DNA of 38,505 bases. Source: Methanotrichaceae archaeon (GTDB lineage: Archaea; Halobacteriota; Methanosarcinia; Methanotrichales; Methanotrichaceae). The notes below the pieces were generated by a model. That model had not been told where the DNA came from. It did no database searches and saw only the letters and a program-made list of their open reading frames with translations. Position numbers and translations under genes: made by a program. This document shows positions 1 to 38,505 of the stretch, piece by piece. The stretch spans positions 1 to 38,505 of the forward strand of contig JAFGMR010000003.1 of NCBI GenBank assembly GCA_016927425.1, written 5' to 3'. Position 1 is the stretch's first letter. Every line of letters starts with the position of its first letter.

Positions 1-108
1 TTAAGTTTATTGTATGAATAAATTTTACATGAGACCGCGAGCTATAGACGGTTTATAGAAACTCCAACCGATTTCAGAATCACGACCCCCTATTGGGCAG
101 GCCGAGGC

Positions 109-116
109 TTATATAA
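109..116 (+). promoter_or_regulatory. TATA box for the channel transcript
   Basis: TTATATAA sits in GC-rich surroundings. Using the archaeal spacing of about 27 bases from TATA centre to start site, transcription would begin near 139, just before the GGAG at 142-145 that precedes the short ORF at 152. The box would therefore serve both that ORF and the potassium channel gene. Confidence 0.55.
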
Positions 117-151
117 CCTGTTACGGGGCATACTCGCCTTCGGAGAGGATC

Positions 152-268
152 ATGACCGGTGCTGACTATTGGGCTGCATTTTCATGGCGGGCTTCTCCCT
201 CTGCCCCTACCATAAGACTGGATGGGCGATCATTATCTCAATTTAGCGCTGGCAGGTGGCGTGCATGA
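152..268 (+). CDS. 38-codon upstream ORF coupled to the K+ channel gene
   Basis: ATG at 152 has GGAG six bases upstream. The frame is open for 38 codons and its TGA (266-268) overlaps the channel ATG (265-267) as ATGA, the usual geometry of translational coupling. The peptide begins MTGADYWAAFSWRAS, is rich in Trp, Arg and Ser, and matches no family I know. It may be a leader peptide whose translation feeds ribosomes to the channel gene, or a chance ORF in the leader. TATA, Shine-Dalgarno and overlap all fit, but nothing shows that the peptide itself has a function. Confidence 0.4.
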   Translation: MTGADYWAAFSWRASPSAPTIRLDGRSLSQFSAGRWRA

Positions 269-1920
269 GTAGGATCTACCGTTTCTTATTCGGCCTTCTC
301 GCCATAACCCTCGTCTATGCCATGGCCTTCACAGAGATCATGAGATGGGAGGGACAAATGGAGAACGTCGACCTCTTGATCGGCTTATATTGGGTTCTCA
401 TCACAATGACCACCGTCGGCTACGGTGAGATCATCTTCAAGAGCGACGTTGGCCGGATTTTCTCTGTGCTCGTTGCCCTATCGGGGATCTTCATACTCTT
501 TGCAAATGCCCTGCCGATCATTGTCACCCCGTGGTTCGATCGGGTGAGCAGGGAGCTCCCCACAAAGGCCCCCCTTGATCTGAAGGATCATGTGATAGTC
601 TGCGGCTTCAGCCCCATTGTGGAGACCCTCCTCGACAAGATGGGCCGGCTGAAGCTTCCCTTTATCGTGGTGGAGAGGCACGAGGATGTGGCGCGGTCGA
701 TAAAATCCAATTATCCGGTGATCTTTGGCGACCCATCGCAGAGGGGCGTGCTCTCCAAGGCTCGCATACACTCTTGCCGGCTCTTGATCGCAAATGAGAG
801 CGATGAGTTCAACGCCGACGTCATTTTGACCGTTCGGGAGATCTCGGAGATAGAGGTGATCGCGCTTGTAGAAGACCTTGCGAAGTCCCGTTACCTGAGC
901 TACGCAGGCGCCTCTCGAGTGATCTCCCCAAAGACGCTTCTGGGATCTTTCCTCGCTCAGATCGGCGCGCCTCTTAGAGAGAACGTCCTGCCAGGGGCAT
1001 TACACCTATTCGGAAACCTGCGGCTCGTCGAGCTCCCCTTATTTTCCGGAAGCGTCCTCATCGGAGAGCCCATCTCCCATAACATAGTCCGGGAGAGCGG
1101 GGCCTACGTCGCAGGTATTTGGCAGAGGGGGAGGTTCATCTCCCTTCCAGGTCCAGATGAGATCATAAAATCCAACTCCGTGATCCTCGCGGTTGGAACC
1201 CTCGACCAGCTAGCAATGCTCAGGGCGGCCACGACCGTTCCTGCCGGGAATGGCCAGTTCGTGGTCTTGGGATACGGCGACGTCGGCCGAAGGATCGTGA
1301 AGGTCCTCGGGGATTGGGGAATCGACGCAACCGTTGTGGACAAGAGGGTGCTTGGGGCGGAAGGGGTTAGGAGCATCGTGGGCGATGGCACCTCTGAAGC
1401 AACGCTGATCGAGGCAGGCATTAAGGATGCGGCGGGGATCTTGATCATGCTCAACGACGACAGCGATGTGATCTACTCGACGCTCATCTCCAGAAACCTC
1501 AATCCCAAGGCCTTCATCATCGCCCGGGCAAATTATCTCAGATCAGCGGTCAAGATCTACCGTGCCGGGGCCGATTATGTTGCAGCAGTCCCGCTCGTTG
1601 CAAGCCACATGCTATTCAAGATGGTCCAAAAGGAGGGCGAGGAGATGTCCATCCTCTACGAAGGCCTGGAGCTGAGCCGATATCGCGTGGGGGAACGCTC
1701 CCCGCTGAGGGGGAAGTCTTTGAAGGAGCTCGACCTCCATCGCAGGTTCGGCTGCACGATGGTTGCAATCGACAGGGCGGGCGAGCCGATCTGCTGCTTA
1801 GACTCCCAGACGAGGATCGACGCAGGGGATACTTTAGCAATCATCGGGACGCCCACCTCCATGGACTCGTTCGGCCAGGCCTTCCGGCCTCCCTGGAGGC
1901 CCTGGCGCAGGAGCGGATAG
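265..1920 (+). CDS. Potassium channel with two RCK (TrkA-N/TrkA-C) domains
   Basis: A two-transmembrane K+ channel subunit of the MthK/Kch type. TM1 is about residues 4-26, and a pore helix leads into the selectivity filter TTVGYGE (residues 49-55). TM2 covers about 62-85. Two cytoplasmic RCK modules follow. The first nucleotide-binding loop reads VCGFSPIVETL and lacks the GxGxxG glycines. The second reads VVLGYGDVGRRI and is canonical. The protein ends in a TrkA-C domain. A GTG at 256 is also in frame, but ATG 265 has AGGTGG (254-259) five bases upstream and forms an ATGA overlap with the upstream ORF, so it is preferred. The next gene converges on this one. The likely role is ligand-gated K+ flux; the gating ligand cannot be told. 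Confidence 0.9.
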   Translation: MSRIYRFLFGLLAITLVYAMAFTEIMRWEGQMENVDLLIGLYWVLITMTTVGYGEIIFKSDVGRIFSVLVALSGIFILFANALPIIVTPWFDRVSRELPTKAPLDLKDHVIVCGFSPIVETLLDKMGRLKLPFIVVERHEDVARSIKSNYPVIFGDPSQRGVLSKARIHSCRLLIANESDEFNADVILTVREISEIEVIALVEDLAKSRYLSYAGASRVISPKTLLGSFLAQIGAPLRENVLPGALHLFGNLRLVELPLFSGSVLIGEPISHNIVRESGAYVAGIWQRGRFISLPGPDEIIKSNSVILAVGTLDQLAMLRAATTVPAGNGQFVVLGYGDVGRRIVKVLGDWGIDATVVDKRVLGAEGVRSIVGDGTSEATLIEAGIKDAAGILIMLNDDSDVIYSTLISRNLNPKAFIIARANYLRSAVKIYRAGADYVAAVPLVASHMLFKMVQKEGEEMSILYEGLELSRYRVGERSPLRGKSLKELDLHRRFGCTMVAIDRAGEPICCLDSQTRIDAGDTLAIIGTPTSMDSFGQAFRPPWRPWRRSG

Positions 1921-1948
1921 GGCCTCATATTTATCCTCTCATCCATCT

Positions 1949-1985
1949 ATCAAGCTCTCATTTCCTCAACCGATCAAGCTCTCAT
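1949..1985. repeat. 13-bp direct repeat between convergent genes
   Basis: ATCAAGCTCTCAT occurs at 1949-1961 and again at 1973-1985, 24 bases apart. It lies in the short gap between the convergent channel and coiled-coil genes. The second copy covers the coiled-coil gene's stop codon. It may be a small local duplication; no function is evident. Confidence 0.5.
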
Positions 1986-2848
1986 CCGCCGATCTGGGCC
2001 TCGGATTCCCCCTCAGAGCCGAGCCCAATATCGCCTGCCTCCTCGGCAAGGGCCTCGCCGCTCTCCCTGATGCTCTGGCTGAGGGTTTCAAGGCGCTTTG
2101 CGCTCCTCTCCACATCTTGGGCGAGGATCAGCGTATGGTTGTAGGCGTTGATCGTCGAGTTGAGGTGCTCCTCGGCAAGCGCTGCGTTCTCTGCCGACTG
2201 GTCCCGGCAGATCTCAACCTCCTCTGCAAGCATCTGCAGGTTATCGGCCGTTGCAGCCATCTCTCGAGATAGGTTGATCGCCTCCTCATATATCGCCAGG
2301 GTCTGGTTGAGGTGATCTGCTAGAAGCGCCCTGCACCGAGCAGCCTCTTCGATCTGGCTCTCCGATTGCACCAGATAGATTCGGGACTGCTCTAACTGGA
2401 TCCTGGACTCCTCCAGATTTTCCATCGATTGCCTCATCCGGTCGTTCGATGCTTCGAGCTGGGCTTTGGACTGCTCCAGCTGTTCAAAAGACCTTTCAAC
2501 CTGCTCTTCAACCACGGCGGCCTGACCGTCCACGACCTCTGCAATGGCGGCTGTCGTATTGTAGAGGTCGAGCGTCTGATCCCTAGCGGACTGTGCCTCC
2601 TCCATGAAGCTCTCCGCCTTGTTAACCATGCTGCCAGGGGATAAGAGCATGGGCTGAGGCGTCTTGGGGGTTGCGAATCCCCCATATCCCATGAATGTGG
2701 CCTGTGAGGACTGGCGTGCTCCGGCATCAAGGTTGATGGCTTCCCCGCCCTTCCCGCGACCGATATCTTGGGATGGCGCAGCGAGCGCCGAGGCCATTAG
2801 AGCGGATAATAGCAGGGCTATGACTATTATTCTCTTGGAATGGGGCAT
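1982..2848 (-). CDS. Secreted coiled-coil protein
   Basis: The 288-residue product begins with a signal peptide (Lys-Arg, then a hydrophobic run ending ALAA near residue 24). A Gly/Pro/Ser-rich stretch of about 50 residues follows. From about residue 75 to 265 it is Glu/Gln/Leu-rich with heptad periodicity, for example LEQSKAQLEASNDRM and LEESRIQLEQSRIYL, so a long extracellular coiled coil is expected. Two cysteines lie in the middle (AARCRALL, EICRDQ) and could cross-link helices. There is no transmembrane anchor. A strong Shine-Dalgarno (GGAGATGAT, 2852-2860) and a TATA box support the ATG. I cannot assign a function; a structural or sheath-associated role is only a guess. Confidence 0.8.
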   Translation of the reverse strand: MPHSKRIIVIALLLSALMASALAAPSQDIGRGKGGEAINLDAGARQSSQATFMGYGGFATPKTPQPMLLSPGSMVNKAESFMEEAQSARDQTLDLYNTTAAIAEVVDGQAAVVEEQVERSFEQLEQSKAQLEASNDRMRQSMENLEESRIQLEQSRIYLVQSESQIEEAARCRALLADHLNQTLAIYEEAINLSREMAATADNLQMLAEEVEICRDQSAENAALAEEHLNSTINAYNHTLILAQDVERSAKRLETLSQSIRESGEALAEEAGDIGLGSEGESEAQIGG

Positions 2849-2882
2849 GATATCATCTCCAATTAATTTACAGATATGTCTT

Positions 2883-2894
2883 CATATATATAAC
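2883..2894 (-). promoter_or_regulatory. TATA box of the coiled-coil gene
   Basis: On the minus strand this reads GTTATATATATG. Its centre near 2888 predicts a start site near 2862, leaving a leader of about 14 bases that begins right at the Shine-Dalgarno sequence. Confidence 0.5.
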
Positions 2895-2950
2895 ATTTAC
2901 TGTTATTATAATAACATAAAATAGCATAATTTATATAGAATATATTTCTT

Positions 2951-3103
2951 ATGATGGCAATAAACGGCATCAATAAGCCTCCTGATCGGGCGGATGATTT
3001 CAATTATCCATACGATCCCTCTGCAAAAATTATACCTTTTCTATCTTATTATTTTAAGTACCTATTGCTGATCATATATAAGCATTTCCATAATTCGATA
3101 TAG
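2951..3103 (+). CDS. Possible 50-residue protein in an AT-rich gap
   Basis: An ATG-ATG start opens a 50-codon frame ending in TAG, within the otherwise empty AT-rich gap between two minus-strand genes. The N-terminal half is polar (DRADDFNYPYDPS) and the C-terminal half hydrophobic and aromatic (about residues 28-44), as in a small membrane peptide or a truncated remnant. There is no Shine-Dalgarno. A TATA-like TTTATATAG at 2930-2938 lies rather close to the ATG. I know no matching family. A run of 50 open codons in such AT-rich DNA is suggestive, not proof. Confidence 0.22.
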   Translation: MMAINGINKPPDRADDFNYPYDPSAKIIPFLSYYFKYLLLIIYKHFHNSI

Positions 3104-3104
3104 C

Positions 3105-3926
3105 TTAGAGGGGGAGAAGGATGCGTCGCCCATTGTGCTCGACGAGCTCGACCTCCATGCCATATGCCTCTTGGATGTTCATTGGGGTCATCACATCAAA
3201 GGGCGGCCCGAAGGCCACCACGTTTGCCCTGTGGGGATGAGACCCATCTCCGTTTCCATCCGGCTTTTTTCCATCCAGCTTTCTCAGGAGAACTACGTGG
3301 TCGGAGAAGGCAAGGGCATGGTTTGGGTCGTGGAGTGTCATTATCACCGTGACGCCTTCCCTATCAGCAATTTTCCTGACCGTCTTCAGCACGCCGATCT
3401 GGTTCTTGAAGTCCAGGTAGGATGTGGGCTCGTCGAGCAGGAGGAATTGCGGCTCTTGGGCGAGTGCCCTTGCTATCATCACCATCTGTCGCTCTCCCCC
3501 GCTTATCTGCGTGTAAGGCCTCTGTGTGAGGTGGCCTGCTCCAACGAGGTCGAGCGATTCCTTGGCAACCTCCTCATCTCTCTCGCCGGGCGCAGAGAAG
3601 GTCGAGATATGGGGAAGCCTCCCCGTAAGGACGATATCGAGGACGGTGAAGGGAAAGGAGGATCGATGCCCTTGGGGGACATGGCCCATCATGCGCGCGA
3701 TCTCGGGCGGGCTCATCCGGTCTATCGCCCTTCCATCGACGATGACCTCTCCCCCCTTAGGCCTTAGAAGCCCGTTCAATGTCTTGAGGAGGGTGGTCTT
3801 CCCGCAACCGTTTGGGCCGAGCATCGTGACGATTGCGCCTCTCTCAATGGAGAGGTCGATCCCGTCGAGGATCGACTGGCCATCGTAGGCGAAGCTGAGG
3901 TTTTTGATCTCGATTCCCCTGCTCAT
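3105..3926 (-). CDS. ABC importer ATPase, FecE/BtuD type
   Basis: The 273-residue nucleotide-binding subunit of a FecCD-class importer hydrolyses ATP to drive uptake of a metal chelate, corrinoid or oxyanion. Walker A is GPNGCGKTT (residues 37-45), the signature is ISGGERQ, Walker B is FLLLDEPTSYLD and the H-loop is MTLHDPNHA. The frame stays open far upstream into the permease gene, but the homologous protein begins MSRGIEIKNLSFAY. ATG 3926 forms an ATGA overlap with the permease stop and has a G-rich ribosome site just upstream; ATG 3932 is the alternative. It is the last gene of a binding protein-permease-ATPase operon. Confidence 0.9.
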   Translation of the reverse strand: MSRGIEIKNLSFAYDGQSILDGIDLSIERGAIVTMLGPNGCGKTTLLKTLNGLLRPKGGEVIVDGRAIDRMSPPEIARMMGHVPQGHRSSFPFTVLDIVLTGRLPHISTFSAPGERDEEVAKESLDLVGAGHLTQRPYTQISGGERQMVMIARALAQEPQFLLLDEPTSYLDFKNQIGVLKTVRKIADREGVTVIMTLHDPNHALAFSDHVVLLRKLDGKKPDGNGDGSHPHRANVVAFGPPFDVMTPMNIQEAYGMEVELVEHNGRRILLPL

Positions 3927-4975
3927 TCCCATCCCCCCGCTCTGGTTGCTCGAAGCAGGTAGGCGAAGAAGGGGGCGCCAATGAGCGTGGTTATAATTCC
4001 AACTGGGATCTCGAACCCGAGCGCCGCTCGCGCAAGGTCGTCTACCAGCACCATGAAGGCAGCCCCGAAGGTGATCGATAGGGGGATCAGCACTCTGTGA
4101 TCCGGGCCGAAGATCATCCGCAGCATATGCGGCACTATCAGGCCGACCAGTCCTATGATGCCGGCGACTGCCACGGCAGAGGAGGCTGCCAATGCGGCTG
4201 CTACTACGAATATGGCCTTGTATTTCTCTGGATTCATGCCAACGGAGAGGGCCTCCTCGTCTCCTAGGGCGAGGATGTTGAGCCTCCACCTGAGAATCAA
4301 TATCCCAAGGCATCCCGCGAGGGCCAGGGGAAGGGAGCTCTCCAGCTTTGACCAGCTTGCAGTGTTCATGGAGCCCATCATCCAGAAGACTATGCTCTGG
4401 AGCGACTTCTCGTCGACTGCGATCTGAACTATGGCGAGCAGCGCCGAGAAGACAGCCGAGATTATCACCCCGGATAGGACCAGGGAGACGACAGGGGTCT
4501 TACCTTTCGTCGTGGCCATGAAGTAAGCAGCTCCCACGGCGATAAGGCTGAAGAGAAAGGCGGATATCTGCACCGGAAGCCAGTGAATCACACCAAGGGA
4601 GAGGGCCGCCCCGAAGGCAGCGCCCGAGGAGAGCCCCAGAATGTAGGGGCTGACCAAGGGGTTTCGAAATATCCCCTGAAAGGCGGCTCCCGATACGGAG
4701 AGGATCGAGCCCACCATCATTGCCATGAGCACCCTTGGGAGCCTGACCTGGAATATGACCGTCTCATAGACGGAGGGGTATCCAAGATCCATGCCCAACC
4801 TTGCAAGCATTAGGCCGACGATCTCCCCGGGCGTCAGCGGAAATGTGCCTATCATCATGGATATGAGGAAGGCGGGAATCGGCAGCAGGAGGAATAGGCC
4901 TATTAGCATTCCCTTATAATTAAATGATGAATTATGGACCGCGATCTGCCACCGCCGTCCATATTCGATCTTCAT
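3923..4975 (-). CDS. ABC importer permease, FecCD/BtuC family
   Basis: A polytopic membrane protein of about 350 residues with roughly 9-10 hydrophobic segments. It carries the family's typical sequences: PRVLMAMMVGSILSVSGAAFQ near the first third, the NPLVSPYILGLSSGAAFGA region, and GLIVPHMLRMIFGPDHR in the coupling-helix area near the C-terminus. GTG 4984 is also in frame, but ATG 4975 has GGTGG six bases before it and is preferred. It lies 15 bases after the binding protein stop and overlaps the ATPase start by ATGA. It forms the channel of the importer; the substrate cannot be read from the permease. Confidence 0.9.
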   Translation of the reverse strand: MKIEYGRRWQIAVHNSSFNYKGMLIGLFLLLPIPAFLISMMIGTFPLTPGEIVGLMLARLGMDLGYPSVYETVIFQVRLPRVLMAMMVGSILSVSGAAFQGIFRNPLVSPYILGLSSGAAFGAALSLGVIHWLPVQISAFLFSLIAVGAAYFMATTKGKTPVVSLVLSGVIISAVFSALLAIVQIAVDEKSLQSIVFWMMGSMNTASWSKLESSLPLALAGCLGILILRWRLNILALGDEEALSVGMNPEKYKAIFVVAAALAASSAVAVAGIIGLVGLIVPHMLRMIFGPDHRVLIPLSITFGAAFMVLVDDLARAALGFEIPVGIITTLIGAPFFAYLLRATRAGGWE

Positions 4976-4990
4976 CGAGGCCACCAGATC

Positions 4991-6025
4991 TTACGTGTGC
5001 TCGTATTCTGGATAATGCACCGAGTACATCTCGACGAAGAAGCCATCCAGCTTATCATCTATGCTGAGGTCGGCGAAGAGCTCGGGCTGAATGTTTTTAG
5101 CGAGATGCATCAGTGCCATAGGCATCCGGGGCGAGAAGGCGTCGAAGAGGAAGGGGTTCTCGATCTCATATACCCTGCCAGCCTTCACGGCATTTATGTC
5201 CTTCCAGCCGGCGAAATCCGTGCCGTTTATGACGTCCTCTGGGTCCAGGTTCTCGTTGTACCACATGTAAATGACGTCCGGGTTGAGCGAGATCAAAGTC
5301 TCCAGGGGGACTGGGGGATGCTCCTCATAGCTCGCATCGTTATCCCAGTAGTTCATCACGTTGATTCCGCCAGCCTGGTAGATTATGTCGTTGAATCCGC
5401 TATTTCTTCCGGTAGTTCCCAGAACGTCGGTCCACATCCAGTAGACCTTGGGCCTCTCCTCGTCAGGTATCCCGTCGGTGACGGACGTGACCTCTTCCAT
5501 ATAGCCCTTCATGATGGCCTCTACATCGGACGCACGCTCCACTCTCCCGGAGATGATCCCCATATCCTCCACCTGCTTGTACATGTCGTCGATCGAGGTT
5601 ACGAAGACTGCATAGACCGGAATTCCCAACGTATCGTTTATGGCTTTGAGGTTTTCTGCCTCAGGAGATGTAGCCCACAGGACCACCAGGTCCGGATCCT
5701 CGGCAGCCAAGGCCTCGAGGTTGACGAGGCCGCTCTCGAAGCCGATCTTCCCCTTCTGGCCGAAGTCGGGGTCTACAGCCTCGAAGAAGGGCATTTTAAG
5801 CTCACTCTTAAATATGTTGTTCCCTACGGCCAGGACCGACTGGGGGTCGCCCACCGAGTAGTAGGTGTTCAGCGCATTCTCGACCAGGAAGACGATCTTA
5901 TGACAGGGTTGGTCAATTGTCACCGTTCGTCCCAGGTTATCTGTAAGCTCAACGGGTTCTCCAAAGGCAGGCATTGCCAGTGCTAGGCAAAGCGCCATGC
6001 CAGCAAGATATAATGCGATCTTCAA
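4991..6025 (-). CDS. ABC importer substrate-binding protein, FecB/BtuF family
   Basis: The 344-residue binding protein has a signal peptide ending near MPAFGE (residue 23), then the DNLGRTVTIDQP entry typical of siderophore/cobalamin/metal-chelate binding proteins. The family's ALAAEDPDLVV and SLNPDVIYM segments are present. The start is TTG (6023-6025), chosen because GAGGAGGATAT lies directly upstream and no ATG precedes the signal peptide. It is followed by permease and ATPase genes in one operon. Methanogens use this class for corrinoids, iron chelates and molybdate/tungstate (MolA type). A nearby FmdE gene makes an oxyanion attractive but unproven. Confidence 0.88.
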   Translation of the reverse strand: MKIALYLAGMALCLALAMPAFGEPVELTDNLGRTVTIDQPCHKIVFLVENALNTYYSVGDPQSVLAVGNNIFKSELKMPFFEAVDPDFGQKGKIGFESGLVNLEALAAEDPDLVVLWATSPEAENLKAINDTLGIPVYAVFVTSIDDMYKQVEDMGIISGRVERASDVEAIMKGYMEEVTSVTDGIPDEERPKVYWMWTDVLGTTGRNSGFNDIIYQAGGINVMNYWDNDASYEEHPPVPLETLISLNPDVIYMWYNENLDPEDVINGTDFAGWKDINAVKAGRVYEIENPFLFDAFSPRMPMALMHLAKNIQPELFADLSIDDKLDGFFVEMYSVHYPEYEHT

Positions 6026-6101
6026 GCGATATCCTCCTCTTGGTAAATTGATCCCTTACGAGGATCGATGGGATTTGGTCTGTCCCAATATTGTTTGCTA
6101 T

Positions 6102-6136
6102 TGGATATCCATTCATTATGAATAAGAATATATATG
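6102..6136 (-). promoter_or_regulatory. Promoter with palindromes, FecBCD-type operon
   Basis: A minus-strand TATA box (CATATATATTC, 6126-6136) predicts a start site near 6105. Two palindromes abut between them: ATTCATTATGAAT (6111-6123) and TGGATATCCA (6102-6111). Palindromes over the start site are a typical position for a repressor, for example a metalloregulator, so this is a candidate operator. The region is AT-rich, so chance symmetry is possible. Confidence 0.4.
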
Positions 6137-6313
6137 TTTTGGTCATAGTGTTATCAATACTGAAATTTATACATATTTATAACAAAAAGTCGTTAGAATA
6201 TATATAAAAGTACTCTGGACTGCGGATGCTTTGTGATTCGCATTCCAAACCCCCTATCAAAAACCGTCGATAATTTCGGGATTGTGATTGTCCTTGCGCA
6301 GAGGTGGCATTAG

Positions 6314-6532
6314 ATGAGTTGGAAAGAACGCATTGCTACGGCTCACTATCTCTGCCAGATTTGTGACATCGGCTCGCCAGGGAATTCCCGGAACCGAAAT
6401 TCCTATCAATTTTTAGGGGGGGTCTGGGATAGGAATTGTGAGATGATAAGAGAGCCTCTCGACCTCGCCCGGAGGACGCGGGGGGTGAATACAGGCCATT
6501 TCACCATTGCCGGGGAGGCATATGCTTTTTAA
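6314..6532 (+). CDS. Doubtful 72-residue ORF or structured leader
   Basis: ATG 6314 has a good Shine-Dalgarno (GAGGTGG, 6301-6307), and a TATA-like AATATATATAAAAG lies near 6196-6209. The frame ends at 6532, about 30 bases before the DUF4870 start. The product (MSWKERIATAHYLCQICD at its start) matches no family I recognise and has only a lone CxxC. A perfect 10-bp inverted repeat inside it suggests the transcript may be a structured RNA instead. Confidence 0.28.
   Translation: MSWKERIATAHYLCQICDIGSPGNSRNRNSYQFLGGVWDRNCEMIREPLDLARRTRGVNTGHFTIAGEAYAF
6398..6437 (+). other. Perfect 10-bp inverted repeat (hairpin)
   Basis: AATTCCTATC (6398-6407) and GATAGGAATT (6428-6437) are exact reverse complements around a 20-base loop holding a run of Gs. 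It lies inside the doubtful small ORF and ends about 125 bases before the DUF4870 gene. It could be a regulatory RNA hairpin or a protein-binding dyad. Confidence 0.5.
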
Positions 6533-6561
6533 CTTGGGCGTATCATATAATTTTGAGATCC

Positions 6562-7005
6562 ATGAACGAGACCGATAGCTCTGCCAGAAACTGGGCTGCG
6601 CTATGCCACGCAAGCGCTCTTGTCTTCTTCCTTGGAGTCCCCCTGGGAAACGTCCTCGGGCCCCTTGTGGTATGGCTGTTTCGGAGAAACGATCACCCTT
6701 ACGTGGACTCGCAGGGAAAGGAGGCTCTTAACTTCCAGATATCCTTCACCGTCTACATAATGGCCTCCATTCTCCTCATGGGGATGCTGGGCCTCAGCTT
6801 CATTCCCTTCTTTTGGCCGTTTCAGCCCAGCAGGCATATGTGGGCCTTCTGGGACGTGATGGCCATGCCCCTGGCATTCCTCTCCTTCATCGTCTTGATG
6901 ATGGGGCTAATCCTGCTCGATCTCGTCTTGACCATAATGGCGGCCTACAAGGCAAGCAACGGCGAGGACTATCGCTATCCTCTATCGATCAGGCTGGTAT
7001 CATGA
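6562..7005 (+). CDS. DUF4870 (Tic20-like) membrane protein
   Basis: This protein of about 147 residues carries the DUF4870 pattern: NWAALCHASAL near the N-terminus, GPLVVWLFRRNDHPYVD, then GKEALNFQISFTVY, and three to four membrane segments. TTG 6553 is in frame, but ATG 6562 matches the family N-terminus better. No Shine-Dalgarno is visible. A TATA-like CTTTTTAAC near 6525-6533 lies close enough for a very short leader or leaderless mRNA. The family is common in bacteria and archaea and its molecular function is not established. It appears to be monocistronic. Confidence 0.85.
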   Translation: MNETDSSARNWAALCHASALVFFLGVPLGNVLGPLVVWLFRRNDHPYVDSQGKEALNFQISFTVYIMASILLMGMLGLSFIPFFWPFQPSRHMWAFWDVMAMPLAFLSFIVLMMGLILLDLVLTIMAAYKASNGEDYRYPLSIRLVS

Positions 7006-7028
7006 CCCCGGCGGGATTGTGAACGTGT

Positions 7029-7089
7029 CAACCGCGAATGAACGCGAATGAACGCTAATATATTCCTTTAATTCGCGAGCATTTGCGGT
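7029..7089 (+). repeat. Dispersed GAATGAACGC repeat, copy 1
   Basis: CAACCGCGAATGAACGC followed by GAATGAACGCTAATAT (7029-7061) holds two head-to-tail GAATGAACGC units. A second arm at 7071-7089, reverse-complemented, matches 7031-7049 at 16 of 19 positions, so the element can fold as a long hairpin. A near-identical inverted copy lies at 11878-11910. Similar repeats ('cgaatgaacacgaatg' type) are dispersed in many prokaryotic genomes, by my recollection. Confidence 0.75.
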
Positions 7090-7338
7090 CCCTTAGAGGG
7101 TTTATATGCGGCTTTCATGGGCGTTTGGGCGTGCAGAAGTTGACAAAAATTGCAAGTGGAAGAGGCCATCATCTCTTTATGGTGGGCTATCCCCTTCTCC
7201 TGACTTTCCATCCCTTCCGAGTGGTTGCCCATCCCCACCTCCTCCTTGGGGACGAAGGCAGTTGCGATTATGAGAACAACGGAAGGCTGACGGCCTTAAG
7301 GGTTGAGTTCCCCTTATCCTGGTGGAAGGAGTGAAGGT

Positions 7339-7360
7339 CTTCCGGCTCGATTGCCGGAAG
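7339..7360 (-). terminator. Hairpin after the FmdE gene
   Basis: CTTCCGGC (7339-7346) pairs perfectly with GCCGGAAG (7353-7360) around a six-base loop, 13 bases beyond the FmdE stop codon. No T-run follows, so it may be an mRNA 3' stabiliser as much as a terminator. Confidence 0.45.
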
Positions 7361-7373
7361 AGGGCTTCCCGTT

Positions 7374-7805
7374 CTAAACCAGCTCGAAGAGGGCCTCGTC
7401 CGGCAGATCCGCTATCCTCCAGGCATACTCCTCGATCCCCTCCCCGCCGAGGGCCTGTATCTGATCGAGGATCTCATCTTTCACCTTCATAGTCACCTTG
7501 CGGCCTTCAGTCTCAATGGTTGCCTGGGCGAGCCCGAGCGGGTGCGTCAAGATGTTGCCCTTGCCCATGGTGCAGCCGGTTGCTATCTGCAGGCCGTCGA
7601 CAAGACAGGATAGCGGCGGGGTTGTGCCGGCTTCGACATTGGTTACTATTCCCGAGTAGCCAAAGGAGCCAAGCTCCTTTAGGCCTCTTAGCCCCATCCT
7701 TATTCCCAGCACAAGAAAGGGCCCCAGGTGGCCGTGAAATTCGATTCCCCTCTCCACCATCTGCTCAAGAGAGATATTATCAACATCGATCTCCTTCATC
7801 TTCAT
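7374..7805 (-). CDS. FmdE-family protein, free-standing
   Basis: A 143-residue single-domain FmdE protein (formylmethanofuran dehydrogenase subunit E region). The signature is FHGHLGPFLVLG (residues 23-34), then PPLSCLVDGLQIATGC and MGKGNI, the conserved His/Cys residues that bind metal in this family. No C-terminal zinc ribbon is present, so this is the short form. ATG 7805 has GGAGGTC eight bases upstream. It lies downstream of a metal-type ABC operon in the same orientation. Proteins of this family recur beside molybdate/tungstate or metal transport genes, so a role in metal or cofactor handling is more likely than being a formylmethanofuran dehydrogenase subunit. The biochemical function is not established. 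Confidence 0.88.
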   Translation of the reverse strand: MKMKEIDVDNISLEQMVERGIEFHGHLGPFLVLGIRMGLRGLKELGSFGYSGIVTNVEAGTTPPLSCLVDGLQIATGCTMGKGNILTHPLGLAQATIETEGRKVTMKVKDEILDQIQALGGEGIEEYAWRIADLPDEALFELV

Positions 7806-8027
7806 GCCTTTCGACCTCCACTTTAGCTGAATCGAGCCATTGCCATAGCTGAGGATCGGCCTCCTGAATGGATTCGGATCAGATCCAGCTTGTGATCATC
7901 CGTGCGCCTTAAACTGATCGTATGTGCATATTTATAGCCTTGTCCAAAACCTCAAGTGATGAAGCTGCCTGCATATTGAAAGGCGGCCCGAAGGGTTTTT
8001 GCAATCTCGCAGCTCCGACTCGTTAGG

Positions 8028-8909
8028 CTAGAGGACCAGCTGCCTGTTGTAGTTTAGAACCTCTGCCAAGGTATCCACGCCCTGTACCGATCTCGGGAAG
8101 TTGGTGAATACTACGCGCTCTGCGTCTATCCCCCTGTCATGGAGCGCCTCTTCGATTCCCTTTCCGAGCTCTCCTGACTGCATATTCTCGATCACGTAGG
8201 CCACGTCCCTATATTTATCCGGGTCAGCTATTATATCATCTACGATCTTGTCCGCTGTCTTCGTCCCGTTCATGGCAAATTCAGGGGCGAAGAAGTTGAC
8301 GACGTTCATTCCAAGCCAGCTCTGGACCGGCTCCATCTGCCAGAGAATGACTATGACCTTTGTCTCCTTCAGCTTCTCCCTCTCGGCGTCGCTAGGTTCT
8401 GCGGCATCGAATGAATCTAGATATTCGTCATACCGCCCCTCGTAATATGCCTCGTTAGCGGGATCTTTCTCTACCAGCCAGTCCTTTACCTCGGCTGCGA
8501 GCAGCTTTGCGTTCGAGGGCGTGTTCCATTCCCTCGACGGGTCCGATACCGTCCTCCACTCGACGGTTCCAAAGTCGTTTGCCTCCATGAAGTTGTCAAC
8601 GGCTGGCATATTGATGCTCTTGTCGTTATTGTCGTTGTATGCCATGAACATGTCGGCATCCCTGATGAAATCCATGTTGAGCTGTATTCGATTGGGGATT
8701 ATATCTGACTGCAGGTGCGGGCAGAGGGTCGGATCTGCGATGGATATCGCCTCGACCTTATCCCCGCCGATGAATGTAGCTGGGTCCATCAGAACGCTGG
8801 TGGTGCAGACGATCTTGAGCTTTTCCGGGGCTTGATCACCGAGGGATGGGGCGATCAAGAGGATCGCAAGAATCATCATGATCAGTCCGCGATATTTCTT
8901 GGAATACAT
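8028..8909 (-). CDS. Metal ABC importer binding protein, ZnuA/TroA-like
   Basis: The 293-residue protein has a signal peptide (hydrophobic residues 9-22) and the cluster A-I fold entry LKIVCTTSVLMDPATFIGG. In ZnuA/TroA proteins the metal is held by three His and one Asp/Glu. Here His65 (LCPHLQ) fits the first, but the usual loop with the second His is not evident, so the site looks unusual. No His-rich loop is seen. The ATG appears leaderless: CTTAAATATT at 8931-8940 lies 27 bases before it and no Shine-Dalgarno is present. Permease and ATPase genes lie just upstream, but this gene has its own promoter. Zinc, manganese or iron are the family norm; the variant site leaves the substrate open. 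Confidence 0.8.
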   Translation of the reverse strand: MYSKKYRGLIMMILAILLIAPSLGDQAPEKLKIVCTTSVLMDPATFIGGDKVEAISIADPTLCPHLQSDIIPNRIQLNMDFIRDADMFMAYNDNNDKSINMPAVDNFMEANDFGTVEWRTVSDPSREWNTPSNAKLLAAEVKDWLVEKDPANEAYYEGRYDEYLDSFDAAEPSDAEREKLKETKVIVILWQMEPVQSWLGMNVVNFFAPEFAMNGTKTADKIVDDIIADPDKYRDVAYVIENMQSGELGKGIEEALHDRGIDAERVVFTNFPRSVQGVDTLAEVLNYNRQLVL

Positions 8910-8930
8910 AAAGCAAGCTTAGTATTATGA

Positions 8931-8940
8931 AATATTTAAG
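8931..8940 (-). promoter_or_regulatory. TATA box giving a leaderless mRNA
   Basis: The minus strand reads CTTAAATATT centred near 8936, 27 bases from the ATG at 8909. The expected transcription start therefore falls on the start codon, consistent with the missing Shine-Dalgarno sequence. Confidence 0.55.
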
Positions 8941-9074
8941 TCTTCTGTATTCCTCAGACTTGATCGAAACCGATCATATCGTAATCCTGCACGGAATTGC
9001 ATCCGGGAGCTGTAGCGAGAGCAATTCCTAATAGTCGCTCTTAATTTACAACCGCTAACACTATCATTATAAAT

Positions 9075-9905
9075 TTAATATTTTTTGTAATTGATCCTTC
9101 GTTTGAACGATAAAATTACGGATATTGCAAAGACTCCGGTGAGCAGGAGGGCCACAAGGGGTGGGATTGGCAGCGTATACTTAAAGCCTGCCCAGACGCC
9201 GAAGGCGCTCACCGAGATGGCAACTAGCGGGGCGGCCATGAACATGCTTTTTACGTTGAAGCAGAACTGGCTGGCAATCGACGCGGGCGTTACGATGAGC
9301 ACGAATATGAGAAGTCCGCCCACAATATTGAGCGTGAGCGAAACGGATAAGGCGATGATGAATAATAGGATATAATATACTACCTTCACGCGGATTCCGG
9401 ACGCCTCTGCTATCTTCATATTGAACATTATAGATGATATCTCTTTATAAAATGCGAGAACAAAGATAACTGTGATGGCTGAGACCAGAAGCAAGGCGTA
9501 GATCTCCTCTCTATAGAGGGAGACTACATTGCCGAAGAGCAGGCTTCCTGCCGAAAGGCCTCTTCCCATATTTTGCAGATAAGAGATCAAGAATATGGCC
9601 ACAGCCATCGACATTGCGAAGAGCACGCCAAGGGTTGCATCTGCAGCCATCTTGGCCTTATCGCTCACCGGCCCGATAAGGGCGGCCACCGCCATGCTGA
9701 AGAAAATGGCCGCTATCTGCGCGCTGGTCTCCAGATACATTCCGATGGCAGCGCCTGCAAAGGCCGCATGAGACATGGTAAAGCCGATGGAGGAGAGGTT
9801 CATGCGGGAAATTATGACGCCCAGTATGCTGCAGGCGATGGAAGCGAAGACCATTGCCTCGACGGCACGGCATACGACGTTATTCTCAATGAGAAATTCG
9901 AGCAT
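9075..9905 (-). CDS. Metal ABC importer permease, ZnuB/ABC-3 family
   Basis: A 276-residue protein with about 8-9 membrane segments and the ABC-3 family landmarks: ISRMNLSSIGFTMSHAAFAG near residue 33 (the conserved SH-A-G block), the MAADATLGVLFAMSMA segment, and GGLLIFVLIVTPASIA near residue 210. It overlaps the ATPase stop by 20 bases, so the two are translationally coupled. With the ATPase and the ZnuA/TroA-like binding protein it makes a complete metal importer in gene order ATPase-permease-binding protein. Confidence 0.9.
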   Translation of the reverse strand: MLEFLIENNVVCRAVEAMVFASIACSILGVIISRMNLSSIGFTMSHAAFAGAAIGMYLETSAQIAAIFFSMAVAALIGPVSDKAKMAADATLGVLFAMSMAVAIFLISYLQNMGRGLSAGSLLFGNVVSLYREEIYALLLVSAITVIFVLAFYKEISSIMFNMKIAEASGIRVKVVYYILLFIIALSVSLTLNIVGGLLIFVLIVTPASIASQFCFNVKSMFMAAPLVAISVSAFGVWAGFKYTLPIPPLVALLLTGVFAISVILSFKRRINYKKY

Positions 9906-10635
9906 CTTCGTTCACCGCACACTCTTTACGGATGATGGATTCGACGTCTTTCGAGTCGCACTCCCTATCGTATATGATCCGGCCCTTGTTCATCACCACG
10001 AGGTGGATACGGATGTCGGGAAGCCCGTCGAAGGCATGGGATACCATCAGAATTGGAGTCCCGCTTCTAACAACTTGCTTGAATATCCCCTGGAGGTATT
10101 CCCTGGCGTGAAAGTCGAGGTTGCTGAAGGGCTCGTCGAGCATCATCACCTCCGGCTCCTTGGCGATGTTGTGAGCGATCATGGCTTTCTGCTGCTGGCC
10201 TCCGCTCAAAGTGCCTATGGTCTTATGGGCCAGGTCCTCGATTCCGACCAGTTGGATCGCTTTGGAAGCGGCCTCGAAATCCTCTTTTGAAGGCCTCTTC
10301 AAGAGCCCTAGCCTGCCATATCGCCCCATTAAAACCACCTCCTCCACGGTGAAGGGCGTAAATGGGTCGAAGTAGAAGTTTTGAACGACATAGCCGACCT
10401 TCTTTCTCACAGCATTGCCATGGCGACGGAGATCGAGGCCGCAGACCATGGCGCTCCCATGAGTGATCTTGATGAGGCCGTTTATCGACTCGAGCAGCGT
10501 CGTCTTTCCTGCGCTGTTTGGGCCGCCGATCACCACGTACTCGCCTGGATCTACGCAGAGCGACAGGCCCCTTATAACAGGTTTATCCCCGCCCTCGTAT
10601 GCCGTGTAGATATCGTTCAGCTCGATTATTCCCAA
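9886..10635 (-). CDS. Metal ABC importer ATPase, ZnuC-like
   Basis: A 249-residue ATPase with Walker A GGPNSAGKTT, signature LSGGQQQK, Walker B VMMLDEPFSNLD and switch His in MVSHAFDG. Its closest relatives are the ZnuC/MntB-type ATPases paired with ABC-3 permeases. The start is TTG (10633-10635), because GGAGG lies six bases upstream and the nearby ATG is out of frame. The Shine-Dalgarno is flanked by two ATGCAT palindromes (see 10635-10654). It is the first gene of the metal transporter group; the permease overlaps its end. Confidence 0.9.
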   Translation of the reverse strand: MGIIELNDIYTAYEGGDKPVIRGLSLCVDPGEYVVIGGPNSAGKTTLLESINGLIKITHGSAMVCGLDLRRHGNAVRKKVGYVVQNFYFDPFTPFTVEEVVLMGRYGRLGLLKRPSKEDFEAASKAIQLVGIEDLAHKTIGTLSGGQQQKAMIAHNIAKEPEVMMLDEPFSNLDFHAREYLQGIFKQVVRSGTPILMVSHAFDGLPDIRIHLVVMNKGRIIYDRECDSKDVESIIRKECAVNEDARISH

Positions 10636-10654
10636 TGCATGCCTCCAAATGCAT
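10635..10654 (-). promoter_or_regulatory. ATGCAT arms around the ribosome site
   Basis: ATGCAT occurs at 10649-10654 and 10635-10640, either side of TTGGAGGC. In RNA the arms can pair into a six-base-pair stem with the Shine-Dalgarno in the loop, and the TTG start touches the second arm. This may tune translation of the ATPase or act as a DNA operator. Confidence 0.35.
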
Positions 10655-11051
10655 ACTTGATGCAGCTCAAATCATATCATTTAATAAGGATTTCGATAGG
10701 CCTGGAGCGGGCTGCCGTGTATTAGGCTGCAGCTGGGCTTCGAAGAGTAAATCTTATGATCTCTCCCCGTTGCATGGCGAGATTTCAGCCGGCTCCGGGG
10801 TGGCCCTGATAGCTAGTACAGCCGACGTCGCACTGAACAGCTTTCTTCCTGGCATATGTCTGATAATCCAACGCTATCTCGCAACAGGCTCTAACCCTCG
10901 ACGTACTGACCAACCTTCCGGGGCTGGCGAAGTCATGCTATAGCTCGAAGACGTGATCAGCTACAATGGGGCGGCTAGGTGCCCCTTCTGGCGCTTCTAT
11001 TCCGAGCCACAACCGAGGGGCTACTTATACGATCGAAACAGAGGGGCGGCG
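10655..11051. other. Gap before endonuclease V
   Basis: Nearly 400 bases between divergent genes. The left part is AT-rich and should hold the promoter of the metal transporter (minus-strand TTATTAAATGATATG near 10670-10684). On the right, CTACTTATAC (11021-11030) is a plausible TATA box 27 bases before the endonuclease V start. The middle has no credible ORF, tRNA or repeat that I can see. Confidence 0.5.
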
Positions 11052-11720
11052 TTGAGAGTCCGCTTCTTTCACCCCTGGAACGTGACATATCTTCAGGCGA
11101 TCTCCATCCAGATCCGCCTTCGCCATGAGCTCATCGAGAGGCCGCTTGGATCCGTGGAGAGGATCGCCGCAGTCGACGCATCCTTCGTGGAGGGCAGGGC
11201 CTATGCAGTGGCAGCGGCATTCTCCTATTCCAGCATGGAGCTATTGGATCAATCGATGGCGAAGTGCGATCTCGATTTCCCCTATATCCCCGGCCTCTTG
11301 ACGTTCAGGGAGGGCTCGGCCCTCCTCATGGCCCTTGATGGCCTGGCGGAGGAGGTCGATGTGATCCTCTTCGACGGTCAGGGACAGGCTCATCCCAGGT
11401 TTATGGGCGAGGCTGCCCATCTTGGAATCCTGCTTGACAAGCCAAGCATCGGCTGCGCCAAGTCCTGGCTGTGGGGAGAGTATGAGGAGCCTGGCTGGGA
11501 GAAGGGAAGCTCCTCCCCTCTCATTGCCGGCTGCAGGCAGGTGGGAGCAGCCGTTCGCACCCGGTCCGGCGTCAAGCCCATCTTCGTCTCGCCGGGTCAC
11601 TTATGCGATAATGCCTCTGCGAAAGAGGTCGCGCTTGGATGCTGCCGGGGGTTCAGGATACCTGAGCCGCTGCGCTTCGTTCATGCGCAGTCGAAGCGAT
11701 ATGCCCTTGAGGATAGATGA
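11052..11720 (+). CDS. nfi: Endonuclease V (deoxyinosine 3' endonuclease)
   Basis: A 222-residue repair nuclease that nicks DNA one base 3' of deoxyinosine. The acidic residues are in place: Asp42 (VDASF), Glu87 (FREG) and Asp108 (LFDGQGQAHP). The surrounding blocks FPYIPGLLTFREG, HLGILLDKPSIGCAKSWL and VSPGHLCDNASA are typical. The frame is open back to 10953, but homology begins near RFFHPWN. TTG 11052 fits both this and a TATA box (11021-11030) that would start transcription at the codon. It seems monocistronic. At 222 residues it is the normal length for the family. Confidence 0.9.
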   Translation: MRVRFFHPWNVTYLQAISIQIRLRHELIERPLGSVERIAAVDASFVEGRAYAVAAAFSYSSMELLDQSMAKCDLDFPYIPGLLTFREGSALLMALDGLAEEVDVILFDGQGQAHPRFMGEAAHLGILLDKPSIGCAKSWLWGEYEEPGWEKGSSSPLIAGCRQVGAAVRTRSGVKPIFVSPGHLCDNASAKEVALGCCRGFRIPEPLRFVHAQSKRYALEDR

Positions 11721-11877
11721 GTTCGCATTTCGCAGCACCAAATTGGATCTTCGCTGAGCTACGTGAAAATGGATCATCTCCCTACTTGGACATATTGTTA
11801 ACTTCGGCAAGCCTGAAATTCGATGGATTCATTATATATATGATTATAAATACCTAAATGTGCGTGATTTAATGGGA

Positions 11878-11910
11878 ATATTAGCGTTCATTCGCGTTCA
11901 TTCGTGGTTG
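11878..11910 (-). repeat. Dispersed GAATGAACGC repeat, copy 2 (inverted)
   Basis: The minus strand reads CAACCACGAATGAACGC then GAATGAACGCTAATAT, differing from copy 1 at one base over 33. Upstream (about 11850-11867) is a weak match to the partner arm, as in copy 1. The two copies lie inverted about 4.8 kb apart and bracket the FmdE, metal transporter and endonuclease V genes. Confidence 0.75.
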
Positions 11911-11917
11911 AAATACG

Positions 11918-11957
11918 TTGGAATGCGCTCGCCCACGCCAAATTGCGAGGATTCCAA
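11918..11957. other. Imperfect hairpin next to repeat copy 2
   Basis: TTGGAATGCGCTCGC (11918-11932) pairs with GCGAGGATTCCAA (11945-11957) except for a small internal bulge; the loop is 12 bases. It directly follows the dispersed repeat and could be part of the same element or a regulatory RNA structure. Confidence 0.45.
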
Positions 11958-12194
11958 AGCAACCTCCTGAATATTTGTTTTGTTCTTCTCGGGAGACTGC
12001 TTGGGCAGTTCCACTCGGTCTAAATCGAATTTGTCTCAAATCTCTACCACACCTGCGCCTCTGAAGGCTAAGAAAGGTTGATGATAAATAAGACTGTGTC
12101 TATCTGGATTATCTATTTTTGCATATGGTCTGAGGGGATCAGAGCAACCTTCTAATACAATAAATTCTCACGATTGTACGGTGCGGTTGGGAAC

Positions 12195-14948
12195 ATGTTT
12201 GAAATCAGACTGATCATCGATAATCGAGAGGTAACTGTCCCCAAGGGGGCTACCATTCTCGATGCGGCCCGCAAAGCAGGCTCTTATGTGCCGGCACTTT
12301 GCCATCATCCGGACTTGAAGCCCATAGGATCCTGCAAGCTGTGCATCGTCTCTGTAAAGGGCCTTGATTACTATCCTACATCCTGCAATACCCTGGCGGA
12401 AGAGGGAATGGTGGTGGAGACCCGGACAGAAGAGCTGCAAGAGATGAGAAGACACACCCTGGAGATGCTCCTGGCCCTCACCAATCATCCCACCTCCTGC
12501 CTTTTCTGCGAGAGGGGAGACGAATGCACCGATTTGCGCGAGTGCATGAGAAAATTTCCAGCAACCGTGGGTTGCAAGTACTGCCCCAAGAATGGGGAGT
12601 GCGAGCTGCAGGAGGCGGTGCAGTTCGTCGGCCTGGAAAAGATCAGGTATCAGCTCTCCTTCAGGAATGTTCCGGTCTTAAGAGAGCCCTTCTTCGATCG
12701 GGATTACAACCTCTGCATCATGTGTAGCCGATGCGTGCGAATCTGTCAGGAGGTGCGTGGGATGGGGGTGCTGTCCAACAATCCTGACTTTCACCATATG
12801 CACTGGATAGGCCCCTTATCCCTGCAGGACTCAGACTGCAAGTTCTGTGGCGCATGTGTGGATGCCTGCCCCACAGGTGCCCTCTACGTCCGATCTCAGA
12901 AATGGATTAAGCCAGAGATGGCGGTTTCTACCGTCTGCCCCTACTGTGGCGTAGGCTGCCGATTAAAGCTTGGAGTCAAAGACAACAGGGTGATCTCCAT
13001 CACCCCGGACAGAGATAGCCCAGTAAATCGGGGGCAAGCATGCGTCAAAGGCCGTTTTGGCCTGGACGAGGTAGTGCACCATCCCGACCGTTTGACAACG
13101 CCTCTGATAAGGCGAAACGGCAGACTTGAGGAGGCCAGCTGGGAAGAAGCGCTCGATCTCGTTGCCAAGAGGTTCGCTGAGATCAAAGATAGATACGGTC
13201 CTGATTCAATTGGAGCATTTTCCTCTTCCAGGTGCACCAATGAGGAGAACTACCTGGTGCAGAAACTTGCAAGAGCGGTCTTTGGAACCAACAATGTGGA
13301 CAACTGCGCTCGAATCTGCCATGCTCCATCGGTTACAGGGCTTGCCGCCTGCTTCGGCAGCGGAGCTGCTACCAATTCCTTTGACCAGATTGAAGACGCC
13401 GATCTCCTGTTCATTATCGGTTCCAATACCACCGAGGCTCATCCGATCGTCAGTCTGAAGATAATCAAGGCAGCTAACAAGGGCGCAAAGATCATCGTTG
13501 CCGATCCGCGTAAGATCGAGCTTGTCGACCTGGCAACGGTTTGGCTCAACCTAATGCCGGGAACTAACATCGCACTGTTGAACGGCATGATGAACGTCAT
13601 CCTGGAGAGTGGGCTTGAAGACCGGGACTTCATTGCCGCGCGTACCGAGGGCTTCGAGGAGTTCCGGAAGGTGGTTTTGGAATATCCGCCCAATCTGGCT
13701 TCTGAAATAAGCGGAGTTGCCGAGGAAGATATCATTGAAGCGGCCAAGCTCTATGCCAAGGCAAAAAATGCAATGATCATCTATAGCCTTGGAATAACCG
13801 AGCATATTACTGGAACCGCAAATGTAATGTCCTTGGGCAACCTCGCCATGCTTACGGGCAATGTGGGACGCAGGTCTACCGGGATTATGCCGCTTCGCGG
13901 GCAAAATAACGTTCAAGGGGCCTGCGATATGGGGGCCCTTCCCAATAATTACGTCGGTTATCAACCGGTAACGGATCCGGATATACGGTCCAAGTTCGAA
14001 GTGGCCTGGAACGTCAAATTGCCCCCAACTCCTGGTCAGACCTCCACTCAGATGTTGGATAATGTCAAACAAGAGGGAATCAGGGCGCTTTATATCCTCG
14101 GAGAAGATCCCGCCCAGACCGAGCCCGATACAAATCGTGTCTGTGCAGCGTTAAAAGCCCTTGACTTCCTCGTTGTTCAGGAGATATTCCCAACTGAGAC
14201 CACCAAATACGCCGACGTAATCCTGCCTGCTGCAAGCTTTGCGGAATGCGACGGGACCTTTACAAATGGCGAGAGGCGCATACAAAGGGTGAACAAGGCA
14301 ATTCCTGCAATATGCGGCCTGGAGAACTGGGAGACGATCTGCAAGATAGCCGAGAAGATGAACTATCCCATCAGCTACAACCACCCATCGGAGATCATGG
14401 ATGAGATCGCTGCTCTTGCGCCTATGTTTGGCGGAGTAAGCTTTTCGCGTCTGGGGGTAGGCGGGCTTCAGTGGCCCTGTCCATCCATTGATCATCCGGG
14501 CACAAAGACGATGCATGTCGGTAAGTTCAGCCGTGGCTTGGGCAAGTTCAACGCAGTTGAGCATAAATACCCAGCCGAGCGGCCGGATTCAGATTATCCG
14601 TTGATCCTTACCACCGGCAGGAGAAGGGAGCATTACAACTGCGGCTCGATGACCCGGCGGTCGAGCGGTATCATGTGGGTCTGGCCGGAGGAAGCAATAG
14701 AGATAAGCCCAACAGATGCTGCCGAGCTTGGTGTTTGTGACGGGGAGACGGTTCAAGTCAGCTCAAGGCGCGGCTCCGTTAAGACAACGGCAAGGGTTAC
14801 CGACAAGTCGTCGCGCGGCGTTGCCTTCATGTCCTTCCACTACCAGGACGTCTTAACGAACCTCCTTACAAACGCCGCGCTCGATTTCACGGCAAAGACG
14901 CCCGAGTTCAAGGCCTGCGCCATAAGGATAGAGAAGGTCCCTTCGTGA
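12195..14948 (+). CDS. fdhA: Formate-dehydrogenase-like molybdo/tungsto-enzyme with NuoG-type N-terminus
   Basis: A 917-residue protein. Residues 1-80 form a 2Fe-2S domain (Cys36, Cys47, Cys50, Cys64). A Cys-rich NuoG-type region follows, including HPTSCLFCERGDEC and CKYCPKNGECELQ, then two 4Fe-4S motifs (CIMCSRCVRIC, CKFCGACVDACP). The catalytic part opens with the 4Fe-4S motif CPYCGVGC and carries ARICHAPSV, where Cys replaces the selenocysteine of FdhF, and STGIMPLRGQNNVQG. A bis-pterin-binding C-terminal domain ends the protein. Formate dehydrogenase (CO2/formate) is the best call; a related oxidoreductase is possible. ATG 12195 is preferred over TTG 12174 because the ferredoxin fold begins there. 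No FdhB, NuoE/F-like or FdhD gene is adjacent, so its electron partner must lie elsewhere. Confidence 0.85.
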   Translation: MFEIRLIIDNREVTVPKGATILDAARKAGSYVPALCHHPDLKPIGSCKLCIVSVKGLDYYPTSCNTLAEEGMVVETRTEELQEMRRHTLEMLLALTNHPTSCLFCERGDECTDLRECMRKFPATVGCKYCPKNGECELQEAVQFVGLEKIRYQLSFRNVPVLREPFFDRDYNLCIMCSRCVRICQEVRGMGVLSNNPDFHHMHWIGPLSLQDSDCKFCGACVDACPTGALYVRSQKWIKPEMAVSTVCPYCGVGCRLKLGVKDNRVISITPDRDSPVNRGQACVKGRFGLDEVVHHPDRLTTPLIRRNGRLEEASWEEALDLVAKRFAEIKDRYGPDSIGAFSSSRCTNEENYLVQKLARAVFGTNNVDNCARICHAPSVTGLAACFGSGAATNSFDQIEDADLLFIIGSNTTEAHPIVSLKIIKAANKGAKIIVADPRKIELVDLATVWLNLMPGTNIALLNGMMNVILESGLEDRDFIAARTEGFEEFRKVVLEYPPNLASEISGVAEEDIIEAAKLYAKAKNAMIIYSLGITEHITGTANVMSLGNLAMLTGNVGRRSTGIMPLRGQNNVQGACDMGALPNNYVGYQPVTDPDIRSKFEVAWNVKLPPTPGQTSTQMLDNVKQEGIRALYILGEDPAQTEPDTNRVCAALKALDFLVVQEIFPTETTKYADVILPAASFAECDGTFTNGERRIQRVNKAIPAICGLENWETICKIAEKMNYPISYNHPSEIMDEIAALAPMFGGVSFSRLGVGGLQWPCPSIDHPGTKTMHVGKFSRGLGKFNAVEHKYPAERPDSDYPLILTTGRRREHYNCGSMTRRSSGIMWVWPEEAIEISPTDAAELGVCDGETVQVSSRRGSVKTTARVTDKSSRGVAFMSFHYQDVLTNLLTNAALDFTAKTPEFKACAIRIEKVPS

Positions 14949-15008
14949 AGGGCTAGAAGCCACCGGGTTTCTGGCCCGCCCTCCTCCTCCCCCGAACGCT
15001 CAAAGGCT

Positions 15009-15029
15009 CGCCGGGGATCTCGCCCGGCG
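15009..15029 (+). terminator. GC-rich hairpin between convergent genes
   Basis: CGCCGGG (15009-15015) and CCCGGCG (15023-15029) form a 7-bp stem with a seven-base loop, in the gap between the formate-dehydrogenase-like gene and the convergent antitoxin-like gene. It could end either transcript. No T-run follows. Confidence 0.4.
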
Positions 15030-15044
15030 GGGCGGGGGGCCTTC

Positions 15045-15227
15045 TTACAGAGGGCTCAGCAGATCTGCTATCAGATCGTCGACGTTATCGAAACGCTTCC
15101 CTAGATCAAGCTCTGCCTCTCTCTTCGCCTCCAATACATCGGCAATGAACTCCTCGCTGAAATCTCCGTGAGAGTCGGAAGCATGCAAGGAGGTGCCAAC
15201 TTTCTGGACCTCTCTAAGGGCAGTCAT
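15045..15227 (-). CDS. Small antitoxin-like protein, apparently orphan
   Basis: This 60-residue acidic protein has ATG 15227 with GGTGG six bases upstream and two TATA-like boxes (near 15250-15260 and 15277-15287). The C-terminal half (VLEAKREAELDLGKRFDNV, then DDLIADLLSPL) looks like the helix and toxin-wrapping tail of RelB/Phd-type antitoxins. No DNA-binding domain is certain. No toxin gene lies downstream; the gene ends near a hairpin and a convergent gene. I treat it as an orphan antitoxin or hypothetical protein; family membership is inferred from its size and composition. Confidence 0.5.
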   Translation of the reverse strand: MTALREVQKVGTSLHASDSHGDFSEEFIADVLEAKREAELDLGKRFDNVDDLIADLLSPL

Positions 15228-15298
15228 CTAAACCACCTATCGCGATGCTGATATATATAGTTCGTACAAGCTGACGATTCTTTATATATCTTGCATTG

Positions 15299-15326
15299 TA
15301 TTCACATGTACCTATTCACATGTACC
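15299..15326. repeat. Perfect 14-bp tandem repeat
   Basis: TATTCACATGTACC occurs twice head to tail (15299-15312 and 15313-15326). It lies between the antitoxin-like gene and the IS-end-like sequence. It may be a binding site or a footprint left by a past insertion. Confidence 0.6.
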
Positions 15327-15354
15327 CCCTCCTCTTGGTGTTCTCTTTAAAAGT

Positions 15355-15396
15355 GGACAGTTTTATTCCGCCATAATCGGCCACTTTTACACCGCC
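15355..15396 (-). mobile_element. Possible IS21-family end remnant
   Basis: On the minus strand GGCGGTGTAAAAGTGGCC (15379-15396) is followed by GGCGGAATAAAACTGTCC (15355-15372): two related 18-bp units, 24 bases apart. Paired GGCGG-TAAAA-GGCC units just inside the end are typical of IS21-type elements as I recall them. No istA or istB gene is present, so this would be a solo end. It sits next to the 3' end of the AT-rich TPR-pentapeptide gene. Confidence 0.4.
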
Positions 15397-15426
15397 AATG
15401 AGAATTATGTGGGATATATGGCAACA

Positions 15427-18400
15427 TCAAGATAATATCGTCGCTCCTAATGCAAAGAAGAATAGGATGGAAAAAATTGCACCAAATATCCTTTCTATGA
15501 TGAATCCAGTCTTTATTATGGATCTGGATATACCTTGATTCTTAGGGATTTCAGGGGGATCGACAAAGAGTTTTGTGCCTGAAAGAAAAATAATTGCACT
15601 GAATTTAAAAGGTTTTAATATTATGATAACTTTATCTAAAGTCCTCTTTTTAAGGAAGTCGTCTAAGCCGTTGCCCCAAGTACTGTTATATTCATCAGCC
15701 ATAAATTTAATCCTTTGCCAACCTAGAAAGCCCCAAAAAATACCAAATAGAAATATAATAAGTACAGACCATATAAGTGGATAGAGGGGTCTCTTACCAT
15801 AACCAAAAGTTATTAAAGCTAATCCATTAAAAATATACGATAACAAATCTTGGATTATTGCTGCTAATTGGGCCAGTGGGTTCTCTTTTAGCATATATGT
15901 TGGTTGATAATGCACAAATTGCTCTTGCTTATATCTATAATAGCAATCATCAGCGTCTTTATTGAGACCCAATCTCCTGAAGTTCTCAATAAGCAATTGG
16001 TAAGTAGCCTCATCATATGCTAACTCATTAATGTTAGCATATCTAATGAATAATTTTTCATATTTTGTTCTTATCAAATAAAGGGATCTCTTAAAAGTAG
16101 TGTTCAAAAATAATAAATCATCTCTAAAGCGACTATTATTAAAAGTTACATCGTCTTCAAAGGATATATCGTTAAAATTTGTCTCATTGAAAAATATCAT
16201 TCCTGCAAAGTCGGCAGACATATTAAACTTTGATCCAGAGAAGTCTACTGGTCCGTTAATTATTGATCTTTTGAACACAATAGGTCCGTTATACTTAGAT
16301 TTCATAAAACTACTATCTTTCTTAAGTTGTGAATCGGAAAAATCGACCATCTTATTAAAAAATGATCGAATAAATGATGCAGATTCAAATTGAGATCCCA
16401 TGAACCAAGCCTCATTATCAAAAGTAACCCCTTCAAATTCAGCCATTCCTATAAAACGGGATCTTCTGAAATCAGCAATTTCTTTAATATTAGCATCCGA
16501 AAAGGTAACGTTTCTATTAAAATTAGATTCATAGAATCTAGCCCATTCAAATTTGGATACACAAAATGAAACAGATCCGTTGAAATTGGACCCACAAAAA
16601 ATTGCATCTCCAAGAAATTGAGACCCGTCAAATGCAAAATCGCACTCATCTTCTCCAAAGTTATCCGCAAAATTTATATAGCTCCCAAATGATTTGCGCC
16701 CATCAAAATTAGATCTTAGAAAGACAGCATCTTGAAAGAATTTTGATAATTGAAAAGATACGCCTTTATTAAATTGTGATTCAGTAAATATTGCATCTTT
16801 ATCAAATTGAGAACATTCAAAGTTTGCTGATTTCTTAAATATTGATTTAGTGAATACAGAGTATCCATGGAATATGGATTGTGAGAAATCAGAAAAACCA
16901 TATATAGTAGTGTTTTCAAAATTTATGGATTTATAGAATATGGAATTATTAAAATCAATATTTCCATATATCACAGAGTCATTTATATGTATTGGGGAGG
17001 TTACTAATTTATACTGATCAGGAATTATAAAGGGTCCGCGAAATAGGTCATCTCCATCGATCCATTTTATGAAGCTTTCCGTCTCGACATGTTCTGATGG
17101 GAGATTTAGCATATCCAAATTAAGATTTCCATCAATTATAACATGGTCATATTGAATAATTTCGTTTTTCTTAATTTTTTCAAGAATCTCACTAGCAGGT
17201 ATTCTTATATATGGCTTTACATCATTCTTTTTAATAATTCTCGGCTTATTAGGGCGTATTTCTCTAAATATTTCGTCTCTAGATAGATTGGAAAATACTT
17301 CGAGGGTAAGATTTCTTAAATCTCTATCTGTTGGCACATAACCAAAAACATCACTATTATAATTATTAGTAGCGTCCGTACGAGAGTATGGTTTAAAATC
17401 TATGAATATTTTTTTCATTTCGTATGAATTTATTACCTTCCAATTATTCGACAGGTTTGTTGAGCTATTCTGTTCGCTGTCTTCCTGGTTCTGAAAACCA
17501 CCAGATGCTTTCCAAACATCTGAGTTTACACCTAAAGCATTCTCGACTGAATTCTTCAAAGAGAATGCCTTTTCATAATCAGGATCAATTTTAATTGCCC
17601 CTTCGATATATATTAGAGCTTCATCATACTTCCCTCGCTTATATAAAGCATTTCCTTTTCCATACAATGCATTTTTATCTCTCGAATTAATTGTTAAAAG
17701 CCTGTTATAGAAGTTGATGGCTTCCTCATATCTTCCTTGATCACTAAGAGCATCACTTATGCCCTCCAAGGCATTGGTATCATTTGAATTGATCTTGAGG
17801 GCCATACTATAGGCTTCGGTTGCCTCCGCAGAGCGACCCTGTTTTAAAAGAGCCAAACCTTTGCCATCCCAAGCGGATCCATTATTTGGATCCAATGTTG
17901 ATGCCCTAGTGAATGCATCAAGCCCCTCATCTGTTCTATTGAGCATAACTAGCGCTAAACCTTTGATAATCCATACCCATGTTATGTCTGGATCTAGTTT
18001 AAGAGCTTCGTCATAAGCCTTGACACATTCATCAAACCTATTCAGCTTAAGGAGAGCGGTCCCTTTTGATATCCAAATATCACAATTATTTGAATCTCCT
18101 TTGAGAGCCTCGGTAAACGCTTGATTTGCTTCTACCATCCTATCCAAGTCAAATAGAATTATGCCTTTTCTTTCCCAAGCCTCGGACCAATTTGGATCTA
18201 TCAGTAAAGCTTCATCATAGGCTTGGATAGCTTCATCTTTTCTTCCAATTGTATCGAGAGCGTCGCCTTTGTTGAGCCATATCACACTTGATCTTGGATC
18301 TAAAATCAGTGCCTGATCATATAACTCGATAGCATCGTTAGTTCTATTTATTATGGAAAGAACTCTGCCTTTAATGAACCGGATTTCAGAGCTGTTTGGA

Positions 18401-18666
18401 TCTAACTCGATTGCTTGATCAATCAGCTGTAAAGCCTCATCAGTTTTGTTTTCAGAAAGAATAGCCAAGCCCTTCCAAACTAAAATCGTAGAATTTGTCG
18501 GATTTAACACATGGGCATTATTGAAAGCCGGAATTGCCTCATTCATTCGTCCTTCGTTATAAAGAGATGTGCCTATTTTGAACCAATCATTAGCCGTTTG
18601 ATCACCTGAGGCTGGAATTAGGATCAATGTCAAAAGCAAGGTTAGCTTTGGAAGTTCCTTCAGCAT
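15427..18666 (-). CDS. TPR-pentapeptide-repeat membrane protein, 1079 residues
   Basis: Signal peptide or anchor at residues 1-22. About ten tetratricopeptide repeats of 34 residues follow (residues 25-370; W-KG, A-AYDEAL and LDP positions recur). A polar linker (about 375-540) leads to a long series of degenerate pentapeptide repeats with central Phe (about 560-880), such as ADFRRSRFIG and VDFSGSKFNM, expected to form a right-handed beta helix. The C-terminus has several hydrophobic segments (about 930-1079), including LITFGYGKRPLYPL; a similar motif occurs in pentapeptide proteins ending in a channel-like pore domain. The DNA is much more AT-rich than its neighbours and an IS-end-like sequence adjoins it, so recent acquisition is likely. 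There is no Shine-Dalgarno, and a weak TATA lies near 18696-18706. Function unknown; a surface or membrane scaffold is likely. Confidence 0.85.
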   Translation of the reverse strand: MLKELPKLTLLLTLILIPASGDQTANDWFKIGTSLYNEGRMNEAIPAFNNAHVLNPTNSTILVWKGLAILSENKTDEALQLIDQAIELDPNSSEIRFIKGRVLSIINRTNDAIELYDQALILDPRSSVIWLNKGDALDTIGRKDEAIQAYDEALLIDPNWSEAWERKGIILFDLDRMVEANQAFTEALKGDSNNCDIWISKGTALLKLNRFDECVKAYDEALKLDPDITWVWIIKGLALVMLNRTDEGLDAFTRASTLDPNNGSAWDGKGLALLKQGRSAEATEAYSMALKINSNDTNALEGISDALSDQGRYEEAINFYNRLLTINSRDKNALYGKGNALYKRGKYDEALIYIEGAIKIDPDYEKAFSLKNSVENALGVNSDVWKASGGFQNQEDSEQNSSTNLSNNWKVINSYEMKKIFIDFKPYSRTDATNNYNSDVFGYVPTDRDLRNLTLEVFSNLSRDEIFREIRPNKPRIIKKNDVKPYIRIPASEILEKIKKNEIIQYDHVIIDGNLNLDMLNLPSEHVETESFIKWIDGDDLFRGPFIIPDQYKLVTSPIHINDSVIYGNIDFNNSIFYKSINFENTTIYGFSDFSQSIFHGYSVFTKSIFKKSANFECSQFDKDAIFTESQFNKGVSFQLSKFFQDAVFLRSNFDGRKSFGSYINFADNFGEDECDFAFDGSQFLGDAIFCGSNFNGSVSFCVSKFEWARFYESNFNRNVTFSDANIKEIADFRRSRFIGMAEFEGVTFDNEAWFMGSQFESASFIRSFFNKMVDFSDSQLKKDSSFMKSKYNGPIVFKRSIINGPVDFSGSKFNMSADFAGMIFFNETNFNDISFEDDVTFNNSRFRDDLLFLNTTFKRSLYLIRTKYEKLFIRYANINELAYDEATYQLLIENFRRLGLNKDADDCYYRYKQEQFVHYQPTYMLKENPLAQLAAIIQDLLSYIFNGLALITFGYGKRPLYPLIWSVLIIFLFGIFWGFLGWQRIKFMADEYNSTWGNGLDDFLKKRTLDKVIIILKPFKFSAIIFLSGTKLFVDPPEIPKNQGISRSIIKTGFIIERIFGAIFSILFFFALGATILS

Positions 18667-18955
18667 TGCTACCAGTTTGGTATGTCTATGAGGACTGGTA
18701 AAAAGGTTTTGCTTTTAGACCTAACTCTGCAGCTCTGAAACTTGACATGGTCACATTGCCTATAAATAGGGCTTAGCCGATATCGATATACCTTAACTAA
18801 AATATTTTGGGCTATGATCCCGCACGCTATCGATTAGGCTGATGATGTGACATTGCCAAGTTAAGGCTTGCGCCATGCAAATAGAGAAGATCGTCTCAAG
18901 AAAAAAGGTAGCCAGCGAGTATGGCCAAGTCGATCCTGACAGAGAGAACCCCCCC
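18667..18955. other. Gap upstream of the TPR-pentapeptide gene
   Basis: About 290 bases. The left side should carry the TPR gene promoter (minus-strand CTTTTTACC near 18697-18705). The rest lies after the tldD stop and shows no credible ORF; frames starting at 18875 and 18921 only run into tldD antisense. Confidence 0.45.
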
Positions 18956-20278
18956 CTATCCAGCCCCGCCTACCGTCGCCTTGCTCACGAGGATATGGGG
19001 CGATCCATCGCTTACAGGCACGAGCTGCCCTGCCTTTCCGCACCGGCCGCTGTTGAACTTGAGGTCGTCTCCAACCGCCGCAACCTCTGAGAGTATCTCG
19101 AGCGTGTGGCCTGAGAGGGATACATCCCTTAGAAGCTGGGTGATCTCCCCTCCCTCCACCAGATAGCCGCGCTTTGCGTTGAACTGGAATACCCCTTCTG
19201 CGGTGTTCACCTGACCTCCCCGGCTTCCGAGCAGATAGACGCCATCTTTTAGCTCCTCGATTATCTCGGAGAAGCTCCAGTCGCCGTTATCGATGTAGGT
19301 GTTGGACATTCGCACAACAGGCCTAGCGTAGCCCTGGGAGCGCGCGTTCCTGGGAACCCCGCCGAGCCTGCCTGCGGTCTCGCGAGAGTGGAGGTACGAT
19401 CTCAGGATCCCGTCCTCCACGAGGACCGTCTCCGAAGAGGCAGAGCCCTCGTCGTCGAAGGGATAGTATCCGTAGTTGGATAGGCTTGGGTCGTCCTTTA
19501 CAGTGATCAGCTCTGAGCCTATCCGCTCTCCGAGACGGCCTTCGAGTATGGATCCTCCCTCGAGCACGATATCCCCCTCGGTGGCGTGGCCGACAGCCTC
19601 GTGAACGAAGACCCCTGCAAGCTCCTGGTCAAGCACGACTGGATTAGTGCCGCCCTTGGGAACGCGGGCATCGAGGAGCGCGATCGCGGTCTTTGCAGCA
19701 TTCTCGGCAAGCGAATGGGCATCGTGGATCTCGAAGAGCTCAAGGCCGCATACGCCTGCCCTGCTCTCGCTTCCCGCCTGATAGAGCCCGTTTCTCTTGG
19801 CAACGGCGCTGATTGCAAAAGCGGTCCTCGTAAGCGACTGCTCGACGTCGATCCCATCTGAGGTCGAGTATTGCGTCGACGACTCGAGCTCGGTATAAAC
19901 AGCCTGGGTCGAGCTTATCCCGTCGATCCTAGCCCTGTTTTCGATCTCCCGAATAAGGGCTACCTTCTCCTCCAGGCTAAGGCTGGAGGGATCGACCTTG
20001 GGGGCAACATCGATATGGGCGCTCTCAGGGGCAGCTCCCTTTGCAAGGGATAGGTCCTCCGACCTGTTGATCTTGCGGGCGACCTCCTTGGCGGTTCGAA
20101 TTCCTTCGGGAATCCCTTCCATGTCCTCGGTGGTCACAAAGCCCCAGCCGCTGCCCTCGAGAGCCCGGATTGCCGCCCCATGGAAATGGCTCTCCGAGAT
20201 CTCCTCCAGCCGGCCGTTGTCAAGCACGATCCTGATCCTTCGGCCTCGCACAACCCTTACGTCGTGAAATGAGGACAT
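18956..20278 (-). CDS. tldD: TldD-family metalloprotease
   Basis: A 440-residue TldD protein. The zinc motif is HEAVGH (residues 226-231) followed by ATEGD, where the second His and downstream acids complete the site. The C-terminal half has the typical GGVPRNARSQGYARPVVRMS and SRGGQVNTAEGVFQFNA blocks. In bacteria TldD works with TldE/PmbA as a heterodimer that degrades peptides, for example in microcin and modified-peptide maturation. No TldE/PmbA gene lies in this window. The start is five bases after the lonB stop, so the two are probably one operon. Slightly short of bacterial TldD (about 480 residues), as usual in archaea. Confidence 0.9.
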   Translation of the reverse strand: MSSFHDVRVVRGRRIRIVLDNGRLEEISESHFHGAAIRALEGSGWGFVTTEDMEGIPEGIRTAKEVARKINRSEDLSLAKGAAPESAHIDVAPKVDPSSLSLEEKVALIREIENRARIDGISSTQAVYTELESSTQYSTSDGIDVEQSLTRTAFAISAVAKRNGLYQAGSESRAGVCGLELFEIHDAHSLAENAAKTAIALLDARVPKGGTNPVVLDQELAGVFVHEAVGHATEGDIVLEGGSILEGRLGERIGSELITVKDDPSLSNYGYYPFDDEGSASSETVLVEDGILRSYLHSRETAGRLGGVPRNARSQGYARPVVRMSNTYIDNGDWSFSEIIEELKDGVYLLGSRGGQVNTAEGVFQFNAKRGYLVEGGEITQLLRDVSLSGHTLEILSEVAAVGDDLKFNSGRCGKAGQLVPVSDGSPHILVSKATVGGAG

Positions 20279-20283
20279 ATCTC

Positions 20284-22185
20284 TCAGAGGCTCCGGCTGG
20301 GAGTTGGGGTGGGGATGGTCTCGGGAAGGGATATCCCGAGCTTCTTCTCCGTTGCAAAGCGCTTTAGCTTCTCGAGCAGGCGCGAACGCTGAGCCCCCAG
20401 GCTATGCTCGAAGACGTCGCTTATTGTGGAGACCGGTATGATCTCCACCATCCCCTTGAAGGAGTCGTCGATTAGGACGTCTCCCATGTTGGACTTGGGT
20501 ATGAGCACTGTCTTGATCCCCGCAAGCGCCGCAGCCTCGATCTTCTGGGTTACGCCTCCTACGGGAAGCACGTCTCCCCTCACCGATAGAGATCCGGTCA
20601 TGGCAACGCTCTGCTTGACAGGCACGCCCTCGAGCGCCGATATCACAGCTGTCGCTATCGATATCGACGCGCTGTCACCTTCAACGCCCTCGTATGTCCC
20701 AATGAACTGGATGTGAACATCCTTGTTTGTGATGTCCTCTCCAAGGAACTTCTTGATGAGGGCAGAGACGTTCGTCACTGCCTCGCGGGCGATCTCCTGG
20801 AGCCTGCCTGTGGCAATCACGCGCCCCTCTTCCTTGGACTGGGCAGGTGTTACCTCGGCCATTATGGGAAGGACTATTCCAGAGTCCCCCATCACCGCAA
20901 GGCCGTTGACCCGGCCGACCTCGTCGCCGGCGTTATGGTACATGCTGTAGTCCTTGCGCCTCTCGAGGTAGCGATCGGCAAGCTGCTGCTCTACCGACCG
21001 GGCCATCTTCTTCGCCTGGATGACGTGCTTTGCGTCGGTAAGGGTTACTCCCTCGGCGCGGGCGGTGTCACCGGAGACTCGCACAAGGCCGCCGAGGTCG
21101 CGAAGCATCAACGTCAGATGCCCCTTTCTCCCCGACCTCCGCTTCGCTTCGCGGATGATCTCGGCTACAGCGGCCTTCGTGAAGTGGGGGATCTTCCCGT
21201 CCCTTACGACCTCTTGGGCGACGAACCTCATCAGCTTATTGCGGTTCTCGAGGGTGTCGTCCATGGTATCTCGCATGTACACCTCGTAGCCGTATCCTTT
21301 GATACGGGAGCGAAGTGCCGGATGCATCCCCTGAACGGCATCGAGGTTTCCTGCAGCTATCATGATGAACTTGCAGGGGACAGGCTCTGTCCGTACGAGC
21401 GCTCCCGACGAGCGTTCGCTCTGTCCGGTGATCGGATACTCCCCCTCTTGGAGAGCTGTCAAGAGCGACTGCTGGGACTCCATCCGCAGCGTGTTCACCT
21501 CGTCGATGAAGAGAACTCCCTTGTGAGCCCGGTGAATTGCTCCGCACTCAACCCTCTCGTGGCTGGGCGTCTCAAGGCCGCCGGACTGGAAGGGATCGTG
21601 CCTCACATCCCCGAGCATGGCGCCCGCGTGGGCCCCTGTGGCATCGACATAAGGAGCATTCTTCTTTTCTCCGTTGTCCACAAGGAGCTTCGGGATGATC
21701 GACTCCTCCTTTGGCATGAGATAGCGCATTGAGAGGAAGATCAAGGCGGCAGCAATGATTCCGAATAGGAGCTGGCCTGTGTAGTAGGCGTAGACTATCA
21801 AGGCCATTACGAGGAGCATGAAGAACATGTTCCTGGTCTGGACCTTCTTTCGCGCCTCCATCTTCTGGGCATCAACTATCTGCTTGCCCCTTCCAGCTGG
21901 AACCTCCCTTACGCGGGGGTTGTTGTTGTCCTCGGGATTATTATAGATTAGTATATCCTGCAGCTCCTCTACTGGAAGGAGTTCGCTCATGGCCCTTCCC
22001 AGCATCGACTTGCCCGTTCCGGGAGATCCTATGAGCATTACATGGCGGCGCTGATGTGCCGCCTTCTTAATTACCTCAACTGCCTCTTCCTGACCGATAA
22101 CATGCTCTATCAGGCTCTCCGGCACGTTGATGCTGCTCGTATCATCGAAGCTGATATCGCCCAACAGCTCATTCGTCTCGTCCAT
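20284..22185 (-). CDS. lonB: Archaeal LonB membrane-anchored ATP-dependent protease
   Basis: A 633-residue LonB. Walker A is GSPGTGKS near residue 54. An insertion with two hydrophobic segments (about 120-158) anchors it to the membrane with active domains in the cytoplasm. Walker B is GVLFIDEVN. The protease domain has the Ser-Lys dyad: Ser about 505 in VEGDSASIS and Lys about 548 in GGVTQKIEA, the 43-residue spacing typical of Lon. It degrades misfolded and regulatory proteins. TTG 22191 is in frame; ATG 22185 is chosen. A TATA box at 22231-22240 gives a leader of about 20 bases. tldD follows closely and the Cdc48 gene precedes on the same strand. Confidence 0.95.
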   Translation of the reverse strand: MDETNELLGDISFDDTSSINVPESLIEHVIGQEEAVEVIKKAAHQRRHVMLIGSPGTGKSMLGRAMSELLPVEELQDILIYNNPEDNNNPRVREVPAGRGKQIVDAQKMEARKKVQTRNMFFMLLVMALIVYAYYTGQLLFGIIAAALIFLSMRYLMPKEESIIPKLLVDNGEKKNAPYVDATGAHAGAMLGDVRHDPFQSGGLETPSHERVECGAIHRAHKGVLFIDEVNTLRMESQQSLLTALQEGEYPITGQSERSSGALVRTEPVPCKFIMIAAGNLDAVQGMHPALRSRIKGYGYEVYMRDTMDDTLENRNKLMRFVAQEVVRDGKIPHFTKAAVAEIIREAKRRSGRKGHLTLMLRDLGGLVRVSGDTARAEGVTLTDAKHVIQAKKMARSVEQQLADRYLERRKDYSMYHNAGDEVGRVNGLAVMGDSGIVLPIMAEVTPAQSKEEGRVIATGRLQEIAREAVTNVSALIKKFLGEDITNKDVHIQFIGTYEGVEGDSASISIATAVISALEGVPVKQSVAMTGSLSVRGDVLPVGGVTQKIEAAALAGIKTVLIPKSNMGDVLIDDSFKGMVEIIPVSTISDVFEHSLGAQRSRLLEKLKRFATEKKLGISLPETIPTPTPSRSL

Positions 22186-22220
22186 AGTCAAGCTATCGGC
22201 CTCTCATCATATAGTCACAA

Positions 22221-22247
22221 AGACCTTCTATCATATATAAGTGGTCT
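22221..22247 (-). promoter_or_regulatory. lonB promoter with flanking dyad
   Basis: The minus-strand TATA box TTATATATGA (22231-22240) predicts a start near 22209. AGACC (22221-22225) and GGTCT (22243-22247) form a short inverted repeat straddling the box, a possible repressor site. The dyad arms are only five bases. Confidence 0.45.
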
Positions 22248-22278
22248 GGTATGGGGATCTGCATTGCCTTGTTCGTCC

Positions 22279-25079
<2,801 letters not shown>

Positions 25080-25108
25080 ATGCCCTGCCTTGTGATATTA
25101 TGAAGTTA

Positions 25109-25123
25109 GTAACCTTTCGTTAC
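25109..25123 (-). promoter_or_regulatory. GTAAC-N5-GTTAC dyad, candidate operator
   Basis: A perfect inverted repeat, GTAAC (25109-25113), spacer CTTTC, GTTAC (25119-25123), lies 30-44 bases before the regulator's ATG, between a TATA-like TTTATGTA and the expected start site. That is a classic place for autorepression by an ArsR-type dimer. Confidence 0.45.
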
Positions 25124-25177
25124 ATAAACCTTGCGGTGGGGTAGCGCGACTCTCTGGATAGGGATCTCCTCCCGATC

Positions 25178-25633
25178 TCATCTCGCGTCCGGGCCGCTCG
25201 CCCTATTAAGATCCTTCCAGAGGCGCCAGGCGTCCCTTCCTCGTCCATAGAAGTCGATGAGGAGCTGGCCTTCGCTATATCCTCCCTGATGATAGAGGGA
25301 GAGCGCCGCGCAGTTCTCTTGCGCTGCTTCAAGATAGATCCTCAATGCCCCCATCGCGGAGAGCTCATCTTCCATCGCCCCCATCAACCTTCGGCCGATG
25401 CCCCTCCTTTGATGGCCTGGATCGATGTCCAGTATCTTGATGGCCCCGGTCCTCCCCTTTGTGTAGCCTATTATGAATCCAACGACTGCTTCCCCTTCGG
25501 CTACGAGTATCCGGGCGTGTCTCAGGTGGAAGAGAAACATACCCCCAGGTAAGGCCTTCTCCTGGGGATAGCATAGTCGATCGATCTCATTCATCCTGGG
25601 AAGATCCCCTTCCCAGGCTCTGCGCATTCTCAT
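25178..25633 (-). CDS. GNAT acetyltransferase, RimI-like
   Basis: A 151-residue single GNAT domain. Motif A is present as ILDIDPGHQRRGIGRRLM (about residues 67-84), where QRRGIG binds the acetyl-CoA pyrophosphate. YLEAAQENCAALSLYHQGGY is the usual motif B with Asn and Tyr. Archaeal members acetylate protein N-termini (RimI/Ard1). ATG 25633 overlaps the DUF2111 stop by ATGA, so the two are coupled. The C-terminus is longer and Arg-rich, which is unremarkable. Confidence 0.88.
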   Translation of the reverse strand: MRMRRAWEGDLPRMNEIDRLCYPQEKALPGGMFLFHLRHARILVAEGEAVVGFIIGYTKGRTGAIKILDIDPGHQRRGIGRRLMGAMEDELSAMGALRIYLEAAQENCAALSLYHQGGYSEGQLLIDFYGRGRDAWRLWKDLNRASGPDAR

Positions 25634-26007
25634 CTACCTTTCGAGACCTGCTCGATAACTTCGGCGTAGTCCCCGAACACCTCGGGGATGTCTATCGTCC
25701 CTACTAGGTCGACAATTCCAATCGCCGCAACCGCCCTGCCGTCGACAAGGATCGGCGAAACTGCCACAGGCACTCCTTCATAGGTTCCGCTCTGCGGAAC
25801 TGTCCGGCTGGTCTCTCCAGATGCGAGCACCCCTTCCAACACAGGGCCTGTGTAGGCTTCGTCCACGGCCTTTCCCTTCTCAACCCTCACGCCGGGATGG
25901 TTCTTGCTGCGAATCGTGACCGGCAACCTGACCAGCTCGTTTATCGCGATTGCTAGAGGAAGCAGATCCTCGGCAGTCGAGTTCTCGGATATAACCAGAT
26001 CTCTCAT
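25630..26007 (-). CDS. DUF2111 methanogen protein
   Basis: A 125-residue soluble protein matching the pattern of the methanogen DUF2111 family: SENSTAEDLLPLAIAINELV, LPVTIRSK, GVRVEKGKAVD, TGPVLEGVL and PILVDGRAVAAIGIVDLVG. It looks like a small GAF/PAS-like alpha-beta domain, but its function is unknown. The ATG lies 26 bases from a TATA box (26028-26038) and lacks a clear Shine-Dalgarno, so a leaderless mRNA is likely. It is followed by the GNAT gene with ATGA overlap. Confidence 0.75.
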   Translation of the reverse strand: MRDLVISENSTAEDLLPLAIAINELVRLPVTIRSKNHPGVRVEKGKAVDEAYTGPVLEGVLASGETSRTVPQSGTYEGVPVAVSPILVDGRAVAAIGIVDLVGTIDIPEVFGDYAEVIEQVSKGR

Positions 26008-26027
26008 GCTCTCGCTTTAGGCAGTCG

Positions 26028-26038
26028 ATATATCATAA
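26028..26038 (-). promoter_or_regulatory. TATA box of DUF2111-GNAT operon
   Basis: The minus strand reads TATGATATATC centred near 26033, 26 bases before the ATG at 26007, consistent with a leaderless start. Confidence 0.5.
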
Positions 26039-26046
26039 AGGCTGCC

Positions 26047-27228
26047 CTACGCTTTTCGCCGCATCAATCTCGCCTGGAAGCCGTGGTACTTGGAAAAGCC
26101 CTCGGCATCCCTCTGGCTCAGCGTCTCGGAGTCGAACGAGACCATATCCTGGGCGTAGAGGGCGTCTGGGGAGAATCGGCCTACGGGGCTTGCAGAGCCG
26201 CAATAGAGCTTCATCCTGACGAATCCGTTGACGCGGGAGTTGGCCTGGTCCAGGAAGGCATTGAGGTCGGCGTACAAGGGATCATCGAGAAGTCCCATGT
26301 AGGCGAGCTCCGACCAGGCATCGTCGACCGAGGCCTTGAATCGGAGCTCCGACCTGGAGAGGACGAGGCGCTCGAGGTCTTTGTGAGCGGTCAATAGTAT
26401 CGTTGCTGCGGGGTGCTCGTAGTTCTCCCTGGCCTTCAGCCCGAGGACTCGGTCCTCGATCATATCTGTCCGGCCGACTCCGTGGCGACCCCCAATCACA
26501 TTCAACCGGACTATTAGCTCCACGGGCCCCATCGCCTGGCCATCCAGAGAGACCGGAACGCCGGACTCGAAGCCGATCTCCACGATCTGTGAAGGCGTCA
26601 ACGCATCTGGCGCCTTCGTCCAGGCGTAGATCTCCTCCGGCGGCTCGAAGGAGGGGTCCTCGAGGTGGCCGCCCTCTATCGATCTGGACCAGAGGTTCTC
26701 GTCGATCGACCATGGTCGCTCCTTCGTTACGGGGACGTCTATCCCGTGCTCCCGGGCGTAGTCGATCTCCCACTCGCGGCTCAGGTCGAGGTCCCTCATC
26801 GGAGCTATGCAATCGAGCGCTGTCGTGCGGAATATCGCTTCGAAGCGCAGCTGATCGTTGCCCCTTCCGGTGCAGCCATGGGCGAGCGCCTTGACGCCCT
26901 TTTCCAGGGCGATCTCTACCGCCTTCTTGGCGATGAGGGGCCTCGCTATGGCCGTTCCCAGGACGTAGCCTTCATATGAGCCATTCGCCTTAATGAGTGG
27001 AAATAGGTACTCGCGGGCGAACTCCTCTTTGGCATCGATATGATAGTGCTCATCGCTGAGCTTCTCGGCACGGAGGTCTCCTCGCACGAGATCTTCTTCT
27101 GGCTGACCAACGTCCACGAGGACGGTGGTCACCTTATCGAAGCTGTAGCGCTCCCGCAGGAGTGGTATGCAGACGGAGGTATCCAATCCTCCCGAATAAG
27201 CCAGCACAACCTCGGACAAAACAAACAC
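26047..27228 (-). CDS. argG: Argininosuccinate synthase
   Basis: A 393-residue ArgG joins citrulline and aspartate with ATP cleavage in arginine biosynthesis. The N-terminal PP-loop AYSGGLDTS (residues 10-18) binds ATP. The family blocks [34 protein letters not shown] and [18 protein letters not shown] follow. The start is GTG 27228; a TATA-like GTTAAAATAA at 27251-27260 lies 27 bases before it and no Shine-Dalgarno is visible, so it is probably leaderless. TTG 27219 is the alternative. It is divergent from the radical SAM gene. No other arginine genes are adjacent. Confidence 0.95.
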
Positions 27229-27250
27229 CGGCCGATAGATCGAGAATCAG

Positions 27251-27260
27251 TTATTTTAAC
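27251..27260 (-). promoter_or_regulatory. TATA box of argG
   Basis: The minus strand reads GTTAAAATAA, centred near 27255 and 27 bases from the GTG start of argG, in the 109-base divergent gap shared with the radical SAM gene. Confidence 0.45.
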
Positions 27261-27337
27261 CTTATGAATGGGCGGTCCCTCGATCCCCTGCCGACCTGGG
27301 CGATAACTCTTTAACTGTCACGAAGGATGAGATAACG

Positions 27338-28429
27338 ATGACCCAGCTAATCAGAACTGCCGCCCTCACAGTTGACTTCTCTAAGGAGCGGCATGAGCTC
27401 TTGGCCAAGGGAGCCCTCTCCCGGGTGGTACAACCGGTACTCGACAGGATGAACGATCGGTTGAGGGTGGAGAAGCCCGCCATGGTCCGCGAGATGGACG
27501 TGGTCGCAACGACCTGGCTTCCTCCGATCCCAAGCGGACCATTCAAGAGGCTCATACTGAATGAGGCGAAGATGGCGATAGGCAGGCCTGTCCCTCAGAC
27601 GGTGAGCATCGAGGTCACAAGGGAATGCGGTTGCCGATGCGATCACTGCAACATCGGGGAGGGGGAGGAAGAGCTCGAGGGCAAGGACATCGAGCGGGTC
27701 ATCGATGAAGCCCTGGATCTTGGGGCATGCATCATCACATTCACAGAGGGCGATCCCCTGCTCCGGGAGGATATCTTCGATCTGATTGCCCATGTGGATC
27801 CGGAGCTTGCCGTAACCAACCTATTTACGCCCGGCATCGAGATGACTCCCGATATAGCAAGGAGGCTGAAGAACGCCGGGCTCTACAACCTCTTGGTGGG
27901 GATATACAGCACCGATTCCAATGAGCATGATCGCGTCCGAGGTGTCGAGGGGGCATTTGAGAAGGCGATCTCTGCCATAAGGTGTGCCTTGAACGAGGGG
28001 CTGATGGTCACCATGACGACGCACGTTACGTCCAAGGGCATAAACCAGCTTCCCGATCTCTACGACCTGGCAAAGGACCTGGGCGTCCATGAGTTCTCGA
28101 TCTGGGAGGGAATCCCGAGGGATGCCGATGATATCCTGTCCCAGATAGATAGGGAGAAGATAATGCGGCTCTATCAAAAGGCAAACTCGAGCCGGGACGG
28201 CCCTCGGGTATTTGCGAGCACATTCTTCGAAGGGCAGATGATGGGCTGCATGGCCGGTAGAAGGTGGCAACACGTGGCAGTGGACGGAAGCGTTCGTGGC
28301 TGTCCATACCTTAAGGAGAGCTATGGGAACGTATTGGACCTCCCCCTCAAGGAGATCTGGAAGAGAATGCGCGCATCAGGGGATTTCGATGGATTCGAGG
28401 GAAGTTGTCCGGCTCAGGAGCTCTCCTGA
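27338..28429 (+). CDS. Radical SAM enzyme with C-terminal SPASM-like region
   Basis: A 363-residue protein. After 90 residues of N-terminal helical extension comes the 4Fe-4S/SAM motif CxxxCxxC at Cys97, Cys101 and Cys104, then TFTEGDPLL (the GGEP-like SAM-binding segment, with EGDP). The C-terminus has GCMAGRRWQHVAVDGSVRGCPYL, followed by SYGNVLDLPLKEIW and a last Cys, which resembles a SPASM/twitch auxiliary cluster. Such proteins modify peptides or synthesise cofactors; the substrate is unknown and no precursor peptide is evident. ATG 27338 has GGATGAGAT upstream. The stop codon lies inside a perfect hairpin. Confidence 0.88.
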   Translation: MTQLIRTAALTVDFSKERHELLAKGALSRVVQPVLDRMNDRLRVEKPAMVREMDVVATTWLPPIPSGPFKRLILNEAKMAIGRPVPQTVSIEVTRECGCRCDHCNIGEGEEELEGKDIERVIDEALDLGACIITFTEGDPLLREDIFDLIAHVDPELAVTNLFTPGIEMTPDIARRLKNAGLYNLLVGIYSTDSNEHDRVRGVEGAFEKAISAIRCALNEGLMVTMTTHVTSKGINQLPDLYDLAKDLGVHEFSIWEGIPRDADDILSQIDREKIMRLYQKANSSRDGPRVFASTFFEGQMMGCMAGRRWQHVAVDGSVRGCPYLKESYGNVLDLPLKEIWKRMRASGDFDGFEGSCPAQELS

Positions 28430-28432
28430 GCC
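28411..28432 (+). terminator. Hairpin embedding the radical SAM stop codon
   Basis: GGCTCAGGAG (28411-28420) and CTCCTGAGCC (28423-28432) are exact reverse complements, and the TGA (28427-28429) lies in the right arm. With a two-base gap the real loop is about four bases. Pyrimidine-rich DNA follows. It may protect or terminate the mRNA. Confidence 0.5.
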
Positions 28433-28584
28433 CCTCGCCAATGTCCTCCGATTCTTCCGAATAATAACTTCTATTATTATATTTATATGGTCTTGCTATC
28501 TCCTCGGCGGTTCCGGCCAGGGATCGGCTGCGGCTCCGAGTTATACCCTCTTCTGCGGTTGCAGGTCTCTTCGACCATACGGAC

Positions 28585-28594
28585 AATTATATAC
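28585..28594 (+). promoter_or_regulatory. TATA box of the GTPase cassette
   Basis: AATTATATAC at 28585-28594 predicts a start near 28616 and a leader of about 42 bases before the GTPase ATG. An earlier TATA-like stretch lies at 28474-28486. Confidence 0.5.
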
Positions 28595-28658
28595 CTGAAA
28601 AAAAGTTATGGAAAATTATTAGTAGAGAAATGGTCTAAAACTAACCCAGAGGATGGAT

Positions 28659-29294
28659 ATGGATGTTATCAACAGGTTCAGGATGAGCCTTGGGTTGTGG
28701 GTCAGACGTATATTCGGCAGGAGCCGGGCGAAGATCGGCATATACGGCCCGCCGAACGCGGGGAAGACGACGCTTGCCAATCGCATCGTGAAGGACTTCA
28801 GCGGTGGGGAGGTGGGCTCGGTTTCTCACATCCCACACGAGACGAGGAGGGCTGTTCGAAAGGAGGGCGTATTGGTCAAGGGGAATGGATCCAGCATTCA
28901 GCTGGATATCGTCGATACGCCGGGCATGGCAACCAAGATCGACTTCAAGGAGTTCATGGCGTTTGGCATGGACGAGGCCGAGGCCAAGAAGAGGGCTAAA
29001 GAGGCCACCGAAGGGGTGATAGAGGCCATTAAATGGCTGGACGATCTAGATGGCGTCCTCTTGGTGATGGATGCAACGGAAGATCCCTATACACAGGTCA
29101 ACGTCACCGTTATCGGCAACATGGAAGCGAGAAGGCTGCCCATCCTCATCATTGCCAACAAGATAGACCTTCCCGACGCCTCCCCCTCAAGGATCAAGTC
29201 GGCCTTTCCCCAGCATCCCATCGTCTCAATCTCGGCCCTGGATGGCAATAACATCGATGACCTTTACAATGCCATAGCGGCCAACTTCGGGTGA
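28659..29294 (+). CDS. Era-like GTPase, Oap/Arv cassette
   Basis: A 211-residue small GTPase: G1 GPPNAGKT (residues 30-37), G3 DTPG, G4 NKID and G5 SAL are all in place. The N-terminus is a short basic amphipathic helix (RMSLGLWVRRIFGRSR), which may touch membrane or RNA. ATG 28653 is in frame, but ATG 28659 has AGAGG six bases upstream. It is followed within five bases by DUF2073 and then a Zn-ribbon gene, the conserved trio annotated in archaea as OapB/ArvB and OapC/ArvC with this GTPase. The process served is predicted only (origin-linked or membrane-remodelling). Confidence 0.88.
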   Translation: MDVINRFRMSLGLWVRRIFGRSRAKIGIYGPPNAGKTTLANRIVKDFSGGEVGSVSHIPHETRRAVRKEGVLVKGNGSSIQLDIVDTPGMATKIDFKEFMAFGMDEAEAKKRAKEATEGVIEAIKWLDDLDGVLLVMDATEDPYTQVNVTVIGNMEARRLPILIIANKIDLPDASPSRIKSAFPQHPIVSISALDGNNIDDLYNAIAANFG

Positions 29295-29298
29295 TCCC

Positions 29299-29661
29299 AT
29301 GCGAGAAGTACAGATGGATCTGATCTCTGAGGAGATGCTCTCCCACATGACGTCCATGGAGAAGATCAGGCTTATCCTGGATAAGGTCAAGACGGGCAAG
29401 ATCGTGGTCCTGGAGAGCGGCCTCACCCCTGAAGAGGAGGTCAAGCTGATAGAGATGACGATGACCGAGATCAGGGTCGACGAGTTCACCGGGATCGAGA
29501 TCGAGACCTATCCCATGAGAAGGGAGGGGTCTCTTCTGCAGAGGATCCTCGGAAAAGGTAGCAACAAGGGCAGGATGACGGTGATCGGCCCTGCAAACCA
29601 GCTCCGGACGGTGGAGAAGGACCAGTTTCAGATCAGCACCAAGGTCTCTGTGGGGGATTGA
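29299..29661 (+). CDS. DUF2073 (OapB/ArvB-like) protein
   Basis: A 120-residue alpha-beta protein with the DUF2073 pattern: KIRLILDKVKTGKIVVLESGL, then TPEEEVKLIEMTM and FTGIEIETYP. It ends in a Lys/Gln-rich tail. It begins four bases after the GTPase stop and its own stop is four bases before the Zn-ribbon start, so the three are one operon. The family is archaeal. The C-terminal RMTVIGPANQLRTVEKD suggests nucleic-acid or partner binding, which is inference. Confidence 0.8.
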   Translation: MREVQMDLISEEMLSHMTSMEKIRLILDKVKTGKIVVLESGLTPEEEVKLIEMTMTEIRVDEFTGIEIETYPMRREGSLLQRILGKGSNKGRMTVIGPANQLRTVEKDQFQISTKVSVGD

Positions 29662-29665
29662 TCGA

Positions 29666-30172
29666 ATGCCCCATATGTGTACGAGATGTCGTAAGGTCTT
29701 CCAAGATGGAATCGACCTCCTCCAGGGATGCCCTGCCTGCGGCTGGAAGAAGTTTCAGTTCATGAAGGCTGGCCAGAGGGCTGGCCTGGCAAGCAGGGAG
29801 ATTAGGGCGACAGAGGTGGTGGTGGAAAGGCCGGTTATCACGAGTGCCATGGGGGTCAGGAGGCCACCCAGGGTAGAGGTGAAGGGCGAGCTGGAAAGGG
29901 ATCGATCCCTCGATGGATATCGTGGTCGAGCCAATGAAGGTGATTCGGGTCGAGCTGATGATGGATATTCAAATCGATCTATGGATGGAGATTTGGCGAA
30001 GACTGAAGAGGTAGACGATGTGGAGCTTGAGAGCATCAGGATCGAGGAGCCTGGATCCTATGAGCTCAATCTGGATACCCTCTTCAACAGGGACGAGCTC
30101 GTCATGGCCTTGAAGGAAGGAACATATGTGATCGACCTGTCGACTGCATTTCGCAAGTCAAGAAAGGAATGA
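29666..30172 (+). CDS. Zn-ribbon protein, OapC/ArvC-like
   Basis: A 168-residue protein. The N-terminal zinc ribbon has Cys5, Cys8, Cys22 and Cys25 (CTRC...CPAC). A long low-complexity acidic linker (about residues 70-125) is made of short imperfect repeats such as GYRGRANEGDSGRADDGYS. The conserved C-terminal block SYELNLDTLFNRDELVMALK (about 130-150) is typical of this archaeal family (COG3364). It is the last gene of the GTPase-DUF2073 operon. The linker is longer than needed and may vary fast. Confidence 0.82.
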   Translation: MPHMCTRCRKVFQDGIDLLQGCPACGWKKFQFMKAGQRAGLASREIRATEVVVERPVITSAMGVRRPPRVEVKGELERDRSLDGYRGRANEGDSGRADDGYSNRSMDGDLAKTEEVDDVELESIRIEEPGSYELNLDTLFNRDELVMALKEGTYVIDLSTAFRKSRKE

Positions 30173-30233
30173 GCAGGCCAATCGGCATTTCTCCCTCTAC
30201 CGAATGGTCACCTATCAACTTTAATCGTTATCT

Positions 30234-30263
30234 CCCTCCAGTTTGGATCCACTCCATGGAGGG
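30234..30263. other. Hairpin after the Zn-ribbon gene
   Basis: CCCTCCA (30234-30240) pairs with TGGAGGG (30257-30263) around 16 bases, in the convergent gap of 250 bases before the next gene. The gap holds no other recognisable feature; a 70-codon frame starting at 30169 by ATGA overlap is not supported. Confidence 0.35.
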
Positions 30264-30422
30264 TTTCCGCCATGCTTGCAACGACGTTTCCGAGGATCTC
30301 CTGGGGAAAGCCGCTAAGGGGTATATCGGATCCATCGATCTTCAACTCTACCTTCATTCAAAACCTCTCCGGGATATATGAGGTGGACCGGGCTCGCTTG
30401 GATCCCGATCCTTAGTTTCCTT

Positions 30423-30842
30423 TCAAGCACCGCCGAATATGGCGATTGGCGGAGTGTAGACCGTGGTCTGGGGGGTTAGGTAATTGATGTCAGGGCCGCT
30501 AAGCGCATGGGCCGGGGTGACGACGGTGTTGGTGCCGCTCGTTATGTTTCCGTTCCTGATGGAAAACATGGGGGTTACGGTGATAGGCGTCGGGCCCTTG
30601 ATGACCGTTGGATCGATCACTGGCTTGTTCACCTTGCCAAGCGTGCTGAGGTCGAGGGGAACGTATGCAGGGGCCGCCTGACCTGCGGAAGTGGGCATCG
30701 TCGGGCTGATCCTGGGCAGGGCTATGGGATCGATCACGGGCTTCTTTCCTAGTGTGCTGAGATCCAATACGTCACTGGCGCTGGCCATCTCCAGGCCAGC
30801 CATGAACATCAGAAGTACGATGAGGGTGATCTTTACCTTCAT
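30423..30842 (-). CDS. Small secreted protein with LDLSTLGK repeats
   Basis: A 139-residue protein. The signal peptide ends near ASAS (residue 23). Mature residues begin with DVLDLSTLGKKPVIDP and the same phrase returns 40 residues later as LDLSTLGKVNKPVIDP. The rest is Pro/Thr/Val-rich with no Cys. ATG 30842 has GGAGG nine bases upstream. I know no family. A surface or secreted role is suggested only by the signal peptide and composition. The next gene in this direction, about 180 bases upstream, is the DsbD-like gene. Confidence 0.7.
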   Translation of the reverse strand: MKVKITLIVLLMFMAGLEMASASDVLDLSTLGKKPVIDPIALPRISPTMPTSAGQAAPAYVPLDLSTLGKVNKPVIDPTVIKGPTPITVTPMFSIRNGNITSGTNTVVTPAHALSGPDINYLTPQTTVYTPPIAIFGGA

Positions 30843-31020
30843 ATAGAGACCTCCTTTATGGGTCTATCTCAGTGTTTTACCATTTATTCCTTTTGATGAG
30901 CAAGTGTAGATCTGCCGGCGGTCTTGCCCATCCTCAGAGGAGCTAAGCCTCGTTGGAGTTCAGGCCTCATTGGACGGGCATCGCCTCACCAGAATACATG
31001 CCTCTACCAGAATACATGCT

Positions 31021-32412
31021 TCACCAGAGTGCGAGGCCGAAGTAGCGAGCAGCATAGGCGAGTCCCACGAGGATCACCGCCGAGCTGAAGACGGCTGTGA
31101 GATATTGTCCCGCCTGGAGGTATCTATCCCCTACCTTTCCGGCCACCTTGCGGGAGAAGGTGGATATGGGGATCACGGGAACGCCATGCCCCAGGCCAAA
31201 GGAGAAGAGCATCAGCCCTCCTACGAGCGGGGCGACCTGCTGTGAGGCAAGCCAGATGAGCACCGGAAAGACCAGAGAGACGGCGCAGGGGGCCCAGCCA
31301 AGGGCGAAGAACACGCCAAGCGTGAAAGCTCCAAGCAGGGCCGAGTACTTGAAGAGATCCATCGATAACCCCACAGTCCTCTCGAGAAAGCTCCTCTCGC
31401 CTTGCCCCAGGTTCAGCCTGGACTTTATTGGGGAAAGCAGGCCGTCGAGTGGCCAGAGGCCGTTTATCCCAAGCATTATCATGATGAGCCCAGCCAGGAG
31501 GTCGAATGTTCTGGCCTCTCGCACGAAGACGCCTATGTGGGAGATGAAGAATCCTATCATGAAGAAGACGAGCCCCATTCCAAACGTGAAGGCAAGGCCG
31601 ATCATGAAGCCCTCCAGAGAGCCAGATCCATGCAGGTACTCCTCCCTCCTTCGCGAGGTCATGATGTAGGAGAATATGGCAACCATCAGGGCAATGGAGC
31701 ATGGTGCAAGGGAGGTCACAATTCCTAGGAAGAACATGCCGAGATAGGAGTAGCTCTGGGAGGATGCATCCACATATCCATCTACCCCTCTGCTCAAATC
31801 TCCGTCCACGCTTCCGCCCAACTCTCCGTTCGCTCCTTTGCCAACTTCTCGGTCCAGCTCATCAAGGGCCTTAAGAAGCGATGCTGCATCCACTACTCCC
31901 TCCTGGTTGCCCTGGCCCATCCGGTAGACGTGGTATACCCTCGAGACCTGCCCGTCCCCATCGATCAAGAGCAGCGTCGGATTCGAGAAGCCGCCATCGA
32001 CGGTTGCATAATCGATTAACTCGCGCGATATCGGGTAAGGCTCCATATCATCGGCCCAGAGCCAGCTGATGTTGAGGCCCCACCATGATCGAGCAAGCGC
32101 TCTGCCGTCCTTGGAAAACGGGTTCTTCCTGATGTTCAGCGTTATTATATTGATCACTGGATCAATTGCATCCAGCCTGTCGAGCTCTGTGAGCTGGGCG
32201 CGAAGCGAGGGCTCGCACTCAAGGCAGAGGGGGTACTCGATGCTCCCCATGAAGAGGATCGAACTCTCACCCTGGTCGAGCGTGATCTCCTGGCCATCCA
32301 GGTCGCGGAAGGTCAGAACGGAAGGATCAATTCCGGATTCCGCAAGGCTGAAGGCTTGGGTGCTTCCGAGAAGGAGCGCCAGGATGGCCAGGAGATATCT
32401 CTCTTTTTCCAT
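31021..32412 (-). CDS. DsbD-like thioredoxin-CcdA fusion
   Basis: A 463-residue protein. A signal peptide (to about residue 24) is followed by an extracytoplasmic thioredoxin-like domain (30-185) with the redox pair Cys63/Cys66 (PLCLECEP). A Gly/Asp-rich linker (188-215) leads to a CcdA/DsbD membrane domain of six segments, with the conserved Cys238 (SLAPCSIA) and Cys376 (GWAPCAVS), each before a membrane segment. It should carry reducing power from cytoplasmic thioredoxin to extracellular partners. ATG 32412 is three bases after the thioredoxin lipoprotein stop, so both are one operon. Confidence 0.88.
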   Translation of the reverse strand: MEKERYLLAILALLLGSTQAFSLAESGIDPSVLTFRDLDGQEITLDQGESSILFMGSIEYPLCLECEPSLRAQLTELDRLDAIDPVINIITLNIRKNPFSKDGRALARSWWGLNISWLWADDMEPYPISRELIDYATVDGGFSNPTLLLIDGDGQVSRVYHVYRMGQGNQEGVVDAASLLKALDELDREVGKGANGELGGSVDGDLSRGVDGYVDASSQSYSYLGMFFLGIVTSLAPCSIALMVAIFSYIMTSRRREEYLHGSGSLEGFMIGLAFTFGMGLVFFMIGFFISHIGVFVREARTFDLLAGLIMIMLGINGLWPLDGLLSPIKSRLNLGQGERSFLERTVGLSMDLFKYSALLGAFTLGVFFALGWAPCAVSLVFPVLIWLASQQVAPLVGGLMLFSFGLGHGVPVIPISTFSRKVAGKVGDRYLQAGQYLTAVFSSAVILVGLAYAARYFGLALW

Positions 32413-32415
32413 GGA

Positions 32416-32925
32416 TCAACCGGAGTTCTGCCGGAACTGGGCCAGGGCATCGTCGAGATAGGATCTGAGCCTGTCATCGCCTACGACCTCTTCGGTGCTG
32501 TGCCATCCCACCTGGACCTGGCCTTGGGAATCCACGACCCAGGTGAGGATCACTATGAGTGGAATTGTTCCGACCCCGCCGTCCGGATCATAGGCTATCA
32601 TATCAAAGGCTCTGCGATCCCTTAGGGCATCGATATCGAAGTATGCGATATCCCCCAGATAGCCGTCCAGAAGGCCGTCGAGGATCCTCCTCTGCAGTGC
32701 GCAGGCCGGGCACTGCTCCTTTTGGAGGAATATGAAGACCGGCTTGCTCTGGAGGGCATCGAGCGCCCAGCTTGCGTGGGGCACTTCATTTCCCGAGAGG
32801 GGATTCATCCTGGGATATGTGATCCACCAGTCGTCATCTCCTCCGCCTACGGCGATCGAGCCGGCGCCGCATCCAACCAGGATCAGGAGGGCTGCAAACG
32901 TACAGATAATAGAGATCTTAGGCAT
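32416..32925 (-). CDS. Thioredoxin-fold lipoprotein
   Basis: A 169-residue protein. The N-terminus has a signal peptide with lipobox-like LVGC (Cys19), so membrane anchoring by lipid is likely. A thioredoxin-like domain follows with redox CPAC (Cys72, Cys75). ATG 32925 has GGAGT 10 bases upstream and is preferred over 32934, which lies only one base after GGAGT; the frame is open further back to 33000. It is the first gene of an operon with the DsbD-like fusion, and probably takes electrons from it. Confidence 0.82.
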   Translation of the reverse strand: MPKISIICTFAALLILVGCGAGSIAVGGGDDDWWITYPRMNPLSGNEVPHASWALDALQSKPVFIFLQKEQCPACALQRRILDGLLDGYLGDIAYFDIDALRDRRAFDMIAYDPDGGVGTIPLIVILTWVVDSQGQVQVGWHSTEEVVGDDRLRSYLDDALAQFRQNSG

Positions 32926-32997
32926 GGTATCCATGACTCCGAATTCGTATTCGGCGAAGGGGTATATTAGGGACACCCATCCTCGGTCGTTGCGTGC

Positions 32998-33008
32998 CAT
33001 ATATATCC
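32998..33008 (+). promoter_or_regulatory. TATA box of the 50-residue Zn-ribbon gene
   Basis: CATATATATCC is centred near 33003, 27 bases before ATG 33030, predicting a leaderless mRNA. The thioredoxin lipoprotein's own promoter (minus-strand TAATATACC near 32962-32970) lies just left, so the two genes are divergent and share about 100 bases. Confidence 0.5.
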
Positions 33009-33029
33009 GAAGGCGGCATCCTGACCATT

Positions 33030-33182
33030 ATGGATTGCCAGATATGCGGCATGAAGGGAGTCTCCTTGATCAAAGTGAGGCATAGGGACCGGGGCTGCGT
33101 AAAGGTCTGCAGCGGCTGCTACGAGAGGGAATGGGAGAGGATCCTTCCGGCAACCGGGGGATGTTCCTGCTGGGGCGGATGA
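33030..33182 (+). CDS. 50-residue Cys-rich zinc-ribbon protein
   Basis: MDCQICGMKG opens a 50-residue protein with Cys3, Cys6, Cys23, Cys27, Cys30, Cys45 and Cys47. CxxC and CxxxCxxC pairs make a zinc ribbon or knuckle likely. The C-terminal GGCSCWGG is unusual. The frame is open back to GTG 32994, but ATG 33030 lies 27 bases from a TATA box, so a leaderless start is preferred. It is divergent from the thioredoxin-DsbD operon and upstream of a rhodanese gene, so a link with thiol chemistry is conceivable. I know no named family. Confidence 0.6.
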   Translation: MDCQICGMKGVSLIKVRHRDRGCVKVCSGCYEREWERILPATGGCSCWGG

Positions 33183-33398
33183 GGGAATGGGGGGGATCGA
33201 CCGCTCTCGCAAGTTGATGCAGGATTGCATAATCGCTTGATAATCATTTAAGTGGCATACATTTAAGTAGATCGAGGGAGATAAGTGCATTAGAGGTCTC
33301 GCCCGAGATGGTGCCATCACGAAAAGGGAGCGGCTGGCATCAGGGATGGGGCTTTTCCGAGGATGCTTTAGGGCGTCATAGTTGAAGGAGTGTTAGTC

Positions 33399-34598
33399 AT
33401 GATCCATCTCTGTGCTGGGAAAGGGACGTTTCGATTGAGGGGGTTCTTGCCCCTGATTCTCATCCTTTTGATGATTGCAGAAGTCGCAACTGCGGCCGAC
33501 GCTGAGAACGCCGATAGCCTTTTGGGAGTCGAAGTGGAGAGAGCATCCGACCTTTCGGTCAGCGATCTTTCGATCACATACAGCGATGATGCAGACGGCC
33601 AAGGCCCCGCCTCGCAGGATAGCGGCGTGATCGGAACGGATATCGCCATACCTCCAACGGATACAGCCGTAACCTCTGCGGAAAACCCCGCAACCCAGGC
33701 AAATATCAGCGTGAGCCTCATATCGATGGAGGATCTCTATCTCGATCTCCAGAACGGAAGCTCGATCATTCTTCTCGACGCCTCCAACGATCCAGCGGGG
33801 TTCATTCCTGGCGCAATCTCCCTTCCGACGCTGAGCCTGGTCGATGAGGAGAGGGTGCTTCGCCCGATCTCGGAGCTGATCGAGATCATCGAGGCTGCGG
33901 GCGTCTCTTTCGACCAGCCGGTCGTCGTATACGGCGACTGCATGGAGTGCGCCGATTCCGCCTTCCTCTACTGGGCTTTGAGATACGTGGGACTCGACCA
34001 GGTAAGCCTCATGGACGGCGATCTGACAGCCTGGGCAAGCAGAGGCTACCCAACCGAGCCCATGTCGGCCACAATGCCGCCTGGAGACATCGCTGGCATC
34101 AGCCCGAGGCCCTGGCTTCTCGCCGAGTACCAGAGCGTGAGCGCAGGCGAGCTTCAGCTGGTCGATGCAAGGCTACCCGATAATTACGACCTGGGAAGCA
34201 TAGGAAGCGCAATTAACGTCCCATCCGACTCGATGATCGATCCGGATTATGGGATCTTCAAGGGAGCAGAAGCCCTCAACGAGACCTTCTCATCGCTCTC
34301 AATGGACGAGCCTGTTGCGGTCTTCACATCTAACGGGGGGAAGGCCGCCCTCGTCTGGTTCGCTCTCATGGAGACAGGATTTGATGCCAGGCTCTACACC
34401 TACTCAGACTGGCTGAAGAATCAAAGCGAGGATCAGAGCACTGCCGAGGATGCAAATACCTCGGCGATCGCAAAGAGCGATTTAGCAGAGAGCATGCTTG
34501 TTCAAAGTGAGAGCGCGCCCGAGCTTCCTGTAGCGCCGCTTCCAGAGCCCTTCGACTTCTTCAGCGACCTCTCTCCGGAGTGCTTTGGGATGTACTGA
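33399..34598 (+). CDS. Secreted tandem rhodanese protein
   Basis: A 399-residue protein: signal peptide to about residue 34 (TAAD), a Ser/Asp/Thr-rich stretch (35-105), rhodanese domain 1 (106-220) and rhodanese domain 2 (235-345), then an acidic tail. The active-site loop of domain 1 reads YGDCMECAD (Cys181, Cys184). The loop of domain 2, usually the catalytic one, reads FTSNGGKA and has no Cys. ATG 33399 has AAGGAGTG seven bases upstream and is chosen over GTG 33390. The expected activity, sulfur transfer to a thiol or cyanide, would depend on domain 1. It is downstream of the thiol cluster, outside the membrane like its neighbours. Confidence 0.85.
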   Translation: MIHLCAGKGTFRLRGFLPLILILLMIAEVATAADAENADSLLGVEVERASDLSVSDLSITYSDDADGQGPASQDSGVIGTDIAIPPTDTAVTSAENPATQANISVSLISMEDLYLDLQNGSSIILLDASNDPAGFIPGAISLPTLSLVDEERVLRPISELIEIIEAAGVSFDQPVVVYGDCMECADSAFLYWALRYVGLDQVSLMDGDLTAWASRGYPTEPMSATMPPGDIAGISPRPWLLAEYQSVSAGELQLVDARLPDNYDLGSIGSAINVPSDSMIDPDYGIFKGAEALNETFSSLSMDEPVAVFTSNGGKAALVWFALMETGFDARLYTYSDWLKNQSEDQSTAEDANTSAIAKSDLAESMLVQSESAPELPVAPLPEPFDFFSDLSPECFGMY

Positions 34599-34599
34599 A

Positions 34600-34615
34600 A
34601 GGGGGATCTCCCCCT
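34600..34615 (+). terminator. Hairpin after the rhodanese gene
   Basis: AGGGGG then ATCT then CCCCCT begins two bases after the TGA. The short, very stable stem is a plausible terminator. Confidence 0.5.
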
Positions 34616-34620
34616 CACAC

Positions 34621-34790
34621 CCCTCTTCGGGCGACCTCCATCGATTCAAAGAGGATAGGGCGAAAGGTTGGTGATCCTTCGCCCCTTCGAGAGACCTCCA
34701 GGATCTTAAGAAGATAAGGCAGAAAAAGAAGAAGAAGAGGCGATCCTTTGTTCGCCCTCTTCGAGGACCTGTTGGATCACAGGAGGGCAG
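34621..34790. repeat. Three degenerate tandem repeats
   Basis: CCCTCTTCGGGCGACCTCCA (34621), CCCCTTCGAGAGACCTCCA (34683) and CCCTCTTCGAGGACCT (34756) start three units about 62 and 73 bases long. Units 1 and 2 also share GAGGATAGGGCGAAA / AAGATAAGGCAGAAA and end in GATCCTT..TTCGCCC-like sequence. The 352-base gap (34599-34950) that holds them has no credible gene. Confidence 0.55.
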
Positions 34791-34950
34791 CCGCCCTCCC
34801 ATCGGGGATCTCTTGTGTCCCCGGAAAGCCATATACCCTTATGGGTGTGGCTGATACCAGTCCCCTCAAGCGCCATACGCAATGAGGCTTTTGTCCCTCC
34901 TTTTGCTCTATCTTACTCTATCTTGCTCATCCATCTCCATTATCACGGAA

Positions 34951-36168
34951 TTACACAGGCGAAATGGGAACTCGCTCCATCTCTGCTAGCTTGCTCGGCG
35001 CGAATATGGCATCTCTGCTGAATTGGATGGTGGGCTCTATATAGATCAGGCTTTGATCCCCCTCTATCTCCATCATCTCGCCGGCCCTATACCGCCTTCC
35101 CTGCCACTCTATCTCGAAGTAGCCGCTATTTGCCTCCGCCGGAAGCGTGACTTCGAGCACCTTCCCTTCCGACGAGATCTTCGCTGGGAGGACCTGGCCG
35201 TCGTAGTACACAACGACGCCTCCAGGCGGGCTGAAGCTGAGGCTGATCTCCACCACTTCACCGGATGCCGCCGAGCGCGGGCTGAAGGTGAACTCCAGGT
35301 CTTCCACGTGCACCTGGATCGAGTACTTCACAACCTTGTCGCCGCTTCGAGCAAGGAGCAGATACGATGTCGTCTCCACTGGAGTGACCTCCATCTCGCC
35401 TTTCGCACCCACGACCTTTCCGTCCAGTATGACCTCATCGGCGCCCGAGACCCCCCAGCTTAGTATGGCGGACCCTCCTCTGATGATGCTCTCCGGATTT
35501 GCGACGAAGCGATCGATCGAGGCTGCTCTCTCCTCCTCCGATAGGACCGCAAGCTCTGCCCGGGCTGTTTTGCTCTCCTCCATGTTGCCGGCGGTTAGGA
35601 TATAGGTTGCCGACTCCTTTGGATTGACCTCCCGGCAGCCCTTTCTGATCTCGACATCGCCGATATCAGAGATTTCCACATGGTCGGCGCCTGAGACCGA
35701 CCAGCTGAGAGTAGCATAATCCCCTGGCCCGATCTTGTCTGGATTAACGGCAAAGGATGCGATCTCCAGGGGCTCTCTTTCTTCCTCGCTCACATCCACA
35801 TTGGTCACGGCGACCTGGCTGTGAGTATCGTTTCTTGCCGTTAGGATGAAGGTTGTGTTTCTCTCTGGAGCGACGATCCGCGTTCCGCTTACAAGCTCTA
35901 CCTCGCCGATCTCCGGGAAGATGGAGACCCCGGTTGCACCTTTAATCGACCAGCTCAATGTGGCGTGATCTCCGGCATCGATCGTCTTGGGCGACGCGCC
36001 GAAGGCGTGGATAGCGAGGGGCGCGATCTCTTCCTCGGGGCCACCATCGGGAATGATGTTCGATGAATGCAAGATTGCGATCAAGGATACGATTGCCCCG
36101 ATCACTGCGGCGATTCCAGTTAGGATTCCTGGAAGGGTCGACCAGAAGGACTTCTTTTCATCGGCCAT
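34951..36168 (-). CDS. Membrane-anchored protein with three Ig-like repeats
   Basis: A 405-residue protein. A hydrophobic segment at about residues 11-36 anchors it, with no cleavage site, so the bulk faces outside. Three Ig-like repeats of about 80 residues follow; each has an entry (ASPKTIDAGDHATLSWSIKG, NPDKIGPGDYATLSWSVSG, NPESIIRGGSAILSWGVSG) and an exit (TTFILTARND, ATYILTAGNM, TSYLLLARSG). The C-terminal 110 residues form another beta domain (FTFSPRSAASGEVVEISL). GTG 36177 is in frame, but ATG 36168 has GAGGTG six bases upstream. Surface adhesion or S-layer association is a guess. Confidence 0.82.
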   Translation of the reverse strand: MADEKKSFWSTLPGILTGIAAVIGAIVSLIAILHSSNIIPDGGPEEEIAPLAIHAFGASPKTIDAGDHATLSWSIKGATGVSIFPEIGEVELVSGTRIVAPERNTTFILTARNDTHSQVAVTNVDVSEEEREPLEIASFAVNPDKIGPGDYATLSWSVSGADHVEISDIGDVEIRKGCREVNPKESATYILTAGNMEESKTARAELAVLSEEERAASIDRFVANPESIIRGGSAILSWGVSGADEVILDGKVVGAKGEMEVTPVETTSYLLLARSGDKVVKYSIQVHVEDLEFTFSPRSAASGEVVEISLSFSPPGGVVVYYDGQVLPAKISSEGKVLEVTLPAEANSGYFEIEWQGRRYRAGEMMEIEGDQSLIYIEPTIQFSRDAIFAPSKLAEMERVPISPV

Positions 36169-36216
36169 GGAGAGCACCTCTTGGATCGAATGGAGGGAGA
36201 ATACGTCCCTACATGA

Positions 36217-36602
36217 TCAAAGATCCTGGACTGTGTTTTCCACTGAGGATGTTCTTATAGGTTCTCCCAATCGATAGACCCAGACCGTCTCCTCTTCGAG
36301 CATCCGCCCGAAGCGGCCGTCCTTTCTCGACCACTCCTCCTCGGTAAAGATGAGAAGGTCCGCGGGAACGGAAGGCTTGACTCATCCCAGTCCCTTGCCC
36401 TCTCGATGAACGGCCGAGGGCAGCTCTCCAAAATCACGACGATGTCGAGGTCGCTTCCTACGCCCGCGTCTCCCCAGGCGTAGGAGCTAAAGTATCCAAT
36501 GGCCAGGACGCCGTCGTGGCCTCGAGCCGCCTCCCGGGCCCAGCGGCAGGCTGCGCCATCCACCTCCTCTCGATCAGGCCATCTGAAGACGAATGAGCTC
36601 AA
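36217..36602 (-). pseudogene. MNT-type nucleotidyltransferase, frameshifted
   Basis: The minus strand encodes IGYFSSYAWGDAGVGSDLDI, a nucleotidyltransferase active site (GSx..SDxD; Gly-Ser is replaced by Ser-Ser), then SSLPFP. Here one base is missing (near 36364): shifting frame restores ADLLIFTEEEWSRKDGRFGR and MLEEETVWVYRLGEP, which belong to the same family, up to TGA at 36217-36219. The start is uncertain; TTG 36602 or GTG 36563 are options. It overlaps the HEPN gene, as in known HEPN-MNT toxin-antitoxin pairs where MNT is the antitoxin that adenylylates HEPN. A sequencing error could also explain the shift. Confidence 0.75.
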
Positions 36603-36959
36603 CGATCGCACAGGCATAATCCAGAGCCTCCTTGCTCTGCAGCCGGCCGTAGTACTCGAATGGCGGTCCTTCCGGATGACCGTTTGGGTATCTCGTCGGT
36701 AAGTAGAAGCCATCGAGCACCCGGCCCCTCTCCACGAGATCCTGGGGGAGAGCGATCGGAAGCTCCTGCAGGAGGCGGGCAATCACTTGGCCCCAGGCCT
36801 CCTCGCCGAGGTGCAAGTGGAGGGCCTCTACCGCCTTTTCGGCTGCCTGATGAGCGGCAATAGCCGGGCCCACTCGTGGCGGCCATCCTCTCGCGAGGCC
36901 TCGGCCTGCTCGAGGTCTCGATAGGCCTGGGCGAGCCAGTCGGGGGCGCGGTTTGGCAT
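36574..36959 (-). pseudogene. HEPN-domain protein, frameshifted
   Basis: ATG 36959 opens MPNRAPDWLAQAYRDLEQAE and reads to EWARL, then meets a stop after 10 more out-of-frame codons. In another frame AAHQAAEKAVEALHLHLGEE and RYPNGHPEGPPFEYYGRLQS follow, the rest of a COG2250-type HEPN domain, up to TGA at 36574. The shift lies near 36862-36870; removing two bases (or adding one) restores WARLAAHQAAEK, which aligns with the usual HEPN pattern. HEPN RNases are toxins of MNT-HEPN modules. A second, independent shift in the partner gene argues for decay, or for base-calling error in both. Confidence 0.75.
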
Positions 36960-37151
36960 GGGGTGTATTGGGGAGGCGATGGGAGATAAGGGTATGGGAT
37001 GGGGATTGTTGGTCTATCGAAGGAAGAGAACCTGGCTAGAATATAACCCTCATCTAGGAACTATAACTTATCATGTATGGTCGATTTTTGCTATTACATC
37101 GCAAAATATACAGCGATTCCATAAAAATAGGCGGATAATCTTCCACCAAAA
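36960..37151. other. Short AT-rich gap
   Basis: Nothing beyond an AT-rich stretch (37040-37150). The HEPN gene's promoter may be CCTTATCTCC near 36984-36993 on the minus strand, about 29 bases before its ATG. Confidence 0.3.
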
Positions 37152-38144
37152 TCATTTATCGGTCGAATTTTCAGCGAACTCTCCCAGGTAGGTCTGGCCG
37201 GCTGCATTCGTGGTGTTTGAATCGGATGCATAGATCCCTGCACCCAGCCACCAGCTGCCGTCTACGTCCCTCACATATCCGAGCTTGAGCTCTTCGGTCA
37301 TGTTCTCTTTTGGGTTGGCATAGATGTAATACAGATACCCTTCGCCTCTATTTGCCAGATCTATGCAATTTTGCACATATCTGACGCCGTTTAGGTCCTT
37401 GGAGTTGATGCGGCCTTCTCCAATGAGATGCGGTTGAAATGGCAGCGACAGAACAGTACCGTTGTAGTCATAGGCAAAGATATAGAGGTTGTCACATACA
37501 AACGAGCCGTTCTTGTCATTGAAGGCGTTCAGAGTCTGCTCTCTGCCGTTCTCCCTGGCATATTCGACTGCCCCATCCACGAAGGAAGCCAGTTTCTCCC
37601 TCTCCTGCTGCGGGAAGAATGCTGGAACATCTGACAGATAGACACCAGAGCCAACCCACCATTCGTCATCAACCCTGGCAGCATAGCCGACCTTCAGCTC
37701 GTCCCTTGAGCCATGGTCTGGGTTGGGGAATATGAAATAAGTGAAATCCTCGCCCCTGAGGGAGCAAGCGGCTAGGTCCTTTATCAGGGCCACTCCGTTG
37801 GGATCCGTCAAATCGATCTTGTTCTCGCCGATGAAATCCGGGCGGAAGGGATGGGCGATATTCGTTCCCTGAAAGTCGTAGGCATAGATGTAGAGATCTC
37901 CCCGCACAAACCTGCCTGTCTTATTGTCAAACTCATGGCATGCCATCTCGCGGCCCACCTCATTGGCATAATCGCGAGCTTCCCTCACGAAATCCACAAG
38001 CTCGGCAAGCGAAGAGTCCTGCATGGGCTGTGACGACTGACCCTGGATCACGGAAACGCTGGCGTCGTCCTCTGCAATAGAGACGCCGAATGCGATGGCC
38101 ACCATGATGATAAACATGGCACCAGAAGCGATCGTTCTATTCAT
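37152..38144 (-). CDS. Secreted protein with two tandem Cache-like sensor domains
   Basis: A 330-residue protein: signal peptide (to about residue 24), Cache-like domain 1 (48-185) and domain 2 (187-325). The two domains repeat each other: DFVREARDYANEVGREMACH / SFVDGAVEYARENGREQTLN; GDLYIYAYDFQGTNIAHPF / DNLYIFAYDYNGTVLSLPF; VDDEWWVGSGVYLSD / VDGSWWLGAGIYASD. Cache domains bind small ligands outside the cell, usually on chemoreceptors or kinases, but here no membrane anchor or output domain follows. ATG 38144 has no Shine-Dalgarno and lies 29 bases from a TATA-like CTTAAAT at 38171-38177, so it is probably leaderless. Confidence 0.85.
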   Translation of the reverse strand: MNRTIASGAMFIIMVAIAFGVSIAEDDASVSVIQGQSSQPMQDSSLAELVDFVREARDYANEVGREMACHEFDNKTGRFVRGDLYIYAYDFQGTNIAHPFRPDFIGENKIDLTDPNGVALIKDLAACSLRGEDFTYFIFPNPDHGSRDELKVGYAARVDDEWWVGSGVYLSDVPAFFPQQEREKLASFVDGAVEYARENGREQTLNAFNDKNGSFVCDNLYIFAYDYNGTVLSLPFQPHLIGEGRINSKDLNGVRYVQNCIDLANRGEGYLYYIYANPKENMTEELKLGYVRDVDGSWWLGAGIYASDSNTTNAAGQTYLGEFAENSTDK

Positions 38145-38466
38145 GATTGGTCTGCAATATGCCCCATCGATTTAAGCTTATTTCAAAATGATCTTTCCCA
38201 CATTCCGGATTAAGCCTTTGTTCTGAACCTTAACTCCCATTAACTAGGGAATATGTTCAATCCCAGCACTCTGTCCAGGTCCCTTACCTTCTTGGGCACT
38301 TCAGAGATGACCGATTCCTCAGCGAACTCGATATTATAAACTTTGCTATACTCTACTTTCCAACTATCCATCAAGATATAATTACAGTCATATAACTGGG
38401 AGCAAATATTTATTATAGGTAATTAGTTATTTATAGATCAATTTCCATTTGCATGGCGGGGGTAAC
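38145..38466. other. Gap before the last gene
   Basis: It holds the Cache promoter (38171-38177), one weak minus-strand ORF (38240-38371), an AT-rich stretch with TATA-like TTATTTATAG (38427-38436), and GGGGGT just before the start of the final gene at 38467. No repeats were seen. Confidence 0.4.
38240..38371 (-). CDS. Possible 43-residue protein
   Basis: The minus-strand frame MDSWKVEYSKVYNIEFAEES to a TAA at 38240 has 43 codons and good codon variety, and no stop for 19 codons upstream. A TATA-like CTATAATAAATATT lies 40 bases upstream. There is no Shine-Dalgarno. No family is recognised; it might be a truncated remnant. Confidence 0.25.
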   Translation of the reverse strand: MDSWKVEYSKVYNIEFAEESVISEVPKKVRDLDRVLGLNIFPS

Positions 38467-38505
38467 ATGATCAAAGTAGCAGGTCTGCCGCCATCACTAG
38501 AGGAA
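38467..38505 (+). CDS. Start of a gene cut by the window edge
   Basis: ATG 38467 opens MIKVAGLPPSLEE and continues past the window end. GGCGGGGGT lies just upstream and a TATA box at 38427-38436 gives a leader of about 8-12 bases. Only 13 codons are visible, too few to name the product. Confidence 0.55.
   Translation, partial: MIKVAGLPPSLEE

Follow-up and report, generated by a model that had tools for sequence, protein, structure and literature searches.

A TPR-pentapeptide fusion with a potassium-channel-like tail in a Methanotrichaceae archaeon: a candidate exported receptor on an inverted pore

The protein analysed here resembles several described systems in different ways. The nearest work-alike is GluR0, in which PhoA fusions put both the N and the C terminus outside the cell, opposite to KcsA (PMC13099474), and which has been interpreted as a potassium channel in inverted orientation, fused with a binding protein (PMC6385376). 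By family membership, the protein belongs with the pentapeptide-Ion_trans_2 proteins. A further point of reference is HalA (PDB 9nyi; PMC13275509), the ion-channel effector of Hailong, a system that protects against phages. The gene lies in a window, the whole stretch of DNA that was analysed, of 38,505 nucleotides from a Methanotrichaceae archaeon (assembly GCA_016927425.1, contig JAFGMR010000003.1, positions 1 to 38,505). A first-pass annotation of this DNA had described an AT-rich gene for ten TPRs, a long polar linker, a large pentapeptide beta-helix and a channel-like membrane tail, and had speculated that it encodes a new kind of membrane device. Our literature search found no study of TPR-pentapeptide-channel fusions. 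With a probability of roughly 0.55, we read the protein as an exported, receptor-like TPR arm on an inverted, membrane-anchored pore module derived from a potassium channel.

Domain layout and the membrane tail

The gene is a single intact reading frame with an ATG start and no internal stop codons (Table 1), and the soluble parts first described in it held up. Ten registers of 34-residue helical repeats, starting at residues 25, 59, 93, 127, 161, 195, 229, 263, 297 and 331, place the N-terminal part among TPR proteins (PF00515 and relatives; TPR_1 at 7.4e-60 in a Pfam search of the full protein). The linker is disordered in the AlphaFold2 model, and both the repeats and the modelled beta-helix agree with Pentapeptide_3 (PF13576), which scores 2.5e-35 in the full protein and 1.4e-36, with no other family, when residues 378-1079 are searched. 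The full-length model (33-row alignment, single chain, mean pLDDT 82.7) has TPR helices over residues 25-378, forming a superhelix, and membrane-tail helices over residues 886-1078. Foldseek matches it best to O-GlcNAc transferase, at its TPR superhelix (1w3b, E=1.5e-19), and the 50 matches listed are TPR-type solenoid proteins. The first-pass annotation had overlooked the signal peptide. The segment ahead of TM1 carries a Y..L..NF..LG...D.D.CYY motif, an amphipathic helix and GYG-KRP. N-glycosylation sequons were counted and then set aside, because the Asn-rich composition makes such counts uninformative.

Table 1. Features of the fusion gene and its 3' flank, in window coordinates
Feature	Residues	Position	Strand	Basis or remark
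IS21-family end relic, 44 bp		15353..15396	+	91% identical to istA/istB element end in a relative
Whole fusion gene	1-1079	15427..18666	-	1079 aa
Signal peptide, MLKELPKLTLLLTLILIPASG	1-21	18604..18666	-	Basic n-region, hydrophobic core, A-S-G end
Ten TPRs	25-364	17575..18594	-	Pfam, repeat registers, AlphaFold2, Foldseek
Disordered polar linker	383-482	17221..17520	-	AlphaFold2 pLDDT about 24-55
Pentapeptide_3 right-handed beta-helix	487-882	16021..17208	-	Pfam; pLDDT about 97 over most
Conserved helices ahead of TM1	886-957	15796..16011	-	Alignment, AlphaFold2
TM1	961-980	15727..15786	-	AlphaFold2 models
TM1-to-pore loop	981-1019	15610..15726	-	Net charge +2
Pore helix and rewritten filter, FSAIIFLSGTKLFVDPPEIP	1020-1042	15541..15609	-	Lowest-entropy tail segment in subgroup
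TM2	1048-1078	15433..15525	-	AlphaFold2 models

Broad searches with the protein returned little. A whole-protein search of genome contigs gave one distant TPR protein and nothing else, a plasmid search gave partial pentapeptide matches below 60% identity (Streptomyces, haloarchaea and others), and PADLOC reported generic TPR models with no defence-system assignment. Against the PDB, a single-sequence phmmer search with the pentapeptide and tail part found no match, and the full-length profile matched only a thylakoid lumen protein.

The kinship of the tail emerges from its relatives. Searched by itself, the tail has no match in Pfam, and it enters the Ion_trans_2 group (PF07885) through aligned proteins: this domain was found in 15 of 45 tail members (best 1.7e-15), and the succession of TM1, pore helix and TM2 is present at the level of the protein family. 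A tail profile (A2) matches KirBac3.1 (E=1.6e-5), and its listed matches, 60 in number and one of them labelled just 'Transporter', are without exception potassium or related cation channels; a mixed profile (A1) reaches potassium channels at E=0.16 at best. In addition, tails with an intact TIGYGD or TVGYGD, from proteins of the class's second family and a few from the query's own taxonomic family, align with that of the query. Judged by sequence, these profile matches, Ion_trans_2 matches and intact filters place the tail as a two-TM plus pore-loop module, kin to the pores of potassium channels. The channel-like character first suspected thus has a basis in a real pore fold. The alternative that the tail consists of ordinary anchors was rejected on the KirBac3.1 profile match, the Ion_trans_2 matches and the conservation of the pore loop. 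In the AlphaFold2 tail model (pLDDT 86), the sole high-probability Foldseek match is HalA (9nyi; prob 0.89, TM 0.45), at a non-significant E=0.63.

Family members, filters and membrane orientation

Of 50 genomes from the query's taxonomic family, 48 encode pentapeptide-pore proteins, at 1-12 copies each and with all 11 genera represented, and proteins combining pentapeptides and a pore are widespread in the phylum. Typical members are standalone, mostly 350-650 aa long, and consist of an optional signal peptide, the pentapeptides and the tail; the query's own genome has three more full copies. L013 and L023, from two other genera, are the query's partners in the tail tree (98/95). The spread of the protein family is therefore broad, whereas the TPR-pentapeptide-pore fusion was seen in no other member listed, which upholds the view of the architecture as unusual. 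Nor did the relatives listed, among which the query's own subgroup is covered best, include other open frames above 750 aa. As a kind of device, however, it is new only in part: pentapeptide-pore proteins are common, and an exported inverted pore is already known in GluR0. In another genus (G010), a pentapeptide-pore gene with a signal peptide is preceded, 47 bp upstream and in the same orientation, by a TPR gene that also encodes a signal, an independent hint of a link between exported TPR proteins and this channel family. Several TPR-rich frames on one strand were also observed elsewhere in the window's own genome (G000:C16:24517-31135).

Some relatives have distinctive layouts of their own. 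In L049 (G014:C2, 166-2016), an additional exported region of about 190 residues, with no Pfam match, stands between a signal peptide and the pentapeptides, and the GC is 0.33 in surroundings of 0.60. The 956-aa frame of L062 (G032:C82, 613-3483, minus strand) has a signal-less pentapeptide domain and no channel tail, and by eye joins a KAP-type P-loop NTPase-like part with membrane helices to the pentapeptides. L109-L121, from several genomes, make up a subfamily of compact proteins (about 345-380 aa) that lack a signal, start with MVDSLLMIKAEEI and have a filter region like FSSMEFLGRTPQN. Outside the query's taxonomic family, L188, L189, L191, L193 and L203 share a conserved Cys/His motif at the N terminus, Y-x-F-R-N-G-x-x-C...F-C-x-L-H or a near variant, which might represent a small domain that binds zinc.

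The filter is degenerate in most members of the protein family. The canonical form is retained in some relatives, with FYFSMVTFATIGYGDWYP in L066 and L068, TFTTVGYGDWYP in L132 and L156, TFTTIGYGDWYP in L125, and also in L157. At this position the query reads F-L-S-G-T-K-L-F-V-D-P-P and lacks T-x-G-Y-G; in the alignment, its FSAIIFLSGTKLFVDPPEIP occupies the place of FSMVTFATIGYGDWYP. The GYG ahead of TM1 was considered as a filter and rejected, since canonical relatives carry that GYG and, within the pore loop, a genuine T-I/V-GYGD as well. Across the 18 rows of alignment A4, which covers the query's subgroup, mean entropy is lowest in the pore loop, at 1.05 bits against 1.39-2.10 in other tail segments; F, S, G, T and one P are invariant, in the pattern F-x-S-G-T, and near-invariant columns are modestly enriched (hypergeometric p=0.035). 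Such strict conservation argues for a selected function and for a filter that was replaced, not merely lost. Since the potassium signature is gone, the query may nevertheless not conduct.

Signal peptides and topology were assigned with simple hydropathy and charge rules. The automatic rule, a hydrophobic 12-mer at most 60 residues before the pentapeptide onset, separated 77 signal-peptide from 22 no-signal members (n=99 classifiable); for the charge comparison, the query, L049 and L115 were reassigned by hand and L070 was dropped as ambiguous, giving 77 against 21. The mean charge in 73 signal-class members is +1.4 ahead of the hydrophobic core and -1.0 past it (p=2.7e-12), and a positive n-region followed by an acidic stretch would place the pentapeptide domain outside the cell. 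No-signal members have a positive segment ahead of TM1 and an acidic loop past it, as would be expected if their pentapeptide domain were cytoplasmic, and signal-class members differ from them: among 43 representatives, one per cluster, the TM1 charge difference separates the two classes (35 against 8, p=0.0026). On the tail tree, which carries the automatic labels of L115 and L070, the no-signal state turns up at three separate points. The between-group difference in charge suggests that the pore is inverted in exported members, the query included. We hold the orientation at moderate confidence, because the signal class's own asymmetry around TM1 is small (mean +0.2 to +0.3) and the argument draws on few no-signal clades. 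In a sample of 16 pentapeptide-pore proteins from outside the query's taxonomic family, 12 look cytoplasmic and two, L201 and L202, from a genus of the class's second family, have clear signal peptides; L194 and L195 were left unjudged, their true start being ambiguous.

Under this orientation, the signal peptide would send the TPR arm, the linker and the pentapeptide beta-helix outside the cell. With the N-terminal parts outside, TM1 would run from out to in, the pore loop would enter from the cytoplasmic side, and TM2 would return to an external C terminus, as in GluR0. By analogy with such pores, the protein would assemble as a tetramer, with an extracellular stalk made up of the four beta-helices. 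On its tether of about 100 disordered residues, the TPR arm might recognise a protein or peptide, either secreted or on the surface, and once bound could localise the complex or bias the pore. We infer that the pore may conduct something other than selective potassium, that the TPRs may bind a ligand, and that the pore may be gated.

Origin of the gene copy and competing readings

The AT-richness first noted was confirmed by measurement (GC 0.345). The GC3 of the gene is 0.29, against 0.63-0.76 in nine other genes of the window and about 0.68-0.75 in the three paralogs of the same genome, and a relic of a mobile-element end sits about 30 bp past its 3' end; the name IS21 follows our reading of the element's two ORFs as istA and istB. 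The LonB-TldD order is conserved in relatives, and the query gene was not found downstream of TldD in 18 other genomes of the same taxonomic family (searched over 1.5 kb, or up to the end of the contig); in one of them (G003), a different, no-signal pentapeptide gene follows TldD. The contrast in GC3 and the adjoining relic suggest that this copy was likely acquired laterally. The picture for vertical inheritance is thus mixed: the pentapeptide-pore family is found throughout the taxonomic family, but this copy is foreign in composition, has no syntenic ortholog in those 18 genomes and lies beside an IS21 end. Just past the gene, positions 15045-15227 (minus strand) hold a 60-aa frame that by eye looks like an antitoxin-type small protein, with no Pfam match. 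The next large gene (12174-14948) encodes a molybdopterin oxidoreductase with a NuoG-like iron-sulfur N terminus, formate-dehydrogenase-like.

These traits of composition and location could also indicate an accessory gene that arrived recently at a variable site, strain-specific or already decaying, which came out of a mobile region and has yet to settle into a function. We find this unlikely, as decay would be at odds with the long intact frame, the well-formed repeats and the conserved pore-loop residues; an acquired gene may well be functional, so that this explanation mostly bears on the origin of the gene. A more serious contender, though still somewhat doubtful, is that the tail is a channel-derived, oligomerising anchor which does not conduct and holds an extracellular TPR/beta-helix adhesion or scaffold on the surface. 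It would fit the degenerate filters of most family members, the nature of TPR and pentapeptide repeats as binding scaffolds, the many paralogs per genome, reminiscent of a diversifying surface-protein family, and the different exported region that L049 has where the query has TPRs. Yet a mere anchor would not need a pore loop that is the most conserved tail segment of the query's subgroup, with S-G-T invariant.

It is improbable, finally, that the protein keeps the classical orientation, its N-terminal hydrophobic stretch being no working signal, its TPR/beta-helix part lying in the cytoplasm, and its tail being a normally oriented, ligand-gated relative of potassium channels that operates as do others with cytoplasmic gating domains. 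The 21-22 signal-less members (automatic rule), the predominance of cytoplasmic-looking proteins in the outside sample, several with a Cys-rich N terminus, and HalA as the best fold match of the tail are all compatible with such a layout. However, signal peptides are clear in the query and in most paralogs, where a basic n-region precedes the core and an acidic stretch follows it, signals are also found in L066, L068 and L156 with their canonical filters, and the loop past TM1 is net positive in the query. The exported receptor on an inverted pore remains our preferred reading.

A broader proposition is tentative, and we would not expect it to hold in full: that two families of one archaeal class share many paralogous exported receptors built around a potassium-channel pore in inverted orientation, so that the GluR0 topology would have originated a second time. 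Within this set, the query's subgroup would have evolved a conserved filter of a new type, F-x-S-G-T-R/K-L-F-I/V-D-P-P, and would exchange the extracellular binding domain ahead of the pentapeptide stalk (TPRs here, another exported region in L049). If the orientation is true, potassium-channel pores were inverted and fitted with extracellular sensors more than once, and the presumed step to ionotropic glutamate receptors would become approachable in one family, where canonical and degenerate filters, and exported and non-exported proteins, occur side by side. It would also provide a function for a large, unnamed family of archaeal surface proteins.

Comparison with known systems

The PF13576 plus PF07885 proteins of other archaea share with the query a pentapeptide domain followed by TM1, pore loop and TM2, with a homologous tail. 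Those sampled beyond the query's and the sister family mostly have no signal peptide and none has TPRs; unlike the query, many proteins of this kind keep a GYGD-like filter and several have a Cys-rich N terminus. Among sequence-profile matches, the tail family comes closest to KirBac inward-rectifier channels (E=1.6e-5), but the query has no cytoplasmic Kir domain and has lost the signature filter. The superhelical TPR array is common to the query, O-GlcNAc transferase and consensus TPR proteins; in the query, in contrast to O-GlcNAc transferase, the TPRs are predicted to be exported and are joined to a beta-helix and a pore, with no glycosyltransferase.

HalA belongs to the Hailong system, reported by Tan et al. 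in 2025 (doi 10.1038/s41586-025-09058-z, as cited in PMC13275509). It is the sole high-probability fold match of the tail, but the sensor part of the query is predicted to be exported. Profile, phmmer and full-length profile searches detected no sequence relation between HalA and the query's tail, and there is no HalB-type nucleotidyltransferase among the ten neighbouring proteins scanned. With the Foldseek E-value also non-significant, we do not file the query under HalA and Hailong.

The split substrate-binding domain of GluR0 is absent from the query, the best 25 Pfam families being TPR-type models and Pentapeptide_3, whereas a signal peptide and an apparently extracellular N-terminal part before TM1 are present by our sequence rule. 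GluR0 shares with the query an exported N-terminal binding part and an inverted two-TM pore, the orientation of the query being a prediction. Where the pore of GluR0 interrupts the substrate-binding domain and its K+ filter works, the query has its TPR and pentapeptide parts ahead of the pore and a filter that has been rewritten.
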